Source: a virus. Taken from it: a stretch of DNA of 62,667 nucleotides. Numbering within the stretch: the first letter of the stretch is position 1; each line of letters starts with the position of its first letter. The stretch covers positions 1-62,667 of IMG/VR virus record IMGVR_UViG_3300048026_000549; one strand, given 5' to 3'. A model generated the notes under the pieces. That model saw nothing but the letters and a program-made list of their open reading frames with translations, had not been told where the DNA came from and ran no database searches. Below, in pieces: positions 1 through 62,667 of the stretch. The position numbers and the translations under genes are program-made.

Positions 1-390
1 TTTGTTGTTGCATCGAGTTGAATTACAGGTCGCCGCTATATCAAGATGGCGTTCGTCATTTTGTATTTAACATAGTTAGCCCCGAATATCGGCGTTAGGG
101 CGGCATGGGCGACCGGAATCCGAACCTCTCATGTGCGTGTACATGAGGCAGGGGCGGGCGAGTGCGTGTACGCAGGTGCGTTTAAGAAGGTTTCGTGGGC
201 GGGAGTGCACCTCATGTGCGGGGAAGTGCGCTGGAACCTACCCACATGCTCACAAATCGCCGCATTTTTACGCAATCCGTTGGAATTATGCCGAAAAGCG
301 GGGCACTTTGCCATATATAGCATGAAATCTGCCTTCACTTTGGACTTTTCCGGGTGAAAGTGGCTCTCTCCCTATGTGCATAGGCATACA
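1..390. repeat. Left copy of direct terminal repeat
   Basis: These 390 bases recur at 62278-62667 without gaps and with 7 mismatches. Six mismatches lie together at about 95-110 and one near 260. The copy carries the promoter and start codon of the gene at 62093-62290 (the cat at 11-13 is its reversed ATG), so this gene crosses the junction. This is usual for a contig from a circular or circularly permuted genome. The rest of the copy is non-coding, with a hairpin built on CTCATGT/ACATGAG near 127-153 and a TATA-like stretch near 310-317. Confidence 0.95.
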
Positions 391-407
391 GGCTGAGTCT
401 TAAGACT
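364..407 (+). repeat. Partial CTCTCTCCC-TAAGACT module, copy 1
   Basis: CTCTCTCCC at 364 is followed 37 nt later by TAAGACT, here inside the palindrome AGTCTTAAGACT. It is the first half of the module that precedes the accessory genes at 6418-8702. This copy lacks the downstream half and the TTGATATA box. It lies partly inside the terminal repeat. Confidence 0.7.
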
Positions 408-507
408 ACAAAAGGCCGATTGGACCGGAAACCACTGTTCTTGATACCTACGCACGGGTGGGTGCGCCCGCACACGAGGACTTGGGTTTTTGGGCGACCG
501 AAAAACG

Positions 508-549
508 CTCTCCCTATGCGTGTGCGTGTGCTTTATTAGTCTTAAGACT
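508..549 (+). repeat. Partial CTCTCCC-TAAGACT module, copy 2
   Basis: CTCTCCCTATG at 508 and AGTCTTAAGACT at 538 repeat the arrangement seen at 364-407, with TAAGACT 35 nt from the pyrimidine tract. No gene follows on the plus strand, so here the element may be a terminator, a protein-binding site or a remnant. Confidence 0.65.
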
Positions 550-558
550 TAGGGGGCC

Positions 559-591
559 CAAAAAAAATAAAAGCGGCGTAAAAAAAACGCC
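559..591 (-). terminator. T-rich terminator of left minus-strand operon
   Basis: On the minus strand a GGCGT/ACGCC stem around a T-rich loop (591-575) is followed by two T runs down to 559. It is the first strong T-tract after the last minus-strand gene (781-837). T-rich tracts are the usual archaeal termination signal. The hairpin is symmetric, so it could also act on the plus strand. Confidence 0.55.
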
Positions 592-660
592 ATAGTCTCC
601 GGCCATGCGTCTTATCACTCCCCACGACGGGAGGTACTACTGTCTGTTCGTCTTTCGTTG

Positions 661-700
661 TGAGATGGCGGTGGCTGTTGGTGTCCCGGCCAGCCTCCGG
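661..700 (-). repeat. Diverged structured leader element, copy C
   Basis: Carries the GGCTG-(loop)-CAGCC stem at the place where the copies near 1262 and 1560 carry CGCTG-(loop)-CAGCG. The loops share TTGGTGTC-type sequence. Both sides of the stem change together, as expected of a conserved RNA fold. No gene with a clear ribosome binding site follows, so this copy may be a relic or a 3' element. Confidence 0.45.
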
Positions 701-780
701 GGAGTGGGTGTCACTCGGTGTCTCAAAACCCGCTTTTTGTGGGGTGTGTGCAGGGGGTGCGCGTTAGCATATTACCATGT

Positions 781-837
781 CTATAATGGCTTACCGTCCT
801 CGCCGGTAAATCCATAATGACCAAGTGTCATTTGCAT
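781..837 (-). CDS. 18-aa micropeptide with strong SD
   Basis: Reads MQMTLGHYGFTGEDGKPL. The ATG follows CAGGAGGACGGAA, one of the best Shine-Dalgarno sequences in this region, and the leader shares CACAGTCC..ACACAGGACAGG with the leader of the RHH gene upstream. An upstream in-frame extension to 978 would run through the GC-rich hairpin near 882-902, so the short start is preferred. Function is unknown. It may be a true micropeptide or a leader peptide. Confidence 0.45.
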   Translation of the reverse strand: MQMTLGHYGFTGEDGKPL

Positions 838-881
838 TTCCGTCCTCCTGTCCTGTGTTTGGACTGTGATGTGATGGGACC

Positions 882-902
882 ACCCCCCGCCGAAGCGAGG
901 GG
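882..902 (-). terminator. GC-rich hairpin after RHH gene
   Basis: On the minus strand CCCCTCGC-TTCG-GCGGGG forms a compact tetraloop hairpin about 75 nt after the RHH gene stop. No T run follows, so it may be a processing or stability element rather than a terminator. Confidence 0.4.
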
Positions 903-974
903 CAGTCCGGCTACCCTTTCGGGAACGAGGTCTGTCTTCGACTACCTCGATGTGTGTCGGGCGTGGTTTTATAC

Positions 975-1232
975 TCACTCGATGTGGTTGCGGATAAATT
1001 CCGAGCGTGACATGTCGCCACGCATGGAGTCTATTCGGGCAAGCATGCTGACCGGCATAGAGATGCTGATTTTAACATTCATCTCAATGGCCTTGCCGTA
1101 AGCAAGGTCAAGGGCATGCTGTATTGCTTGGCTTCGACTCATGTTGAGTTCACCGAGCATTGCATCTTGGTCAGCCCGTATGCTTGCGCTAATCCCCACA
1201 TTCTTTCGTTCGTATTTATTCTTTCTTCCCAT
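975..1232 (-). CDS. Tandem ribbon-helix-helix DNA-binding protein
   Basis: An 85-aa protein that looks like two RHH units in one chain. The first spans about residues 10-45 (VGISASIRADQDAM, then a helix pair with MSRSQAIQHAL). The second spans about 53-85 (KISISMPVSMLARID, then MSRSEFIRNHI). RHH proteins usually dimerise to make one DNA-binding ribbon, so a tandem could bind as a monomer. The start follows AGGATATGAAAAT. It sits behind a structured leader shared with the next gene upstream, suggesting a regulator of this operon. Confidence 0.75.
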   Translation of the reverse strand: MGRKNKYERKNVGISASIRADQDAMLGELNMSRSQAIQHALDLAYGKAIEMNVKISISMPVSMLARIDSMRGDMSRSEFIRNHIE

Positions 1233-1236
1233 ATTT

Positions 1237-1340
1237 TCATATCCTGTCCTGTGTTGGACTGTGGTCGCTGTTGGTATGCCAGTCAGCGTCTGGCCGGGGG
1301 TTGTCCCCGATTGGTTTTACCGCTCATGTTGGCGGGTATG
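1237..1340 (-). promoter_or_regulatory. Structured 5' leader of RHH gene, copy A
   Basis: In minus-strand order: CCGCCAACATGAGCGG hairpin, GGGGACAACCCCC, CAGACGCTGACTG, then AACAGCGACC, then the SD region. The CGCTG..CAGCG stem and the CCGC..GCGG stem are shared with the leader of the zinc protein gene (1537-1672). The spacing between elements is similar, which favours a conserved RNA structure over chance. Confidence 0.55.
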
Positions 1341-1359
1341 TGTTGGGTGCGATTCAAAA

Positions 1360-1536
1360 TCAACGACGCTTGCTAATGACTAACTGGCGAACTTCATCTT
1401 CGGGCATGTGCCGTTCGATGGTCTTCCAAGTTGGGCACAAGCCACGGATAGTGCAGTTATTATCGCATTTACCGTGCTCAGTGCACCATTTGTCACAAGT
1501 GTTGGCGTACCAATTTCTTATCTGTTGTCTATTCAT
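1360..1536 (-). CDS. 58-aa cysteine-rich zinc protein
   Basis: Begins MNRQQIRNWYANTCDKWC and has cysteines at about 14, 18, 24, 28 and 34 with a histidine at 21, a likely zinc site. The ATG follows AACAGGAGGTTGAATT, a strong Shine-Dalgarno. It lies between the 156-aa gene and the RHH gene on the same strand, behind structured leader copy B. The C-terminus is basic (SKRR). Function unknown; small zinc proteins of this kind are often nucleic-acid or adaptor proteins. Confidence 0.65.
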   Translation of the reverse strand: MNRQQIRNWYANTCDKWCTEHGKCDNNCTIRGLCPTWKTIERHMPEDEVRQLVISKRR

Positions 1537-1672
1537 AATTCAACCTCCTGTTGGAGTGGGTCGCTGTTGATGTCGCAGTCAGCGTCTGCGCGGGTGTCCC
1601 CGGTTGGGCGACAGCATCGTGACGCCATCTTGTGGTGTCGTGTGCCGTCCTCCGCTCGTGTTGGCGGTTATG
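1537..1672 (-). promoter_or_regulatory. Structured 5' leader of zinc protein gene, copy B
   Basis: Shares with copy A the hairpin CCGCCAACACGAGCGG, a GGGGACA block, CAGACGCTGACTG and AACAGCGACCC, then ends in CCAACAGGAGG, which is the ribosome binding site. The two leaders differ in the single-stranded parts and agree in the stems. No reading frame in it looks coding. Confidence 0.55.
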
Positions 1673-1698
1673 TCTAAGGGGGTGTCCTCTCATGGGGT

Positions 1699-2169
1699 TC
1701 AGTTGTCGGGGTACAGGCCGAAGCGTGGCGGGAAGGTACCTTCGCTGAAGACATAAGCCTCCAACTCTTGCACTTCCATCTGCATCATGTCCGTGTCCCA
1801 CAACACACCGGTGCTGTGTTGCAGTTCGTTCATGAGGTTGCAGATTGACCGGGCGGTTTTGACTGCCTCGGTGCTACCCTCAGCCACCTGTTCCAACACG
1901 GCTATGTACGCTTTGTACAACGGGAGGTATGTGCCCCGGTGCATTTCTGCGTAAGCCCTGTTGCTGGGTTGCTGTCGAGGCTGTGCCTCAACGGGTTGTT
2001 CATCTGCATGCTTTGCTTCGTTCCGTGCTCGCCACTCGGCTTGACGACGGATAGAGCAGGGACCATCACAGTCCAGTGCTCCTTCACTGTCGTCGAACGA
2101 ATGCGGTTGCTCAAGGCCTCCGCATTCCACCATGTAGCAAACCCGCATTTCTGGTTCTGGTTTGTCCAT
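1699..2169 (-). CDS. Hypothetical protein with N-terminal Cys cluster
   Basis: A 156-aa protein of unknown function. The N-terminus has Cys at about 11, 16, 34 and 38 with nearby His, a possible zinc knuckle. Residues 40-70 are charged and Gln/Pro-rich, probably disordered. Residues 78-140 are helical. The start follows GGAGGTGAACACAA. It is downstream of the amidoligase-GATase gene across a 180-nt intergenic stretch with four hairpins, and is likely expressed with it. Confidence 0.7.
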   Translation of the reverse strand: MDKPEPEMRVCYMVECGGLEQPHSFDDSEGALDCDGPCSIRRQAEWRARNEAKHADEQPVEAQPRQQPSNRAYAEMHRGTYLPLYKAYIAVLEQVAEGSTEAVKTARSICNLMNELQHSTGVLWDTDMMQMEVQELEAYVFSEGTFPPRFGLYPDN

Positions 2170-2192
2170 TTGTGTTCACCTCCGTCAGCCCC

Positions 2193-2318
2193 GAAGGGCT
2201 TGGAGTCCTGTTCTTGATAAGTGAATGTGAAGGGGGGTGGGGAGGATGGGGGCACTTGGCCCCCACCGTCCCCGTAGTACCTCTCGCATGGCGAGAGTAA
2301 GCCTTGATTGAATCAAGG
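2193..2318 (-). other. Intergenic cluster of four hairpins
   Basis: Minus-strand order: CCTTGATT-C-AATCAAGG, CTCTCGC-CAT-GCGAGAG, GGGGGCCAAGTGCCCCC and AGCCCTTCGGGGCT. All are near-perfect stems with short loops, packed between the stop at 2350 and the SD at about 2180. They may attenuate transcription or stabilise mRNA ends. No coding frame is evident. Confidence 0.5.
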
Positions 2319-2349
2319 GGTGTTCACTGTGTCACGAACGAAAGCGTAC

Positions 2350-5181
2350 TTAAGACCAACTGTACCATTCACCGTTGTTGTTAGCAACGATGTCATGCCA
2401 CTCCATGTCGAAGTCATCGACCATCTCGACCTTAACGGTGTCGTCGTCGAGGTCGGGGTCGAAGAGCCCTGCAAGTACCATAGCCATTGTGTCTGTGCAC
2501 ACATCGGGGGAGAAGTTCTTGCCGTCTTGCCACCGGAGTGGCAGGTCGTACTTGGACCCGTCCGGGCGGATGGCCATGTGTGATTGACCATCAAAGCCGT
2601 GGTACACTGCGTCTGCTGGCCATGACTGGTAGTACATCGCGTGGCGGGTGTTCCAGTTGGCACCGAGCATCTCGTTGTATGCGTTGTCGATTGCGTCGTT
2701 AAGGGCCATGTCGTCCCACTCGTATTGCATGAGTTGGATGGAAGCCACATTGACGGAGCCGATGGCACATGTGTCCGAGTCGCCGGTTGCTTTGGCTGGT
2801 GTCCTGTTCCACTGTGCGTATGTGCGCCAGTCGTATGACACACCTGCTGTGTCTGCACTGCCCTTGATGTGTCGGCTGGTTATCACACCATCGGGTGAGA
2901 TGGTGTACTCCTTGCCGATGGCACAAGCCCAACTGTTGTAGATGCGCTTGCCGTAGGCGTCGTGCAGATGCTTCTCAGTCGAGGCGACCACGATGATACC
3001 TGCGTCGGAGTCAAGGCGGCCCGCATGGAGCGGGTTGCCACCGTTAGTCCAGAACTTGAGTGTACCTGCTGGGTCACGAGCGTCGGACCAAATGAGGGAC
3101 ATTGAGCCCTCACACAGTTCGACCACCTTCTCGATGCCACCTGCTTCGAGGCAAGCGGCGACGGCTTGGCTGTCCACCGGACCAGTCTGTTTGGCGTCAA
3201 GCGCCTTCCAAACCGTGTCGTAGTTGTGAACCACACCGTTGTGCACGAGTGTCACATGGGCTTTGGGCCCGAAGTGAGGGTGTGCGTTGGCGGCGGTGTT
3301 TTTGCCGTGTGTCGCATACCGTGTGTGCATCATCATCCAAATGGTTGCCTTGCTGAAGTACTTCTTGAACAACTTCGGTGCAAGGGCCACACTGCTGGTT
3401 GGTGACTTTTGGTAGTACACTTCGCCATCGGTGGTCTTGAACCACGCCGCACCTGCCGCTTGGTTGCCACGGCTGGACAAGCCACTAAAGAGGCGTGTTG
3501 ATGCCTTCTTAGCGTTGTTGCCCTTGACGGAACCGGAGTGGACAAGACCGATGCCACACCCGACCAGTAGCGCCACTGCACCGATGAGAGGTGCTGTGAC
3601 AGCAAGGCCAAGCATGAACACTGCCAGTCCACCCATCTCGTAGGCGGTGGTGTGTGAGCGTGAACCCATTACAAGTTCTTCGCAACCACAGTAGGGGCAT
3701 TCCAAGTCTTCGCCATCATGTGGTGTGACAATGTAGTCGCCGGTGTCGTGTTCACTGAAGAACATCCGTAGGTAGTTGGCACTGAAGCGGTTTTCGTAGT
3801 TGTCTGCACTGAGTGAACTGCCGCAATCGTTGTTGTTGCAGTGGATGTAGGTGCTGGCAAGGTTGAGTTGGTTGTTCTCATCCAAGTTATTGAACTCTTG
3901 GAGAGCCGCCGCTCGGTCAATGAAGACCTCGCACTCACCGTGTACGCAGTGCGTTGAGCCGCATAGCACACACGCTGTTGTTGGTATGCCATGTAGCACG
4001 ACTGCTCGCTTCTCGTAGTAGTCACGGATGTGATGGTCCACTTCAAGGTCCATGAAGGCCCACATTGCGTCACGGGTGTTTGGTAGGTCGTCAAGCGAGA
4101 AGAAACCGAGGTAGTTGGTCTCGTCTTCGCAAGCCGCCACAAACCGTGTACAGAACTCGACCCAACGGCTGATTTTCATTGGGTTGACTGTGCCTTGATG
4201 TGCTCGGAACTCGATGGTACCGAATCCACGGGCAAACATTGACTTGAGGTTTAGGTGCTGGTAGCGTCCATGACCGGAGTGCCAGTCAAAGAGGTAGTGG
4301 TAGTGTTTGTCACCTGTGTGCTCAATCATCTCGTACTCGTCCGTGACATGGTTGTATGTGCGTCGTGTGTGCGAGGTGGCTGTGAAGACCATCTCACTTG
4401 GATGCATGTCCGGGTCGTGCAGATTGTGGGCTTGTGCGTACTGGTTGTCCCACCGGGATGATGGGAAAATCTTCTTCAAGTCGTGGAAGAAGAAAGACCA
4501 TGCGTATGCTACTCGTCCACCGATTGACTTGGCTTCGTCGTGCGACATCACACCATTGTCCCCAAACATTTCGTTGGGTTTTCTTAGTGCGACATGTGCG
4601 TGTAGCCCAGTCGTGGTGTTGATGCGGGCAATGGCTCGCAAGGGTTCTACTGTTTCAAGAATCCAAGCGGTCACTTCTGCCGGGGCAAGAGGTGGTGAGA
4701 CCACCTCGAAGCCGCCACTGCTGAGTGAACCATCCGTGGTGACACGGGTGATTCCGCCGGTGGTGCGACCTGCCATCCACTCCGAGGACTGGTGCGTGTG
4801 GTTGGTCTGCTCCGTTGGCTGTTCCACTGACCGAAGGTAGGCCCGCCGAGCGGCACGAGTTCGTCGTGCTTTGGCATTTTGACCTTGTACGAAGGACAGG
4901 AAGCGTTTGAAGGCCCCCGGTGCGTCTTTCGCTTTGTGAAGATTGAGCCAATGGGCTATCTTCTGGTTCGGTGCAGATTCAGCGTGTGCTTTGCGGATGG
5001 CCTCGATTTCGAGCCCGATGCCGTACATCTTGGTAGCGCCTACTTGTGCGTACTGCTTTCGTTCGTTCTTTCGCTGGACAGATGCGGATAGTATGGTAGC
5101 GGCCATGAGTACAAGTACCCAGCCCATTGCCAATACGAACCCGAGTCCGTCTGCTTCGTTCATCATTTGTGCGTTTTGCAT
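2350..5181 (-). CDS. Amidoligase-like / class II glutamine amidotransferase fusion
   Basis: A 943-aa protein started at the ATG after CAGGAGGAACAAAA; a longer frame to 5307 lacks an SD. Order: a membrane helix (about 14-34); an amidoligase-2-like domain (about 53-345) with DGSL (150), EVVSPPL (159), GLHAHV (192) and GTIEFRAHQGT (321); Cys pairs at about 404/407/412/417, 448/453 and 495/498/500; a second hydrophobic stretch (about 518-541); then a class II GATase domain with CGIGLV (Cys 542), SSRGNQAAG (569), HTRYATHG (619), AHPH (633) and VHNG (646). The last 150 residues are unassigned. Family knowledge: amidoligases make amide bonds, and class II GATases release ammonia from glutamine with an N-terminal Cys. 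Here that Cys is internal, so activity would require cleavage after Gly 541. A tethered amide-forming or side-chain-modifying enzyme is inferred; the substrate is unknown. Confidence 0.75.
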   Translation of the reverse strand: MQNAQMMNEADGLGFVLAMGWVLVLMAATILSASVQRKNERKQYAQVGATKMYGIGLEIEAIRKAHAESAPNQKIAHWLNLHKAKDAPGAFKRFLSFVQGQNAKARRTRAARRAYLRSVEQPTEQTNHTHQSSEWMAGRTTGGITRVTTDGSLSSGGFEVVSPPLAPAEVTAWILETVEPLRAIARINTTTGLHAHVALRKPNEMFGDNGVMSHDEAKSIGGRVAYAWSFFFHDLKKIFPSSRWDNQYAQAHNLHDPDMHPSEMVFTATSHTRRTYNHVTDEYEMIEHTGDKHYHYLFDWHSGHGRYQHLNLKSMFARGFGTIEFRAHQGTVNPMKISRWVEFCTRFVAACEDETNYLGFFSLDDLPNTRDAMWAFMDLEVDHHIRDYYEKRAVVLHGIPTTACVLCGSTHCVHGECEVFIDRAAALQEFNNLDENNQLNLASTYIHCNNNDCGSSLSADNYENRFSANYLRMFFSEHDTGDYIVTPHDGEDLECPYCGCEELVMGSRSHTTAYEMGGLAVFMLGLAVTAPLIGAVALLVGCGIGLVHSGSVKGNNAKKASTRLFSGLSSRGNQAAGAAWFKTTDGEVYYQKSPTSSVALAPKLFKKYFSKATIWMMMHTRYATHGKNTAANAHPHFGPKAHVTLVHNGVVHNYDTVWKALDAKQTGPVDSQAVAACLEAGGIEKVVELCEGSMSLIWSDARDPAGTLKFWTNGGNPLHAGRLDSDAGIIVVASTEKHLHDAYGKRIYNSWACAIGKEYTISPDGVITSRHIKGSADTAGVSYDWRTYAQWNRTPAKATGDSDTCAIGSVNVASIQLMQYEWDDMALNDAIDNAYNEMLGANWNTRHAMYYQSWPADAVYHGFDGQSHMAIRPDGSKYDLPLRWQDGKNFSPDVCTDTMAMVLAGLFDPDLDDDTVKVEMVDDFDMEWHDIVANNNGEWYSWS

Positions 5182-5350
5182 TTTTGTTCCTCCTGTTTTT
5201 GGGGTTGTCCTGTTGCCTTTTGGGACTCTCGATATGTTGCCCCAGCAATCGGGGCTCGAGCCTGTCTTTGGTCGGTCAGTGTCCGGTGATGCAGGGTGAG
5301 GGTACAAGCCTCGGGTTGTTTGTATCGAACCCTGCTGGTGAGTAGGAAAG

Positions 5351-5367
5351 GTGGAGGGGTATCAACG
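5351..5367 (-). promoter_or_regulatory. Candidate promoter of left minus operon
   Basis: TTGATACCCCTCCACC on the minus strand resembles the TTGATATAGGGG-type boxes used elsewhere in this genome. It would give a leader of roughly 160 nt before the ATG at 5181, longer than at other promoters here. Confidence 0.35.
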
Positions 5368-6417
5368 CCTACCGGTACTTTGGCGCATCGGTGTTGGCTC
5401 AAGGCCATCGGCTACTCCCCCCCACTGTGCTATCTTCACAGGTTGATGTGAAAGAACGAATGTTCGCAGATATGACTCGCTACCGATGGGCTGATTGGCT
5501 CGACTGAAATCCTCGTCATATCCGCTATGTGCACCTTAGCCTAAGACCCACGGACTTTGACCCCGCTTCGACATCGAGTGTTCAACACTCTATGCACATC
5601 CCACCCCGGTGCCTCTTTCGAGGCTCAGTCCCTGCTTCAGGCCCGACTCACTGCATTGCGTATCTTTGCACTCGAGGGATAGGTTGGTTTTTGGGTGCTT
5701 GCGACTGCGAATCAGTCACTCCCAATCGCCGGTTTATCTCGAGTCACTCTTCTGTCCCCCGGCACGGTTGTGCCATCGGAAGAGTGCGGCGCCATCTTTA
5801 CGATGTCTTATGGCTTGGTTATTTTCGCCACTCCCGCTTGCATTTCCGGTGATTATCCGTACTTTGCGAATGTCTGTGAGTTATCGACCTCCGTCACATC
5901 TCAGCAAGGCATCTTCATGGATGCCCGAGCCACGAATCCGTGAACTGTCTTTGACCGACTGCTTTGTCGAGTGTGAACTTTGGTGGGTTCCGTTTGGTTG
6001 TTCGCAAGGGCATTTTCCGTAGAATAGCCGCCACGATGTGTCGCATGGACACTTGTCCCCCATTAGGAACCGCCGCCGGTTCCCACTGCTGAGGGCCTAT
6101 ACTTCTTCGGCTCGGGTCGGTACTTCCCAAGCAAAGTGAACATAGACCCCACGACCTTAAACCTGTCGGTCCAAAAAACGCTGTACTGAGAGCCTGACCC
6201 TATCATGATAGGGTCGTCCGTTCACAAGAAAATCAAGGGCGGACAATCGGCCAAATGTCCCAAAACAGCCCAAAAACGGCCATCCGGCGATTGAGAGGGG
6301 CCGCCGGTCTCGCAGTACAGCGTTTAGGCCGTTGGAACATACACATTGATAAGCATCCACGATGTGGCGAAACACATGCCGGAGGCGTTGCATTTGGACT
6401 TTCACGACATGAGAAAT
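5368..6417. other. Long non-coding region with many hairpins
   Basis: About 1 kb between divergent transcription units. Open frames here are short and look like chance (Ser/Leu/Arg/Cys-rich, no SD). Stem-loops seen: GAGTGTT-C-AACACTC (5576-5590), GCCTC-TTTC-GAGGC (5611-5624), GACTG-CGAAT-CAGTC (5703-5717), a nested CACTCTTC..GAAGAGTG around GGCAC-GGTT-GTGCC (5745-5786), GGAACCG-CCGC-CGGTTCC (6066-6083) and a 20-bp palindrome at 6196. It could be a large structured RNA, a control region or a second origin; I cannot tell which. Confidence 0.6.
6196..6215. repeat. Perfect 20-bp palindrome
   Basis: GACCCTATCATGATAGGGTC is identical on both strands. It lies between the divergent minus operon and the first accessory cassette. 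A dimeric regulator such as the RHH protein at 975-1232, or an initiator, could bind it; this is a guess from symmetry only. Confidence 0.8.
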
Positions 6418-6588
6418 CTCTCTCCCAAGAGTCCTCGTGGCAAAGGGGAAGTACCTAAGACTATTGTATAAGACAACGCCAAGCACTCTCTCCCCAGCGC
6501 ATTTTCATTTTCTAATGACGCAAGCACGGCGGCAACACTGGCGGCAAATCCAACCAAAATTCAAACATCGCTGGCTTGATATATGACC
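6418..6588 (+). promoter_or_regulatory. Cassette module 1 with promoter
   Basis: CTCTCTCCC (6418), TAAGACT (6456), CTCTCTCCCCAGCGCATTT (6486) and the TATA box TTGATATATGACC (6576-6588). The same four parts in the same order and spacing precede the other three accessory genes. The ATG at 6605 lies about 25 nt after the TATA box, consistent with leaderless initiation. Confidence 0.75.
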
Positions 6589-6604
6589 ATGCATTGGGAA
6601 GGGC

Positions 6605-7186
6605 ATGGACGGACACCAATTCCCAACCCTAAGCCTAACTGACAAATTGACCCAAGCCGACAACGGAGGTGAGTTCATGGCTAAGGTGAAAGCGCAATAC
6701 GAAACGCTTCAACACCAACTCGATAACACCTCACCGGAACTACTCGGAAACCGAGCCTCAAACCACTACGGAGCAGTCAAGCGAGTCAAGACCACACCAG
6801 CAGTGAAGAAGTTGATGATACCTCGGGACTCGAAAGGCAACCGCTCAACGAGCCGTCAAGTCAATGCAAAATCGTACAACGAATCAACATGCAAATGGTC
6901 CCATGTTGAGACATCATTCAAGCGCACTGTTGAAGTTCAACCAAAGGTCGAGGAAGTCATACCTCAACGGAACTGGACAGTGTACCGGAATGACCGAGTG
7001 AGTGAGAACATCATTGAGACATTGGCAACGCTTGAGCAGTTCCTCGACGACAACGGCGAGAACATCACCGCTGAGTTCCGCACCATGTACTTCGACCTTG
7101 AATTGTGCCGACAGCGCAACTGTCCCCGATGCGATGCAATAGGCCTTCAAATTGCACAGGCTCATGAAGCCAATGGAAACCGGTGA
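6605..7186 (+). CDS. Accessory cassette protein 1 (hypothetical)
   Basis: Up to 193 aa. Two in-frame starts are credible: a leaderless ATG at 6605 (MDGHQ..), about 25 nt after the TATA box, and an SD-preceded ATG at 6677 (GGAGGTGAGTTC), giving 169 aa. The central part is basic; the C-terminal 60 residues are helical and end with Cys at about 174, 179 and 182 (CRQRNCPRC), possibly a zinc site. Not recognised. First of four cassettes each behind the same repeated module, so probably an accessory host-interaction gene. Confidence 0.7.
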   Translation: MDGHQFPTLSLTDKLTQADNGGEFMAKVKAQYETLQHQLDNTSPELLGNRASNHYGAVKRVKTTPAVKKLMIPRDSKGNRSTSRQVNAKSYNESTCKWSHVETSFKRTVEVQPKVEEVIPQRNWTVYRNDRVSENIIETLATLEQFLDDNGENITAEFRTMYFDLELCRQRNCPRCDAIGLQIAQAHEANGNR

Positions 7187-7220
7187 ACAGGCCGGTTGAA
7201 GCCTAACCAATGGGAGCGAT

Positions 7221-7240
7221 TCCCAGCCTTCGGGCTGGGA
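7221..7240 (+). terminator. Tetraloop hairpin after cassette 1
   Basis: TCCCAGCC-TTCG-GGCTGGGA forms an 8-bp stem about 35 nt after the stop. About 30 nt later comes a TTCTCTCTCTCTCCC tract. A strong hairpin followed by a pyrimidine tract is a plausible terminator; the same pair follows the other cassette genes. Confidence 0.6.
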
Positions 7241-7272
7241 CTCCCAGCGGCTCCGGCGGAGGCGGATTCTCT

Positions 7273-7430
7273 CTCTCTCTCCCTCGCCGGAGGCATTATT
7301 TTGCGTAAGACTTACTTACTATACTGCGTCGAACTCTCTCCCCAGCGCATTTTCAATTTATACGAGCATCCCCCCGAAGGTGGCTGAGGCTGGCAACCAA
7401 GCCCATCGCTGGCTTGATATAGGGGACACC
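7273..7430 (+). promoter_or_regulatory. Cassette module 2 with promoter
   Basis: CTCTCTCCC (7273), TAAGACT (7304), CTCTCTCCCCAGCGCATTT (7334), then TTGATATAGGGGACACC (7414-7430). Spacings between the first three parts are 31 and 30 nt, matching the other copies. Transcripts would start near 7435-7440, at or just before a tiny ORF. Confidence 0.75.
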
Positions 7431-7434
7431 TCCC

Positions 7435-7446
7435 ATGTCGGAATAA
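7435..7446 (+). CDS. Leaderless micro-ORF (MSE) before cassette gene 2
   Basis: ATG TCG GAA TAA lies about 20-25 nt after the TATA box, where leaderless ATGs occur at other promoters here. The main gene starts 47 nt later with its own SD. It may be chance. A similar 12-codon ORF precedes cassette gene 3, so upstream translation control is possible. Confidence 0.25.
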   Translation: MSE

Positions 7447-7492
7447 CCGACGAAACAAACGAAGCAGTCGGCCTAACAGGAGATGAAAAAAT

Positions 7493-7726
7493 ATGCAAAA
7501 GATAGAATGCCCAACACCTGCCCAATTCGCAGTGCTGTTGAAGATTGAACAAAACACGGGGCTTGATGAAATGCGAGTGGCTATGGAACGAACAGGGATG
7601 ATTGTAGAAGGTCGCCCCCTCTTCGGTGAAGATGAGAAGTTAATGCGCCGGTTCCGGTCGTCGCTTTCGTACTTCGCCACACGATACCCGAAAGTCGTTG
7701 CCGAACTTTACGCAATGAACGCTTGA
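7493..7726 (+). CDS. Accessory cassette protein 2 (hypothetical)
   Basis: A 77-aa protein beginning MQKIECPTPAQFAV, with start after CAGGAGATGAAAAAAT. Predicted mostly helical, with a basic patch (MRRFRSSLSYFATRYP) near the C-terminus. Not recognised. The leader shares ACAGGAGATGAAAAAAT with cassette gene 3, so the ribosome binding site is part of the repeated context. Small helical proteins in such arrays are often host-takeover or anti-defence factors; there is no direct evidence here. Confidence 0.65.
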   Translation: MQKIECPTPAQFAVLLKIEQNTGLDEMRVAMERTGMIVEGRPLFGEDEKLMRRFRSSLSYFATRYPKVVAELYAMNA

Positions 7727-7836
7727 ATCCGGTAAGCCGGAGATCAAAATATAAACCGGAATAGTCGCAGACAGGTTCCGTTCCCACTCAACGATGGTAG
7801 CCAACAACCCGTCGCCCTTCGGGGCGGCGGTTCTCT

Positions 7837-8000
7837 CTCTCTCCCTCCCAGCGCAAGCATTGTTTTGCGTAAGACTTCGTTAATACAATACCAGCATTTC
7901 TCTCCCCAGCGCATTTTCAGTATATACGGCCGTCCCCCACTGAGTGGGGCAAACAGCCCGAGATTGGCTTCGCTCCGCTGGCTTGATATAGGAGAGTGCC
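7837..8000 (+). promoter_or_regulatory. Cassette module 3 with promoter
   Basis: CTCTCTCCC (7837), TAAGACTTCGTTAATAC (7870), CTCTCCCCAGCGCATTT (about 7900) and TTGATATAGGAGAGTGCC (7983-8000). A hairpin CCCCAC-TGA-GTGGGG near 7933-7947 lies between the last two parts. Upstream, near 7811-7828, is a TTC-loop hairpin that may terminate cassette gene 2. Confidence 0.75.
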
Positions 8001-8005
8001 TTAGC

Positions 8006-8044
8006 ATGGATAAGTCGCACAGCGACAACACAAACAGGAGATGA
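8006..8044 (+). CDS. 12-aa leaderless upstream ORF
   Basis: Reads MDKSHSDNTNRR and begins about 20 nt after the TATA box. Its last codons, AGG AGA TGA, are themselves the Shine-Dalgarno of cassette gene 3 (ATG at 8049), so translating this ORF would run ribosomes over the SD and could couple or block initiation. The ATGGA start context resembles the leaderless ATGGACGGA of cassettes 1 and 4. Confidence 0.35.
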   Translation: MDKSHSDNTNRR

Positions 8045-8048
8045 AAAA

Positions 8049-8426
8049 ATGAGAAAAGAACTGAGAATGAAACCGGTAATGTTGGCGGTCCTATGGGCCT
8101 TCATCCAAGACCAGTGCAAGAGGCAAAAACCGATAGAATGGATGATGCAGGTAATGCACCTCGCTATCGAGGACTGCCAACGCCGAAACCTCATCTTGAG
8201 GGACCGAGCAACAGCCGAGCGAGTTGGCCGTAGAGCCATCATCGCTATGGTGAAGTTAGATGATGCCAACATCCACAGCATTATGGAAAGCGCTGACCGA
8301 TACGCAAGGTTGGAAAAGAAGTTGTACGAAGCCCGCAAAGACTTGGAAAGGCTCGGCATGGGAGTCCACAACACGGACAACCTACGGACTGACATCAACC
8401 CGCTCAACCGACGAAACCACGAGTGA
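8049..8426 (+). CDS. Accessory cassette protein 3 (hypothetical)
   Basis: A 125-aa, basic, almost wholly helical protein starting after AACAGGAGATGAAAAA. Residues 85-105 (YARLEKKLYEARKDLERLG) look like a short coiled coil. There is a Met/Trp-rich patch at 24-45 and no zinc or catalytic motif. Not recognised. Flanked by cassette modules on both sides and so probably an independently expressed accessory gene. Confidence 0.65.
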   Translation: MRKELRMKPVMLAVLWAFIQDQCKRQKPIEWMMQVMHLAIEDCQRRNLILRDRATAERVGRRAIIAMVKLDDANIHSIMESADRYARLEKKLYEARKDLERLGMGVHNTDNLRTDINPLNRRNHE

Positions 8427-8487
8427 GTGAGTAGTCAGAAGCAACAGTCAACACCAGTCCCCTACGGGGGTCAATAGCCGCCTTCGG

Positions 8488-8503
8488 GCCCGCTTCGGCG
8501 GGC
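8488..8503 (+). terminator. Tetraloop hairpin after cassette 3
   Basis: GCCCGC-TTCG-GCGGGC, followed 17 nt later by TTCTCTCTCTCTCCC. Same hairpin-plus-pyrimidine-tract arrangement as after cassettes 1 and 2. Confidence 0.6.
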
Positions 8504-8523
8504 TCGATTGGCCTTCGTTCTCT

Positions 8524-8702
8524 CTCTCTCCCTCGGGGCGAAGCCATATATTTGCGTAAGACTTCGTTAATACCACGAATGAATCTCTCTCCCCAGCGCA
8601 TTTTCATTTAACACGGGTGCCCCCCGCAAGTATGCTGATGGTCCCTCGAGGCCCGCTTCAGCGGGCTGGGGTTCCCACCACCACCATTGATATAGGAGTG
8701 TG
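8524..8702 (+). promoter_or_regulatory. Cassette module 4 with promoter
   Basis: CTCTCTCCC (8524), TAAGACTTCGTTAATAC (8557), CTCTCTCCCCAGCGCATTT (8585) and TTGATATAGGAGTGTG (8687-8702). A second hairpin GCCCGC-TTCA-GCGGGC (8651-8666) lies just before the TATA box. The ATG at 8716 is placed for leaderless initiation. Confidence 0.75.
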
Positions 8703-8715
8703 CCGTAGGAGTGGC

Positions 8716-9015
8716 ATGGACGGAGAACCCGAACCTACGAAGCCCGAGGAACAAACGACCCTACTATGCACCGAGGAATGGTGCGTTGCCTGTGGCAACT
8801 GTGACTTCCCAGTGAGTCACAAAGCACAGGGACTATGGAAGACCGAAGAGGTACTTGACGAATGTTGGGAATGCGAAGAAGAAACAGATGAACCAATGTC
8901 TTGCAGTGACTGTGGAATTGAAGCCCACTGCCCCGACTGCTGGACGACCTGTGGTTGCGATGTTGGCGACCTTGCCTACGATGCAATGATGGACGACATT
9001 GGAAGTGGTAACTGA
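8716..9015 (+). CDS. Accessory cassette protein 4, multi-CxxC zinc protein
   Basis: 99 aa from the leaderless ATG (MDGEPEPTKPEEQ). Very acidic and Cys-rich: CTEEWCVACGNC near 18-29, CWEC near 54-57, CSDCGIEAHCPDCWTTCGC near 67-85, enough ligands for two or three zinc sites, like a rubredoxin or zinc-ribbon array. The frame is open upstream, but the TATA spacing and the shared ATGGACGGA context with cassette 1 favour this start. Function unknown; a protein-binding adaptor is plausible. Its stop overlaps the next small gene. Confidence 0.7.
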   Translation: MDGEPEPTKPEEQTTLLCTEEWCVACGNCDFPVSHKAQGLWKTEEVLDECWECEEETDEPMSCSDCGIEAHCPDCWTTCGCDVGDLAYDAMMDDIGSGN

Positions 9016-9125
9016 TGATGCCAATAGACCAAGCACTGCTTGAACTCGCTGTGTTGACCGCTGTGGTATGGTTCCCATACGCAGACACCTACAACTACAT
9101 CTGCGAACTGCTCGACAAGGATTGA
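9015..9125 (+). CDS. 36-aa hydrophobic small protein
   Basis: Begins MMPIDQALLELAVLTAVVWF and ends LLDKD. The first ATG overlaps the stop of the zinc protein (ATGA arrangement), so translation is likely coupled. Residues 8-20 are hydrophobic and could form a short membrane segment. Function unknown. Supported by the overlap and by the sharp change to non-coding hairpin sequence just after its stop. Confidence 0.45.
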   Translation: MMPIDQALLELAVLTAVVWFPYADTYNYICELLDKD

Positions 9126-9162
9126 GCACCCCTCAGCGACGACGGCGCAACGGTCGAGAGCC

Positions 9163-9194
9163 GAACCCTTCCCCGCCTCGGCGGGGTTGGGTTC
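9163..9194. terminator. Strong hairpin closing the accessory region
   Basis: GAACCC-TT-CCCCGC-CTCG-GCGGGG-TT-GGGTTC, a 12-bp stem with a symmetric TT/TT internal loop. It separates the accessory array from the late promoter and probably ends the cassette 4 transcript. Confidence 0.65.
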
Positions 9195-9248
9195 TCCCAC
9201 CAGTGAGATGGCCTTTACACTGAGGATTTCACGCCCGCCAAAAACACA

Positions 9249-9280
9249 AAGACTATGGTATATTGGGACAGCCAAGCACC
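9249..9280 (+). repeat. Diverged module fragment before late promoter
   Basis: AAGACTATGGTATATT..CCAAGCACC resembles AAGACTATTGTATAAG..CCAAGCACT in module 1 (6458-6487). It suggests the late promoter region derives from the same repeat family. Confidence 0.4.
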
Positions 9281-9313
9281 ACGCGAATTTTTGGCAAATT
9301 TTTTTTGGAAACA

Positions 9314-9330
9314 TTGATAAGGTGGCGACC
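9314..9330 (+). promoter_or_regulatory. Late operon promoter
   Basis: TTGATAAGGTGGCGACC, combining the TTGATA box of the accessory genes with the GTGGCG tail of the replication-gene promoters. The ATG at 9345 lies about 25 nt downstream of the box. It is the only clear promoter before the 28-kb structural operon. Confidence 0.65.
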
Positions 9331-9344
9331 ATACCATACAGAAC

Positions 9345-10712
9345 ATGGACTTCCAAGCCATCATCAGCGAGCATGACCCTAATGACTTCACATCCCGTAT
9401 GCAATTTGCCCGGCATTTGCACTCACTGTACCCGATGGTATCAGTGAAGGGTTGGGAGATGCGACTCATTCGGGCGGTATCTTCGGGTAAAGTACAGGGA
9501 AAGAACTCATACGAGTATGACGAGACCACCGATACCTACACAACGCACCTAACGGGCGTACCTGTTGTCAAGACTGGGGAAGAACACCGTAGCATGATGC
9601 TTGATTGGTCCAGTGGCATGTCCACCAGTGAGTTCTGTGTCAAGCACAACATACCGGAGATGCGGGCACGACAGTACCGTCAAGTTCACAAAATGACTCG
9701 GCACTCAGTCCCCGTGACAGATGAGCAATTGTTTGAGGCAGATGAACAGGATGGTCTTGTCGAAGAAATCCTTTCGTCCCGACGACAGACTCTCATGACC
9801 GAGATTGCTAAGAAAAAGCACAAGCAGTTGGTCAAGGACTCCAACAACTGGCAAATTCTCAAGTACGACTACTTGGCGCACATGGTGTCACTACAAAAGG
9901 CACCTAAGTCCGTGCCTAAGTTGAGCCTAAAGAAAGCAAAGAACCCATACGCTCTTGTCGTATGCCCTACTGATTTTCACTGGGGTAAGTACGGTTGGGT
10001 CGATGAGGTGGGAGAATCCTACAATTTTGAGGAAGCAAGGAAGCGACTCATGGAAAAGACCGAAACACTTGTGTCTCGTATCTCGACCAAGCCCGAGAAA
10101 ATCTTTGTTGGCGCTGGGTCCGATTGGTTCCATGTGGACAATGATGCTGGGCTCACGACCCGTGGTACGCCACAAGACATGTGTGCCACCCCTGCTGAAA
10201 TCCTTATCACCGGGTGCAAGTTGGCCCGTGAGCACATTGACATGCTACGACAGGTTGCTCCTGTTGAAATCGTTATGATGGCTGGTAATCACGACCGTCA
10301 CTCGTCCCTTGCGCTAATGATGTACCTATCTGCCGCATACGAGAATGTCAAGGATGTCGAAATAGTTATCACGCCAAACAACCGGCGCTACATCGAGTAT
10401 GGCAACACTATCCTCGGCTTCACTCACGGAGATGGACTTGGTAAGACTGCACTCGGTCCTCTCATGGCTGTCGAGGCTCGTGAGATGTGGGGCAACACCG
10501 AACACAAGATTTGGTTCCACGGCCACCTACATCACCAGCGAATGCACGAGAAGGATGGGTGCCTTATTATCCAAATGCCATCTCTCGCCGGTCACGACCG
10601 CTACCATGCCCGCTCCGGGTACACTACCAGCAAAGCAGGGCTTGCCGCATACCTTATCGACGACAAAGAGGGCTACATCGGCTCACTCTTCGCACCAGTA
10701 TCTCACGAGTGA
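9345..10712 (+). CDS. Calcineurin-like metallophosphoesterase
   Basis: 455 aa. Residues 1-130 are helical and may hold a helix-turn-helix (FCVKHNIPEMRARQYRQVHK). The C-terminal two thirds is a metallophosphoesterase: TDFHWGKY near 207, GSDWFHVDN near 254, GNHDRH near 313 and WFHGHLHHQ near 390 are the usual D-x-H, D, GNHD and GHxH metal-binding motifs. First gene of the late operon, 150 nt before the terminase gene, so it may act as a nuclease or phosphatase in packaging or in clearing DNA ends. Substrate not readable from sequence. Confidence 0.85.
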   Translation: MDFQAIISEHDPNDFTSRMQFARHLHSLYPMVSVKGWEMRLIRAVSSGKVQGKNSYEYDETTDTYTTHLTGVPVVKTGEEHRSMMLDWSSGMSTSEFCVKHNIPEMRARQYRQVHKMTRHSVPVTDEQLFEADEQDGLVEEILSSRRQTLMTEIAKKKHKQLVKDSNNWQILKYDYLAHMVSLQKAPKSVPKLSLKKAKNPYALVVCPTDFHWGKYGWVDEVGESYNFEEARKRLMEKTETLVSRISTKPEKIFVGAGSDWFHVDNDAGLTTRGTPQDMCATPAEILITGCKLAREHIDMLRQVAPVEIVMMAGNHDRHSSLALMMYLSAAYENVKDVEIVITPNNRRYIEYGNTILGFTHGDGLGKTALGPLMAVEAREMWGNTEHKIWFHGHLHHQRMHEKDGCLIIQMPSLAGHDRYHARSGYTTSKAGLAAYLIDDKEGYIGSLFAPVSHE

Positions 10713-10717
10713 TTAGC

Positions 10718-10861
10718 ATGGCACGGATTGTTAGAAAGACAATGAGACAATGCCAAAATTGCGGGCACACTACCGACTCACGATACAACAGTCACAAGAA
10801 CTGGTGTCCCATCAAAAAGAAAATGGTGTACTGCGGCTACATGAGGGTGGTTCGTGAATGA
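10718..10861 (+). CDS. 47-aa basic zinc-knuckle protein
   Basis: Begins MARIVRKTMRQCQNCGHTTD with Cys at about 12, 15, 30 and 39 and two His between, a plausible single zinc site. Strongly basic, so likely nucleic-acid binding. It lies between the phosphoesterase and the large terminase, and its stop overlaps the terminase ATG (ATGA). It might assist packaging, by position only. Confidence 0.6.
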   Translation: MARIVRKTMRQCQNCGHTTDSRYNSHKNWCPIKKKMVYCGYMRVVRE

Positions 10862-12375
10862 GTATCACTAACTTTAATTTTCAGCGGTCGAAGTACGACA
10901 TTAAGCACTTCTATGAGTGGCTGTCCCCCGAGTACAAGTGGGCTGACCACATCGGTCAGTGGATGGAATTGTATAGTGAGCGCAAGGGTGCGTCAGTACA
11001 TCGTGTGTGTATTATCGCCCCTCGTTCCCACAGCAAGTCTGCTACACTGCGTGTCAAGTTGCTACACATGTGTCTATTCGAGGAACGCAACGGCAACCCT
11101 ATGGAAGTGTGGTTGTTCTCGGCATCTATTCGGCAATCAACCAACCGTCTTGAAGAAATTAAGACTGACATGCGCCGACACCCGGAACTACGCAAGTACC
11201 TCGATGAGCGCCGCTCTAACAAGCAAAGAATCTCGTTCACAAACGGTGCGTGGATTCAAGCCACAGGTGTGGGTTCCGCTATCCGTGGTGAGCACCCTGC
11301 TGTCGTAGCACTTGACGATGTACTGGCTGAGATGGGGGACATGACAATGGACTCCGTGCGAGAGTGGTTCAAGAAAGTCATTACGCCTATGCTCGACCCC
11401 GGTACATCGTTGTTCTGTGTAGGTACGCCTATGTCCCACACTGACCTATACCAAACCGAAATGCTGTCCGAGAAGGCAAAGGAAGTATGGAAGTCCGGTG
11501 TGTGGTCAGCATTCCCCAATTGGGATGAGCATAGAGCCAACCCCGAAGTAGAATTACTCCCACTCTGGCCCGAGTTCCGACCCACCGACTTTCTTTTGGA
11601 ACAAAAAATCAGCATGGACGACGACCTCGCCTTCGCTCAAGAGTATCTGTGCAAGGTCGTGGACGATGATGCCCAAGTCTTCAACAGGAACCTCATCCGA
11701 AAAAACATAGACATAAGTTCCGAGGGAGGTTTCAACGCTCATCTCGATGATGGTTCCCGGTTCGTTCTCGGTTTCGACCCCGCTCATGGTATTGGTAAAG
11801 ACTACTCCGTTTTAATATGCTTGCGGCAAGATGCGCAGGGCTATATCCACTTTGTTGATATGTGGCGTCGAAATGACTTCCCGCCGGACAAGCAAGCAGA
11901 TGTCATTATTGAGTGGGCCGACCAGTTCAAAGCGCCAGTAGCCGCAGAAGATGTAGGTTTCCAGCGACTGTATGAAACAGTCATTGAGCAAAAGGGTGCA
12001 GTTCTCGACTATCGTCCATCGAAAGCCTCAAATAAGGGACTGAAACAGGGGCTACTTAACCGGTTTAGGGTATGGTTCGAGAGAGAACTTATCATTTTCC
12101 CGTATGGTTCCGATGAAATACGCAAGAAAGTGGCAATCATTCTCGACGAACTGGAGAACCATGTATGGAAAGATGGCAACATTATTGATGTCGGCAAGCA
12201 CAACGATACAGTCATGGCATTCGCCCACGCCATCGACCAATTCAAAGCAAAGCGCATGGATTATATGCCTATGGCTACCGGAAAAAGTAGCATGGGTGGT
12301 TGGTCAAAAAATAAAAAACCGACAAAACAATCAAAAGTACGCAATACTCACGGTAAATATGTCGGATTTAGTTAA
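10858..12375 (+). CDS. terL: Terminase large subunit
   Basis: 505 aa, normal for TerL. The N-terminal ATPase has a Walker-A-like APRSHSKSA near residue 54 and a Walker B VVALDDVLAE near 148. The C-terminal nuclease has GFDPAHGIGKDYS near 302, AEDVGFQ near 361 and HNDTVMAFAHA near 445, giving the acidic residues of an RNase-H-like site. It drives DNA into proheads and cuts it. Start overlaps the previous stop by 4 nt. The P-loop lacks the usual GKT/S end, as is common in TerL. Confidence 0.93.
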   Translation: MSITNFNFQRSKYDIKHFYEWLSPEYKWADHIGQWMELYSERKGASVHRVCIIAPRSHSKSATLRVKLLHMCLFEERNGNPMEVWLFSASIRQSTNRLEEIKTDMRRHPELRKYLDERRSNKQRISFTNGAWIQATGVGSAIRGEHPAVVALDDVLAEMGDMTMDSVREWFKKVITPMLDPGTSLFCVGTPMSHTDLYQTEMLSEKAKEVWKSGVWSAFPNWDEHRANPEVELLPLWPEFRPTDFLLEQKISMDDDLAFAQEYLCKVVDDDAQVFNRNLIRKNIDISSEGGFNAHLDDGSRFVLGFDPAHGIGKDYSVLICLRQDAQGYIHFVDMWRRNDFPPDKQADVIIEWADQFKAPVAAEDVGFQRLYETVIEQKGAVLDYRPSKASNKGLKQGLLNRFRVWFERELIIFPYGSDEIRKKVAIILDELENHVWKDGNIIDVGKHNDTVMAFAHAIDQFKAKRMDYMPMATGKSSMGGWSKNKKPTKQSKVRNTHGKYVGFS

Positions 12376-12419
12376 AAATCGTCGTGATGTTCAAGTAGCA
12401 TACCACCTGTGCTGAGAAC

Positions 12420-13817
12420 ATGGCATGGTGGAATCCATTTTCGACGACCCCAGTAGTCGCTCAAGAAGAGGTACAGAAGATTGTGCCTATCACAAGCACT
12501 GCGAGCCGTCGAGCAGAAAACCCATTTACCGTTATGGCGGCTGGGATTGACGAAATAGTGAAACAAACCGAGCAACTTCGTGGGTCATTCGACCACACAA
12601 ATGAATTTGACCTGTATGACGACATGCTGAACTACGACCCGGAACTCAATGGGGCGGTACGAACCATCAGCCTAACAGCAAACAAGTATGAAATCCTCGG
12701 TGGTAAGAACTCAGCCATCCGAAACGCCATCACGACACTCACGCAAGAAGTCCTTGACTTCGACGACCTGCTCATCAACGGTATGAGAAACCTCATGGTG
12801 TACGGCAACGACATCTCAAAGATGGTAGGTAAGACTGGGACTGGCATCACTGACCTACAATCCCTACCAATCTCACAAATGACTGCCCTTGACGACCGTA
12901 GTGCTTCGACACAAACCGACAAGGAGAACGCTATCCTGTCAGCAACCCGCTACATCCTCCGTGAGCAGGTCCGTGACCCACAAGAATACCCAGCAGATGA
13001 AATCCTACACATCCGTATTGACTACCGGTCTAACTGGTTCCGTGACCGATTGGGTCGGTGGACCTATGGTGTATGGGGCGCATCCCGATTCACTGCTCTC
13101 AAGCAAGCAATTCGTGCCAAGTACAACAGCATGAACAACCGCATCGCTCTCGAAGACTCATTGACCAAGCAATACATCACCATTGGTCCCGAGGCAGTTG
13201 AGAATATCAGCGACCCCGACGAAGCCGCAGAACGACTCCAGTATGTCATTAACAATGTGGGGACGCTATTGGACGGACTACGCTCGGACCAAGTACCTAT
13301 CCTCCCCCACTATGTTAAGATGGAGTTCGTGGACCTCAAGAATACTGTGCCCGATAACTCCGGGTTCATGGATTCAGTCAACGCTGACATCTCATCGGTA
13401 CTCCATGTGCCACGAGTCAGTATGGGACAAGAGCGAGGCTCGACCTTCGCCGCTACCTACAACGCAAGTCAGTGGTCAGTTCAAGCAATTCGCCGCCTAC
13501 AATCAATCCTTGCACAATCTATGCAGGGTCTGTTCTCAAAGCACTTGGAACTACTCGGTATTGCACACACCAACGCAGACCTACCGAAAGTTGTATTCCA
13601 ACCGCTCGATGAAGAATCTCCATTCGAGCAAACACGCAGAACAACTATGGCTTATGAGGCTGGAATCACAACTCTAAACGAAGCAAGATTCGATATTGGG
13701 CTCGGTCCCGAAAAGGGCAACTTAGGGAAACAACGATATGTCAAGTCGAAGTCCCCATCAAGTACAGGAGAGTTGCCCCGTGAAAACGAAAATAAACCCC
13801 CGGAAGAGAGTGAGTGA
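12420..13817 (+). CDS. Portal protein
   Basis: 465 aa, directly after TerL and before the capsid maturation gene, the usual portal place. The sequence fits: Trp-rich start (MAWWNPF), a helical N-terminal domain with YDDMLNYDPELNGAVR, a central conserved stretch (ILHIRIDYRSNWFRDRLGRW), a long wing, and a disordered charged C-terminus (NENKPPEESE). It would form the dodecameric ring for DNA entry. Start assigned to the first ATG after the TerL gap; the SD is weak. Confidence 0.85.
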   Translation: MAWWNPFSTTPVVAQEEVQKIVPITSTASRRAENPFTVMAAGIDEIVKQTEQLRGSFDHTNEFDLYDDMLNYDPELNGAVRTISLTANKYEILGGKNSAIRNAITTLTQEVLDFDDLLINGMRNLMVYGNDISKMVGKTGTGITDLQSLPISQMTALDDRSASTQTDKENAILSATRYILREQVRDPQEYPADEILHIRIDYRSNWFRDRLGRWTYGVWGASRFTALKQAIRAKYNSMNNRIALEDSLTKQYITIGPEAVENISDPDEAAERLQYVINNVGTLLDGLRSDQVPILPHYVKMEFVDLKNTVPDNSGFMDSVNADISSVLHVPRVSMGQERGSTFAATYNASQWSVQAIRRLQSILAQSMQGLFSKHLELLGIAHTNADLPKVVFQPLDEESPFEQTRRTTMAYEAGITTLNEARFDIGLGPEKGNLGKQRYVKSKSPSSTGELPRENENKPPEESE

Positions 13818-13818
13818 A

Positions 13819-14229
13819 ATGAGAGACACCAAAGGCAAATCGTTCAATGACCGTATGGTACAGCGCACTGTGCTACCAGCGATTTATTTGTGGCTTGCCG
13901 CCGCTGGCGCAGTTGTCGCAATGGGTATTTGGAAACCCGATGTGGTTCTCGAAAACCTTGACGGCTTCATTGCTCTTATTGCTATCATTGGTGGCGTTGC
14001 CGCCCCAGCACTTAACACAGTGCTTCGTATGTGGGAGTCCGAGCAGACTGTCGAAATCGACAACATCGCTGTTGAACTCAAGCACGACCGAGAGCGAGCA
14101 CAAGACCAGCACATACATGCTATGGGCTTGGAGAAAGAACACCAACTACACGCACACGATGTTGAGAAGCATGAAGTGGGAATCACCATAAAGAACAAAG
14201 TAGTTCCTATGGGCAAAGATAAGAAGTGA
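13819..14229 (+). CDS. Holin-like two-TM membrane protein
   Basis: 136 aa with two hydrophobic helices at about 17-37 (IYLWLAAAGAVVAMG) and 47-67 (FIALIAIIGGVAAPAL) joined by a short loop, then a charged His-rich coiled tail. The length and two-helix hairpin suit a holin-type or internal membrane protein. It sits between the portal and capsid maturation genes, unusual for a holin, so a capsid-associated role is also possible. No endolysin was recognised. Start taken at ATG after GAGAGTGAGTGAA. Confidence 0.6.
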   Translation: MRDTKGKSFNDRMVQRTVLPAIYLWLAAAGAVVAMGIWKPDVVLENLDGFIALIAIIGGVAAPALNTVLRMWESEQTVEIDNIAVELKHDRERAQDQHIHAMGLEKEHQLHAHDVEKHEVGITIKNKVVPMGKDKK

Positions 14230-14233
14230 TACT

Positions 14234-16345
14234 ATGACAGAAGAAGCAGAAGTAGTGGAAGCACTACAATACGGCAAGCCGGGCAAAGACGATAAGCGCA
14301 AGACGCCCGCTAAACCAAGCGAGCGCCGCAAGGGTTCTAAGAAAAACAAGAAGGATTCGGCAAGCAAGCCCAACGACTCAATCAAGATGAGTGAGTCAAC
14401 TGAGGCCAGCATTCGCAAGTTAATGGAAGAGCACAACAAGAAAGACAAGGGTAGCAAAGCCTCTATGGGTATGCTAAAGTCAGTCTTTCGTAGGGGTGCT
14501 GGTGCTTTCAGCCGGAGTCACGCTCCTAACATGTCAAGAAACGGCTGGGGTCTTGCTCGAGTCAAAGCATTCCTATACCTTTTGCGAAACGGACGACCCA
14601 GCAACCCGAACTACAAGCAAGACAATGACCTTCTGCCAAAGTCCCATCCAAGAGCCGAAGAAGAATATGAAGATTGGGGTGAGCCTTTTGCCGCCGCCGA
14701 GTATCAAGGCAAAAAGGTCACTCTAAACAAACCATTCCGCACACAAGGTGGAAAGAAAAAGTTCGCCGTGTATGTACAGAACGGAGCAGGTCGAGTTATC
14801 ATCGTGCGCTTTGGCGACCCTAACATGGAAATTAAGCGTGACGACCCTAAGCGTCGAAAGGCATTCCGTGACCGACACGACTGTGCTAACAAGAAAGACA
14901 AGACCACACCCGGCTACTGGTCATGCCGCCAATGGTCCACAAACAAAGTCGAAGCCAATGCTGATAAGTCGGAAGAGTCCGTCGAGAGTAGTATGGGTTG
15001 CGGCGAAGTGGAAGCAGACTGTGGCTGTGGTTGCACAGGTCACTCAGTCGAAGCGGCTGAACCTAAGCCATCCGCCAATGAAACCCACGATGAGTACATG
15101 ACTCGTTGTCAAAAGGCTGGTTATTCCAAAGAGGAATGTATGGCCGCACACGAAGGCCACTCTTTCAAGGAAGAAGCCGCATACCACGACGATGAAAAGA
15201 AAATGAAAGCATCGGAGTGCGACGACGAATGTCCTATTGGCCAAGAGATGGTCAACGGGGAGTGCATTCGTGTTGCAGTCACCTGTGAAATCGAAATCGA
15301 CAGTATTGAGACTCGCATCGAGGCGAGCACCGGCAAGAGCGTCATGCGTATCACCGGTATTGCATTTACTGATGGAGTCAATAAGAACTCGTGGGGCATT
15401 CGCCCTGCTCTCGCACAGCGCCTTACCAACGATATGGTTGGCGCAGATGTGACACTCAACCACCCTAAGTCCGAGATGGGTCGCTTCCGACGCAACATGG
15501 ATGGCGGTGTGGATGAGGCTACTGTCGGTGTTGTCACCGAAGCATCATACCACCAAACAAACACTGGGTACCAAGTTCGATATGTAGCAGAAGTTCACCG
15601 AACAGAACTATTTGCTTCTCTTGAGTCTGGTCTATGGATGCGCCCCGAGTACGGCGTGTCAATTGGCGGCACAGGAATCCCAAGTGAAATTGTAGAAGCC
15701 ACCGAAGAAGGTGGACGACCAACCATGTGGTTCGCTGACGACTTTGCCTTTGACCATCTTGCTATTGTGCACCGCCCGGCGTACCCCGAAGCAAACATAG
15801 AATCGGTCAAAAAGGTCGAGGCATCAACAATGCTTAAGTACCAACCCGATGGTAGCACGGTTCAGTCGAAGGTGAATAAAATGACCGAAGAACAAATTGA
15901 ATCAACCGCATCCGAATTGGAAGCACTACAAGCAGAACTCGTCCTACGAGAAGCAAAAATTGCAGAATTTGAAGCCGCAGATGTCGCACGAGCAGAAGAC
16001 GCTCGTCTTGCTCTCGTTAGCAAGGCAACTGAAATGGGCCTAAAGGGTCACGAAGACTTCACTGCTGAAACACTTAACTCAGTTATCGCATCTTGGGAAT
16101 CCTCCCGACCTGCACCAGTCGCAGAACCTGCTGTCGAAATGGCACCAGTTGCACCAGCAAGCGAACCAGCAGTGGCTTCCGAAGAATCCGCTGAACCTGT
16201 TATCGCTAACTACCTAAATGGAAAGATGGTAGAATCCTCCGAATCCCTGTACGCACGATGCTACAACAGTTGGGCTAACGCCTACAACACTGTTATGGCT
16301 GGAGCCGACATGCAAAAGGCTAAATTGTACGAGGAACTTAACTGA
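14234..16345 (+). CDS. Capsid maturation protease/scaffold fusion
   Basis: 703 aa with several parts. Residues 1-75 are Lys/Ser-rich and disordered. Residues about 90-240 hold a module ending in VRFGDPNMEIKRDDPKRRK..HDCANKKDKTTPGYWSCRQW, a pattern I know from many phage head proteins. Residues 245-360 are acidic with Cys clusters. Residues 365-530 look like a prohead protease (VTLNHP, MRPEYGVSIGG, FDHLAIVHRPAYPEA). Residues 545-640 form a coiled coil suited to a scaffold. It probably shapes and trims the capsid. The catalytic residues cannot be fixed by eye. Confidence 0.7.
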   Translation: MTEEAEVVEALQYGKPGKDDKRKTPAKPSERRKGSKKNKKDSASKPNDSIKMSESTEASIRKLMEEHNKKDKGSKASMGMLKSVFRRGAGAFSRSHAPNMSRNGWGLARVKAFLYLLRNGRPSNPNYKQDNDLLPKSHPRAEEEYEDWGEPFAAAEYQGKKVTLNKPFRTQGGKKKFAVYVQNGAGRVIIVRFGDPNMEIKRDDPKRRKAFRDRHDCANKKDKTTPGYWSCRQWSTNKVEANADKSEESVESSMGCGEVEADCGCGCTGHSVEAAEPKPSANETHDEYMTRCQKAGYSKEECMAAHEGHSFKEEAAYHDDEKKMKASECDDECPIGQEMVNGECIRVAVTCEIEIDSIETRIEASTGKSVMRITGIAFTDGVNKNSWGIRPALAQRLTNDMVGADVTLNHPKSEMGRFRRNMDGGVDEATVGVVTEASYHQTNTGYQVRYVAEVHRTELFASLESGLWMRPEYGVSIGGTGIPSEIVEATEEGGRPTMWFADDFAFDHLAIVHRPAYPEANIESVKKVEASTMLKYQPDGSTVQSKVNKMTEEQIESTASELEALQAELVLREAKIAEFEAADVARAEDARLALVSKATEMGLKGHEDFTAETLNSVIASWESSRPAPVAEPAVEMAPVAPASEPAVASEESAEPVIANYLNGKMVESSESLYARCYNSWANAYNTVMAGADMQKAKLYEELN

Positions 16346-16361
16346 ATAAGGAAGTGAAAAA

Positions 16362-16817
16362 ATGAACTATGTACAGCCTCTAAACGCAACTTTGAAAGAC
16401 GCAGAAATCGTCCGTTCCGCTGGTCGCCTATTGACTATGGACGGAAGTACCAACACACTCGAAACCACAGATGTGACCGATGTCTGTATCGGTGTCGCAG
16501 TCGAAGAATCCTCCCGTGACTCACTACAAGTGTACGAAACCACAGGAGCAACTGTGTCCTACTACCCATTGACCGGTATCTTGCTCGTGCAAGTTGATGC
16601 CGCATCAACCTTCAACATTGGCGATACCGTCTATGTCGGAGGCGCTGGTCTTGCTACATCCACCGCAGGGTCCAACAAGAAGTTGGGACTCTATGTGGGC
16701 GAATCCGCTCACGCCGCTACTGCTCTCTCAGCCCCACTTGGTGGAAACGACGGACAATCGGGTGCCACAGAAGGTGCTCTCATCCGTGTGAACACCTCAC
16801 ACGCACAGATTGCTTGA
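16362..16817 (+). CDS. Capsid decoration protein (DUF2190-like)
   Basis: 151 aa, beta-rich and Gly/Ala/Thr-rich, starting after AAGGAAGTGAAAAA. Phrases such as VCIGVAVEESSRDSLQVYETTGATVSYYPL and DTVYVGGAGL match small decoration/stabilisation proteins that bind as trimers on HK97-type capsids. It lies directly before the major capsid gene, as is common. Sure of the context, less sure of the exact family. Confidence 0.7.
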   Translation: MNYVQPLNATLKDAEIVRSAGRLLTMDGSTNTLETTDVTDVCIGVAVEESSRDSLQVYETTGATVSYYPLTGILLVQVDAASTFNIGDTVYVGGAGLATSTAGSNKKLGLYVGESAHAATALSAPLGGNDGQSGATEGALIRVNTSHAQIA

Positions 16818-16850
16818 GGCTGATTGAAGAAAAATAAGGAAGTGAAATAT

Positions 16851-17762
16851 ATGGCTAACAAATCCCTCGAAGAACTACTTGAAGTGACTGCCGCAACCGG
16901 ACCATTCGGTAAAGGTGACGCTGTGCTCGAACAAACCCTCCGTGACTTTATCCAACTACAATCCACAACGATTGCAGTCGGAACTCAAGTCGTCGGTGTC
17001 CGAACTGTCCCGTGGCTCCAATTTACTTGGTACACTGGTGCAGAAGGAACATTCACCTACCCCCTCGACGATAACGCAGTCGTGGACCCGACCAAGATTG
17101 GTACCAAGAACTACTCCGTTAAGTTGGAGAAAGGTCAAGGCCGCTGTATCTTCCTCGACTCCACACTACTTCGTGGAGAAACATGGGAGAACATGAACCG
17201 ACAGCAAATGGCTATCGTTCAAGCCCGTGCTGACCTCATCGACAACCACATCCTCTCCAAGTTGATTGGTGGCGCTGGTCAAACCCAAGCCGCAACCGCT
17301 GTTTGGGGAACCGGTAGCGCAGACGAAGAGCAAGACATCCTCGACTCGATGGACAAAATCTTCGCAAACGCTCGTGTGTCCGGCAATGAACCATTGTCGC
17401 TCATCCTTCCAGCAATCTGCCGTGCTCAAATGTTGAACACTCGCCTTTACACGAATGTTCTCCAGTCTCTCCAAGAGCGATTGAACACCATGATTAACCT
17501 CAAGGTGTACTACACTCGAGACTTCGACACTGGCAAGGCACTCGGTAAGGACGCTCTTCTCTTGATTGGCGGCTCGCAGACTGCTGAGTTCTTCACCTAC
17601 AACGGTGACGGATTCACCGAAACAGAACTCACTCGTATCGAAGGTGTCGGCTACTCTTGGCTACTCACCTCCTACATGGGCTCAGTGATTCACGAGATGC
17701 AAGATGGTGCCGCCGCTGGTACTAACAACCGCATCGTCAAAATCACCGGCGTTATCGCTTGA
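16851..17762 (+). CDS. Major capsid protein, HK97-like
   Basis: 303 aa from the ATG after AAGGAAGTGAAATAT, the same leader type as the decoration gene. A frame start at 16824 would lie before this SD and is less likely. Position after protease and decoration genes, size, and a pattern of E-loop-like N-terminus, central helix (QMAIVQARADLIDNHILSKL) and beta-rich C-terminus fit an HK97-fold capsid protein. No N-terminal delta domain is evident; scaffolding may come from the 703-aa protein. Confidence 0.8.
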   Translation: MANKSLEELLEVTAATGPFGKGDAVLEQTLRDFIQLQSTTIAVGTQVVGVRTVPWLQFTWYTGAEGTFTYPLDDNAVVDPTKIGTKNYSVKLEKGQGRCIFLDSTLLRGETWENMNRQQMAIVQARADLIDNHILSKLIGGAGQTQAATAVWGTGSADEEQDILDSMDKIFANARVSGNEPLSLILPAICRAQMLNTRLYTNVLQSLQERLNTMINLKVYYTRDFDTGKALGKDALLLIGGSQTAEFFTYNGDGFTETELTRIEGVGYSWLLTSYMGSVIHEMQDGAAAGTNNRIVKITGVIA

Positions 17763-18130
17763 TGGTGTTGCTCTTGAATAAGGCGCAACTCATTAAACGA
17801 CTAAAAGCAAAGGATGTACCCGTCCCCAAAGACGGGTCTATGACCGAACTCAAGCATAGGCTTGAGCATTGGGATGGAGGAAAGGGCTTCCTTTTCCGAC
17901 TGGCTATACCAGCGGGTCGGAGAGGGAACGACAACCCTGCAACTATGCTTGAACATGGTGTCCTATACTGGGTACCTAACAGCAGATTCGCTCGAATGAT
18001 TGCCGAAACCCAACTGGTGTTTATCATTGGTCGTGAGATGGATGTACCAAAGAGTGCAACCGTGCTTGATGTACCAAAAGACTTTAACAACAGATGGGGA
18101 ATAGGTGAATCTAATGGCAGTGACGAGTGA
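17762..18130 (+). CDS. SAP-motif head protein
   Basis: 122 aa; the ATG overlaps the capsid gene stop. Residues about 5-38 (LNKAQLIKRLKAKDVPVPKDGSMTELKHRLEHW broken over two helices) match the SAP helix-extended-helix pattern, often DNA-binding. The remainder (LYWVPNSRFARMIAETQLVFIIG) is beta/alpha and unassigned. As the gene next after the capsid protein it may be a head-completion or minor capsid protein. A second SAP-like segment occurs in the gene at 21701. Confidence 0.65.
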   Translation: MVLLLNKAQLIKRLKAKDVPVPKDGSMTELKHRLEHWDGGKGFLFRLAIPAGRRGNDNPATMLEHGVLYWVPNSRFARMIAETQLVFIIGREMDVPKSATVLDVPKDFNNRWGIGESNGSDE

Positions 18131-18494
18131 TAACATTCGGGATGTCCTTAACAGGCCGAGAGGCTTGAACGAGGGTACTATCTCCGAGATGATAACCATT
18201 CGGACCAACGAAGTCAACAAGATGGCTCGTGGCACTAACTACAATGTGTCTTCTGCTGTGGACACTGACCTCAAGGAAGGTGCAATCAAAATGCTGGTTG
18301 CTCTTGACTGCCTTAACATTCTCATTGATACCGTTCCGACCTATTATAGTGAAGACCAGCAAAGTGTGTACGACAGACGGTTTCAGCAACAAATTGTGAC
18401 CTTTCAGCGACGGGCTGATGAGGCCGTGGCTTTGATTGCTGAACAAGGCACTGCGACTTTTGCGACAGGTAGTAGCAAGACTCGCTTGGTGTGA
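18114..18494 (+). CDS. Putative head-tail connector
   Basis: 126 aa, helical, start ATG after AATAGGTGAATCTA, overlapping the previous gene by 17 nt. Size, helical content and place after the capsid gene suit a head completion/connector of the gp6 type, but no diagnostic motif is visible. Alternative: minor capsid protein. Confidence 0.55.
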   Translation: MAVTSDNIRDVLNRPRGLNEGTISEMITIRTNEVNKMARGTNYNVSSAVDTDLKEGAIKMLVALDCLNILIDTVPTYYSEDQQSVYDRRFQQQIVTFQRRADEAVALIAEQGTATFATGSSKTRLV

Positions 18495-18500
18495 TTGTGA

Positions 18501-21425
18501 ATGGCAGATAGATACTGGGTTGCTAAGGGATTAGTGGCGAACGCATCCGACACCTCCAGTTGGAATACAGCCCCGGACGGAGGTGGGTCTTCCGGCGTAC
18601 CTGCTCTTAATGATGTACTACACTTTGGTGATGAAGTGTCGGTGCAGACTGGAGTAGGCTTCGCTAAGTGCAATTATAACATTACCACTACCATAGAGCA
18701 TCTAAAGACATCAAGTGGCTACAACGGCGCAACAGTGACCTCTACGGACATTTCTTTCACAGCACCCGGCACTATAACCCACAGTCACTCTAATTGGGAG
18801 GACTTGGGGTTCAAGCAAGGTATGACCATCACAATATCGGGGGCCGCTAATGCCGCCAACAATCAAACCCGAGAAATCCAAGTAGTGACCAGCAACACTA
18901 TGACACTCTTGGGTTTGAGCCCTTCACTTGCTGACGAAGCGGCTGGTGCTAATGTGACAATAACATGTGACATTTCAATCGACATCACCGCTTCATTTAC
19001 TACCGACCTATTGACTCTCGATACTAAGATGCAAAACACAAGTGGTTCGGGAGTGACTATTACAATCAACGGTAATGACGCACCCTTCTATGTGACTAAT
19101 GGGTCAAACGCAGTCATTGAAAATGTTGACGACATAACCTACGACTATAACAACTCTTACCAGACTGTTATTTTTGATGATGGTCCTTATCCCATTGTAG
19201 TAGGTACTTCCAGTGACTTTACCCCGGAGTATCAAGCCCCCACATCCACTGACTTCGGTGCCGCAACCATGAGAACCTTGAGATTGGACTCGAGTTGTAC
19301 TTTCGCTCCTAACCCAAGCCCTGCGGCATCACCACGACTAAACAGCAGTAAGGTCTTCAACATTACTAAGACCAGCAACTTTCAAATACAACACAACACC
19401 TTTGACACAGGACTAAGTACATTTGCTTTCACACTCGACGCCAGCAATTGGACACTACCTATTAGCGGTGACACTTCCTATGGTGCTGGTACCTTTGTGT
19501 CAAAGTTCTATAACCTCATCATACGCACTCCCGATACTGCTGGGCATGTCACACTAATACCGAGTGACCGGACACTATCAGTCAACAGCCTAACTGTCGA
19601 GAGCGGAGCAGTCCTCCGTGGGCAGACTACTACGAACACCGGTACTACCAGCACGATATGCTCGGTTAGGCGACCATTGATTCAAGGCGCTTGGAACTTC
19701 TCACAACTATCCGATGGAGTGTATGTCTCAGTGCTGTCCGATTCTTTCCCAATCACACCGTCGAGTGGGGCCAAAGGACTGGTACAAATATCCAACGGTG
19801 CTGGTACCTTCTCATCCGATTCTAAATTGACATGGACCAGCGGCACATCCACCTTACTTGTTGATGGTAAATTGGATGTCACTGGACTAATTGACCCTAC
19901 GGGCATGCAGTTCGACAGGCAAGCGACCAATCCCGGCACTGCTGATACAGTGTGGGTGGACAATACCGGGTCACTAATGTTTGGAGCAAGCGCAGTTGGT
20001 GGTTCCGGCAGTCAAGGACCAGCCGGGCCAGCCGGACCACAAGGTCCAGCGGGAGCAGATGGGGCTGACGGAGCCGATGGCGCACAAGGTCCAGCCGGAC
20101 CAGCAGGTGCTACCGGAGCGGCTGGTGCAACCGGACCTGCGGGTCCACAAGGACCGGCGGGAGCGGCAGGTGCTGATGGAGCAGACGGCTCCGATGGTGC
20201 GACAGGCGCACAAGGCCCACAGGGACCGGCAGGGGCAACAGGACCGGCAGGTTCTAATGGCTCGGACGGAAGTGATGGTGCAGACGGTTCGGATGGAGCG
20301 CAAGGTCCACAGGGACCAGCAGGTGCGACAGGACCAGCAGGGCCTCAAGGACCGGCGGGACCGACCGGTGCTACTGGACCTCAAGGACCACAAGGCCCAG
20401 CCGGTAGTGGGGGTACGATTGACATTTCAGCACTTACAGCAGACACACAAATCCGAGACGCCGACCTAATTCTCATTGACGCGGCGGCTAATGGAACCAA
20501 TAGGAAAACCACATTTACCGAGGTCAAGGAGTGGATTCGTGGCGAAGGCCAACGGGTTGGTCGAGATGGTGGTGTCAACGAATTAAGGATTCGAGATTCA
20601 AGGGACGACGGAGATGTTCACCCCAACGAGTTCGTTAATCAGACTGTATCGTTTGACTTCACCGACGACATAACAGGCTCAACGAACTCTTGGGACTCGG
20701 TTATGACCATGAAGGGGTGGACTGATAACTACCGAGCATGGCAGATATGGTCTGCGGCGCATACAAGTTCGGGGTCCGTCGATACAGTGCCACTGTTCTT
20801 CCGTAGCGGAGAGGAAGATGTGCAAGACGGTTGGGGCCAAATAAAGGAGATTTTAACATTTCCCGGTACTGCTCCGAGAGTCGATGGTTCGGCAGGTCAA
20901 ATTCTACAAACCAACGGCAATGGCGTACTTTCTTGGGCTTCACTGCCTCCTACATCTCCCCCACCCATTACGGGCCAGTACGAAAAATACATACTTCAAC
21001 AGTCAATTTCAACGGGCGGAGGGACCATAACACTTGGATTCAATCCCAATGAACTATTCGGTACATACCAAACAGGTTCAGTGTCGGATTGGGCGGAGGG
21101 GCCGGACCACCTTGAAATCACCGCAGACGGGCTGTTCCAATTCACCTTCGGTGTGTTCGTAGATACACTTGGTGCAAATTCGGCTGAAACGCTATTTACA
21201 ATCTCAACCAACCCTTTTGCATCGGGCGACCTACTTTCGCACCGAAACAGAGGGGACACGGACAGGTTCACGGACACAGGGGTCACTACTGCATATTTGA
21301 CTGCTGGACAGCGTGTGTGGTTTGATGTTTCTTGTAATAGAACTCACGCAATCGGTGGCTTTGTACCCGGTCCTTTTGGACGGAATGAGGTCCGTACTTT
21401 CCTTGATGTAAGGAGGCTTGAATAA
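18501..21425 (+). CDS. Collagen-like fibre with C1q-like tip
   Basis: 974 aa. Residues 1-500 are beta-rich and Thr/Ser/Asn-rich. Residues about 504-636 are an almost unbroken Gly-X-Y array (GPAGPQGPAG, GADGADG), predicting a collagen triple helix. After a linker, the last 140 residues (GLFQFTFGVFVDTL, then TAYLTAGQRVWFDVS) resemble C1q/TNF-like trimeric heads found at tips of viral and spore collagen fibres. It lies between head and tail genes, so it may be a head or neck fibre that binds surfaces. Confidence 0.8.
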   Translation: MADRYWVAKGLVANASDTSSWNTAPDGGGSSGVPALNDVLHFGDEVSVQTGVGFAKCNYNITTTIEHLKTSSGYNGATVTSTDISFTAPGTITHSHSNWEDLGFKQGMTITISGAANAANNQTREIQVVTSNTMTLLGLSPSLADEAAGANVTITCDISIDITASFTTDLLTLDTKMQNTSGSGVTITINGNDAPFYVTNGSNAVIENVDDITYDYNNSYQTVIFDDGPYPIVVGTSSDFTPEYQAPTSTDFGAATMRTLRLDSSCTFAPNPSPAASPRLNSSKVFNITKTSNFQIQHNTFDTGLSTFAFTLDASNWTLPISGDTSYGAGTFVSKFYNLIIRTPDTAGHVTLIPSDRTLSVNSLTVESGAVLRGQTTTNTGTTSTICSVRRPLIQGAWNFSQLSDGVYVSVLSDSFPITPSSGAKGLVQISNGAGTFSSDSKLTWTSGTSTLLVDGKLDVTGLIDPTGMQFDRQATNPGTADTVWVDNTGSLMFGASAVGGSGSQGPAGPAGPQGPAGADGADGADGAQGPAGPAGATGAAGATGPAGPQGPAGAAGADGADGSDGATGAQGPQGPAGATGPAGSNGSDGSDGADGSDGAQGPQGPAGATGPAGPQGPAGPTGATGPQGPQGPAGSGGTIDISALTADTQIRDADLILIDAAANGTNRKTTFTEVKEWIRGEGQRVGRDGGVNELRIRDSRDDGDVHPNEFVNQTVSFDFTDDITGSTNSWDSVMTMKGWTDNYRAWQIWSAAHTSSGSVDTVPLFFRSGEEDVQDGWGQIKEILTFPGTAPRVDGSAGQILQTNGNGVLSWASLPPTSPPPITGQYEKYILQQSISTGGGTITLGFNPNELFGTYQTGSVSDWAEGPDHLEITADGLFQFTFGVFVDTLGANSAETLFTISTNPFASGDLLSHRNRGDTDRFTDTGVTTAYLTAGQRVWFDVSCNRTHAIGGFVPGPFGRNEVRTFLDVRRLE

Positions 21426-21535
21426 TGACGAGATGTGTATATTTAGACGGATGGTTCGACGCTAAATCGAAAGAACTTGACGCAGAAGAAAAAAGACAAA
21501 AAAAAGACTTGATAACAGGTGAGAAAAATGAGTAG
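21425..21535 (+). CDS. 36-aa charged small protein
   Basis: Begins MTRCVYLDGWFDAKSKELDAEEK. The ATG overlaps the stop of the fibre gene (TAATG) and its own end overlaps the next gene start, a coupled arrangement. The C-terminal half is a charged helix. Function unknown; a small fibre-associated protein is possible by position. Confidence 0.5.
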   Translation: MTRCVYLDGWFDAKSKELDAEEKRQKKDLITGEKNE

Positions 21536-21695
21536 TCGAAAAGGAAAAATTGTGTATCAACCACCGGAAAGATGCTACACCAATGTGAACATTGAAAAGA
21601 CGGAGCATGGGTACGCAGTATATAGGGTGGGCGAAAACAAGCCGTTTTCCTTCATCCCGACATCAGCAGTTAAGCAAATTGAATACAAGGAGTGA
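21528..21695 (+). CDS. 55-aa hypothetical protein
   Basis: Begins MSSRKGKIVYQPPERCYT and reads as a small beta-rich domain. The ATG follows ACAGGTGAGAAA within the end of the previous gene. It ends just before the SD of the membrane protein at 21701. Function unknown. Confidence 0.55.
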   Translation: MSSRKGKIVYQPPERCYTNVNIEKTEHGYAVYRVGENKPFSFIPTSAVKQIEYKE

Positions 21696-21700
21696 ACAAA

Positions 21701-22000
21701 ATGGACACCGAAATGATTATCTTGCTCGCCGCCATCGCCGTTGGTCTTGGTTTGGCTGGGTACAAAGCATACAAAAAATTGATGGCAGATGGTAAAATCA
21801 CACTTGATGAAGTGATTGACTTGGCCGACGACCTAAAGAAAATCGTCGATAAGTTGCCATCCCCATCCGCAATGAAGAAAATGAAAAAGGACGAACTGAT
21901 TGCCCTTGCTAATGACAACGGTCTTGCAGTCGATGGCACTAAAGCCGACCTCATCTCCCGCCTTGAAGAAGCAAAGCAGGTGATTGAAGATGGACAGTGA
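21701..22000 (+). CDS. Membrane-anchored SAP-motif protein
   Basis: 99 aa. Start ATG after AAGGAGTGAACAAA, preferred over an in-frame GTG at 21692. Residues 4-22 form a membrane helix (MIILLAAIAVGLGLAGY). Residues about 62-93 (KKDELIALANDNGLAVDGTK..LISRLEEA) match the SAP helix-extended-helix pattern. A membrane helix joined to a DNA-binding motif inside a structural operon could be an internal virion protein or a lysis-related protein; unknown. Confidence 0.65.
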   Translation: MDTEMIILLAAIAVGLGLAGYKAYKKLMADGKITLDEVIDLADDLKKIVDKLPSPSAMKKMKKDELIALANDNGLAVDGTKADLISRLEEAKQVIEDGQ

Positions 22001-22142
22001 GGCTCGCTTGGATAACTTGGAAGAAAGAACACGCTTGCTTGAGCAAGCCGTTCTTGAACTATCGACTATGGCCAAGTATTTGAAATACGCCGCTATCGCC
22101 CTGTTCGCTTCGCTTGGCGTTGATGTACAGGGGGTCATGTGA
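21990..22142 (+). CDS. 50-aa coiled-coil/membrane small protein
   Basis: Begins MDSEARLDNLEERTRLLEQ, an amphipathic helix, followed by a hydrophobic segment (AAIALFASLGVDV). It overlaps the end of the SAP protein by 11 nt and ends just before the next ATG. Such helix-plus-TM small proteins in late operons are often holin-like or haemolysin-XhlA-like; this is only a resemblance. Confidence 0.5.
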   Translation: MDSEARLDNLEERTRLLEQAVLELSTMAKYLKYAAIALFASLGVDVQGVM

Positions 22143-22143
22143 T

Positions 22144-22479
22144 ATGACCTACTGCACCAGCACTGATGTATCAATCCGACTCGGACTTGACTCAGCACAA
22201 CAGGCTCGAGCGGCTACCCGCATCACAAGCGCCATCTCCCGAGCAACAATCAACATTGACCAAGAGTTCCGAGACTACGGTAGAGCCGCTCCAACTGGCG
22301 CTACTGGCAACATGGCCGCAGTTCTCAAAGAAATTTGTGCTGACCTCGCATCGGCAATTTACCTTGAGGACGATGCGGCATTCCATCAGTCCGGCGTTGA
22401 AGCAGTTCGCTCCAATGTTCTCCGAATGAGGGGCAATGGTGAACTCCAGCGACTCGCTCATTTGGGAACGGTGAGTTGA
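22144..22479 (+). CDS. Putative head-tail connector protein
   Basis: 111 aa, MTYCTSTDVSIRLGLDSAQQ.., helical with a C-terminal Arg-rich stretch. The opening (S..DV..RLG) and helix pattern resemble gp6/DUF1320-like connectors, which begin with a similar phrase. It stands directly before the gp10-like tail completion gene, as expected. Family call tentative. Confidence 0.6.
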   Translation: MTYCTSTDVSIRLGLDSAQQARAATRITSAISRATINIDQEFRDYGRAAPTGATGNMAAVLKEICADLASAIYLEDDAAFHQSGVEAVRSNVLRMRGNGELQRLAHLGTVS

Positions 22480-22480
22480 T

Positions 22481-23047
22481 ATGGGCTACACCATCAACCT
22501 AAAGAATAGTCTTGGTAGCGTCAGTGCTACCATTAAAGACAGGCAACTCAATGCCGCAATGGATAATTTTGAGAAGACTGCTGGCGCAGTCATTGCCGAC
22601 GCAATCAAAGATGTACTAAGACAAGAAGCCGCAAGCACTCAGCGTTTCATCAACGGCGCAGTCAGTCCCCGACAACGATACATGGGTAAGCGAGTGGCAG
22701 ATTCTATTGCGGTTGAGATGGGGCAAGACGAGGCTAACAACATCGTGGTTAGATTTGGTGCTGACCCAATGGACGACGGTGGACCGGAAGGTTCTCGTGG
22801 TGGGAAGTTGGCACTGCTACTCGAGTACGGGGCACGACCGTTTGAATACGGATTCACATTCAAGACAATTAAGAACTCCCCTTCGTGGGGCAGTGGTGCT
22901 GGCGAAGGTGGTTTCATTAACGCCAAAGGTCGCAATTCCACTCACCCCGGTTTCAAGTCAATAGGCTGGCTCGAGCGAGCAGAAGAGCGAGTTAAGCCGG
23001 AGATAGGACAAGCAATAGCAGATGCACTTAGGGAGGCATACGGATGA
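22481..23047 (+). CDS. Tail completion/neck protein (HK97 gp10-like)
   Basis: 188 aa. KLALLLEYGARPFEYGFTFKT and the C-terminal PGFKSIGWLERAEER match the gp10-like pattern (LEYGT.., HPG..PFL.PA) of neck/tail completion proteins. Here the usual linker is expanded by a Gly-rich segment (WGSGAGEGGF). Stop overlaps the next start (ATGA). Probably joins head and tail. Confidence 0.7.
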   Translation: MGYTINLKNSLGSVSATIKDRQLNAAMDNFEKTAGAVIADAIKDVLRQEAASTQRFINGAVSPRQRYMGKRVADSIAVEMGQDEANNIVVRFGADPMDDGGPEGSRGGKLALLLEYGARPFEYGFTFKTIKNSPSWGSGAGEGGFINAKGRNSTHPGFKSIGWLERAEERVKPEIGQAIADALREAYG

Positions 23048-24132
23048 GCATAGCAACGACAACCCAATTTTGGACAAGCAGAATGAACGGCGGCGACCCG
23101 TCGAATTTGACAGACTACGGCACCGACAACGCCTCGTTCACACGAACTGCTGGCGATGGCGGCTCGGGTAGTGAAGTCAATGGTTCATGGCAAATCTTGG
23201 CAGGTGCTGGACAAGAGTGGTCAATCACTCCTACCAGCGATGCCTACACTATGGTCGTCTGTTTCAAAATGACCAGCACTCCGGCAGACAGCACAGTTCT
23301 CATGGAACTCGACAACGGCACACACAAGGCACAGGTACAGGCTACCGGTGACTTGCAGACGCTAAGGCTCGTGGGAGCGACGAGTACGACAATGACCAAT
23401 CTTGACTTGGCACAGGCTGGTGCCTTCGACGCAGTACCCATCATGGTTAGGTTGACCCTAAGTTCAACGGGAACTGCCACCATGTACTGCCGGGAAATCA
23501 TCGAAGACGATGCAGGTACGGCCAACTATGTGCAGGTCACAGGCGATACTGGTTCCTCTAAGGCAATCAAGTGGGGCAACGACAGTGGCACAATCATTTG
23601 GAACAATGTGTATTGCACCACCTACGGTGCATTCGACCCCGATGAAATGTCCACATCCCCATTCGTCACCGACAGTCTAATGAGGATGGGTTTGTCAATC
23701 GTGGAGTTGCTCAAGAACAGCAAGCGATTTTACCTCAAGAACCAAGTGTCGGACGCATCAATCCTGTATGGCTACGACATCTCATCGCAGATGGTCACAC
23801 GAATACCACAGCCGTCAATACATGTCCTCCTAAAGCAGTTGGAGTCACCATCATTCACCACTCTCGGTGGTACACGAATCGAACAGAACTACTCGGTGAT
23901 TCTATTCATCACCACTCGTGGTACTGACTACAAGAACTCGTACCGCATGGGACTTGAGATTGCAGGGGACACCTTTGACGAACTGTACACCAACACCGGT
24001 TTGCTCGGCAACACCGACAGTCTAACTGACTACACTATCTCATTCGACACGAAGATGGACGATGATGAAGTTGTGTGTGTCCATAGGCTGGAAGTCACCT
24101 ATATGCGGCGACTAAATATGCTTCACAGGTGA
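23044..24132 (+). CDS. LamG-like domain fused to tail-terminator-like domain
   Basis: 362 aa. Residues 1-200 look like a concanavalin/LamG jelly roll (SWQILAGAGQEWSITPTSDAYTMVV broken by strands, TATMYCREI, IIWNNVYCTTYGAFD). Residues 205-362 carry a terminator-like pattern (SLMRMGLSIVELL, PQPSIHVLLKQ, YSVILFITTRG, then a C-terminal VHRLEVTYMR strand). Position between neck protein and tail tube is where a tail terminator belongs. A lectin fold on the terminator would display a binding domain at the neck. Confidence 0.55.
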   Translation: MSIATTTQFWTSRMNGGDPSNLTDYGTDNASFTRTAGDGGSGSEVNGSWQILAGAGQEWSITPTSDAYTMVVCFKMTSTPADSTVLMELDNGTHKAQVQATGDLQTLRLVGATSTTMTNLDLAQAGAFDAVPIMVRLTLSSTGTATMYCREIIEDDAGTANYVQVTGDTGSSKAIKWGNDSGTIIWNNVYCTTYGAFDPDEMSTSPFVTDSLMRMGLSIVELLKNSKRFYLKNQVSDASILYGYDISSQMVTRIPQPSIHVLLKQLESPSFTTLGGTRIEQNYSVILFITTRGTDYKNSYRMGLEIAGDTFDELYTNTGLLGNTDSLTDYTISFDTKMDDDEVVCVHRLEVTYMRRLNMLHR

Positions 24133-24180
24133 AACCCTTAAGTGATAAGCCGCAAGTAGCCTGTACTAAGGTGAACCTTT

Positions 24181-25257
24181 ATGGCTTCCAATCTCAAGTA
24201 CCGATATGTCGCACTGACCCCCGAACACACTACTGTCACTGGCGCTCGTTCCTACGGAACAGCATCGGCTGGTGCTTCCGCTCGAATTGGCGGAGAAGCA
24301 GACAGTGAGTCGATTCAATACCAATTTGACCTCTTGACCCGAGCAGACATGAGTCACTACGGTGCACAAAAGTCCGTGAACGGCAAGGAATACTCGAGCG
24401 GAAGCATCGACTTGGTTATGCAACCGGACGACTTCCTCGGCCTTTGCATTTACGGTATTTACGGTGACAACACTGCAAACCCACCCGCTTCCTCTGGCTA
24501 TACGCAGACTGCCAAAGTCCACACCTTCAAGGAGGCTTCCGACCAAGTTCTCCCATCATTCACTCTCGAAGTGGGTCGTGAAGAAAAGGAACACACCTAC
24601 ACAGGTATGTGTGTTGAAAGCCTTTCGTTCAGCGCATCCCACGGTGAGTACGCAACAATCAGCGCATCATTTACTGGTAGGTCGGAATCAGCACTTAGCA
24701 CCCTCACAAACCCTCCGCTCTCCGGCAACACAGTTGATGGCTTCCACTTCGCAGAAGGCACTGTGTCCTTTGCATCAGCAGGTGGTTCACCAGTGGCCAG
24801 CACTCGAATCCAATCAATCAGTCTTGACTTCAACATGAACCTCGACACAGATGCGGCTTGCTCAATCGGTAGCCGAACCTACCTCCGACAACCTCTTCCA
24901 CAAATGAGAGAAATCAGCGGTACTGTTGAGTTCTCAACAGCACACGATGTGGCTGGAAGCGTGGACGACCCAGCATACGACACAGCACTCGGTACTGGAG
25001 GCGCTATCTTTGATGGAAGCGCCTCAAACCCTGCACTAAGACTGGTATTTTCCAGTGGAACCAGTGAACTTGAAATCCAAATCCAAAAATTGCGATGGGA
25101 AGCACCTACATCCAATGTGTCGGGCCGTGACACTGAAACACTCAGCATGTCCTTCGTTGGTTTGCTTGACCAAACCACCGACACCATGTCAAAGATGGTT
25201 CTAACCAACACCAGCAACGCTGGTGCACTGTCAGGCGCACGATACTCCGCACTTTGA
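24181..25257 (+). CDS. Tail tube protein
   Basis: 358 aa, beta-rich and Ser/Thr/Gly-rich, SD AAGGTGAACC. It follows the terminator-like gene and precedes the chaperones and tape measure, as tail tube genes do. Repeating strand patterns such as YTGMCVESLSFSASHGEYATISASFTG, cut at each strand end, match the tube-fold beta sandwich. Longer than the minimum tube fold, so it may carry an extra domain in the second half. A non-contractile tail is likely because no sheath gene was found. Confidence 0.7.
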   Translation: MASNLKYRYVALTPEHTTVTGARSYGTASAGASARIGGEADSESIQYQFDLLTRADMSHYGAQKSVNGKEYSSGSIDLVMQPDDFLGLCIYGIYGDNTANPPASSGYTQTAKVHTFKEASDQVLPSFTLEVGREEKEHTYTGMCVESLSFSASHGEYATISASFTGRSESALSTLTNPPLSGNTVDGFHFAEGTVSFASAGGSPVASTRIQSISLDFNMNLDTDAACSIGSRTYLRQPLPQMREISGTVEFSTAHDVAGSVDDPAYDTALGTGGAIFDGSASNPALRLVFSSGTSELEIQIQKLRWEAPTSNVSGRDTETLSMSFVGLLDQTTDTMSKMVLTNTSNAGALSGARYSAL

Positions 25258-25267
25258 GGTGATTTAG

Positions 25268-25462
25268 TTGGCATCTCCAATCAACAACCCAGCCGCAATG
25301 ACAGTCGTTAAGGTTGTTAGCGATATGGCTTCGGTTGATGCAGACCTACAAACAGCACTGAGGGCAAGAAGTGCCAACGATATGGTGTTTTCAATTGACC
25401 TTGTTCGTAGTGCACTTAACAACCAAGTTGTTGCGTATATCACATACGAAGCCGCACCATGA
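25268..25462 (+). CDS. 64-aa tail-region protein with TTG start
   Basis: Begins (TTG) MASPINNPAAMTVVKV. The start follows GAGGTGATTTAG, nearly the same leader as the next gene (GAGGTGATTAAATG), which supports the TTG. Mixed alpha/beta, unassigned; conserved placement between tube and chaperone suggests a small tail assembly protein. Confidence 0.55.
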   Translation: MASPINNPAAMTVVKVVSDMASVDADLQTALRARSANDMVFSIDLVRSALNNQVVAYITYEAAP

Positions 25463-25471
25463 GGTGATTAA

Positions 25472-25678
25472 ATGAAGAGAATGAAACCAATTAAAGGAAG
25501 CGAACTCAAGAACCTACACGGCGTTAAGCCAAAGAGTGTGGGAATGGTGCCCGAGGCACCTGTACCGGAACCTAAGCCAGCAGTGGTTGAAGTTCCAAAG
25601 GCTGTCAAGCCGAAGAAAAAGACAAGTAAAGCAAAGAAGAGTGTGAAGAAGAATGGCAGTGATGAAAAAACAATTTGA
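25472..25678 (+). CDS. 68-aa Lys/Pro-rich protein
   Basis: MKRMKPIKGSELKNL.. then a Pro/Val/Lys repeat-like tail, with nine or more Lys in the last 25 residues. Likely disordered and DNA- or protein-binding. The end overlaps the following chaperone gene by 26 nt in another frame. Could also be an assembly factor. Not recognised. Confidence 0.5.
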   Translation: MKRMKPIKGSELKNLHGVKPKSVGMVPEAPVPEPKPAVVEVPKAVKPKKKTSKAKKSVKKNGSDEKTI

Positions 25679-26003
25679 TATTGGTAGCAAGAAGATTTGG
25701 GTCCGACAAGCAAGCGGTATGGAACGCTTGAAGTACGAAACCCTACTCGCAAAAACCTTCCGAAAGTTCAAGCATTTTGGACCGGATAACACAAAGTGGA
25801 CACCCGAGCAACAAGAAGAATTTCTTGTGGCCCTCGAAGACGCTGGTGCATCTATGGAAGACCAAATCCGTGACATGGTACCAGCCTGTCTTGTTGATGA
25901 TGTGGATATGAACCTCATTGACCGGGACGACCTCATGGAAATTTTCGACTTCGTTCGTGGCGGAGAGGACACACCGGAAGGTGCTGTCCCTTTGGACTCG
26001 TGA
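25653..26003 (+). CDS. Tail assembly chaperone (gpG-like)
   Basis: 116 aa, helical and acidic, MKKQFDIGSKKIWVRQASGMERLKYETLL broken by turns, a pattern typical of proteins just upstream of tape measure genes. Near its end the in-frame sequence GTC CCT TTG contains CCCTTTG (25988-25994), a candidate -1 slippery heptamer leading into the next frame, as in lambda G/GT. It would bind the tape measure during tail assembly. Confidence 0.6.
   Translation: MAVMKKQFDIGSKKIWVRQASGMERLKYETLLAKTFRKFKHFGPDNTKWTPEQQEEFLVALEDAGASMEDQIRDMVPACLVDDVDMNLIDRDDLMEIFDFVRGGEDTPEGAVPLDS
25988..25994 (+). promoter_or_regulatory. Candidate -1 frameshift site CCCTTTG
   Basis: Fits X XXY YYZ in the zero frame. A -1 slip reads on GGA CTC GTG AGC into the 91-aa frame with no intervening stop. 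CCC-type heptamers are weaker than AAA-type ones, so this needs proof. Confidence 0.45.
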
Positions 26004-26275
26004 GCAAGGTAGCCCCGGCACTTTGCTCATCGTTCAAGGGAGTCCTCCCTTCGGTGTTGCTCGAAAGATACACTCAAGAGGGGGGCTGGCGAATGATGGA
26101 ATACGACCTCGCTTGTCTCAACACTATACACGATGGTATAGAAGAGTCGCAAGCATCCTCCCGCAAGGACGGGGCATCTATGGAAGCACGGCGAAAGCAA
26201 CGCCGAGCGCAGACTATGGACGACGATGCTATGGTCGCATTATTGAAACAACAGGGCATACCTGTGAATGAATAG
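26000..26275 (+). CDS. Tail chaperone second part (gpT-like)
   Basis: 91 aa if started at GTG 26000, which overlaps the previous stop (GTGA), or the C-terminal part of a -1 frameshift fusion with the 116-aa protein. Contains a Met/Glu helical region and EARRKQRRAQTMDDDAMV near the end. Placement directly before the tape measure gene is that of gpT. Both routes may operate. Confidence 0.55.
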   Translation: MSKVAPALCSSFKGVLPSVLLERYTQEGGWRMMEYDLACLNTIHDGIEESQASSRKDGASMEARRKQRRAQTMDDDAMVALLKQQGIPVNE

Positions 26276-26287
26276 GGGGTGTAATAC

Positions 26288-29200
26288 ATGACTCGAATCG
26301 GTGCATCCCAAGTCTTTTTCAACATCGTTGCTCAGTTCAACGCTGAGAAGTTGATTAAGGACAGGGAAGCAATCAACACCGTTATGAAGGCGGTTTCGAT
26401 TGACACTGCCGAAGCAATCATGAAGCCGATGGAAGATGCTTCTAAGGCCATAGGTATGATGGTTAATGAAACAACCCTCTTGGCCCAAGAACTTGGTTTC
26501 GCTTCTATTGAGTTCGAGAAGTTCTTCGGCTCATCTGCTGATGTCGATACGATGCGTGACAGTGTGGTCGAACTCGGTATGTCCTTTGCTATGACCGGGG
26601 AAGAAGCACTGGCCGCAGGTTCTCGTGCGTCCCAAGTCGCTAACTTGATTGGCCGTGCGAATGTTGGAGTTCTCACGGAACTGGCATTTACTCTTGCTGA
26701 AATCTCCGACCTTAACGCTGAGGAAGCACAGCGTGGTATTATTCAATTGCACCAGCAGACAGGTATGCTATTTGGTGAACTTGACCAAGCGGCATTCAAA
26801 CGCTTGAGCCTACAAGAGCAACAGAATGTCCTCGTAAGGGAGGGTGCTGAGGCACTCGACGCACTGAACACTATCGCTAACCGGTCGGTTGCCCTTGAAG
26901 GCGACTTGGTTCGTGTCATGGGTACATTCGCCGCACAGGGTGAGTTGGTCGGTGACTCGTTTGAGTTCATGGCCGCTCAATCCGCAGTTCTACTCGAAGC
27001 CGGTGAGGAACAAGGTACAGCAGGTCGTGCCCTGCGTATGATGTACGCTCGTCTTGGTGGTGACATCTCCGGCGCTCGAACTGAAATTGAGGCTCTTGGT
27101 TATGAGTTCACTAAGGGCGACGGTATCAATAAGCAAATGAAAACCATGCAAGAAATCATGGAAGAACTTAAATCCAAAGGTTGGGACCAACTCAATCCGG
27201 CACAAAAACAGAATATCGCACAGACCATTGCTGGAAACCGACACTATGTCCGTTTCATCAAGTTGATGGAGAACTACGACCGTGCACTACAACTGTCTGC
27301 TGATGGTGCCGCAGGGTTTGACTCGGCATTGGGACAGGCTAACAAGGCTCTTGAGCACCAATCTAACCTGCTTAAGAAGGCAACAAATGAACAAGAGTTG
27401 CTAAAGGCTGAGATTGGGGAGGGGCTTATGCCCATCACCACTGCGTATGTACAAAAGCAGAATCAAATGCTTGAGGTCACTAAGAATTTAACGAAAGGCA
27501 CTGGTCCACTCGGCAGAAGTCTTGGTAGGCTTGCCGCCAATATGCAAGTATTGGGTGGTGCAGTCAAGTTGGGTCTTGGAATCCGCACTCTCGGTGTTGG
27601 TTTCGAGATGTTCACTTCGATTCAAAAGCAATTGCACGGTATTCTTGTTGCTAACGAACACCTACACAGCAAGCAAGCGAACCACCTTGCGTTCAATGTA
27701 AAGGCATCAAAGTATCAAACGGACATCCTCAAGGGACAACAGCACATTCAACAAAAAATCAACGCCGCTATTGAAAACAGAAGGGTGGTTCAGTACGCTA
27801 TGGCACCGCTTATTAGGGAACAAGAACCCATCCTTGAAAGGCTGGTGGAACTTGAGAAGCAAAGGGTCGAACACGAAGACACACTGGCTGAAAAAGCGAC
27901 TATTTACAACATGGCTGTCGAGAGAAGACTCTCTCAACAGGACCACGGTGCCAATAGTGCCCAGCATAGAGTCATGATGGCCAAACAAGAGGTGCAACTA
28001 CAAAGCCACCTTGTTGATTTGGCAAAAGACCTGTACATGAATAAATCATCCTTCAAGGATGATGCACTCGTCCGTCAATTCTTGACCGATTCGGAAATGG
28101 TTAAGAACATGACTGAGAGTGAGAAGAAATTGCTCGTTGAAAGAAACATGGAACTCAAGAAAACCCACACGCTACTCCAGCGCATAAAGGGGGAGAATGA
28201 ACTGATAGGTGCTTTGGGTGGCCGTGATACACTTTCGGGTATTAACCAAAAAAGTATTCGACTCGAGCGAATTGGTGATACCGTTGGGGACATGCTTGAA
28301 ACGGACAGGATTCAACTCGCAAAAATTTTGGAACAAATGGGTCAGTACAATGTAAAACAACTGTCAATGAAATACAAAGGCATAAGTGAAGCAGATGTGC
28401 GAGCCTATGCTGTTGATTACAAAGAAAAGGGGAGTCTTGCCGTCCACTTAAACAAGCAGTTCGAGAACGACCCAATAGGAAGACGGTCAGAAGGCGACAT
28501 CATAAGCACCGCCACAGCGTTTGACACATTGGCCGCTTCCATAAAGAACACTGAGAAACCACTAACAGTGACAAGGTTTGAGTACGATGCGTTGATGCAA
28601 GCACTGACAAGATACGGTGGTAAAATCGCCCAAACAGAAGATATTCTCAATATCATGGGCGAGGCAGAACGCCAAGAACTCACCAACCAATTCCACTTGG
28701 AAGATGCTGTTAGGGCACAAAATGAAGCAAGAAGGGCACTCAATGGTACACTTAGAGAAGAGTTGAAGTTGGAGGTGAGAAGTGTTGAACTACAAAAGGA
28801 ACTCGCTCCTATGCTGGCTAAGGTCAATGACACAACTCTCGAGCAAGAGGAACGGTACAGACAACTCGGTATAATGATTGACGCTCTCACCAAAAAAGTC
28901 GAAAAGAAAGACAAGGCTATGGTCAATGAGTACATGCAGAAGAGTCAGTTGAAGTTCAGTGAAGACACAGTAAAGTCTATTGAAAAGATGCAATTCTCAC
29001 TTGTTAGTCTTACCACAGTGGTCAGTGGAATGGCACCACAGCAATACATGGCTGTTTTTAGCATGGCTGGTCTTGCGTCAAGCATGACAAAATCTGCTGG
29101 TGCCGCTGGAACTGCAATCAAAGCGTTCGTCGCACTTCAAGTCGCAGAAGCGAAGGCCACAGTCACAACACAGGTCAATACCGGAGCAGTTCAAGCAAAC

Positions 29201-30277
29201 AATGCGGCACAAGCCACCCGTCTGCTCACACTGGGAAAAATAACAAAGGGTATTGGAATGGCACTGCTTCCAATGGCGGCTCTCGGAGGGGCTTTGCTTG
29301 CAGTCAATTATCATCAACAGAAACAAAGCGAACTTATGAGGGAGGCCAATCAAAATATGCTGGAGTACGAATCCACCATTGACCGGTTGGGCAACAGTAC
29401 AAAGGTCATTGCAGATGAGGAATTGGCAAAGGCGCTCGGTGCTGGAAGCCTTGAAACCAAAGAGATGCTTGAGAACACCGAGTTGATTGACGACGAACTC
29501 AAAATTATGACAGACAACATGCACAAGTACACTGACGCTCAACAGACTACAATAACACAAGGGATGTCCTACCTTCATATCCTCAAGGCAATTAGTGGTG
29601 AGTCCAAGACTTTGAATGACATGGCCTTCGCTGATGCAAAAATGAGAGCGAGGAAGCAACTCGAAGGAGTTAGTGGTGCTTTGGCAATGTTTTCATTCGA
29701 CCTTGTTCCGTTCCAAGATGATATGGAGAGCATGGAGGAATTGTTTGATTCATTCGATAGGGCTGGAGTTGAAGCATACAAATCGAAATACGGCAACCCC
29801 GTGGACACTATGAGGCAAAACCTAAACAACTTATTCCAAGTGATGGAGAGTGGTGTGGCGCTCACAGAAGACCAAATCATATTGTTTGACAAAGCATTCG
29901 ACAACGATGCGCTTACCGCTATGATTAGGGAGATGAACTCGCTTGTAGCAACTGACGAAAGACTGAACTTTGCTCAAGGTAAAGTGAATAACACAATGGA
30001 TGGTACAAGCGCAAGCGCCGCAAGCACAGCCAGTGAGATAGAGAACCTAACTGCTGAGATTTACAATTTCAACGGGGCTCGTGATGAACTATTCTTCGGT
30101 GGTCAGTACGGCAATGTGACTGGCTCACTGTACAAGCAAGTGGTTCAGCAAGGGGTCGGTACTTTGTACCATAAGAATGAGGTCATTATGACCACGAACT
30201 TCCACGGCTTCTTCAACGAGCAAGAAGCGGCTGACCGGATAACAAGAATAGTGACAGATGTTTTGGCATCTCAGTAA
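26288..30277 (+). CDS. Tail tape measure protein
   Basis: 1329 aa, predominantly helical, with SD GGGGTGTAATAC. The N-terminal third (MTGEEALAAGSRASQVANLIG, GRALRMMYARLGGD, GYEF near 270) follows the phage tape measure core seen in many siphoviruses. Residues 480-900 are coiled coil. A hydrophobic segment near 990-1010 (GIGMALLPMAALGGALLAV) may be a membrane-inserting stretch. It sets tail length; by the common rule of about 1.5 angstrom per residue the tail would be near 200 nm. Confidence 0.88.
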   Translation: MTRIGASQVFFNIVAQFNAEKLIKDREAINTVMKAVSIDTAEAIMKPMEDASKAIGMMVNETTLLAQELGFASIEFEKFFGSSADVDTMRDSVVELGMSFAMTGEEALAAGSRASQVANLIGRANVGVLTELAFTLAEISDLNAEEAQRGIIQLHQQTGMLFGELDQAAFKRLSLQEQQNVLVREGAEALDALNTIANRSVALEGDLVRVMGTFAAQGELVGDSFEFMAAQSAVLLEAGEEQGTAGRALRMMYARLGGDISGARTEIEALGYEFTKGDGINKQMKTMQEIMEELKSKGWDQLNPAQKQNIAQTIAGNRHYVRFIKLMENYDRALQLSADGAAGFDSALGQANKALEHQSNLLKKATNEQELLKAEIGEGLMPITTAYVQKQNQMLEVTKNLTKGTGPLGRSLGRLAANMQVLGGAVKLGLGIRTLGVGFEMFTSIQKQLHGILVANEHLHSKQANHLAFNVKASKYQTDILKGQQHIQQKINAAIENRRVVQYAMAPLIREQEPILERLVELEKQRVEHEDTLAEKATIYNMAVERRLSQQDHGANSAQHRVMMAKQEVQLQSHLVDLAKDLYMNKSSFKDDALVRQFLTDSEMVKNMTESEKKLLVERNMELKKTHTLLQRIKGENELIGALGGRDTLSGINQKSIRLERIGDTVGDMLETDRIQLAKILEQMGQYNVKQLSMKYKGISEADVRAYAVDYKEKGSLAVHLNKQFENDPIGRRSEGDIISTATAFDTLAASIKNTEKPLTVTRFEYDALMQALTRYGGKIAQTEDILNIMGEAERQELTNQFHLEDAVRAQNEARRALNGTLREELKLEVRSVELQKELAPMLAKVNDTTLEQEERYRQLGIMIDALTKKVEKKDKAMVNEYMQKSQLKFSEDTVKSIEKMQFSLVSLTTVVSGMAPQQYMAVFSMAGLASSMTKSAGAAGTAIKAFVALQVAEAKATVTTQVNTGAVQANNAAQATRLLTLGKITKGIGMALLPMAALGGALLAVNYHQQKQSELMREANQNMLEYESTIDRLGNSTKVIADEELAKALGAGSLETKEMLENTELIDDELKIMTDNMHKYTDAQQTTITQGMSYLHILKAISGESKTLNDMAFADAKMRARKQLEGVSGALAMFSFDLVPFQDDMESMEELFDSFDRAGVEAYKSKYGNPVDTMRQNLNNLFQVMESGVALTEDQIILFDKAFDNDALTAMIREMNSLVATDERLNFAQGKVNNTMDGTSASAASTASEIENLTAEIYNFNGARDELFFGGQYGNVTGSLYKQVVQQGVGTLYHKNEVIMTTNFHGFFNEQEAADRITRIVTDVLASQ

Positions 30278-30292
30278 AGCAAGGTGAAGTAA

Positions 30293-33200
30293 ATGCGAGA
30301 TGTGGACCGACGACTGACCTTTTGGATGGCTGGCTACTACGACGATTTCATCGGTGCTCGTGCAGTCCCCGACGACCAAAACATACAGGGCACTGACTGG
30401 CAGTCCTCCAAGACTCACCACGGCAACCCTATCAACGGCTGGGCGACACTCAATCCCCGCTACACCTACGCATGGTGTGAGCGAGGCGATGGTGCCACCA
30501 GTCGATTTAACAATTCCTCAGTCGCCGCCGCAGACCAATACAAACACAACGCAGGTATTCACGAGTGGCTAACCTACGACCAAAACCGCAGGGAGGCTGG
30601 CAAATACGAAGGTCTTGCTCAACTCCAATATCCCGACTCACTCTCCAACGCTAACCGCCAGCGATTCGACGGTGGCACAGGTATTATTGGTTCGGCATAT
30701 AAGGGGACTGATGTCAACGATGGCTTCCTCATGTTCTGCTACGGCTATGATACCACGAACCGATACTTCTCGGCCATCGGTACTAACGACAGTACCTTCG
30801 GTCGAGCGACCTCACGCATCCCCGACTACAACGGTGGTTCACCAAACACTCTCGACCCAACGGCTGGAATACCAACTGGTGTGTCCACACCTACTACCGC
30901 AGTTCGCACACACCTTGCTGGTGTGTACTCGGGCGAAGTCCTATTCAACGATGCTTATACCGGCAGTCTTCCTAAAGCGTACCTGTACCCCATCAAGTCC
31001 CCAGCAGGTAAGCCATTCTTGGTCACGGAAGTGTACACTTCTTCTGCCTCCTACATCCCTATCTTTTCATACGACGGTACACTCAACTCCAAAGGCGACG
31101 GTGACATATTTACCATCCGAATCCACGCCACAGCGGTTGATACATCCGCCGCTCGACTCAAGTTGAGAATTGGTTGTGAGGGTACAGCCTTCACCAGCAC
31201 CGGTAGTGGTGACACAGGCTACACCAACGCCGCCATTGAGTACGAAATCACACCAGTAGCGTATCAAGAAAGCACCTCACTATCCTACGCCAGTCCCCCG
31301 ACACTCGATTCTATTTGGGACGACTATGATTTTGTGATTGACTACACAAACAACCGATACACCCTATACAAAAATGGCACTGCTATCCTCACAAACCAAG
31401 CCATGACCAACAAGGCTGACGGGAGTGCCTTCACAGCGGCAGATATGTACGGCTGGGAGGTCGATGCTAAAAGTTGCTCTAAGAAGGCCGCTATGCTCAT
31501 TGACCGTGTTGGGCTGGTTAGACCCCTTAACGACTATCCGAGTGGCTTAGAGATGCCTCCAGCGACCTCTATGCGGTGGTCTGCCGGAGTCAACAGTGTT
31601 TCGTCACTATCACTCGACCTAATTGACGACGACCAACAACTAAAGTTGCTCTCATTCTTCAACCAATCGTCTTATGCCGACTGGTCACTTCTCATGTTCC
31701 GGGGGGACATAGCCCGCCCTGTTTGGCGAGGTAGCGTAAATGGTATGCGATACACCCAATCGGCAACTGACCGAACTCCTAAAATCACCCTTGATGCTTC
31801 CGACTATTTTAGCAACATGGACACACAACTACCTACTTGGGAACTTGGGAACAGTGGTGACGCTGACAGTACCTCAGTCGTGGCATACAACCGCAGTGAG
31901 TCGCAGAACAACCTCAACACCTACTACTTCGGGGCCTCTCGTCTTATATCGTCTAACGCTGGTCTTGGATTCAACGAAGTCGAGGACGGGTCCGGGGTAT
32001 TCCTTGCTCACAAGGATAGTCGAATGCGAAACCGCTCCGCTCACCCAATCCAAATGTACTGCAACGAGGACACCACGCTCGGACCCAACACGCCCTACGC
32101 TGATTGGGACGCCGCTTGTGTTGCTACCGATGCAACCGCTTCCGCTCAATACCGAGCACTACACTCTCGCTGGATGCTGGACCTCAAAGAATCGGCTTGG
32201 TTCAAACACATGTTTGGTCGAATCGAAAAAGACGCAATCACTACTACACTGTCCTCCAACTTCACAGTCGGTGACACAAGCATAGCCCTCACTGACTACT
32301 GTGGCAATCTGCTGAACGGTGGTAGCATTGAAATCATAGACCCCGATGGCTTTGTGGATTCTGGCGTGGTGACAAGCGCCACTAATACTACTGCCACAAC
32401 AATCGTGGCAATTGATTGGGTGGCTATTAACCAACTAACAATGAAGAGGGTGGGGGGTCTTGTCACATTCTCAGCATCTAACCCGGAATACCACGCTTTC
32501 GTGTATCTCCCAGCGTCAATAGGTGCTACCGTAGCAAATACAGTCATAACCATATCGGGGTCGAGCAACAGTAATTTGAACGGACAATGGTATGTTCGTC
32601 GGGCGCATTTGCCCGATGCAACCGGAGCACAACAACTACTTGTTAATCGCAATGGAGTCAATTGCGCTCGATTTACTATCTCGGACCCTGTGACTCGACA
32701 TCAAAATTTTGTTCCATCAGCAAATTACTCGCCAATTACGGGCCACAGCAACACATGTACTTTCCCACGAGGCAAAGTGTACACCACTAATCCCACACAA
32801 TCCTTCGCAACTCCTTCGCCCATGATAGGTCTAAACAAGGTAGTCGAAGTAGTCCCAACTGCTGGAGTCACTCAATATCAAGGGACTACGGCGGTAGCAC
32901 CAGCCACCAACTTCTTCCAGCGTGACCACGCAAGCGGCACGACCGTCAAGATTAGGGACTTCAAAGAAGACTACAAGCACATTTGGGTTATGTGGGCAGA
33001 CATGAGAAACGATGGTTCAGCCAACGCAGACGCAAACCTACGCAAGAATGACTTCGGACTACTGGCCCCATACGCATCGAACTACTCGGTATCATTGGTA
33101 TATGCTGATTCTAACACCACGACCGGTGAAGAGCGACAGGAGTTCATTGATTTGTCTATTGGTCCCGACTTGACTATGTGGTCTATGGATGCTGAAAAAG

Positions 33201-36200
33201 ACCCCATCACCGGCAACACATGGTCTTCTGCTGGCTCGGACTCATTCACACCTGCCTCATTCGCCGGTTCGGACAACACTCGATACCAAAATTGGCAAGA
33301 CAAGGCTGGGTCATTCATTATTCTCGACACATCCCCTTTCTTCAATCTAAACACACAAAGCAACGGTGGCCGCACCGGACAAATTGCCGGTGGTAGGAAA
33401 GAAGTTGGCGACTACCTCGTCGAAACCGAAGGATTCCCTGTGCTTATCGACAACTATTGGGTCAAGGCACCAACAGGACCATACAATCTCGACGAAGCAG
33501 ACTCCGACAGTTGGAACTCCAACTACAAATTCTTCAACAGCGCATTCACAACGCTCGCTGAGGACATACAGGTAGGCGACCAAGTTATCCAACTCAATGA
33601 CGATATTATCAAGTTCCCACTTGAAGACACAAACCCCACACTTGCTGGTCAAATTGTATCTCACGAGAAGAATAAAATTTTCCACTTCGCCGCAGACCTA
33701 AAAATACCAGCCAAGAACGGAATAACAGTCACTTATGTGAGCAACAACATTGTGAAATTGACAGGAACAGGTTTGAGTGGTGTCACATTCAAAGGAAATA
33801 ATTTGCGAGCAGGGCATCACATCATTATCACCAACTCCACTACTACGCCATCCATTGACGGAACCTACGAGATAATCGCTGACAATGGCGTTCGTACACT
33901 TCTTGGTTATGAACTGCAAATTGATGTGGGCGTAGCAGTGACCTCAAATGGACAATGCACATTTGATGTTGCATTCCCCACCTACATGGTTGATGCCATC
34001 AGTGATTTGGGTAAGCCAAACCCTTCCAGCACACAGCCGGGAGATTGGAATGGTGCCGCATACGGAGGTACCAGTCAATCAACAGCGCAAAGTGCCGAGG
34101 CACTTATCTTTGCCAAAGGACAGGTGTATTCGGAGGTCGCTATCAGCACTGACCCGGATGTCGAAAATTCCTACCCCGATGCAACAGTCTATGTTGGACT
34201 GGCACAGGTCTTCCCAATGCGAATGATGATGCAGGTGGATGGGTTTATCGAGAATAAGGCCAGCATGACTCACACTGACAGTGACAAGTTCCGAGTATCG
34301 TACCTCGACTCACTCACTGACAACTGGCTACAACAATCCACACTATACGGCATACCATCTCTCGCATCCATCCCCCTCACAAACAGCATGACTACAAGTC
34401 AATTGAGTGTGGCACAGGGAGGGCTTGGTGGGTATATTGCATCAACAAGTGCTACGAGTGGTACTAAGGTCATAGTAGTGGGCGACAACACGCATGAACC
34501 ACCGGAACTCCAACCCGGTGATATTATTGAGATTGTGGACAATGCTCAACTCAGTGATGCAACAGACAACTACCGAACTCGCTATGTTGTGACGGATGTA
34601 TTTTATGGGGGTAGTCCTTTCAACTTTAGAATCACAGCCGCAGGTAAGACTGCGACAGTCGGTGATGGTTATTGGAGGAAGGTTGGGCAGATTGACACCT
34701 TCGCAACGGTCAATGACTGTCGAAACACAAGCATCGCCAACATTTACTCGACTACTCAACAAGGTAGTGGGGTTGGTATCGAGGACTCATCACGCTCAGT
34801 AATGTCTTGGTTGATGGGTCGAGACTCACAGCCCTCATTCCGCCCGACATACAGCAACGGAATTGTACTGACTCGTGATAACCTACGGGTTTCTAACCTC
34901 ACAACAGAAGGCAGTACGCAGATTTCAAATGTTAGGGTGTTTTACGCCGGAGGAACATCTTATGTGGACTTCCCATCGGCAACACTCGGCACTAAACCAC
35001 GCTGGGAAATGATTCATGTCCCCAAAGTGACCTCAAGCAACGAAGCAATGGTTATCGCCAAGCAAGAGTACGCCAAGAATAGAATGGCTCCTATGTCAAT
35101 CAACGCCACCATGCTAAGATTCAACAACAATAACACTCTCGACGGACTCAACGACCTAATGCTCAGTGATGCTCGCTACGGTTATGTGGCTGACCAATCA
35201 CGCACAATCCCCCGCACATCCACGGTTGCTGGAGCGTACACCGAAGACAAAGCATGGGCTTGGTTCTCACTATGGGGCGGTAATCTCTTCCCCGGAATAC
35301 AAAACGCTCTTGATGGTCGAGATGGCGCTACTCTCAGTCACATTGGTACGCCTCTACTACTCGACTACGACGAAAATTACTACTGGTACGGTGCTAACTC
35401 AGTGTCGTATGCTATGCAGATTGTGCATATCCCAAAGGGTATGCCGAAGACCACTGATAAAACGCCGGGAGCGGGTAAATACAACGCTGACGGGCACTTG
35501 CGTATCGTGATTGATATTGAGGACGGGCAAGGTTCCTACGCTGACATCAACAATACAATCTTCCGAGTTAGACTGCTCGATTATGATTGGGATGCTGGCA
35601 TTCTCGGAGCAGTTCCTACACTACGGAGCAGTACCTCGGTCAGTGTTGCTGGCAACGGCTACTACCAACTGGCTATACCGAGCACATATTGGGCCGCACA
35701 GGACAGTACGGAGCGCATTGTCGTGTCAATCAATCACGACTACTTGGTGTCTTTGGTACGACAACGCTGTGGTACATCCAACACGCATCTAAATTCTCAC
35801 GACTGGGCTGGTGTCACCTACACTGCCGGATTCAATGTTGATAGCATCTTCCCACTCGGAGCACGAAAGTTCGGAGAGGCTGATTATTGGAACAAGAACA
35901 GTGAGTGGTACGCACCACGCCTACATATCGTGGACGACCTCAACTTCATGCCAGCGACAACGCTGACATACACCGATGCGGCGCTTGAACTGAGCAACGA
36001 AAAAATGTCAATCAAGTCACTGGATTGGGTTATCGACGGTCGAGGTACTGAGCAAGTCAATCTTAAGTTGGAGAGAGATGTGTCGAGAGCGGCCAAGAAC
36101 TTCGCATCATACATCCTACCCCGAGTGTCTCGTGGAGGACAGCAGTCTGCTGGACAAGGCAATCAAGGCGGTGGCACTGGTGGTGGTAGCGATGGTCAAT

Positions 36201-37030
36201 CGACCAGCGGTGGTACTACTGGTGGTCGAGGCGGAACAAGCGGCGGAGAGCCGAGTGGCGGCAACTGGAGAGATTGGGGAGGCTGGGGTGACGGCGGAGC
36301 GGCTCAAACAAGCAGTTCGGAACTGAACCCTAACACCACACCGGGTCGAACCAACCTACCGGACGGTCTAAGTGGGGCAATCGGAAGCGCGTTGACCACC
36401 ACTTCGTCTTCGATGGGTACACTCCTTCGCAACAGGGTCAGTGGTACTATGAACTTCAACAATGATAGCGTGACTGGTGGGTCATTTGGCGTCCTCGGAC
36501 AAACAAAGACCTCGCCACCACCAAGAGATTCGTCGGGTATCAGCGGCATAGACTCATTCATCACACCATCTTCGGGTGACGCAGTGATGGGCGAGGATGG
36601 TATGACCTTCCCCGGCGGTGGAACTGACGCAGGTTGGGCATCCCCACCTACACGATTCAATATCACGGCAAGAATCCCAGCAGGGGCTGTGAGCAAGTCG
36701 GTGAGAGTCATGGGTAGGGTCAGCATGGCTGGTGCTGGTCAAACAGCAGTGCTTCTTGTCACTGTGAACTGCAATGAATCATCACGAGTGTACGAGCGAA
36801 CAGTCAATATCACCGAGATAGAGCGAGGCAATGTAGTCTTGTTCACCGGAGATGTCGATGGCGCAGATGTAGCCAGCAACACACTGAGCATCACCATTGA
36901 AAGAAACCCAGCGACAGGCGACGACGACGCCAAATATGCGTCGGTTCAGTTGCACAATGTACAGGTTGCCACTGACAATCGTGCGGTGCAAGGCTCTTCC
37001 GAATCCTCGTCCTACTCCTACTCGGAGTGA
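30293..37030 (+). CDS. 2245-aa tail hub/fibre protein
   Basis: Very large, SD AAGGTGAAG. Residues 1-230 and 230-440 are beta-rich; the second part looks like a concanavalin/LamG fold (YDFVIDYTNNRYTLYKNGT). Residues about 455-560 (MRWSAGVNSVSSLSLDL, IARPVWRGSVNGMRY) resemble a distal tail/hub domain. The middle 1300 residues are further beta-rich repeats with turns. Residues 1950-2040 are a Gly/Ser-rich linker, and the C-terminus ends in Ser-rich SSSYSYSE after a small beta domain. It probably combines hub, baseplate and adhesin. No enzymatic motif seen. The end overlaps the opposite-strand nuclease gene by 13 nt. Confidence 0.7.
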   Translation: MRDVDRRLTFWMAGYYDDFIGARAVPDDQNIQGTDWQSSKTHHGNPINGWATLNPRYTYAWCERGDGATSRFNNSSVAAADQYKHNAGIHEWLTYDQNRREAGKYEGLAQLQYPDSLSNANRQRFDGGTGIIGSAYKGTDVNDGFLMFCYGYDTTNRYFSAIGTNDSTFGRATSRIPDYNGGSPNTLDPTAGIPTGVSTPTTAVRTHLAGVYSGEVLFNDAYTGSLPKAYLYPIKSPAGKPFLVTEVYTSSASYIPIFSYDGTLNSKGDGDIFTIRIHATAVDTSAARLKLRIGCEGTAFTSTGSGDTGYTNAAIEYEITPVAYQESTSLSYASPPTLDSIWDDYDFVIDYTNNRYTLYKNGTAILTNQAMTNKADGSAFTAADMYGWEVDAKSCSKKAAMLIDRVGLVRPLNDYPSGLEMPPATSMRWSAGVNSVSSLSLDLIDDDQQLKLLSFFNQSSYADWSLLMFRGDIARPVWRGSVNGMRYTQSATDRTPKITLDASDYFSNMDTQLPTWELGNSGDADSTSVVAYNRSESQNNLNTYYFGASRLISSNAGLGFNEVEDGSGVFLAHKDSRMRNRSAHPIQMYCNEDTTLGPNTPYADWDAACVATDATASAQYRALHSRWMLDLKESAWFKHMFGRIEKDAITTTLSSNFTVGDTSIALTDYCGNLLNGGSIEIIDPDGFVDSGVVTSATNTTATTIVAIDWVAINQLTMKRVGGLVTFSASNPEYHAFVYLPASIGATVANTVITISGSSNSNLNGQWYVRRAHLPDATGAQQLLVNRNGVNCARFTISDPVTRHQNFVPSANYSPITGHSNTCTFPRGKVYTTNPTQSFATPSPMIGLNKVVEVVPTAGVTQYQGTTAVAPATNFFQRDHASGTTVKIRDFKEDYKHIWVMWADMRNDGSANADANLRKNDFGLLAPYASNYSVSLVYADSNTTTGEERQEFIDLSIGPDLTMWSMDAEKDPITGNTWSSAGSDSFTPASFAGSDNTRYQNWQDKAGSFIILDTSPFFNLNTQSNGGRTGQIAGGRKEVGDYLVETEGFPVLIDNYWVKAPTGPYNLDEADSDSWNSNYKFFNSAFTTLAEDIQVGDQVIQLNDDIIKFPLEDTNPTLAGQIVSHEKNKIFHFAADLKIPAKNGITVTYVSNNIVKLTGTGLSGVTFKGNNLRAGHHIIITNSTTTPSIDGTYEIIADNGVRTLLGYELQIDVGVAVTSNGQCTFDVAFPTYMVDAISDLGKPNPSSTQPGDWNGAAYGGTSQSTAQSAEALIFAKGQVYSEVAISTDPDVENSYPDATVYVGLAQVFPMRMMMQVDGFIENKASMTHTDSDKFRVSYLDSLTDNWLQQSTLYGIPSLASIPLTNSMTTSQLSVAQGGLGGYIASTSATSGTKVIVVGDNTHEPPELQPGDIIEIVDNAQLSDATDNYRTRYVVTDVFYGGSPFNFRITAAGKTATVGDGYWRKVGQIDTFATVNDCRNTSIANIYSTTQQGSGVGIEDSSRSVMSWLMGRDSQPSFRPTYSNGIVLTRDNLRVSNLTTEGSTQISNVRVFYAGGTSYVDFPSATLGTKPRWEMIHVPKVTSSNEAMVIAKQEYAKNRMAPMSINATMLRFNNNNTLDGLNDLMLSDARYGYVADQSRTIPRTSTVAGAYTEDKAWAWFSLWGGNLFPGIQNALDGRDGATLSHIGTPLLLDYDENYYWYGANSVSYAMQIVHIPKGMPKTTDKTPGAGKYNADGHLRIVIDIEDGQGSYADINNTIFRVRLLDYDWDAGILGAVPTLRSSTSVSVAGNGYYQLAIPSTYWAAQDSTERIVVSINHDYLVSLVRQRCGTSNTHLNSHDWAGVTYTAGFNVDSIFPLGARKFGEADYWNKNSEWYAPRLHIVDDLNFMPATTLTYTDAALELSNEKMSIKSLDWVIDGRGTEQVNLKLERDVSRAAKNFASYILPRVSRGGQQSAGQGNQGGGTGGGSDGQSTSGGTTGGRGGTSGGEPSGGNWRDWGGWGDGGAAQTSSSELNPNTTPGRTNLPDGLSGAIGSALTTTSSSMGTLLRNRVSGTMNFNNDSVTGGSFGVLGQTKTSPPPRDSSGISGIDSFITPSSGDAVMGEDGMTFPGGGTDAGWASPPTRFNITARIPAGAVSKSVRVMGRVSMAGAGQTAVLLVTVNCNESSRVYERTVNITEIERGNVVLFTGDVDGADVASNTLSITIERNPATGDDDAKYASVQLHNVQVATDNRAVQGSSESSSYSYSE

Positions 37031-37728
37031 CGGTCGGGTTGGTCGGGATAGCGTTCTCGCAGTGAGAGGATTGCCTTTGCTCTCTTGCGACCTATGCCGT
37101 CAATCTGCATGAGTTGGCGCTGGCTTGTCCTCGCTCTTAGAATACGAGGTAGCGACCCGAACTCAGTGAGAAGGTCGTGAGCCGCTCGCTCGGAGATACC
37201 CTCGATAGCAGTGAGAGCCGCTACTCTTGCATCCACGCCACGAACTGCTTTCTTCTGTACTTCCGGTGGTTCAGCAGTAGTGATACCACGGATTCGCAGA
37301 TTGTGGTGCATGGCGTTGAGCCAGTCAACAAAGTCGTCCATGCTCGGGACTTCCATGTACTGAATGTTGGGGAACATGACGCAGAAGGTTTGCTTGAATT
37401 TTTTTATGACCGCTTGCATTTTTTTATGCTCTCGGGCCACTGCGCCCCTGTTTCCACCACGGACATAGGGTTTCAACTTGGTGTTGTACACGACAAGCAT
37501 TGGCTTCTCGAAAGTATCGTTGAGTTCGTGCAGTTGTCCCATGATTGTACGGCTTCTACCGTGTCCCATGATTGAGTGATACAGGTCGTTAATCTCTTTG
37601 GCCTCAATGCCAATCTCACCGATGATGTAGTCGGCAGATTTCAAACGCTTGACCTTCACATGGTCGCCCATAGCAACCAGCAATTTATGTTTCAAAAGGT
37701 CATTCTCACGGTCGTCCACTACCAGCAT
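37018..37728 (-). CDS. ERCC4-family nuclease with HhH domain
   Basis: 236 aa. N-terminal nuclease: LVVDDREND at residue 2 and SADYIIGEIGIEAKEIND near 32-48 correspond to the V/I-D-x-R-E and ERKxxxD motifs of ERCC4/XPF nucleases; the second is a variant with Ala for Arg. C-terminal part about 165-225 (LTAIEGISERAAHDLL, QIDGIGRKRAKAIL) is a tandem helix-hairpin-helix. It would cut branched or forked DNA in replication or recombination. The ATG lies about 25 nt after a CATATAAGC box, a leaderless start. Confidence 0.85.
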   Translation of the reverse strand: MLVVDDRENDLLKHKLLVAMGDHVKVKRLKSADYIIGEIGIEAKEINDLYHSIMGHGRSRTIMGQLHELNDTFEKPMLVVYNTKLKPYVRGGNRGAVAREHKKMQAVIKKFKQTFCVMFPNIQYMEVPSMDDFVDWLNAMHHNLRIRGITTAEPPEVQKKAVRGVDARVAALTAIEGISERAAHDLLTEFGSLPRILRARTSQRQLMQIDGIGRKRAKAILSLRERYPDQPDRHSE

Positions 37729-37747
37729 CAAACCTACCAAGCACTAT

Positions 37748-37759
37748 GCTTATATGAGG
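37748..37759 (-). promoter_or_regulatory. Promoter of ERCC4 nuclease gene
   Basis: Minus-strand CCTCATATAAGC about 22-30 nt before the ATG at 37728. It lacks the GTGGCG tail found at the other replication promoters. Confidence 0.5.
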
Positions 37760-37760
37760 G

Positions 37761-38801
37761 TCATTGAGAGTTGGGCACCTTCGCAGTGCCGTCATAACGC
37801 CAGCACTTACCAGCACACATACCACGAGCCACGAACCAAGCACACGACGGCACACGGCTGTATCTCATGGTCGTCTTTATGCCTTTACGGGACTGTGTTG
37901 GGTTCCAGTTAGACCAACCAAGACCCTTGATGTAGTCAAAAATCTCATCTTCTATTTTCTCACGCTGTTCTTTGCTCAGTGACTCGGGATTAGCAAAGTC
38001 CCGCAGGTTGTCAGCCATGTGTTGCACGAGTGCTACACGAACATGGTGATTAGGCTTGTTCTTATGCACCTCACGGGCCAAGCAGGGCATCAGTGGTACT
38101 GTACCAGCGGTGAGGGTTTTATCGTCCAATTCAACGCTGTCTGCGAAAGAATAATCCTCGGCCTCGGGAGCGTACTTTTCAGCCCAACCTATGAAGTCAA
38201 AGTGGTTGTTCGCTGGCAAAGTGCTGTGGATGCCAAACGGATGCAGGGTGCGAGGCAAACGCTGTGGTGATTTAGGGATTACAAAGTTGTCCGGGTCTGC
38301 GGCAAAGGCATGAGCGTCGATAACCACACACCATCGTCCCCTCTTGGGGTTGTAGGTGTTAGGTATGCGAGTCATTTTTTCGGGGAAGCCTACGCCATCG
38401 AGCGTGGCAAGTCCCTTAGCCTTGCGGCGTTGGTAGTGCTCAAGACTCAATCGGTACTCCGGTCCACAGACAGATTCGTTGAACAATTGGTGGACATGAA
38501 AGCCACGCCCTGTGGCAACAAGTCGTATGTCACCGTCCAAACGCTTGATGAGTTCAGCAACATCTTGCTTGACCTGTTCGATTCCGCCTCGTTCTCCCGC
38601 ATCAAAATCCCACCATGCTCTATCAATTATTGCGTATCGGTAGTCCGGCTTGTTGTGTTCGTTTTTTCGTGCAAAGGAGTATAGGCTTGTGTAGCATGAG
38701 GTCTTACTTCTCATGTTGTCAAGGTATCGCTTGTATTGATGTTGGCTGTGGACGATTGTTCTTTTGAGGCCGATTTCCCGAGGGAAGTTCAGCAGACTCA
38801 A
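37761..38801 (-). CDS. AEP-like DNA primase (small-subunit type)
   Basis: 346 aa from a TTG that follows GGAGGGGACATAT and overlaps the zinc-ribbon stop (TTGA). An upstream ATG at 38837 lacks an SD. Residues about 50-110 contain YAIIDRAWWDFDAGERGG and DIRLVATGRGFHVHQLF, matching the catalytic D-x-D and the sGxGxH of archaeo-eukaryotic primases. A C-terminal region has Cys near the end (PSCAW, GMCAGKCW) that may bind zinc or an iron-sulfur cluster. It would make primers for the PolB at 40515. Confidence 0.75.
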   Translation of the reverse strand: MSLLNFPREIGLKRTIVHSQHQYKRYLDNMRSKTSCYTSLYSFARKNEHNKPDYRYAIIDRAWWDFDAGERGGIEQVKQDVAELIKRLDGDIRLVATGRGFHVHQLFNESVCGPEYRLSLEHYQRRKAKGLATLDGVGFPEKMTRIPNTYNPKRGRWCVVIDAHAFAADPDNFVIPKSPQRLPRTLHPFGIHSTLPANNHFDFIGWAEKYAPEAEDYSFADSVELDDKTLTAGTVPLMPCLAREVHKNKPNHHVRVALVQHMADNLRDFANPESLSKEQREKIEDEIFDYIKGLGWSNWNPTQSRKGIKTTMRYSRVPSCAWFVARGMCAGKCWRYDGTAKVPNSQ

Positions 38802-38947
38802 ATATGTCCCCTCCACTTGTGTCCACATTCCTTGCATGTGTGCACAATAAGCATCTTCTCTTCACCACCAATCTGCCCGGTCACGAGCATCATGGCGTCT
38901 GTTTGGTGGTCTTGGCTACCGCATTCCGGGCATGTTTCTTTGTTCAT
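38798..38947 (-). CDS. 49-aa TFIIS-type zinc ribbon
   Basis: MNKETCPECGSQDHQTD..TCKECGHKWRGHI: two CxxC pairs about 30 residues apart with aromatic and Gly near the second, as in TFIIS/RPB9/TFS C-terminal ribbons. A transcription elongation or nucleic-acid role is possible. Start follows CGAGGAATGGTGAAAAC. Overlaps the primase start. Confidence 0.7.
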   Translation of the reverse strand: MNKETCPECGSQDHQTDAMMLVTGQIGGEEKMLIVHTCKECGHKWRGHI

Positions 38948-38951
38948 GTTT

Positions 38952-39920
38952 TCACCATTCCTCGTCGGCAGTATATGAAGCCGTTGGGTCGCCACTCATC
39001 CCGAGAAGTTGTTCTTCACAGGACATATTGAAGTCACACCACTCAGTACAGAAGTAATCGTTCCACTTGATGTCCCACAAGAAGTTCTCTATGCCATCAA
39101 AGGTCTTGTCAAGGGACTTGTGCATGGCCGTTATGGACCGCTTCTGCACCTTCTCCAAGACAGCCATGCCTTGAAGGTCGCCAAGCCACACCTCAGTGTT
39201 CTTCTTGCCGTCGAGTTCGTGGAACAATTTGGTGTTGGTTGCCTCGGGGAACAGGTAATAAAAATACACTGCATCATCCCACCCAAGCATAGCCAACATA
39301 TAGCGGTAGTAGCACAGTTCCTTGCGAGTCTTGCTCAACTTACCACTGGTAGCCTTACCAGTCTTCAATTCAGTGATAACAAGCCCGCCATCGGGGTGAC
39401 GGTGAACACCGTCAATCATACCGACAAGCACAAAGTTCCTATCGGGCACTTTGAGAGTGTGTTTGACCTCGAACTCTTCGGGTGCGAAGTGCTCCGCTCC
39501 CCATCGCCTTAGTCTTTCTTCTTCGAGTTGAGCAAGAGCCTCCACAGAACCTTCATAGATTCGCTTTTGCTCATCATCCCACTCGGTGTGAGGTGCATAA
39601 AAATCACCATCACCCTCCCAATCGTGCATCATCAAGTCACCAAAACCTCGTTCAGTACCAGCAACCCAATTACCATAGAGATTCTCAAGTGCAGTGTGGA
39701 CTGCGGTCCCATGAACCATAAAATGATTCCTCGGCCCTCGTATCTCGGCAACATTTGACCACCAATACTTGCGTGGACAGCCAAGATAGGTCATGAAGGC
39801 TGACTTGGATAGTCGTACTGGCCAGTCGTTGTTCTTAGCCTTAAATGGGTTAGCGTGTCCGTGTTCGGGCCCGTGGATTTCAAACCACTCTTTGCTGTAT
39901 TTACTCGGTTGTTGGTTCAT
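38952..39920 (-). CDS. Cas4/RecB-like Fe-S PD-(D/E)XK nuclease
   Basis: 322 aa. Core motif LVGMIDGVHRHPDGGLVITELKTGK near 165-190 (quoted split as GMIDG and ITELKTGK) gives the D..ExK site. An N-terminal Cys (YLGCPRKYW near 47) plus three C-terminal Cys (FCTEWCDFNMSC near 292-303) fits the four-Cys iron-sulfur cluster of Cas4 and AddB. Expected to be an exonuclease for DNA-end processing. The start overlaps the preceding small gene by 20 nt. Confidence 0.85.
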   Translation of the reverse strand: MNQQPSKYSKEWFEIHGPEHGHANPFKAKNNDWPVRLSKSAFMTYLGCPRKYWWSNVAEIRGPRNHFMVHGTAVHTALENLYGNWVAGTERGFGDLMMHDWEGDGDFYAPHTEWDDEQKRIYEGSVEALAQLEEERLRRWGAEHFAPEEFEVKHTLKVPDRNFVLVGMIDGVHRHPDGGLVITELKTGKATSGKLSKTRKELCYYRYMLAMLGWDDAVYFYYLFPEATNTKLFHELDGKKNTEVWLGDLQGMAVLEKVQKRSITAMHKSLDKTFDGIENFLWDIKWNDYFCTEWCDFNMSCEEQLLGMSGDPTASYTADEEW

Positions 39921-40203
39921 CCTTCTTCGCCTCTTGCTTCTTGGCCTTTGGTGCGGCCTTCTTCACAGGGGCGGAAGTGATGTACTCGGAGAACATCTTA
40001 GGGTCAGCATCAGCGCCGACCAAGCAAAAAGTATCGAGTCCAAGAGCGACTGCTCGCTGGAGGTTCTCGACGCCGTTGTCCATAGCGATGTACACATCAC
40101 GCTTTCCGTGTTGTGCGATGGCCTTAGCCACCAATTTTTCGTCCATTTCTGCCAACAGTACTTTTGCCATAGTCATTCCACATCCCGTGTGTTTTTTAAT
40201 CAT
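39901..40203 (-). CDS. 100-aa alpha/beta protein with Lys/Pro tail
   Basis: From the ATG that overlaps the upstream stop (ATGA); an alternative ATG at 40170 gives an 89-aa form. KRDVYIAMDNGVENLQRAVALG suggests a small Rossmann-like alpha/beta unit; the last 30 residues (KKAAPKAKKQEAKKDEP) are disordered and basic. Not recognised. Cotranscribed with the nuclease and primase. Confidence 0.55.
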   Translation of the reverse strand: MIKKHTGCGMTMAKVLLAEMDEKLVAKAIAQHGKRDVYIAMDNGVENLQRAVALGLDTFCLVGADADPKMFSEYITSAPVKKAAPKAKKQEAKKDEPTTE

Positions 40204-40484
40204 TCTTCTTCTTTTGTGTCCAAGTCACTACCACATGCAGGGCAGTGGGTAGGTGCTGGCACTTCATCCAACTTAGGATGTCGCAGTTCAGTACCACACG
40301 AGGGGCAAGTGATTGTTTCCAATAGTCCCAAGTGCGTCAAAAGACCGCCGAGAACCGCCATAATCTGCGTCATGTCCTCCGTCAGTGCGTTAGCGAGTCG
40401 GTTCATAGATGAGCCGAGGCTATGCACTGCTTCGGTGAGTTCTTTCGTTGTCATTTTGCGGGGTGTTCGATTTTCTTCAGTCAT
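40200..40484 (-). CDS. 94-aa zinc-ribbon protein
   Basis: N-terminal 60 residues are helical; the end has CPSCGTELRH..THCPACGSDL, a zinc ribbon with two CxxC pairs. Start ATG at 40484 lies about 25 nt after TATATAGTGGCG (leaderless); a GTG at 40493 is closer to the box and less likely. First gene of the nuclease/primase operon. Confidence 0.65.
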   Translation of the reverse strand: MTEENRTPRKMTTKELTEAVHSLGSSMNRLANALTEDMTQIMAVLGGLLTHLGLLETITCPSCGTELRHPKLDEVPAPTHCPACGSDLDTKEEE

Positions 40485-40501
40485 ATTACTCACTTTGCCT
40501 A

Positions 40502-40514
40502 CGCCACTATATAG
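40502..40514 (-). promoter_or_regulatory. Promoter of nuclease/primase operon
   Basis: CTATATAGTGGCG on the minus strand, directly after the PolB stop codon region. Same box as at 46829 and 47762. Confidence 0.7.
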
Positions 40515-42767
40515 TCATACCCATCGAACAGCACCAAGACCACGGTGGGCATTCCACAATTCCTGTGTACTCCACCCAACAAGGTCGTAAATGTCGCATG
40601 CTTTGTTGACAATGTATGTCTCCGTCATTCTCGCCCAGTCAATGGTACACACACCTTGCAGTTGCTCAAAATTGTCAAATGCAATGTGCTGTCCCCTCTT
40701 GTTGACGGCGGTTAGGAAAGCCTCATCGACCTCATAGTTGCGACCGAGGTTCTTTTTAGCCCATTCAGCACCCGCTGAGGCACCCGAAAGTACTTTATAC
40801 TGTGAAAGACGACGCTTCAACTTTCCTACCATCAACACATCCTCGGCAAGTTCACCGTTGATGCCCTTAGTGATGAGCCCACATACCTCAGTATCGACCT
40901 CATCTTGAGCCACACCATCGAGGATAGCACGAAGTATGGAGTCCATTGTGGACTTCATGGCCTTTGGCATCCTCGCTTGCTTGAGTTCAAGACCCTTGTA
41001 GTAGTATTCGGGTTCGTGCGACTGACCATCGGTCCATGTGACCTTGCCAGCGTAGCGGTTCTTGCGCTTGAGAATCATAGACTCACACCACTTCTCGAAC
41101 TCGGTTTCGATAGGAGCCATAGCCTTGTTAATTTCATCGACCAACAGCATCCCTTCTTCGGGACTTGGTACCTCACAAAATATAGAGTCAGTGTGTCCAT
41201 AGCGCACAGGATAACCACGCTCGTTGCATTCGTCACGCAGACGGAATAGGGTCTGTCGAGAAGTGTAGGTGATAGCGGCGGCTATATCGGGGTGGTACAT
41301 GCCGAACTTAGAATCACCGCAGATACCATAGAGAGAAGCGACCATTGATTTGGTAGCAAATTGAGCCCCATCCCACTTCTTGTAGGCGATGTTATCGCCA
41401 TCAGCCCGAGCCTGTTTCATTAGCGCCTTGTATTCGTTGCGCTTGACAGTCAACTTGTCCATAGTCCTACCAAGCAAGCCACGCTTGCCTTGTGTGAACT
41501 TAGCACCACTACCACAGTCCACACCCTCATCCGATAGAGTAGTCCAGCAGATGTTATGTAGATTTACATTGGAGTGGTACATGGCCTTGATGTCCATAAT
41601 AGCAATGTTGGTGTATCGTCCGGGCTCCGGCTCTTGAATATCAGCACCGGTGTAGTCTTGCTTCTCGAACTTAGCGGAGTCGGGTAGGCGTAGGTCGAAC
41701 TCATCGTCTTGTAGGAAGAGACTTGCCGAACAAGCGGTGATGAGGGGAGTCGTAGCCAACTGACACTGTACAAGATGTTGCATAGAGGTGTGATAACCCA
41801 CAGCATTTACTGCTTCATCCAAGCGGGGGAGTAGCCTCACATCCTGTTGGTTGTAGTCGAGGTATGTGCCTACATCGGAATAGTAGGTATCGTGGCCATT
41901 AGGCAACTCAACCTTTCTTTCTTGTAGCACATGCCAAGCAATATCGTCCAACTTCTGCGATGCCAACTGTCCATTCTTGATAGTCCACAGTCGCTTGAAT
42001 CCAACCATGAGGTCAAAGCAAAGTCGTCCCGGTATAGGTTGTGACCAGTGTTTGTCACTCCAATTGTACATGAAGTCGTGACGGTTGTACGGTGATAGGC
42101 TCTTGGGGTTAAGGCCCACAGCCCTCATGCGGTCACATATCTGCTTGATGTCAGCATCCACCACATACCAACCAGCAATGACATCGGGGTCATGCTTAGA
42201 CATCTGCGATGCAAAGTGAGCGAGTAGTTGTCGCTCGTTAGCAAACGCTCGTACAGGAGTGTCGAAATGAATCTCCTTGAGCCCATCCGGGTGGTCAGTA
42301 CAAGGTAGGGACTTGTGCAATCCCGGCTCGATGTCGGGGCTCGTGACCCATGTTAGCATCCGCTTGGTGTAGGAGTCCAGTACCGAGAGCATGGTGATTT
42401 CACCGGAGGTAGTCTTCCACTCACCGTCGAGATACCACACCCTGTGCTCGTAGTTAGGGATAGGGTCTTCACCCTTGACCAAGCGGTCATTAAGGACTTG
42501 GTTGGGGAAGGTTATGTTGGCCTCCCATGTATCGACATGCTTGGCCCATAGTCTTCTGTCGTACTCGGTACGGAAGTGTACCTTGTTCAAGCCCGTACCA
42601 TACAGTCCCTCATACCCTTCTTCGACTTTGACCAACCCATATCGGTCATTGACATTCTTGGCAAAGCAGTATGGGTATGCCTCGACGACATAATCCCTAC
42701 GCTCATTTGTTTCGGGGTTTCGAGAACGAATCCGTACCTTCCTACCACCAATATGTGTGACAATCAT
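40515..42767 (-). CDS. polB: Family B DNA polymerase
   Basis: 750 aa. Exonuclease motifs: YLDGEW near 112 (Exo I DxE), GWYVVDADI near 199 (Exo II) and YLDYNQQD near 304 (Exo III). Polymerase motifs: MDIKAMYHSNV near 392 (motif A), KSMVASLYG near 470 (motif B), YGHTDSIF near 519 (motif C with the usual DTD as HTDS, keeping the catalytic Asp) and LKRKNRYAG near 563. An active proofreading replicase is expected. Start is an ATG about 25 nt after TATATACTGCCG. On the short side for PolB, as in many viruses. Confidence 0.95.
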   Translation of the reverse strand: MIVTHIGGRKVRIRSRNPETNERRDYVVEAYPYCFAKNVNDRYGLVKVEEGYEGLYGTGLNKVHFRTEYDRRLWAKHVDTWEANITFPNQVLNDRLVKGEDPIPNYEHRVWYLDGEWKTTSGEITMLSVLDSYTKRMLTWVTSPDIEPGLHKSLPCTDHPDGLKEIHFDTPVRAFANERQLLAHFASQMSKHDPDVIAGWYVVDADIKQICDRMRAVGLNPKSLSPYNRHDFMYNWSDKHWSQPIPGRLCFDLMVGFKRLWTIKNGQLASQKLDDIAWHVLQERKVELPNGHDTYYSDVGTYLDYNQQDVRLLPRLDEAVNAVGYHTSMQHLVQCQLATTPLITACSASLFLQDDEFDLRLPDSAKFEKQDYTGADIQEPEPGRYTNIAIMDIKAMYHSNVNLHNICWTTLSDEGVDCGSGAKFTQGKRGLLGRTMDKLTVKRNEYKALMKQARADGDNIAYKKWDGAQFATKSMVASLYGICGDSKFGMYHPDIAAAITYTSRQTLFRLRDECNERGYPVRYGHTDSIFCEVPSPEEGMLLVDEINKAMAPIETEFEKWCESMILKRKNRYAGKVTWTDGQSHEPEYYYKGLELKQARMPKAMKSTMDSILRAILDGVAQDEVDTEVCGLITKGINGELAEDVLMVGKLKRRLSQYKVLSGASAGAEWAKKNLGRNYEVDEAFLTAVNKRGQHIAFDNFEQLQGVCTIDWARMTETYIVNKACDIYDLVGWSTQELWNAHRGLGAVRWV

Positions 42768-42782
42768 ACTAACAAATCTGCT

Positions 42783-42797
42783 GTCGGCAGTATATAG
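42783..42797 (-). promoter_or_regulatory. PolB promoter
   Basis: ATCTATATACTGCCGAC on the minus strand, about 25 nt before the ATG at 42767. Defines the TATATA-C/G-TG-C/G-CG promoter class used by the replication genes. Confidence 0.75.
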
Positions 42798-42943
42798 ATG
42801 TTCACAAAGGATTGTACAAGCAGTTGCACCACGGGACAGCCGTCATAAAATTCTGTATGGCGGCACTGTCAGCAGTCTTGTTCTCGTCCTTTCTCTTCAC
42901 CCTAATTATGCCGTCGCAATCGCAACACATAATCACTTGGTAT

Positions 42944-43270
42944 TTATTGTCCAGCGGAAGATTTACCACGACCTCGCCCCCTTGTGGGGATGTTGTGGCG
43001 TCGTAGCCAGTTCTGTATAGTCATTGGTGTGACCCCACACATACGGGCAATCTGCGCCATCGTACATCTATTGGTCACATAAGCATTAGTGAGCCAATGC
43101 TTGTCACGGAAATCATCATTTAGTGTCTTGACACTAACAGTGATTAGGTGTAGGGAGTCACACCCACTACACTCCATGCTGAGTTGTGTGTCAGCGAGTA
43201 CGCTCGCAATACTCCACGGTTCAGTCGTTCTATTTTCTGTATCGCACTTTTCACATTTCCAAGTTATCAT
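42944..43270 (-). CDS. Zinc-finger / helix-turn-helix regulator
   Basis: 108 aa. N-terminal CEKCDTEN..MECSGCDSLH is a zinc ribbon; residues 70-95 (CTMAQIARMCGVTPMTIQNWLRRH) are a clear HTH; the C-terminus is Arg/Gly-rich. Start ATG after AGAAGGTGAAACA. Likely a transcription regulator, overlapping the next upstream gene by 4 nt. Confidence 0.75.
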   Translation of the reverse strand: MITWKCEKCDTENRTTEPWSIASVLADTQLSMECSGCDSLHLITVSVKTLNDDFRDKHWLTNAYVTNRCTMAQIARMCGVTPMTIQNWLRRHNIPTRGRGRGKSSAGQ

Positions 43271-43572
43271 TGTTTCACCTTCTTGTATTCTCTCGAGCCT
43301 TCCCCTTTGCGGAACTCGACGACTCCACGAGCAATCATAACTCGCATGAGTGTCCCTATCCGAACATTGGTTATCATCATAGAAGAACCACCCCTCGCAT
43401 CGTGCTCAAGGCACATGTGGCGCAGTTCATCAGTAGTGTACCACTGTTCTTCATCCATTTCATGGTGAATGACCATAGAGAGTATGATTCGCATTCTGCG
43501 CCTTCGGTCGGAGCCACGATAAATCCATCGCTTAAACACAGCATGTTCGCATGTGTCCTCGACCTGTTGCAT
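43267..43572 (-). CDS. Winged-helix-like small protein
   Basis: 101 aa from the ATG about 28 nt after an ATAAATAC box inside the end of the clamp gene; a TTG frame start directly after the clamp stop is possible. Residues 45-95 (YTTDELRHMCLEHDARGG.., TLMRVMIARGVVEFRKGEG) look like a winged helix. Probably DNA-binding. Confidence 0.6.
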   Translation of the reverse strand: MQQVEDTCEHAVFKRWIYRGSDRRRRMRIILSMVIHHEMDEEQWYTTDELRHMCLEHDARGGSSMMITNVRIGTLMRVMIARGVVEFRKGEGSREYKKVKQ

Positions 43573-43614
43573 ACTGAACCCAGTGATAGAGTCGTATTTA
43601 TGACCAAGAGTCAA

Positions 43615-44418
43615 TCAAAGCACCCCGGATTGAAATACCCAGTCGCCATTTTCCATAGCGAGTAGTAGGCGGATGCCTTGTCCGTACTCCTTGAAGTCGA
43701 AAAAGCGCAACTTAATCTTGGTTGAGTAGTGCTTGGCGATGTTCTCCAAACCACCCTCATACACGGCTTCAAAGTCGTCCATAGTGTAGTCACCCAAGTG
43801 CACCTCAGTCAGTCCCTTGAAGGCACCTCCTACGGTCACGAAGAACTGATTGTCCTTGACGGAGAACTTGTAGCGGTTCAACTTCTGTCCATTCATACCA
43901 TCACACTGCAACGCACTGTACAACTCGTTAGCATCAACCTCAGCCGTAAAGAACGGGGGAATCACCTGCTTGTCGAGAGTCATGTAGGTCTTGCCGTCGA
44001 TAATCTGCTCGGCTCGCTTCAACGCTTGCTTAGACCACTCATCGAGAGTGTACTGACTGTTGGCAAATGCCTTAGCATCAAGACCACCAGTTAGCGTAGT
44101 CTGCTTGTTCTTCGACTTAACGACAACCTTGCCGGTGTCGTGGGTCAATTTAACATAGTCCTTGTCGTGGTGCTTTAGAACACCAAGCATGCGCCTAATG
44201 TCCGGCACAGGAATAGACTCATCCTCATGCTTACCCACTTCAAAAGAGAAGCGACTAAGCGAGGTCTTGCCATCCTTGACAATGCTGGTGGTACCTACCT
44301 TCCCTTCCGAGAGGATAAGTACGCACCCAGCAACTTGGTCTTGCGACTTGCCGTTGATATTCTGCTCCCGTAGCGTAGCCATGAGCAATTGCTCCAAAGC
44401 CTTGCGGGGTAGCATCAT
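43615..44418 (-). CDS. Putative sliding clamp (PCNA-like)
   Basis: 267 aa, close to the length of PCNA. Predicted pattern of alternating strands and two repeated halves, acidic overall, ending in a strand-rich segment (LRFFDFKEYGQGIRLLLAMENGDWVF). Lies beside PolB, RFC and the recombinase, where viral clamps sit, and no other gene here could supply the role. The start overlaps the previous stop (ATGA). Sequence identity to PCNA is low, so the call is mainly context plus fold impression. Confidence 0.6.
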   Translation of the reverse strand: MMLPRKALEQLLMATLREQNINGKSQDQVAGCVLILSEGKVGTTSIVKDGKTSLSRFSFEVGKHEDESIPVPDIRRMLGVLKHHDKDYVKLTHDTGKVVVKSKNKQTTLTGGLDAKAFANSQYTLDEWSKQALKRAEQIIDGKTYMTLDKQVIPPFFTAEVDANELYSALQCDGMNGQKLNRYKFSVKDNQFFVTVGGAFKGLTEVHLGDYTMDDFEAVYEGGLENIAKHYSTKIKLRFFDFKEYGQGIRLLLAMENGDWVFQSGVL

Positions 44419-44672
44419 CGAGGCACACCGCCCGAGATGTAGTGTGTGAAGACGGATGCCGGAGCGTCGTGTTGCTCTTGTAGTTCTTGCACTGCGGCGA
44501 GAATCTTGCCGAGGTTAGGTATCTCTTCGACCTCGTGCTCCAAATCAGCAATGCGTACTGACAGGAGGTTAAGGTGTTCTTGTAGCAGGTCGAGGCGCTT
44601 GGAAACCAGTTCGGAGTTGATTTGCAGTTGCTTGAACGCCTCAAGGATGAAGTTATCTCTTGTGTCGCTCAT
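44415..44672 (-). CDS. 85-aa coiled-coil protein
   Basis: Start ATG after GGTGGGAGTGAA; the longer frame to 44735 lacks SD. Residues 10-65 form a leucine-rich coiled coil (SKRLDLLQEHLNLLSVRIADLE). Function unknown; sits between the ATPase and clamp genes and may be a replisome accessory factor. Confidence 0.6.
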   Translation of the reverse strand: MSDTRDNFILEAFKQLQINSELVSKRLDLLQEHLNLLSVRIADLEHEVEEIPNLGKILAAVQELQEQHDAPASVFTHYISGGVPR

Positions 44673-44673
44673 T

Positions 44674-45603
44674 TCACTCCCACCCGAATGGTAGTCCTTC
44701 CCAAGAAACACTGCCGCCTTTGACCGACATAACATCGTATCGCTTGCCCAAGTGCTCCATGTTGCGACCTTTCATCTCATTGACAGTAGCACGGATGATG
44801 AAGTCCCCTTCGTTAAGGCTCTTGTCAGCCTCAACACCAGCGGTCTTGTCACCCTTCTTTGTGTACCGTCGTAGCAGAATCTGCTGACTGACGAATCGCT
44901 GAGTACCATCGACCCAATCGACAATCTCGCCAATCTTCATCATGGCCTTTGTGCCGTTGCCGACATCCATGAACTGCTTCTTGTCCTTCAAGTGGAAGGT
45001 GAAGAAGATGTAGGGGATTGGTAGCGCAGTCAAGCGGTTAAGGACACCCTTAAACACACGGTTGCGCTCTCGCCATTCCTTTTGGTTGAAGTTGTCGCTG
45101 TCGTCCTTGATAACGCCACGCTCAATCAGTCGCTCAGTCATAACGAACTCGCACCACTTTAGGAAAGTGGAGCCGCCGTCCATGACCACTGCGCCGATAC
45201 TTTCGTGTTGCTCACCCAAGTAGGAGGTGAACCATTCCAACTTCTTGACTACTGCGAGCCAGTTGGTAGTGTTGTCTTCATTCCACATGGCATCATCCAT
45301 CTCGTCGATGAGGGGAATGACACGGATGCGGTCTGCACCATCTACTTTGTTGGAGAGTAGCAGGTCAACAGTGTTCTGTGCCGAGTTGTCGCAGTCGAGG
45401 ACAATGATTTGCTTGTCCGTGTGCTTGAGTGCGAGGTCAAGCGAGAGCCCGGTCTTGGCCGTGTTCTCCTTGCCAACGAGGGCCATGCGGATAGGAGCGT
45501 GGTTCTCACGCTTCTTCTCGAACAGCGCCTTGTAGTAGTCAGCACCGTAGGTAGGTTGCTGACCCTTGCTTGCGGTAGGTTGCTCACTCTTCGCCCAAGC
45601 CAT
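44674..45603 (-). CDS. Sak4/RadA-like recombinase ATPase
   Basis: 309 aa; the ATG overlaps the stop of the ssDNA-binding gene (TGATG). Walker A is MALVGKENTAKTG near 40, a G-x4-A-K-T variant; LDCDNSAQNT near 70; Walker B VVMDGGS near 138. This core and length fit Sak4-type single-strand annealing/recombination ATPases of viruses. Directly downstream of the RPA-like gene, its likely partner. Confidence 0.8.
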   Translation of the reverse strand: MAWAKSEQPTASKGQQPTYGADYYKALFEKKRENHAPIRMALVGKENTAKTGLSLDLALKHTDKQIIVLDCDNSAQNTVDLLLSNKVDGADRIRVIPLIDEMDDAMWNEDNTTNWLAVVKKLEWFTSYLGEQHESIGAVVMDGGSTFLKWCEFVMTERLIERGVIKDDSDNFNQKEWRERNRVFKGVLNRLTALPIPYIFFTFHLKDKKQFMDVGNGTKAMMKIGEIVDWVDGTQRFVSQQILLRRYTKKGDKTAGVEADKSLNEGDFIIRATVNEMKGRNMEHLGKRYDVMSVKGGSVSWEGLPFGWE

Positions 45604-46799
45604 CAGTCCCACCCCTCAGTGTCTGCGTCCCCGAGGTCTGCTGAAACAGCCATCGACTCAGCACACCACCAGCCGGTAGTGACGAGGCGAGCCTCATTGT
45701 CACGGCTGATGTATGGTTGTCCGAGAACCATGAGCGTTGAACCGACACCGAAGTCCACTTGGGATTCGTGTGCCGCAGGGATGTAGATGTCCACAGTGCC
45801 AGCAGTGGACATGATGTCCAAGTCGCCAACAGTTAGGATGTACCCACCGTTGTCACGAGGGTCAATGTGAATGACCTCGACGATAACAGACACGAGTGCA
45901 TCCCACTTCTCTTTGTCGCTGAGTCCGTGGACATACGACTCGATACCCTCGAGTCCTTTCTCAAGTCGGTGAACACCATCGTAGTTCATGGTGTCCGGTG
46001 AGTCACTGAACACCGATTGTAGTGCGTTGTCAACAGCGAAGGTCGAGACACCCGGCTTGGCGTAGGCAACATTGCCGTTGCGAGCAGGTCGCATGGCGAT
46101 TGTACCGGGGACAAAGGTAGGTTGGTCAGTCTCAGCCAAGTTGCCGTTGAATCGGAAGGAGAACATCTGCACATCCGTTTCACCTTGCTTGCGACCCAAG
46201 AAAGTACAGGTTCGGTCCTTCTCACTGAGAGGTCGGGCCGCACCGTACTTGAAGTTCTTGTCGCCGGATGGGAAGGTGGCGCTGTTCTTGTCCCACACAA
46301 GGTGGAAGTGAAGACCATTGCCAGCGTCGTAGGTGTCCTTTGGTAGCGAAGTGATTTCAACCGTAGCCATCTCCGGCTCGAAGGATTGCTTTGCGGCAAG
46401 CGAAGGGTTGTAGGACTTAGTGAATGTCCCATCGTTGTTGTCTTCGTACACTGTCGCAAGTCCGTCAGTGACCATAGCCTCAACGACTGCTTCGCCGCCA
46501 GTGCTTAGGGTGGTGCCCGCTTTCTTGTAGGCCATTTGAGCCCAGTCTTTGTATCGTGGTGCGCTAATGAACATTCCTTCAAAGAGTGTTGCGCCGGAAC
46601 GCTTTAGTCGCTCTCCTTCGCTCTTCACTTGTCGTCCGGCAATTCTTAGTGCTTGCACTTTGCAGTCTTCTTCGGTCTTACCCGAGTCCATCCAAGCAGT
46701 ACAGTTCTCACTGTACACACTCTCCATACGCTGTTGTAGCGCATCAATCGTGCAGTTCACATTTTTGGCAATTCGTTCAATCATCTGTTGTAGTTCCAT
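45603..46799 (-). CDS. ssDNA-binding-like protein (RPA type)
   Basis: 398 aa. N-terminal 70 residues helical, then OB-like beta-rich regions (GATLFEGMFISAPRYKDWA near 68, PGTIAMRPARNG near 228, ALVSVIVEVIHIDPRDNGGY near 318). The C-terminus is acidic (DADTEGWD), as in many SSBs. Placed before the recombinase and clamp genes. The ATG follows GAGGTTTAGAC, downstream of a TATATAGTGGCG promoter. Family call by fold impression and context. Confidence 0.6.
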   Translation of the reverse strand: MELQQMIERIAKNVNCTIDALQQRMESVYSENCTAWMDSGKTEEDCKVQALRIAGRQVKSEGERLKRSGATLFEGMFISAPRYKDWAQMAYKKAGTTLSTGGEAVVEAMVTDGLATVYEDNNDGTFTKSYNPSLAAKQSFEPEMATVEITSLPKDTYDAGNGLHFHLVWDKNSATFPSGDKNFKYGAARPLSEKDRTCTFLGRKQGETDVQMFSFRFNGNLAETDQPTFVPGTIAMRPARNGNVAYAKPGVSTFAVDNALQSVFSDSPDTMNYDGVHRLEKGLEGIESYVHGLSDKEKWDALVSVIVEVIHIDPRDNGGYILTVGDLDIMSTAGTVDIYIPAAHESQVDFGVGSTLMVLGQPYISRDNEARLVTTGWWCAESMAVSADLGDADTEGWD

Positions 46800-46828
46800 G
46801 TCTAAACCTCTATTTTCTTATCTATCTC

Positions 46829-46841
46829 CGCCACTATATAA
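46829..46841 (-). promoter_or_regulatory. Promoter of RPA/recombinase/clamp operon
   Basis: TTATATAGTGGCG on the minus strand, about 35 nt before the ATG at 46799. Identical core to the promoters at 40502 and 47762. Confidence 0.75.
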
Positions 46842-46847
46842 CCCTGT

Positions 46848-47744
46848 CTATTCTGCCAATCGGCGGCAGAAATCCCACACAACATAGTGCTCATCCACAC
46901 CACTCAACAAGTCCCGTTGGGCTTGTGTAGCGGCATCGACCAACAGCAATTTGCTTTGGCTTTTGGCTGGAGATGAAACACCGTATTGGAATACAGCGTC
47001 TATGGTTCTGCGTAGGTTGTCTTGGCCCATCAACTTAACGGCTTCCTCGACCCTACTTTCCTTGATACACAGTGTTAGGATGCGAGCCGCATCGACCACT
47101 GGCTCCGAGATGGAGCGGAGGAATTGTCCTCGAGCATCGGGAGAGATGGAGTGGTAGGCTTGTAGTGAATTGATTGCGTTGCGAAGGTCGCCCTTGTTAG
47201 CGGAGATGATGGCATCCAAGTCCTCACTGCTTGTAGTGAAACCTTCGGCGGCATCGACCTTGTGTAGTCGGAAAAACATCTCGGAATCTGTGAGAGGTTT
47301 GAAGTGTCGGACTTGGCAACGAGATTGTAGCCACGGTGACAACTTGCTTAGGTCATTGCAGGTGAGAATGAAGTAGCCTTGAGCGCCTTCAATAACACCC
47401 TTGAGAGCCGACTGTGCGGCGGGAGTTAGTTGGTCTGCTTCGTCCAAGAAGTAAATGGTTTCCCATTGACCAAGACGAGTCATAGGTGCCAGTTCCTCTT
47501 CGATGAACTCGATACCACGCTGTCGCTTAGACGACGCATTGTACATGTGGATGTGATAGCCAAGTTGCGTGGCGAGTATGTGTGCGAGACTGGTCTTACC
47601 TGTACCCGCCTCAACAGAATAGAAGATGTAGTGTTGCATTGGCTTGCCATCGAGGATGCCCTCGAACTCCGATGCAATGTGTTCTTGACCCATGAACTCA
47701 TTGAGAGTAGTAGGTCGGTGCTTGGTAGCCCATACTTGCTTCAT
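46848..47744 (-). CDS. RFC small-subunit-like clamp loader
   Basis: 298 aa AAA+ protein: TKHRPTTLNEFMGQEH (RFC box near 7), SVEAGTGKTSLAH (Walker A near 43), YFLDEADQLTPAAQSALK (Walker B near 98) and SRCQVRHF (sensor/SRC near 140). It loads the sliding clamp. No second RFC subunit is recognisable, so it may act as a homopentamer or recruit a host subunit. The ATG lies about 20 nt after the TATATAGTGGCG box, a leaderless start. Confidence 0.93.
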   Translation of the reverse strand: MKQVWATKHRPTTLNEFMGQEHIASEFEGILDGKPMQHYIFYSVEAGTGKTSLAHILATQLGYHIHMYNASSKRQRGIEFIEEELAPMTRLGQWETIYFLDEADQLTPAAQSALKGVIEGAQGYFILTCNDLSKLSPWLQSRCQVRHFKPLTDSEMFFRLHKVDAAEGFTTSSEDLDAIISANKGDLRNAINSLQAYHSISPDARGQFLRSISEPVVDAARILTLCIKESRVEEAVKLMGQDNLRRTIDAVFQYGVSSPAKSQSKLLLVDAATQAQRDLLSGVDEHYVVWDFCRRLAE

Positions 47745-47761
47745 AGATACTCATGTATCTA

Positions 47762-47774
47762 CGCCACTATATAA
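47762..47774 (-). promoter_or_regulatory. RFC promoter
   Basis: TTATATAGTGGCG on the minus strand, with the ATG at 47744 about 25 nt after the TATA core. Confidence 0.78.
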
Positions 47775-47776
47775 TG

Positions 47777-48181
47777 CTACTGACGAATACAGGAAAGGCA
47801 CTCGTCCGATTGCTCCGGCATAATTCGGGTGCGACCACAAGAAGGGCACTGCGTTGCTGTCTTGCGTTCTTTGGGAGTCATAACTGAGATTGGTCGAGTC
47901 AAGATTAAGTCCCCCTTGTCTTTGATAACGGCTCGGTCAATGTCGAACAGCATGTGGTGAGTGTTGATACCTATGGTCATTTCGACCTTCTGCCTACCGA
48001 CAATGACCACCTGCGGATTCTTCGACATGAGAGCAGAAATGCTATTAGGAGAAGGGACATTCTTGACACCCTTGTATGTTTGCAGGTACTCAGCAACTTC
48101 TTCTCGTGTGGCTGGTCCATGTTCGAGCAGTATTTCCACTATGGCTCGACGGACTCGCTTGTTGTTGTTATTAGCCGACAC
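47777..48181 (-). CDS. Winged-helix plus zinc-ribbon protein
   Basis: 134 aa, GTG start. Residues 8-70 form a winged helix (VRRAIVEILLEHGPATREEVAEYL cut at the turn); the C-terminus has CPSCGRT..ECLSCIRQ, a zinc ribbon. Similar architecture to the gene at 42944. A possible transcription regulator or replication adaptor. The start is uncertain; a TTATAGC box lies close upstream. Confidence 0.7.
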   Translation of the reverse strand: MSANNNNKRVRRAIVEILLEHGPATREEVAEYLQTYKGVKNVPSPNSISALMSKNPQVVIVGRQKVEMTIGINTHHMLFDIDRAVIKDKGDLILTRPISVMTPKERKTATQCPSCGRTRIMPEQSDECLSCIRQ

Positions 48182-48213
48182 ATATTATGCTATAAGCATT
48201 GGGTCCATAAGGT

Positions 48214-48378
48214 TCATTCGTTGTTGTACATGTTCAAGAACATGGCAGACTCGCCCAATGAACTCGCCTCGTACTCGCTAAAGTGGTACGGTTCATACAC
48301 ATGGCTGACATCTGCTTGTAGGACTGGTATGACAACTTGCCATACCAACCACGCTATAAAAATAATAAATGAAATCAT
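48214..48378 (-). CDS. 54-aa single-pass membrane protein
   Basis: MISFIIFIAWLVWQVVIPVLQ followed by a Glu/Tyr/Ser-rich outer part (ADVSHVYEPYHFSEYEAS). The ATG overlaps the stop of the cyclotransferase-like gene (ATGA), so they are coupled. One N-terminal membrane helix, also readable as a signal anchor. Unknown; the coupling makes it a possible partner of the cyclotransferase. Confidence 0.55.
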   Translation of the reverse strand: MISFIIFIAWLVWQVVIPVLQADVSHVYEPYHFSEYEASSLGESAMFLNMYNNE

Positions 48379-48803
48379 TCCCACACCACCATTCCGTCAG
48401 CGTTAGGTTTGATTTGCGGGCCCAAGTGACCACCAAAGAACACTCCATCAGCAATGTATGCCCATGCGTTGCGGTCGGTACTGTTGTGCATTTGCAGTGC
48501 GATTTGCTCACGAGCGTACATGCCGACCTCAACACCTTCGAGGGCGTCCACTCTATCAAGAGCCTCATCGGAGATGGCCCACACCTCACCAAACACCTTA
48601 TTATCCCCAAGCATCATGGCGGGGAAGGCACCAACACTATGAAGTTCAGCGCCATAGGTGTTAGCGTAGTCCACGAACTCAGCATCAGCGCCGAGCACAT
48701 GGTGGTTGTAGTGTCCTTTCTTGAGAGTGCCGTACACAAACACAGTGTGTTTCATGCTTCGTTCATCATCTCGTGCGTCGTGTGTTAGTGTCTTCAAATC
48801 CAT
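48375..48803 (-). CDS. Gamma-glutamylcyclotransferase-like (GGCT/AIG2) protein
   Basis: 142 aa. VFVYGTLKKGHYNHH near 21-35 is the signature VYGTL-x-G of the GGCT fold; AFPAMMLGDNKVFGEVWAISDEALDRVDALEGV near 58-90 (cut at the turns) matches the conserved P..v.G.ly.v....l..LD..Eg region with the catalytic Glu. These enzymes release gamma-glutamyl groups as 5-oxoproline. SD AGAAGGTAATACA. In other genomes GGCT genes occur with amidoligases, so it may act with the fusion at 2350. Confidence 0.85.
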   Translation of the reverse strand: MDLKTLTHDARDDERSMKHTVFVYGTLKKGHYNHHVLGADAEFVDYANTYGAELHSVGAFPAMMLGDNKVFGEVWAISDEALDRVDALEGVEVGMYAREQIALQMHNSTDRNAWAYIADGVFFGGHLGPQIKPNADGMVVWE

Positions 48804-49462
48804 TGTATTACCTTCTGTTGTGTTTTGTTTTGTCCTTTCGGAAGTGCTTGGTTGTCGTTAATGCGAATCTCATTCGTCACAACGATGTCATTGTTGACAA
48901 TGATGTCCAAGTGTTTGTCTGTTCTTCTCATACCGCTCGGCAGTATATAGTCACTGCGCTTGCTCTTGGGTGGCCACTTGAAGCCACGGACAGGCACAAT
49001 ACCATAAGCGATTGCGGCACGAGTATAACTGTCATGTAGTGTGAATTTGCATCGAGCCAATAGCCTACCGAAGCCAATGTCATTGACATTGACCTTGATG
49101 AAAGCGTTGGCGAGAGCAAGGGGAATAGGAGAGAGGGCACTGTGTGCACGGTCACGGTCAGCCCAGCATAGGGCGGCTCGCATCTTGCGGGAGAAGTCTT
49201 CCTTCGCTACTCGAGAGCGTTGGTCCACGATAACACAATCATCACTCTTCTTGGTTAGCCGTGGCATCTTACTACTCACGACCACCATGCGATGTGGTAC
49301 TACCTGCGCCCAGTACAGGGCATCGCTCTCAGTGAACTTGTCCGTGTGGAAAATGTAGGTGGTGTTTGGTTGGGTGGGGGAGATTGTCATTTGACCGTAC
49401 ATAACGAAGTAGTCCCCGGTGCGGTATTGTGTGTCGTCTGTTGTGAAAATTATTACTCCCAT
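48794..49462 (-). CDS. 222-aa hypothetical protein
   Basis: From ATG at 49462 after GGGGTTGAACAC; overlaps the preceding stop by 10 nt. Alpha/beta N-terminus (MGVIIFTTDD..GDYFVMYGQM), RMVVVSSKMPRLTK near 58, helical middle, then a conserved-looking RLLARCKFTLHDSYTRAAIAYG. Not recognised. It lies near the clamp loader gene, so a second clamp-loader subunit is conceivable; no evidence beyond place. A TATATACTGCCGA box occurs inside it (48943-48955), probably serving the downstream gene. Confidence 0.65.
   Translation of the reverse strand: MGVIIFTTDDTQYRTGDYFVMYGQMTISPTQPNTTYIFHTDKFTESDALYWAQVVPHRMVVVSSKMPRLTKKSDDCVIVDQRSRVAKEDFSRKMRAALCWADRDRAHSALSPIPLALANAFIKVNVNDIGFGRLLARCKFTLHDSYTRAAIAYGIVPVRGFKWPPKSKRSDYILPSGMRRTDKHLDIIVNNDIVVTNEIRINDNQALPKGQNKTQQKVIQWI
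48943..48955 (-). promoter_or_regulatory. Internal promoter before GGCT-like gene
   Basis: CTATATACTGCCGAG on the minus strand, the PolB-type box, inside the 222-aa gene and about 145 nt before the ATG at 48803. A shortened in-frame product from ATG 48932 is too close to the box for leaderless start. Confidence 0.5.
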
Positions 49463-49725
49463 GTGTTCAACCCCGATGAATTTGTTAGTGCCCAGTGAAT
49501 CAATCGGCGCATTTGGTGCGGGGTCAATCCCCACACCTCACGAATCGACTTCGCAGGGACTTGATAGTCTGCTACAAGCCACTGATAACCATTCGCATTG
49601 TCGGCCAAGACAATGCTTATACCATCCTCGGCCATTGAAGCCGCAAGAGCAGGGAACTCCGACTCATAGATGGGTCGAGTAAAGAGCATGTTGGCACTCT
49701 TACTACGCCATTTTTTCATACTCAT
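49453..49725 (-). CDS. 90-aa hypothetical protein
   Basis: MSMKKWRSKSANMLFTRPIYESEF..: mixed alpha/beta with a C-terminal helix pair (LTPHQMRRLIHWALTN). SD-like GGTGAAGAAG. Not recognised. In the same operon as wHTH proteins and the helicase. Confidence 0.6.
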   Translation of the reverse strand: MSMKKWRSKSANMLFTRPIYESEFPALAASMAEDGISIVLADNANGYQWLVADYQVPAKSIREVWGLTPHQMRRLIHWALTNSSGLNTWE

Positions 49726-49762
49726 TCTTCTTCACCATCCATCATCCAGTCCCACTCACGCT

Positions 49763-50416
49763 TCACTCAATCACCTCGAAGTCTGCGTCGTCGTAGGACA
49801 TGACTGGCGCTTGCATAGTAGCAAGTCGCAATTGGATTTGGTCAAGGTACAGCGGCTCGTTGCGTAGTACCTCGACAAGAATACCCATCATGGCATCGAC
49901 CTTGCGGTCGGCAAGTAGCAATTGGGAATCGACACCGATTTCACTTTTCAATTGACCTACCAATTTCAAGAAGCCTTGTCCTTGTGACAGCAATTTGGTA
50001 GCGTCACCAATCCATTCGGAGGTGAGCCCCTCAGTGACCTTGCGTTGCTCGAGTTCATCAAGCCACGACACGAGTCGCTGGACAAGGTTCTCAGCCACAT
50101 TGAGTGTGCTGATGGACTCATCACGCATCTGCTCGATGTGAGATGCTTCGTTGGGGTCGTATTGCAGGTGTTCATCCATGTGAGTCATGACCGTACCGAC
50201 AGGCCATGAGTACTTCGACTCAAGGAATGTGCTTGTCATTTCACCACGATGAATCTTGACCTCAACATCACGCTTGTTTGCCAGTTGGCACACAGCACAG
50301 TTGTTGTCCTCAATGACCCACTTAAGTGCACTGCTGGCAGAGATTTGTGTAGGTGAGGCGTGAGGCAATTCGGGGTACTCATTTATCCGGTCTTGGATTT
50401 GTCGTCGAGTCTTCAT
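49763..50416 (-). CDS. CxxC-HTH DNA-binding protein, TerS-like
   Basis: 217 aa, coupled by ATGA to the previous gene. Residues 35-85 (CAVCQLANKRDVEVKIHRGEM, then SKYSWPVGTVMTHMDEHL) follow the phage pattern CxxC..R..I...l..G.s...a..y..s...l..H..H. The remaining 130 residues are helical, as in oligomeric small terminases or DNA-binding replication factors. It is far from terL, so the TerS reading is uncertain. Confidence 0.55.
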   Translation of the reverse strand: MKTRRQIQDRINEYPELPHASPTQISASSALKWVIEDNNCAVCQLANKRDVEVKIHRGEMTSTFLESKYSWPVGTVMTHMDEHLQYDPNEASHIEQMRDESISTLNVAENLVQRLVSWLDELEQRKVTEGLTSEWIGDATKLLSQGQGFLKLVGQLKSEIGVDSQLLLADRKVDAMMGILVEVLRNEPLYLDQIQLRLATMQAPVMSYDDADFEVIE

Positions 50417-50682
50417 GCAAGCACACTCCATACCTTGACTCGGTAGTGGTAGGACCGGCCCATCTCGCCATCACCCTGCTGATAAGAACCAACATCGGGC
50501 GTGTGTCCTATGAACCTCGGGTCACGAAGCAGTGCTTGTGAGGCTGACTGGACGCTGGTTGGGCTTCGTCGAGCACTGAATCCCTGCTCGGCAATGTTGT
50601 GTAGGAGAGCACGGGAGGACATCTCGCCGTTGCGTAGGATTTGGATTTTGGCTTGGTCGCACCAAGCAGTGTACCTACCCAT
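50413..50682 (-). CDS. Winged-helix small protein
   Basis: 89 aa; ATG overlaps the previous stop (TGATGG). WCDQAKIQILRNGEMSSRALLHNIAEQGF.. reads as a winged-helix start; then DPRFIGHTPDVGSYQ as the wing. One of three adjacent small HTH-type genes. Function unknown, likely DNA-binding. Confidence 0.6.
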   Translation of the reverse strand: MGRYTAWCDQAKIQILRNGEMSSRALLHNIAEQGFSARRSPTSVQSASQALLRDPRFIGHTPDVGSYQQGDGEMGRSYHYRVKVWSVLA

Positions 50683-50954
50683 CACTCATCACCCGCCAAG
50701 TAGTATTCTTTCACCACATACGGTGACTTAAGTGCGACATCGACCCGAGTCACCAAGACATCTCGGCTGGAGAGCAGACTGCATCGTGCGAGCAATTGCT
50801 GGGCTTGGCGACGGCTCGGGCTATCCCTAAGCAATTTACCAGTCTTGGTGTATCGTACTTGCTCGTGCAGTACACCCGCAGTTGATGGTCCGTTGACCTT
50901 GATGTATTCGATTGCATCCCGTAGGAATCGTTGCTTACCTGTATTTGATTTCAT
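50682..50954 (-). CDS. Winged-helix small protein
   Basis: 90 aa from ATG after CAGAAGGTGAAACA. RFLRDAIEYIKVNGPSTAGVLHEQV is a winged-helix opening, followed by RRQAQQLLARCSLL as a recognition helix region. Sits between the MCM-like helicase and another winged-helix gene, so may help at the origin. Confidence 0.62.
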   Translation of the reverse strand: MKSNTGKQRFLRDAIEYIKVNGPSTAGVLHEQVRYTKTGKLLRDSPSRRQAQQLLARCSLLSSRDVLVTRVDVALKSPYVVKEYYLAGDE

Positions 50955-52294
50955 TGTTTCACCTTCTGTGCGTCGATTTGGATTTTGGCTTGCGGGTACC
51001 CAATGATACACGACACTCCCTTCCGACCCCGACCGGTCTTTGTACTCCTTTCTTCATTAAACCACGGCTGTATTTGTAGGTTGTCCTCAATCCACCGCTT
51101 GGCAGATTGATAATCACCGTTGGTAATCATCCGTGCTACTTCTTTGATAAGGTTGGAGCGTGACATGGCTTGGTTCCAAAACGCTGTCTTGATGAGCCGT
51201 AGGTCGGCATCCATCACAGTGCGGCGCATGTCCAAGCAACGGTCGAGAATGGCTCGGAGTTGAGCAGTCATTTCGATGTGTAGTATGTCCCCTCCCTTGT
51301 AGTAGGGGGACATGATAGCGTAGCCGAGGGCCATGCGACGGAACAAGTCGGCCTCGTGGCTACGGACTTCGGGGCGGAACAACCATTCGTTGAACTCGTC
51401 GTCGAAGCGGAGAGAGGTAGGTGGGTTGGTGATAACCTCAAGAGCACGGTCAGTAAAGAAGTTGCGAATATCATCAGCCATGCCAACGAGTTCGGCTCGC
51501 TCTTGAGGGCTCATGCTTGCTTGCTTGGCCTGTGCCATCTTGAACAGGCGTTCCTTCTCCGGGTTCATCTCGATGTCGATGATAAAGAATCGTCGGTCAA
51601 GACCGGACTCCATCTCAAACCGAGCCGGTTGAGTACCTGCCCACAGTGTGTAGCGAGTGGTGTACTCGACCCAGCCAGCCCGCATGACCTTCTTGACCCG
51701 ACCATTGTCGGTGGAGGTCAGCAGTTGATTCTTGATGTCGGTACTGTGTTCCTTCTTACCAGCATCAGTGATGGATGAAAATTCCTCGAACCCGAGGAAT
51801 CCACCACACATCTCACGAGCGAGAGGACGGCCCATGATGTTCCCGTCTTCGTCAACCGAGCCGAACATACCTGCTTCGGTGATAGAGTTGGGGCCGATGT
51901 CGGTACGGAAGCCCATACCTATGTCAGCGTTGAGTGCGTTGGCAAGCAACCCTGTGCGTGGACTCAAGAACAATTGAATTAGCACAGACTTACCGGACCC
52001 CTTCATACCCCGCATGAGGATATGTAGTCGGGTGTCTGCTACATGGGACATCGGTGTGTAGATTGGTGCGCTATCGTGGCGCAGTATGCAAGCGTCAATA
52101 GCGAAGTCCTTTTCTTCCATAGGGATGAACGGGCAGGTACCGCACTTGTTGAGACCATTGAAGATGTGAGTACCGATGGAACACAGGAAGACTGGCACCT
52201 TGTCGGCCACATCCACATAGTGGTTGCGCTCAACATATTCGGTCATGGCCTTGAAGATGTCCACGGTATCAACCCCACATTCCTTGAGGTGCAT
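50951..52294 (-). CDS. mcm: MCM-like AAA+ replicative helicase
   Basis: 447 aa. N-terminus has CSIGTHIFNGLNKCGTCPF with Cys ligands. AAA+ core: LMRGMKGSGKSVLIQ (Walker A near 97), GGFLGFEEFSSITDAGK (Walker B region near 165, with EE in place of DE) and ESGLDRRFFIIDIEM (arginine finger near 229), an order typical of MCM. C-terminal helical region, then a small wHTH-like end. Shorter than cellular MCM, so the N-terminal DNA-binding part may be supplied by the gene just upstream (52269). Start ATG overlaps that gene by 26 nt. Confidence 0.8.
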   Translation of the reverse strand: MHLKECGVDTVDIFKAMTEYVERNHYVDVADKVPVFLCSIGTHIFNGLNKCGTCPFIPMEEKDFAIDACILRHDSAPIYTPMSHVADTRLHILMRGMKGSGKSVLIQLFLSPRTGLLANALNADIGMGFRTDIGPNSITEAGMFGSVDEDGNIMGRPLAREMCGGFLGFEEFSSITDAGKKEHSTDIKNQLLTSTDNGRVKKVMRAGWVEYTTRYTLWAGTQPARFEMESGLDRRFFIIDIEMNPEKERLFKMAQAKQASMSPQERAELVGMADDIRNFFTDRALEVITNPPTSLRFDDEFNEWLFRPEVRSHEADLFRRMALGYAIMSPYYKGGDILHIEMTAQLRAILDRCLDMRRTVMDADLRLIKTAFWNQAMSRSNLIKEVARMITNGDYQSAKRWIEDNLQIQPWFNEERSTKTGRGRKGVSCIIGYPQAKIQIDAQKVKQ

Positions 52295-53096
52295 CTCGGT
52301 GATTCACTTTTTCGAGGGTCTTCTTGATGTCCTCGAGCATCTCGGTAGTACGAGCGGCTTCTTCTCGAGCCAACTTAAGTGAACGCTTGAACTTGGTCTT
52401 GTTCCACCTACGACCATCGAAGTTCGAGTTGCTCAACACATGCTCATACAGCCTGTGTGCGGCTTCGGCATCAATATCTTCACCACTCTCGTGGCCACTG
52501 AATACGGTGCTTGAACTCAAGCCGAGCCCAGCCGCAAGGGTAGGGAACAACCATGCTGGGGGTGTAAAGAAGGAGTGCAATTCGTTTTGCGTATGTAGCG
52601 TCATGCCAGTGAACTCGTAGGTCTGTACCTCGCTCGGTTTCAACGAGGTGAAGTAGTCGGACTGCATGTTGTCGTGGATGTGTGTGGTCGTTAGGTACTT
52701 GACTGTGACCTCTTGACCAGTTAGTCCACCCCATATATTCTGTATGGCCTTGACAGTATCACGCACCGGTTGGTATGCGTAAATCCATGTGGCCTCGGCT
52801 TCTTCTATGGGCATGATGGGTGTGTGTGGCCACTTGTTAATGTTGATGAAAGCAACATCTTCCACGAAGTGAACAGGCCAGCCCGGAAATTCAAAGTCAA
52901 CGGATTGGTTGAACACCATGTTTTTGATTAGGTGGCTCACGATGTAAGCATCTGCATCCTCTCCTTGAATGAATGCTTGTGCGGCTACATAAGCGGCCCC
53001 ACCGTAGTCATTCTCGGAGTACACCACCACTTGATTGATGTCAAGTGGTAGGTCGCAGTCGTGGTAAATGTCGATTGTTCCTTGTTGTGTTAGCAT
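52269..53096 (-). CDS. Hypothetical protein coupled to helicase
   Basis: 275 aa, start ATG after AGAGGAATTGAT. Alpha/beta N-terminal half with aromatic patches (EFPGWPVHFVEDVAFININ), and a helical, charged C-terminus (KFKRSLKLAREEAARTTEML). Not recognised. First gene of the helicase operon, beside the origin, overlapping the helicase by 26 nt. It could be a helicase loader or a detached N-terminal domain. Confidence 0.65.
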   Translation of the reverse strand: MLTQQGTIDIYHDCDLPLDINQVVVYSENDYGGAAYVAAQAFIQGEDADAYIVSHLIKNMVFNQSVDFEFPGWPVHFVEDVAFININKWPHTPIMPIEEAEATWIYAYQPVRDTVKAIQNIWGGLTGQEVTVKYLTTTHIHDNMQSDYFTSLKPSEVQTYEFTGMTLHTQNELHSFFTPPAWLFPTLAAGLGLSSSTVFSGHESGEDIDAEAAHRLYEHVLSNSNFDGRRWNKTKFKRSLKLAREEAARTTEMLEDIKKTLEKVNHRDAPQGMWG

Positions 53097-53109
53097 ATCA
53101 ATTCCTCTA

Positions 53110-53390
53110 TTGTCGTCAGTACTTAAGCGTTATGGAATTAAGTTGGTAAAGTCAGTTCAACAAACGAAATAAAATCGAGGCACTGCGTGATATTTGCCGG
53201 GTAATAATTTATTTCGTATAGGAGATATTTCAATAAATAGTAATAGTATAGTATAGTACAGTAGTATAGTACACCATTATGTTGAAACCCTTAGACGAAA
53301 TAACTTAATTAGAGCAATATCCTCGCAGTTGCACGGTTTTAATTCGTTTGAAAAAAATACCTAACCAACTTAATTGCGGAACGCTTATAT
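53110..53390. other. Candidate replication origin
   Basis: Markedly AT-rich non-coding block. A 23-bp inverted repeat marks its ends: AAGCGTT-x4-AATTAAGTTGGT at 53125-53147 and its reverse at 53364-53386, 20 of 23 positions matching. Inside are ACGAAATAA at 53164 and 53294, its inverse at about 53209-53217, and tandem AGTATAGTA/AGTAGTATAGTA units near 53243-53272 that should melt easily. The helicase operon starts on one side and a gene of unknown function ends on the other. The arrangement is that of an iteron origin. Confidence 0.6.
53114..53127 (-). promoter_or_regulatory. Helicase operon promoter
   Basis: CTTAAGTACTGACG on the minus strand, a variant of the TATATACTGCCG box, about 20-30 nt before the ATG at 53096. 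It overlaps the left arm of the origin inverted repeat, so initiator binding could control the helicase operon. Confidence 0.5.
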
Positions 53391-54149
53391 CTGCCTCCCG
53401 AATCTTTCGTACAGAAGTGTATCAACCTCAACTGTGCGACTGGAGTGTGGTACAATGATGGCACGACCCATGTGCTTGCCACTTCGGTCGTGACGGTACA
53501 TGGTTTCAGCGACCATCTCGTTGATGTGCTTGGTGACTTTGGCCCGCTCATTTTTGCTTATGCTCTCGGGCTTAATCGGGATGAACTTATGACCCCTATC
53601 ATCCACCCCTGTTATGGTGCAATAGAGGCGCTTCCCGAGGTCTGTTATGCGAATTAGGTACACACCTACCTCGCACACCAAAGAAGGCCGTATATGGGCC
53701 CCGTTCTTATCTCTAAAGACGAACGGTTCTTGGTGACTGCCGTACCCATTCTTGTCGAACACGACCGAGTACGCCTCAACATCACGGCTGAGTACATACT
53801 CGTCAAGCCCGAACACATTAACGATGTCACCATCCTTGTATTGTAGTACGAGGTAGCGCACATCTTCCTGTGCTTCTTCCAAGAAGCCCTGCATTATCTC
53901 ACGCATGGAAGGGATATGCTCACTGGGAGCAAAAAAATCGTCTTCGACCGGTCCTCTCGGCAGAATTTTTTTGGGAAAAATTGAATCCAAGAACTTCCAC
54001 ATGATGATTTTGCTGGCAAAGAGGTGAACAGTATCAGCCTCTTGTAGTGTGAAGATTGGGAATTGCTTGAGTCGGGTTGTTCTCGGGTCACGCACATAGG
54101 CTGTGGCCGACTCGACACGGCATTTGTGTAGGTCAAGCACCGAATACAT
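53385..54149 (-). CDS. 254-aa origin-adjacent protein
   Basis: From ATG after GGAGGGGTGCTG. Alpha/beta: LHKCRVESATAYVRDPR.., then SMREIMQGFLEEAQEDVRYLVLQ, a beta-rich middle and a basic helical stretch near 200-225 (KPESISKNERAKVTKHINEM). Not recognised. Its stop lies at the border of the candidate origin, so an initiator or origin-binding role is a reasonable guess from position alone. Confidence 0.65.
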   Translation of the reverse strand: MYSVLDLHKCRVESATAYVRDPRTTRLKQFPIFTLQEADTVHLFASKIIMWKFLDSIFPKKILPRGPVEDDFFAPSEHIPSMREIMQGFLEEAQEDVRYLVLQYKDGDIVNVFGLDEYVLSRDVEAYSVVFDKNGYGSHQEPFVFRDKNGAHIRPSLVCEVGVYLIRITDLGKRLYCTITGVDDRGHKFIPIKPESISKNERAKVTKHINEMVAETMYRHDRSGKHMGRAIIVPHSSRTVEVDTLLYERFGRQI

Positions 54150-54423
54150 CAGCACCCCTCCACTCGTTGTATGCTTCTATGTCGATACTCCACACGACCA
54201 CTGTGCGTGGTCCGGCTGTTGAATATCCGGTGGCAGTACCTTGTTTGTTGATGCCACCAATGGCCCTCAATTTAGGACCGAATGAGTTGCGGGTCGGTAG
54301 CCAGCGTGTCTTTAGATTGCTGTCTGCCAACCGATTGAATAGTTCGTAGGTCGAAAGCCCTTCGGGATTTGCGACCAAGATTTTTGCTACGATGTCTGCC
54401 AAAATGTATGTGTTTGTTTTCAT
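54133..54423 (-). CDS. 96-aa winged-helix protein with structured leader
   Basis: Begins MKTNTYILADIVAKILVANP; residues 15-60 form a winged helix (GLSTYELFNRLADSN, then FGPKLRAIGGIN), with a beta C-terminus. The start is fixed by ACACAGGAGGATTAAAT. The 130-nt leader can fold in alternative ways around this SD, so expression may be controlled at translation, perhaps by the protein itself. Confidence 0.75.
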   Translation of the reverse strand: MKTNTYILADIVAKILVANPEGLSTYELFNRLADSNLKTRWLPTRNSFGPKLRAIGGINKQGTATGYSTAGPRTVVVWSIDIEAYNEWRGADVFGA

Positions 54424-54552
54424 ATTTAATCCTCCTGTGTTTAGGTGGGAGCAGGTGCACGAAACAAAAGCCCAAACACAAAAGGAGGTAATTGCCGAAG
54501 CAACGAACACAGGATTACACCTGCTCCCTTGTTGTAATATGACCTTTGTCTG
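54424..54552 (-). promoter_or_regulatory. Structured leader with anti-SD elements
   Basis: In RNA order: A GGGAGCAGGTG (54528-54518), B CCTGTGTT (54513-54506), C CCTCCTTTTGTGTTT (54488-54474), A' CACCTGCTCCC (54457-54447), B' AACACAGG with the SD AGGAGG (54441-54431). A pairs with A' over 11 bp. B pairs with B', making a pseudoknot if A-A' is formed. C can pair with the SD and AAACACA instead. Two exclusive ways to hide the SD suggest a switch. Confidence 0.6.
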
Positions 54553-54565
54553 CGCCACTACTTAA
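54553..54565 (-). promoter_or_regulatory. Promoter of the winged-helix gene
   Basis: TTAAGTAGTGGCG on the minus strand, the GTGGCG-type box with a weaker TATA part, placed just upstream of the structured leader. Confidence 0.6.
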
Positions 54566-54567
54566 CC

Positions 54568-54840
54568 TTATTCCGATTTCACCGCCTTTGCTTCCCACAA
54601 TTCCGCTTTCTCGATGCAGTCGGAGCAGGTCGGCGGGGTATGCCCACTTCGGAACAATGTGGGTACTTGACGATGTACTATAAAGTCTGCGGGTCGAGTC
54701 GCCCTGTCTTTCACTCGCTCGAAGTACACAGTGCCTTGAATCATCCCCGCTTGACCGCATAGGTCACACAGTCCGGGCTCATAAGTACAGCGATAACCGG
54801 CACTCGTGATGTAGCCCATGATAATTTTCCTATTCTTCAC
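54568..54840 (-). CDS. 90-aa zinc-finger protein
   Basis: GTG start after GGAGGTGACGGC, overlapping the previous stop (GTGA). Cys pattern CTYEPGLCDLCGQAG near 18-32 and PPTCSDCIEKA near 68-78, a split zinc site around a beta stretch, like HNH-adjacent or treble-clef proteins. Catalytic residues not evident. Unknown. Confidence 0.65.
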   Translation of the reverse strand: MKNRKIIMGYITSAGYRCTYEPGLCDLCGQAGMIQGTVYFERVKDRATRPADFIVHRQVPTLFRSGHTPPTCSDCIEKAELWEAKAVKSE

Positions 54841-55028
54841 GCCGTCACCTCCAATTCATCCACTCGCACGACAATCCCACCGCATGAACAAAGGTCGCCA
54901 TACATCGGCCTTATGTTTCCATCGGTGTTATTCTTGATGTAATCTTCTGTAAAGTCCCACCGACACTTCTCGCATATTATCATGAAGGGTTTCTCTTTCT
55001 TCTCTTCTTTCTTCTTCCAAAATCTCAC
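54837..55028 (-). CDS. 63-aa zinc-ribbon protein
   Basis: GTG start after GGAGGTGATGGC, overlapping the previous stop (GTGA). Starts with a Lys/Glu run, then ICEKCRWDF near 17 and LCSCGGIVV near 44, four Cys ligands. Unknown. Its start context is almost identical to that of the next gene. Confidence 0.6.
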   Translation of the reverse strand: MRFWKKKEEKKEKPFMIICEKCRWDFTEDYIKNNTDGNIRPMYGDLCSCGGIVVRVDELEVTA

Positions 55029-55549
55029 GCCATCACCTCCACGCCTCGCCACCAGTCGGGGGCAGGTGTGCCCTTGTCCCACTTGGCGAACTGCTTGGAA
55101 TGGTAGTAGGCTTGGTAAGCCTTGACCGCATCTGCATCACGATACTCGTCGGGCATGGCCTGTGCGAATGGTGTGAGTGCGGCTTTGGTACTTGGGTACT
55201 TGTCCTTGAACAAAAACACCAAGCCAATCATCGAGTGTATGGGTCGGTCACAGGCGTGTGTTTTGCCGAAGCGTTTGGTATATTCGCCACACAGTGCCAC
55301 TGCGTGTCGAGCAAGCCAAACGAAGTTAGCCTCACTATCGCCAGCCCATACGGTGCATGGGTGGTGAGCGTAGCCACCCTTGTAGGGCTTGCCCGCTTTG
55401 GTGAGGGGCATCTGCTCATCAGTCGCACCATGTCGGCGCAGGGCTGATGCCATCATCTGTGCGGCCTCCACGACCATCTTGGGCACATGCTTGTCGCAGT
55501 GCATGTGAGCCGCAGTAGCAGGGTCAGTGTCAAGTACGAAGATGTTCAT
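55025..55549 (-). CDS. Conserved virus family, MNIFVLD..HCDKHVPKM type
   Basis: 174 aa. MNIFVLDTDPATAAHMHCDK and HVPKMVVEAAQMM at the start, then YAHHPCTVWAGDSEANFVWL, HAVALCGEYTKRFGK, together match a protein family common in marine phages and distantly like pyrimidine-dimer glycosylases. A DNA-repair or nucleotide role is possible but I cannot place a catalytic residue. Start ATG after GAGGTGGGACTG overlaps the previous stop. Confidence 0.6.
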   Translation of the reverse strand: MNIFVLDTDPATAAHMHCDKHVPKMVVEAAQMMASALRRHGATDEQMPLTKAGKPYKGGYAHHPCTVWAGDSEANFVWLARHAVALCGEYTKRFGKTHACDRPIHSMIGLVFLFKDKYPSTKAALTPFAQAMPDEYRDADAVKAYQAYYHSKQFAKWDKGTPAPDWWRGVEVMA

Positions 55550-55782
55550 CAGTCCCACCTCGATGCTTGTTGGTCTGCCCGTAGGTGCTCGAGGTCGTTG
55601 TGGCAATCGTCGCAGATGTACTGGTCACTGTCGTGGTAGTCGTCTGCACAAATGGCACACTGCTCGCCATCATCCCAGTTCTTGTCGGGCATTGACTCGT
55701 GTAGTGCTTCGGTCGCACACTGCTTGCAGTGCAAGACGCCCTCCATAGCGGGCTTGTGCTTGAGTGGCTTGCGGCACTTCAT
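55549..55782 (-). CDS. 77-aa multi-CxxC zinc protein
   Basis: MKCRKPLKHKP..HCKQC near 19-22, CAICADD near 43-46, ICDDCHND near 56-60: three Cys pairs with His, probably two zinc sites. Acidic C-terminus. Start ATG overlaps the previous stop (ATGA). Unknown. Confidence 0.62.
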   Translation of the reverse strand: MKCRKPLKHKPAMEGVLHCKQCATEALHESMPDKNWDDGEQCAICADDYHDSDQYICDDCHNDLEHLRADQQASRWD

Positions 55783-55934
55783 GCAGTCACCCCCCATGAT
55801 GCGTCGAGTGTGCAGTGGTAGCATGCTCGCTCGTGTTCGGTCGGTATCACTGCGTCGTCGCACAGTGGGCACAGCATCAGTTGCTTCGATGCCAGTACTC
55901 GCTTCACAAAGTATTTTGTAATTCGGTTGGTCAT
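55779..55934 (-). CDS. 51-aa zinc protein
   Basis: MTNRITKYFVKRVLASKQLML then CPLCDDAV..ACYHC, a CxxC pair and a second CxxC about 15 residues on. Start ATG after AATGGAGGCAACACACA, downstream of a TATA promoter at 55964. Unknown. Confidence 0.58.
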   Translation of the reverse strand: MTNRITKYFVKRVLASKQLMLCPLCDDAVIPTEHERACYHCTLDASWGVTA

Positions 55935-56110
55935 TGTGTGTTGCCTCCATTTTGGTTGTGTGGGCCGCCCCCATATATATGTTTCTGCGCATCCATCATT
56001 CGCTGAGTGAGGATGTCGGCCACTGAATCGTATTCGAGTGCTCGTAGGCACTTGATTGCGTCGATGAGCACATCTGTGGTGTTCATGAGCGCCTCGAGTG
56101 TCGGGTTCAT
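55931..56110 (-). CDS. 59-aa helical protein overlapping a promoter
   Basis: MNPTLEALMNTTDVLIDAIK, helical, ending IYGGGPHNQNGG. The start overlaps the previous stop (ATGA). Its last 15 codons run through the TATA box and leader of the next gene and end at the next start, so the C-terminus may be constrained by the promoter. Confidence 0.5.
   Translation of the reverse strand: MNPTLEALMNTTDVLIDAIKCLRALEYDSVADILTQRMMDAQKHIYGGGPHNQNGGNTQ
55964..55981 (-). promoter_or_regulatory. TATA promoter
   Basis: CATATATATGGGGGCGGC on the minus strand, TATA followed by a G-run as at 57155, 58738 and 61691. Starts the transcript for genes from 55934 downward. Confidence 0.65.
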
Positions 56111-56370
56111 ACAATCACCCACTTGCCTTCGACCTTGCGTACACACTTGGCCAGTTCGTCCCAGCGTTCCGCTTCTGCTTGGAACTCACTTGCTTTCTCA
56201 GCCGCTTGGTACACCATCGGCTTGGTGATGTTAGCACACTGTCGCTCGACCCACTTCTCAATGTCCTTCATGCGACCACGCCAGTGCTTTGCTCGCTCAC
56301 GAGCGTGTGCCTTGACATTGACATCTGCATCGAGGCGTGAGAGCATGTCCCACATCGGTATCGAGTTCAT
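56107..56370 (-). CDS. 87-aa helical protein
   Basis: MNSIPMWDMLSRLDADVNVK.., strongly charged and helical, with coiled-coil character at 25-75. ATG overlaps the previous stop (ATGA). Unknown. Confidence 0.55.
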   Translation of the reverse strand: MNSIPMWDMLSRLDADVNVKAHARERAKHWRGRMKDIEKWVERQCANITKPMVYQAAEKASEFQAEAERWDELAKCVRKVEGKWVIV

Positions 56371-56609
56371 TCAATCACCTTACCTTCTTCATCTTTGTAT
56401 AGTCTAAGCGTTCCAATGTATTCGCATCCTTCAAGGCGCATCGTTACGCAATAACCTTCATCACGACTTCCCTCATCAATGCTCAACAGTTCACGCAACC
56501 GCTTGACTTCTGCGAGTAGTTTAAGTGCCATCATATTGTTTCTTCCATCAAGCCTATATGTTTCGTCTTTGAGCATACGCTCGTATTTGTCTGTGTCAAT
56601 CTGGTTCAT
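56367..56609 (-). CDS. 80-aa hypothetical protein
   Basis: N-terminal helical half (YERMLKDETYRL..KLLAEVKRLRELL) and a short beta C-terminus (GCEYIGTLRLYKDEEGK). Start after GGAGGCGAGCCA, overlapping the previous stop. Unknown. Confidence 0.58.
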   Translation of the reverse strand: MNQIDTDKYERMLKDETYRLDGRNNMMALKLLAEVKRLRELLSIDEGSRDEGYCVTMRLEGCEYIGTLRLYKDEEGKVIE

Positions 56610-56905
56610 TGGCTCGCCTCCCGTTCTTCTGTACGGATGCGTGTCGCATGGTGCATGACCTTGCGATACCTTGCCGGTGCTGGGTTAGGTGCTTTGCGTC
56701 CGATGTACTCGTATGCTACGGCCATCTGTGACCGCAAGAACATGATTTCATCGAGCAGTGCTCGTGTGAAGGTGTGCATGTTCACGCTGTCACCATCGGC
56801 CATAGTCTGTGAGTAGGCTACGGCTGAAACCTCTTCGTATTTTGTTAGTTCATCCCGTGTTAGCGGGGTATATTGCTCCATTAGGTATTCTTCGTATTTT
56901 TTCAT
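56606..56905 (-). CDS. 99-aa helical protein
   Basis: MKKYEEYLMEQYTPLTRDEL.., ATG after ACAGGAGGAACAACA. Helical, with an N-terminal acidic and a C-terminal basic half (RYRKVMHHATRIRTEER). A frame extension to 57058 lacks SD. Unknown. Confidence 0.58.
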   Translation of the reverse strand: MKKYEEYLMEQYTPLTRDELTKYEEVSAVAYSQTMADGDSVNMHTFTRALLDEIMFLRSQMAVAYEYIGRKAPNPAPARYRKVMHHATRIRTEEREASQ

Positions 56906-57150
56906 TGTTGTTCCTCCTGTGTTGGTGGTAGCCATGCGATGAAGTACGGGACTCCATCTCGCATGAGCATCTTGGTGTGTGTGTACTTGTTGTTCTTCGC
57001 CCACACCACTACCTCTTGAAAGAGCATAGCGGCCTGTGCCATTGGGTACAGGGTGCACTTGGCTTCCTGTGTCCCGTTAGGCGATTTGTCTTCTTCGACT
57101 TCGATGTAGCCGTTGATGAACTGTATTCTGTAAGGGTCCATGTTTGTCAT
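56902..57150 (-). CDS. 82-aa small protein, leaderless
   Basis: MTNMDPYRIQFINGYIEVEED.., a small beta-alpha-beta-like unit, ending in a Gln/Glu-rich tail. The ATG is about 20-27 nt after TTGATATAGGGGG, so leaderless. Unknown. Confidence 0.6.
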   Translation of the reverse strand: MTNMDPYRIQFINGYIEVEEDKSPNGTQEAKCTLYPMAQAAMLFQEVVVWAKNNKYTHTKMLMRDGVPYFIAWLPPTQEEQQ

Positions 57151-57154
57151 TAGC

Positions 57155-57172
57155 GGCTCCCCCTATATCAAT
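57155..57172 (-). promoter_or_regulatory. TATA promoter
   Basis: TTGATATAGGGGGAGCC on the minus strand. Same TTGATATA core as the accessory cassettes on the other side of the genome. Confidence 0.68.
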
Positions 57173-57371
57173 TGAGCGGTGATTCGCCCTTGTAGAATGC
57201 CCAGCGTAGTGACTTGACGACGCCACGCAGTGCATTGTAGTTCCGAATCGCTTCCGCTCGCTCGCTCCGTGTGCTTGCCTCACGCATGGTGATGTACCAG
57301 CGTTCCTTGAGCACCTCGGCCTCGTCAATCATGCGTGTGACCTCGCCACCGGGTCGTATCACTTGACTCAC
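57168..57371 (-). CDS. 67-aa helical protein
   Basis: GTG start overlapping the previous stop (GTGA). RMIDEAEVLKERWYITMREAS broken by turns, mostly helical, rich in charged residues. Its end overlaps the promoter at 57155. Unknown. Confidence 0.52.
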   Translation of the reverse strand: MSQVIRPGGEVTRMIDEAEVLKERWYITMREASTRSERAEAIRNYNALRGVVKSLRWAFYKGESPLN

Positions 57372-58297
57372 TCTTCTTCACCGCCATTCACATCTTCGTA
57401 GTCCTCGACCAACTTTGTCCACTTGGCGACTTCCTTAGTCAACTTCTCGATGGCGTGGTCCCACAACTGGACCTCAGCAACAGGGTCACGCTGTACTGCA
57501 CCATGTGTGTACAGTACATGTTGGCCCACATCATGACTTTGCAGGTGCTTGGGCATGGCTGAGAGCCACTCTCGCTGTGCGTTCCACTTAGCCTCGAAGT
57601 CGTGGTACTCAGCGAGCCACTTGTCATACGCTTCTTGCTTTCGATTGAGACCGGTCTTAGCGTACTCGAGGTCACGCTTGTTGTACTCATGTTCCGCTTT
57701 GCCCCTACTTGTCTTCAATTTTAGGCTCGCCTTAGCGATAAGCAGTTCGTACTTGTCCAAGAAGGCCAAGAAGTTGAGTGCCAGTTGGCTGTCGATGAAT
57801 CGGGTAGTCTGCCACGATTTCATGTAGCCGAAGTCCCTTCGCTTGACCTCGAACTTGGTTAGGTGAGGTATGGACTTGAGGGTGTACACACCGATGTGAT
57901 TATTCGCACGAGGTGATTGAACTCGAGTGACAACCAACTTGGGTACATGCTGTGCGCCCTTCATCAGTGCTATGAGGTCGGCGTTTTGAACCACACATTC
58001 GAGTAGGCTTGACACAATGTTTTCTGTGCCGTCGTCCCGAGGATTATCACTTTGCAGGTACTCCTTGAGTCGGAATGAGTAGTACTCCATGCCCCACATC
58101 TCGTGGGTCTTGGCTGTGACACGGCGCTTTTGCTCCCCGTCCATGTAGTACTCGCCGTAGTCGGGGTACTTGTCCACGACTTCGCCGGTGTGGTTAATCA
58201 TCCATGTCTTAGCGACCTTGATGTGCCGTGTTAGAAAATTCACACCACGATGTAGAGACAGGGTGCCTTCGCCTCGCATCAATTTCACATTACTCAT
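57368..58297 (-). CDS. 309-aa coiled-coil protein
   Basis: MSNVKLMRGEGTLSLHRGVN.., ATG after GGAGGTGCTCGC, overlapping the previous stop. Residues 1-170 are mixed; 175-300 form a long charged coiled coil (LDKYELLIAKASLKLKTS, then KEVAKWTKLVEDYED), with an acidic end (NGGEEE). Unknown. The largest of the early small-gene run apart from the 436-aa protein. Confidence 0.62.
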   Translation of the reverse strand: MSNVKLMRGEGTLSLHRGVNFLTRHIKVAKTWMINHTGEVVDKYPDYGEYYMDGEQKRRVTAKTHEMWGMEYYSFRLKEYLQSDNPRDDGTENIVSSLLECVVQNADLIALMKGAQHVPKLVVTRVQSPRANNHIGVYTLKSIPHLTKFEVKRRDFGYMKSWQTTRFIDSQLALNFLAFLDKYELLIAKASLKLKTSRGKAEHEYNKRDLEYAKTGLNRKQEAYDKWLAEYHDFEAKWNAQREWLSAMPKHLQSHDVGQHVLYTHGAVQRDPVAEVQLWDHAIEKLTKEVAKWTKLVEDYEDVNGGEEE

Positions 58298-58692
58298 GCG
58301 AGCACCTCCATCGACTGTGCTTGCACGGCCAAGATGTACTCGGCCATGATGGTCACTGCAATCTCGGTTGCGTACTCGACCAAGAACCAGCGAGCCGTTG
58401 GTTCTACCGCAAAGTCGCCTTTGATATGAATACCAGCCCACACCTTGTCGAGATGCCAGCCAGCACCGTCGCCAAGAATGTAGCCGAGGGTGTGCACAGG
58501 TTCTTCGTTGCACAGGTCGAAGAACGCTTCGAGCGTATCTTCGCTGGTCATGTCTGCACCCATGCTCATCTTCTCATCCGTGAGGTTGAGAACACGGTTG
58601 GCCCATAGGCCCACCACATAGGTTGGTTTGTTAGATGTCACGCTCTCAAAGAGTGCGGTCGCTTCGTCGGTGTTCACAATGCTTCGTTTCAT
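58294..58692 (-). CDS. 132-aa hypothetical protein, possible two starts
   Basis: MKRSIVNTDEATALFESVTS.., ATG after ACGGAGACAATAAC, about 40 nt after the TATA promoter at 58738. The same frame is open to an ATG at 58797 coupled (ATGA) to the gene upstream, which would add 35 residues and be read only from longer transcripts. Alpha/beta, unassigned. Confidence 0.58.
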   Translation of the reverse strand: MKRSIVNTDEATALFESVTSNKPTYVVGLWANRVLNLTDEKMSMGADMTSEDTLEAFFDLCNEEPVHTLGYILGDGAGWHLDKVWAGIHIKGDFAVEPTARWFLVEYATEIAVTIMAEYILAVQAQSMEVLA

Positions 58693-58737
58693 GTTATTGT
58701 CTCCGTTTTGGGTTGTTGCCCCATTTGTACTTAGGGA

Positions 58738-58755
58738 GGGCTCCCCTATATATTC
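58738..58755 (-). promoter_or_regulatory. TATA promoter within an open frame
   Basis: AATATATAGGGGAGCCC on the minus strand. It lies within codons of the extended form of the gene below it. Confidence 0.65.
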
Positions 58756-58793
58756 GTTTGGGTTGCTGGTATCATACCAGTCCGTAGGACTGC

Positions 58794-58910
58794 TCATGAC
58801 ATCGCCTCCAGCGTTTGTTCGGCCCATGCCTTGTCGTCGTCGTTGGTACTGTGGGCGATTATCATGTTGAGCATACGCTTGTACTGCTCGGGTGTAGGTG
58901 TGATGTTCAC
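58794..58910 (-). CDS. 38-aa small protein
   Basis: (GTG) MNITPTPEQYKRMLNMIIAH.., helical, acidic. The GTG overlaps the stop of the 120-aa gene (GTGA), and its own stop overlaps an ATG at 58797. The chain of overlaps supports it despite its size. Unknown. Confidence 0.45.
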   Translation of the reverse strand: MNITPTPEQYKRMLNMIIAHSTNDDDKAWAEQTLEAMS

Positions 58911-59269
58911 TCGCTCACCCCCAATTCCTCGATGATTGCCTTTCGGTGAAAGTCGTTCTTATTTGGGTCTATGCGACCGAGTGTGTCCAGCCACAAGACG
59001 ATTTGGATAGGCAGGGAATAGATGCCGTCGTAGTCGCACAGGTAATGAGGTTCTTCACGGTTAAACCACAGCCCGCCTTCGGCGTAGTATCGCTCGCTGT
59101 TCTCGGTGTCGTACATCTCAAATCCACCACGAGTACCACGCACCCATGCTGTGTAGCGCATGCTACGCTTCTCGGGCTTGGTGCCTCCCCATGAACCCAC
59201 CATGTTCACCCATGTGTCCTCGGTGATGTCGAGTTGGTCTTTGTCGCCGCCAAATAGAGGTGTACTCAT
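58907..59269 (-). CDS. 120-aa hypothetical protein
   Basis: MSTPLFGGDKDQLDITEDTW.., ATG after GGAGGTGGAACA, overlapping the previous stop (ATGA). Trp/Tyr-rich beta part (GGLWFNREEPHYLC) and a helical end. Unknown. Confidence 0.6.
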   Translation of the reverse strand: MSTPLFGGDKDQLDITEDTWVNMVGSWGGTKPEKRSMRYTAWVRGTRGGFEMYDTENSERYYAEGGLWFNREEPHYLCDYDGIYSLPIQIVLWLDTLGRIDPNKNDFHRKAIIEELGVSE

Positions 59270-59472
59270 TGTTCCACCTCCGTCGAGTGAATGGTTGAAT
59301 ACCATATCACGCTGTACGAATCCCCACATGACTCGCATGATACCTCGGCTCGCATTGTGATTTGGTCGCCATCGAATGACTCGATGTTGGCATCCCATAG
59401 GTCCACTGCATCATTTTCGGCATTGCAGTGCGGGCAATCCGCAAAGACGCTACTGTCCACTGCTACGCTCAT
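59266..59472 (-). CDS. 68-aa zinc-ribbon protein
   Basis: FADCPHCNAEND near 10-21 and VSCESCGDSYSVIWY near 44-58, a zinc ribbon with the two CxxC pairs about 30 residues apart. ATG overlaps the previous stop. Similar in plan to several zinc-ribbon genes here; probably DNA- or protein-binding. Confidence 0.65.
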   Translation of the reverse strand: MSVAVDSSVFADCPHCNAENDAVDLWDANIESFDGDQITMRAEVSCESCGDSYSVIWYSTIHSTEVEQ

Positions 59473-59939
59473 TCAACCACCTCGGAGAATCGCTCATCGG
59501 CTTCCCGACTTAGACACACTGCACACAGGAGAACGCCCTTGTTGGCATCTATCCATTCCATGCGTTCTTCGGGCATCATGGGAGAGAATCGTTGATTCCC
59601 TCGAATGGTCCGAGTAGGCACTTGTATGAGGTCTTGACACAGCCTGTGTGCCACCGTTCGAGATTTTCCGTCGAAGCCTCGGGTCGTTCGTCCTGTCATT
59701 TTGCCGTAGTTCTTACAGGCAATCCACTGCTCAGTGCGTGTGATTTTTGCCTGTGTAGGAACATCGTAGTCCCTGTGGTCGTCGTCCGGCATGACATCGC
59801 CGCTGTCAACGGCCTCCTTAGCCGCCTTCTTCGTGCCTCCCCATACCGTGTGGTACGAGGTCACTCGTTCTGTGGTTTCGACGATGTGCCGCTTTAGCAC
59901 ACCGCTTCGCTCTTGTTCGCTTAGGTTTGTTCTTCTCAT
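59469..59939 (-). CDS. 156-aa hypothetical protein
   Basis: MRRTNLSEQERSGVLKRHIV.., ATG after AATGGAGGAATACCA, with promoter TTGATATACGAGCG about 40 nt upstream. Basic middle (GRTTRGFDGKSRTVAHRLC) and a CAVC near 140 with further Cys at 76 and about 107. Not recognised. Confidence 0.6.
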   Translation of the reverse strand: MRRTNLSEQERSGVLKRHIVETTERVTSYHTVWGGTKKAAKEAVDSGDVMPDDDHRDYDVPTQAKITRTEQWIACKNYGKMTGRTTRGFDGKSRTVAHRLCQDLIQVPTRTIRGNQRFSPMMPEERMEWIDANKGVLLCAVCLSREADERFSEVVE

Positions 59940-59970
59940 TGGTATTCCTCCATTTTCGTTTCAATTAGGG

Positions 59971-59986
59971 GTCGCTCGTATATCAA
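59971..59986 (-). promoter_or_regulatory. TATA promoter
   Basis: TTGATATACGAGCGAC on the minus strand, about 35 nt before the ATG at 59939. It overlaps the last codons of the 436-aa gene. Confidence 0.65.
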
Positions 59987-61293
59987 TCTTGCTCCCACCC
60001 TTCGCCCCAATCGGGCTTCGTGTCAATCTTGCCTCGTGTCACGGTCGTTTGCTTCGTGTCCTTGTACGAGTCATGCTTCTTGACGGTTGCTGTGAGGCCA
60101 ATGATTTGGCCTTTGGTAAGGTCGTTCTTGTCCCCACTACGGAACCACACCAGTTGGTTGCCCTTGAGGTCAACGAACTTGGTCAGTGTGCTGATGCCGT
60201 ACATGGTTTCGATACGGCGCACGAATGTGACCTTGCACGGGAGCACGGTCATACGCTCACCCACCTTGCCTACCCACTGGCTCGTGACCGTAGGCATAGG
60301 CTTGGGGGCAGGTTCGGGCTTGCGCTTGAGCCAGCCAGCGAGTGCACCACCAGCGTAGCCAGCGGTTTTGTTAGTCACCACATGGGCCTTAGCGATACCA
60401 CGCAGGTTGTGCTCGAAGTTGTTGAGCCCCGGCAGGTCAGTCATGTACTTGATGATGTCCTGTGCGGTGTTCCACACCGCCTCACTCACTTGAGGTAGTT
60501 CGTCGGGCCGACCGAAGAAAGTACCCTCCCCCAAGATACCGTGTATCTTCTCGAGAACAACCAACTTCTTGCTTTCTGGGTGCCAATACCCCACTTCGCC
60601 CCATCCGTTTTCTGTGGGTACTGCGTGTGCCCACGAGTTGAATATCCACCGACCAATGTTGCTTCGGTACCTGCCATGTGTGTTCGCATACAGGGCGAGG
60701 GCTACGGCCATGTTCGTGAGGCTCATGTTTGGGTGCTGACGCTTGTTGCGCTCACCGGTGTGTGTGGCCCAGTCGATGCGGCTGTTGCCCTTCAACTTGA
60801 GCCAAGATTCGGCCATCTCGGGTGTGATGCCTGTGTACTCGAGTAGGCATGCTGTCCCCACTTGCTTGACTGCGGAGCCATCCGTGACTGTGTACACGGT
60901 CTGCCGTCCACGCTTACCACTTGTGCAGTGGTCGCAGTGGTCGGTGAACTTGTGCGGGGGCGTGAGTGTGTCCTCGATGGTCGGGTTGGGGCTGAAAATC
61001 ACGGGCTGTCCGTGCGCTGGTTGGTTGATGTCCACCGGCTGAATTTTGGCCTGTACGGTCCATGCGTTCTCGAACTCTTCGCAAATGACCGCAAGCAGGG
61101 CCTGTTGCACATAGTACACACGCCCTCGAGAGTTCTTGAACTGGGTCAACACTGGGTCGTGAATGTGCCAAGAGAATATCTTGCCACGCATGCTAAACGC
61201 TCGAGCAAGACGCTTGAGTGTACGCTCAACTGATGCGAGGTTCACGGTGTCAATGGTCACTTTGTGCTCAATCAATACGGGTGTCGAACTCAT
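59983..61293 (-). CDS. 436-aa protein with CxxC zinc and OB-like end
   Basis: Residues 1-110 mixed; 115-160 (DHCDHCTSGKRGRQTVYTV, VGTACLLEYTG) form a treble-clef-like zinc patch known in a recurrent phage family; 160-320 helical; 345-420 (MTVLPCKVTFVRRIE, LTKFVDLKGNQLVWF, GQIIGLTATVKKHD) read like an OB fold. Suggests a nucleic-acid-binding protein. ATG overlaps the previous stop. Function uncertain. Confidence 0.6.
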   Translation of the reverse strand: MSSTPVLIEHKVTIDTVNLASVERTLKRLARAFSMRGKIFSWHIHDPVLTQFKNSRGRVYYVQQALLAVICEEFENAWTVQAKIQPVDINQPAHGQPVIFSPNPTIEDTLTPPHKFTDHCDHCTSGKRGRQTVYTVTDGSAVKQVGTACLLEYTGITPEMAESWLKLKGNSRIDWATHTGERNKRQHPNMSLTNMAVALALYANTHGRYRSNIGRWIFNSWAHAVPTENGWGEVGYWHPESKKLVVLEKIHGILGEGTFFGRPDELPQVSEAVWNTAQDIIKYMTDLPGLNNFEHNLRGIAKAHVVTNKTAGYAGGALAGWLKRKPEPAPKPMPTVTSQWVGKVGERMTVLPCKVTFVRRIETMYGISTLTKFVDLKGNQLVWFRSGDKNDLTKGQIIGLTATVKKHDSYKDTKQTTVTRGKIDTKPDWGEGWEQD

Positions 61294-61469
61294 TCTTCCA
61301 CCTCCCGCTGTGCGAGCCAGTCGCTAAGACCGACTTCGTAGGCTATCGGGTCAAATACCTTGAGCAAATCAGAGGCATGTGCAGAAGTTCCACAGAACTC
61401 AACGATGGGGTTGCACTGGTCAATCATCTCGTCGTATGCGTCGTAGATGTGTTGTGGGTACTCGCTCAT
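61290..61469 (-). CDS. 59-aa acidic small protein
   Basis: MSEYPQHIYDAYDEMIDQCN.., ATG after GAGGTGGGCGA overlapping the previous stop. Helical, acidic, two Cys. Unknown. Confidence 0.52.
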   Translation of the reverse strand: MSEYPQHIYDAYDEMIDQCNPIVEFCGTSAHASDLLKVFDPIAYEVGLSDWLAQREVEE

Positions 61470-61639
61470 TCGCCCACCTCGCTCAAGACCCATTCGAGGG
61501 CCTCAATGAAGCCATCCATCCAGCACATCTTCTCACCTGTGGTGGTGTGTGCCTTGCCGGTCGGGTAATCTTCGATGAGCATGTGTGAAATCTCATCAAA
61601 TTTTTCGTGTATCATCGTTCTCATTGCTTGCATGTTCAT
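61466..61639 (-). CDS. 57-aa protein, possible two starts
   Basis: MNMQAMRTMIHEKFDEISHM.., ATG after AAGGAGATACGAAA and downstream of a TATA promoter. The frame is open to an ATGA-coupled ATG at 61741, giving a 91-aa form whose extra codons run through the promoter, as for the 58294 gene. Helical, unknown. Confidence 0.52.
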   Translation of the reverse strand: MNMQAMRTMIHEKFDEISHMLIEDYPTGKAHTTTGEKMCWMDGFIEALEWVLSEVGE

Positions 61640-61690
61640 TTTCGTATCTCCTTGTTTCGGTTTGTTTGCCGTTGATTCCCTATGGGTGGC

Positions 61691-61706
61691 ATCCCCCATA
61701 TATACT
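61691..61706 (-). promoter_or_regulatory. TATA promoter within an open frame
   Basis: AGTATATATGGGGGAT on the minus strand, same TATA-plus-G-run type as 55964 and 57155. Confidence 0.65.
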
Positions 61707-61737
61707 GTTCGGTCTCTATCGGCGGTGAATGCGTTGC

Positions 61738-61926
61738 TCATGCGCCCACCTCCGGTACCTGTGTGAGCAGTGCGCCGGTCATGGCGATGCTGTGAGCGAG
61801 GTCGGGCTGTCCAAGTTCGCTCAGTCTGTCTGCGATGTCGTGCAATCGGGCGTGACGGCAACTCGGACAGATGCCGCACTTCGGTGTTTTCCAAGTTCGG
61901 TTGCTTCCGTAGCATGTGACTCTCAT
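61738..61926 (-). CDS. 62-aa zinc protein, QueC-tail-like motif
   Basis: MRVTCYGSNRTWKTPKCGIC then PSCRHARLHDIADRL. The C..CGxCxSCxxR order resembles the zinc-binding end of QueC enzymes, but the ATP-binding part is absent, so any synthase activity is excluded for this chain alone. ATG overlaps the previous stop (ATGA). Probably a small zinc-binding protein. Confidence 0.55.
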   Translation of the reverse strand: MRVTCYGSNRTWKTPKCGICPSCRHARLHDIADRLSELGQPDLAHSIAMTGALLTQVPEVGA

Positions 61927-62096
61927 GCGACCACCTCGATTTTGGAGAGGTCCAATCGAACACGAACTCGCACTCGCTCGGATATGCGCATGTGGGCGTA
62001 GATGCACACGGGGTCATAGGTGAACTCGCTTGGGCGGTCAAAGATGAACGCCGGGGTACACCGGAACTGCTCGTATGTAGGCATGTGTGGGCTCAT
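61923..62096 (-). CDS. 57-aa hypothetical protein
   Basis: MSPHMPTYEQFRCTPAFIFD.., ATG overlaps the stop of the gene above and its stop overlaps the zinc protein start, both as ATGA. Beta-rich, with a basic strand (RVRVRVRLDL) near the end. Unknown. Supported by the double coupling. Confidence 0.55.
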   Translation of the reverse strand: MSPHMPTYEQFRCTPAFIFDRPSEFTYDPVCIYAHMRISERVRVRVRLDLSKIEVVA

Positions 62097-62290
62097 TCCG
62101 TCCCCTCCAAAATGTCTCTCACGGCACAGGCTATCTCGGAAAGAAAGTGGGCCATACAGAAACCCTCGTCGTTCATCTCTTCGGGTGTAGGGCGTGAGGC
62201 CAAGACGCTCAAGGCCCGCTTAATTGCCAACTCGCTCGGTGTCAAGGGTTTGAACCCCGTCGCTGGGTTGATGTCTGTTTGTTGTTGCAT
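62093..62290 (-). CDS. 65-aa first gene of right minus run
   Basis: MQQQTDINPATGFKPLTPSE.., mostly helical after residue 18. The ATG lies about 25 nt after TTGATATAGCGGCG (leaderless). Start and promoter lie in the terminal repeat, so the gene spans the junction of the circular map. Unknown. Confidence 0.62.
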   Translation of the reverse strand: MQQQTDINPATGFKPLTPSELAIKRALSVLASRPTPEEMNDEGFCMAHFLSEIACAVRDILEGTE

Positions 62291-62667
62291 CGAGTTGAAT
62301 TACAGGTCGCCGCTATATCAAGATGGCGTTCGTCATTTTGTATTTAACATAGTTAGCCCCGAATATCGGCGTGAGGCCGACACAAGCGACCGGAATCCGA
62401 ACCTCTCATGTGCGTGTACATGAGGCAGGGGCGGGCGAGTGCGTGTACGCAGGTGCGTTTAAGAAGGTTTCGTGGGCGGGAGTGCACCTCATGTGCGGGG
62501 AAGTGCGCTGGAACCTACCCACATGCTCACAAATCGCCGTATTTTTACGCAATCCGTTGGAATTATGCCGAAAAGCGGGGCACTTTGCCATATATAGCAT
62601 GAAATCTGCCTTCACTTTGGACTTTTCCGGGTGAAAGTGGCTCTCTCCCTATGTGCATAGGCATACA
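62278..62667. repeat. Right copy of direct terminal repeat
   Basis: Matches 1-390 with 7 substitutions and no indels. It begins inside the first codons of the gene at 62093-62290, so the unique genome length is about 62,277 bp. An exact overlap would be expected from simple assembly of a clonal circle, so the clustered differences point to strain variation, a consensus error or two real diverging copies. Confidence 0.95.
62306..62321 (-). promoter_or_regulatory. Promoter in terminal repeat
   Basis: TTGATATAGCGGCGAC on the minus strand, with a second copy at 29-44 in the left repeat. A clear member of the TTGATATA class. Confidence 0.7.

Follow-up and report, generated by a model that had tools for sequence, protein, structure and literature searches.

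The fused gene found in the window (a 62,667-base IMG/VR virus record) is the known phage pair of an amidoligase and a class II glutamine amidotransferase (GATase), joined in one polypeptide and placed on the membrane. We identify it as such because related phages keep the two as separate neighbouring genes without hydrophobic segments. The gene (positions 2350-5181, minus strand) encodes 943 amino acids (aa), laid out as a first membrane segment (TM1), an Amidoligase_2 domain, Cys pairs, a second membrane segment (TM2), Cys542, the class II GATase and a C-terminal extension. The original prediction had described the same anatomy, with two hydrophobic segments, an amidoligase-2-like domain, Cys clusters and a class II GATase in one open reading frame (ORF), and had numbered it correctly: the Cys is residue 542 and is preceded by Gly541. 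Class II GATases such as GlmS, PurF, GltB and AsnB require a free N-terminal Cys, whose α-amino group joins in catalysis. Judging from the sequence, the GATase half of the fused protein probably works only after a cut made exactly where the chain leaves the membrane segment. A literature search found no paper describing a membrane fusion of an amidoligase with a GATase.

Anatomy and conservation of the fused protein

Positions 2350-5181 are open on the minus strand only, with an ATG start at 5181 and a Shine-Dalgarno-like GGAGG (5189-5193, minus strand) 7 nt ahead of it; relatives of the gene have GGAGG or GGAAG at a like distance from the start. Hydropathy of the window protein peaks at residues 9-36 and 515-552. 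The first peak is TM1 (residues 9-36; 5074-5157, minus strand; hydropathy 2.4), which has an acidic flank before it and a basic flank after it, and whose amidoligase side is predicted to be cytosolic. A hydrophobic segment at the TM1 position was computed in 13 members of the family and is visible in the remaining ones.

The Amidoligase_2 domain (residues 50-352; 4126-5034, minus strand) is supported by Pfam, by invariant columns and by the fold of the model of a shorter relative, L015. The window protein matches PF12224 with an E-value of 4.8e-11 (43.4 bits against a cut-off of 22), and in relatives such as L015 the profile is matched over its whole length. Residues invariant in all 21 fused proteins are G56xE58xE60, D150xS152, E159, H194xH196, S242R243, R306Y307 and G321TxExRxH328. 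Members of the Amidoligase_2 family are predicted to be ATP-dependent carboxylate-amine ligases; to our knowledge, the substrate is known for no phage member. Between this domain and TM2, alignments outline a zinc-knuckle-like cluster, C404-x2-C407-x4-C412-x4-C417 (3931-3972, minus strand), in which all four Cys are at least 90% conserved and which is missing from relative L025.

The class II GATase domain (residues 542-780; 2842-3558, minus strand) is defined by Pfam, by invariant columns and by fold matches to GlmS (1xff) and PurF. GATase_6 (PF13522) matches the window protein with an E-value of 2.8e-14 (53.7 bits against a cut-off of 27). The columns invariant in all 21 proteins are C542, R571, H619TRxxTHG626, N632AHPH636, H647NG649 and D670; the Arg, His, Asn-Gly and Asp needed for catalysis in GlmS are thus all retained. 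AlphaFold2 models of the window protein (mean pLDDT 60) and of L015 (mean pLDDT 74) match the GlmS glutaminase domain 1xff with a TM-score of 0.75 on the target. In the L015 model, blocks of the GATase score mostly 82-94 and blocks of the amidoligase mostly in the 70s and 80s. By fold, the same model matches phage GATases and, separately, phage amidoligases such as that of Arthrobacter phage Salgado (gp98, E 3.9e-14), and no viral structure among the matches listed spans both of its halves. The models thus place Cys542, HTRYATHG and VHNG in one predicted GATase domain of GlmS fold; a Cys lying away from the GATase, named beforehand as an outcome that would speak against the idea, was not seen. 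Such invariance in all 21 proteins, of the catalytic GATase residues as well as of the amidoligase motifs, argues that both halves are functional.

A homolog search, suggested in the original prediction, recovered the fusion on 20 further viral contigs (a count of contigs, not of independent lineages, some relatives such as L036 and L037 being closely related to each other). As in the window, all encode TM1, the amidoligase, TM2 and the GATase in one unbroken frame, and most also have the Cys pairs; Pfam Amidoligase_2 and GATase_6 both match in 21/21 fused proteins. The twelve relatives measured share 32-78% overall identity with the window protein. One of the shorter relatives, on contig IMGVR_UViG_3300032086_002243, is 764 aa long. 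With the whole window protein as query, an IMG/VR search returned no close relatives; the fused relatives were recovered from IMG/VR with a query made from the GATase part, followed by alignment queries. Beyond the fused clade, the E-values of viral matches fall from 2e-42 to 2e-17, and none of the matches read there is fused. A maximum-likelihood tree of 47 GATases places the 21 fused sequences on one side of a branch found in 200/200 bootstrap trees (support 100/100), and their nearest separate neighbours are GATases from viral contigs and from Arthrobacter phages with an unfused pair. Among GTDB contigs, cellular homologs were only GlmS-like or stand-alone Met-Cys proteins.

The separation of the amidoligase and GATase genes in other phages could raise the suspicion that the fusion, or its hydrophobic stretch, is an artefact of assembly or frame. 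We regard the probability of this as negligible: the same frame is present in 21 contigs, these form a single clade with 100/100 support, and pN/pS over TM2 is 0.11-0.54, and so below 0.6, in all eight pairs of relatives, so TM2 is translated and under purifying selection as protein. The 20 relatives with the same frame, together with dN/dS, led us to discard an artefact.

The junction at Cys542 and membrane topology

TM2 (residues 515-541; 3559-3639, minus strand), supported by hydropathy, column conservation and pN/pS, abuts Cys542 (3556-3558, minus strand), the predicted GATase nucleophile as judged from its codon and its alignment to the Met-Cys of outgroup proteins. Homologs lacking this Cys had been named beforehand as the observation that would speak against its role; the Cys is present in 21/21 fused homologs. 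The junction reads V-[G/N]-C-G-I-G in all 21, with Val at -2 and C-G-I-G in 21/21 and Gly at -1 in 20/21 (Asn, codon AAC, in relative L048). TM2 columns are weakly conserved up to -4, and VGCGIG is the most conserved stretch thereabouts. Near-total conservation at -2, -1 and +1 to +4 is what a processing site beside an active site would predict, and the Asn of L048 means that no single cleavage consensus fits all members.

Of the 59 outgroup viral GATases, 57 start with Met-Cys, and in two PHROG GATase families position 2, the residue after Met, aligns with Cys542. The codon ahead of Cys542 specifies Gly or Asn and is a start codon in none of the fused proteins, which leaves a proteolytic cut as the sole route to a free Cys; for this reason we rejected an internal translation start at Cys542. 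Separately, two Escherichia phages have ATT before the GATase Cys. In KBNP1711 (L002, 4106-4108) this codon stands in place of ATG, and the annotated start lies 45 codons downstream of it, omitting the catalytic Cys; in Bas94 (L127, 1498-1500) the annotated start is the ATT itself.

VGC could also be read as a lipobox, in which case Cys542 would carry the lipid and the protein would be lipoprotein-like, and [LVI][ASTVI][GAS]C does fit 18/21 junctions. The consensus fails in the other 3/21 (T-V-G in L041 and L042, I-V-N in L048), a lipid on Cys542 would occupy its thiol even though the remaining GATase site is invariant, and Cys542 aligns with the catalytic Cys, the Met-Cys nucleophile, of the outgroup GATases. 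We consider a lipoprotein highly improbable and rejected it on the failed consensus and this alignment.

We instead propose a membrane-anchored ligase that forms amides at the expense of glutamine. In this model, to which we give an even chance of being right, (auto)proteolysis between residue 541 and Cys542 frees the GATase nucleophile, and TM2 is the propeptide. The C-terminal GATase would draw ammonia from glutamine, and Amidoligase_2 would activate a carboxylate with ATP and couple it to this ammonia or to a different amine. Cys542 would come to lie at an N-terminus once the chain is cut between residues 541 and 542, most likely by the protein itself, as in the PurF and GltB precursors; we infer such a cut because the α-amino group of the Cys is catalytic in class II enzymes and because the site is fully conserved. 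TM2 would stay in the membrane as a propeptide together with the amidoligase. The target of amidation may be a protein, an envelope component or a small molecule, and the product of a separate gamma-glutamylamine cyclotransferase (GGACT) gene would open gamma-glutamyl amides, removing or recycling them.

The original prediction had left a choice between a cut after residue 541 and an inactive domain. Of these, the cut is favoured and inactivity disfavoured, because all catalytic GATase residues are invariant, down to ∼32% overall identity. A chain that is never cut, in which the GATase acts as a glutamine sensor or regulator, or as a weak internal-Cys enzyme, and TM2 is a membrane linker, strikes us as unlikely but worth keeping in view. 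The single frame is retained in 21/21, no protease gene was recognised adjoining the fused gene, and the Val at -2 and Gly at -1 could be retained because helix 518-539 has to turn sharply into strand 543-548. Residues 500-540 of the window-protein model are of low confidence. The invariant Cys, Arg, His, Asn-Gly and Asp would, however, be hard to explain without catalysis, and class II catalysis relies on the Cys α-amino group.

Flank charges bear on where the two halves lie. Basic residues follow the C-terminal side of both TM1 and TM2, and these positive-inside flanks would orient both segments N-out/C-in, an arrangement incompatible with two full crossings in an uncut chain. Under the cleavage model both catalytic domains would most likely be cytosolic, since the cytosol holds glutamine and ATP and each segment is followed by basic residues, and TM2 would form a re-entrant hairpin instead of a full crossing. 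That such a hairpin resolves the topology conflict is only a guess. The hydrophobic stretch of TM2 is 32-42 residues long, with Pro or Gly at -11 in 19/21 members.

Alternatively, a membrane protease or signal peptidase might cut after TM2 and release the GATase outside the cytoplasm. Such an enzyme would be suited by a hydrophobic segment that has L, I, V or T at -3 and ends in a small residue at -1, and an N-out/C-in TM1 combined with a full crossing by TM2 would put the GATase outside. We nevertheless think this outcome distinctly unlikely: the basic residues after TM2 (net charge up to +6 in 15 residues) disfavour export, L048 has Asn at -1, and a ligase that uses ATP in the cytosol would not receive, by channelling, ammonia produced externally. 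Returning to the cleavage model, a membrane-embedded propeptide might couple ammonia release to membrane insertion beside the built-in ligase, with amides formed only at the membrane; our confidence in this coupling falls slightly short of even.

The virus, its host and other loci

The first and last 390 bases of the window (1-390 and 62278-62667) form a direct repeat with 7 mismatches. Because a relative, L016, spans the join, the gene order of relatives fits and the ends repeat, we probably have here the whole of a genome that is circular or circularly permuted. A search for near-identical DNA in known phages with positions 1-25000 found none. Two replication genes are of archaeal/eukaryal type: an RFC small-subunit-like clamp loader (46848-47744, minus strand) and a family B DNA polymerase (40515-42767, minus strand). 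The best PDB matches of the clamp loader are archaeal RFC small subunits (E about 1e-30, versus 5e-9 for the T4 loader), and among phage records the polymerase is closest to those of haloarchaeal tailed viruses, at 22-25% identity. As the nearest relatives of both are archaeal or haloarchaeal-virus proteins, an archaeal host is likely on this sequence evidence, and the uncultured viruses with the fused gene are probably archaeal. Archaea do not have bacterial murein, so the archaeal-type replication genes of this virus call into question the usual explanation of such enzymes by peptidoglycan modification.

Several other loci were noted. Intergenic direct repeats at 6469-6514, 7267-7387, 7831-7951 and 8518-8638 share CTCTCTCCCCAGCGCATTTTCA, in a family of three 121-nt copies and four copies of a 46-nt core; the family also occurs in relative L016 and is possibly a promoter or regulatory repeat. 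Most relatives keep a gene of the phrog_2319 family (59983-61293, minus strand) on the downstream side of the fused gene. We looked for annotation of this family and of the small downstream ORF, both conserved neighbours, and found none. The first 45 residues of the phrog_2319-family version from relative L019 match a separate site (59264-59398), as though rearranged. A 974-aa collagen-like protein of the tail fibre (18501-21425, plus strand) has many PHROG tail-fibre matches.

Comparison with phage and cellular systems

Many phages have the amidoligase-GATase pair, and adjoining genes for the two have been described (PMC3890496). The amidoligase gene directly precedes the GATase gene in phiEco32-like, LUZ24-like, Privateervirus and Arthrobacter phages, the same order as in the fusion. 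That glutamine-derived ammonia could feed the amidoligase, as the original prediction suggested, would agree by analogy with this gene pair, and for the same reason the idea is not new. According to PMC10580990, Iyer et al. 2009 proposed the set found in phiEco32-like, LUZ24-like, Privateervirus and Arthrobacter Laroyevirus phages. With reference to Iyer 2009 and the Marvin paper, it names two suggested roles for the pair, either to modify the cell wall and so counter superinfection or to make secondary metabolites. A role in nitrogen metabolism has been suggested for a Planctomycetes phage in which a GGCT is present as well (PMC10945688).

The window virus likewise has a GGACT/AIG2-like gene (48375-48803, minus strand; Pfam PF06094, E 2e-21), ∼16 kb from the fused gene on the circle and in no shared operon with it. 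GGACT genes occur in 9/21 fused-clade contigs, among them each of the seven that are 55 kb or longer, and in 5/5 tested phages with a separate amidoligase-GATase pair. Genes for COOH-NH2_lig and RimK-type ATP-grasp enzymes were found in 0/9 fused-clade records, while two positive-control phages matched; Arthrobacter phage Salgado likewise has only amidoligase, GATase and GGACT in the stretch read. The co-occurrence of GGACT and the absence of the COOH-NH2 ligase and RimK suggest that the functional core is amidoligase, GATase and GGACT.

The window virus thus resembles the phage amidoligase-GATase-GGCT set in its two domain families, their order and the additional GGACT gene. It differs in having one polypeptide, two extra membrane segments and no Met before the Cys. 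Both hydrophobic segments of the window protein exceed a hydropathy of 2, against a maximum of 1.24 in the amidoligases of seven phages with separate genes, so the membrane segments accompany the fusion. From the phiEco32-type set it differs further in the lack of COOH-NH2_lig and RimK, in its unlinked GGACT and in its archaeal-type replication genes. The fused, membrane-anchored form argues that the two enzymes serve one shared reaction, located at the membrane, and provides a single expressible and assayable unit for both activities.

Archaeal tailed viruses offer a second comparison, as the haloarchaeal viruses phiCh1 and ChaoS9 also encode a class II GATase (PMC8651126). Unlike the window fusion, theirs is a separate 191-aa Met-Cys protein that is not joined to a membrane segment. 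In phiCh1 (L030, 8575-10221, minus strand), ORF40, labelled a glutaminase, encodes a class II GATase that is short and begins MCW, and the upstream ORF42 (HGMEIEQF...) and ORF41 (TIELRANDAHP...) resemble a split amidoligase; if they are one, the pair would extend to a haloarchaeal virus.

With GlmS, the window GATase shares the glutaminase-domain fold and all catalytic residues, and the NCBIfam GlmS model is its best family match, far under that model's cut-off. Unlike GlmS, its nucleophile is internal, the isomerase domain is absent and the partner is an amidoligase. As in PurF and GltB precursors, the Cys nucleophile is preceded by residues needing removal. The PurF and GltB propeptides are short and soluble, of about 11 to 40 residues, whereas in the window protein a membrane segment and a whole enzyme, ∼540 residues in all, precede the Cys. 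A cut at Cys542 would, if real, make TM2 a propeptide embedded in the membrane, of which we know no description for any class II GATase.
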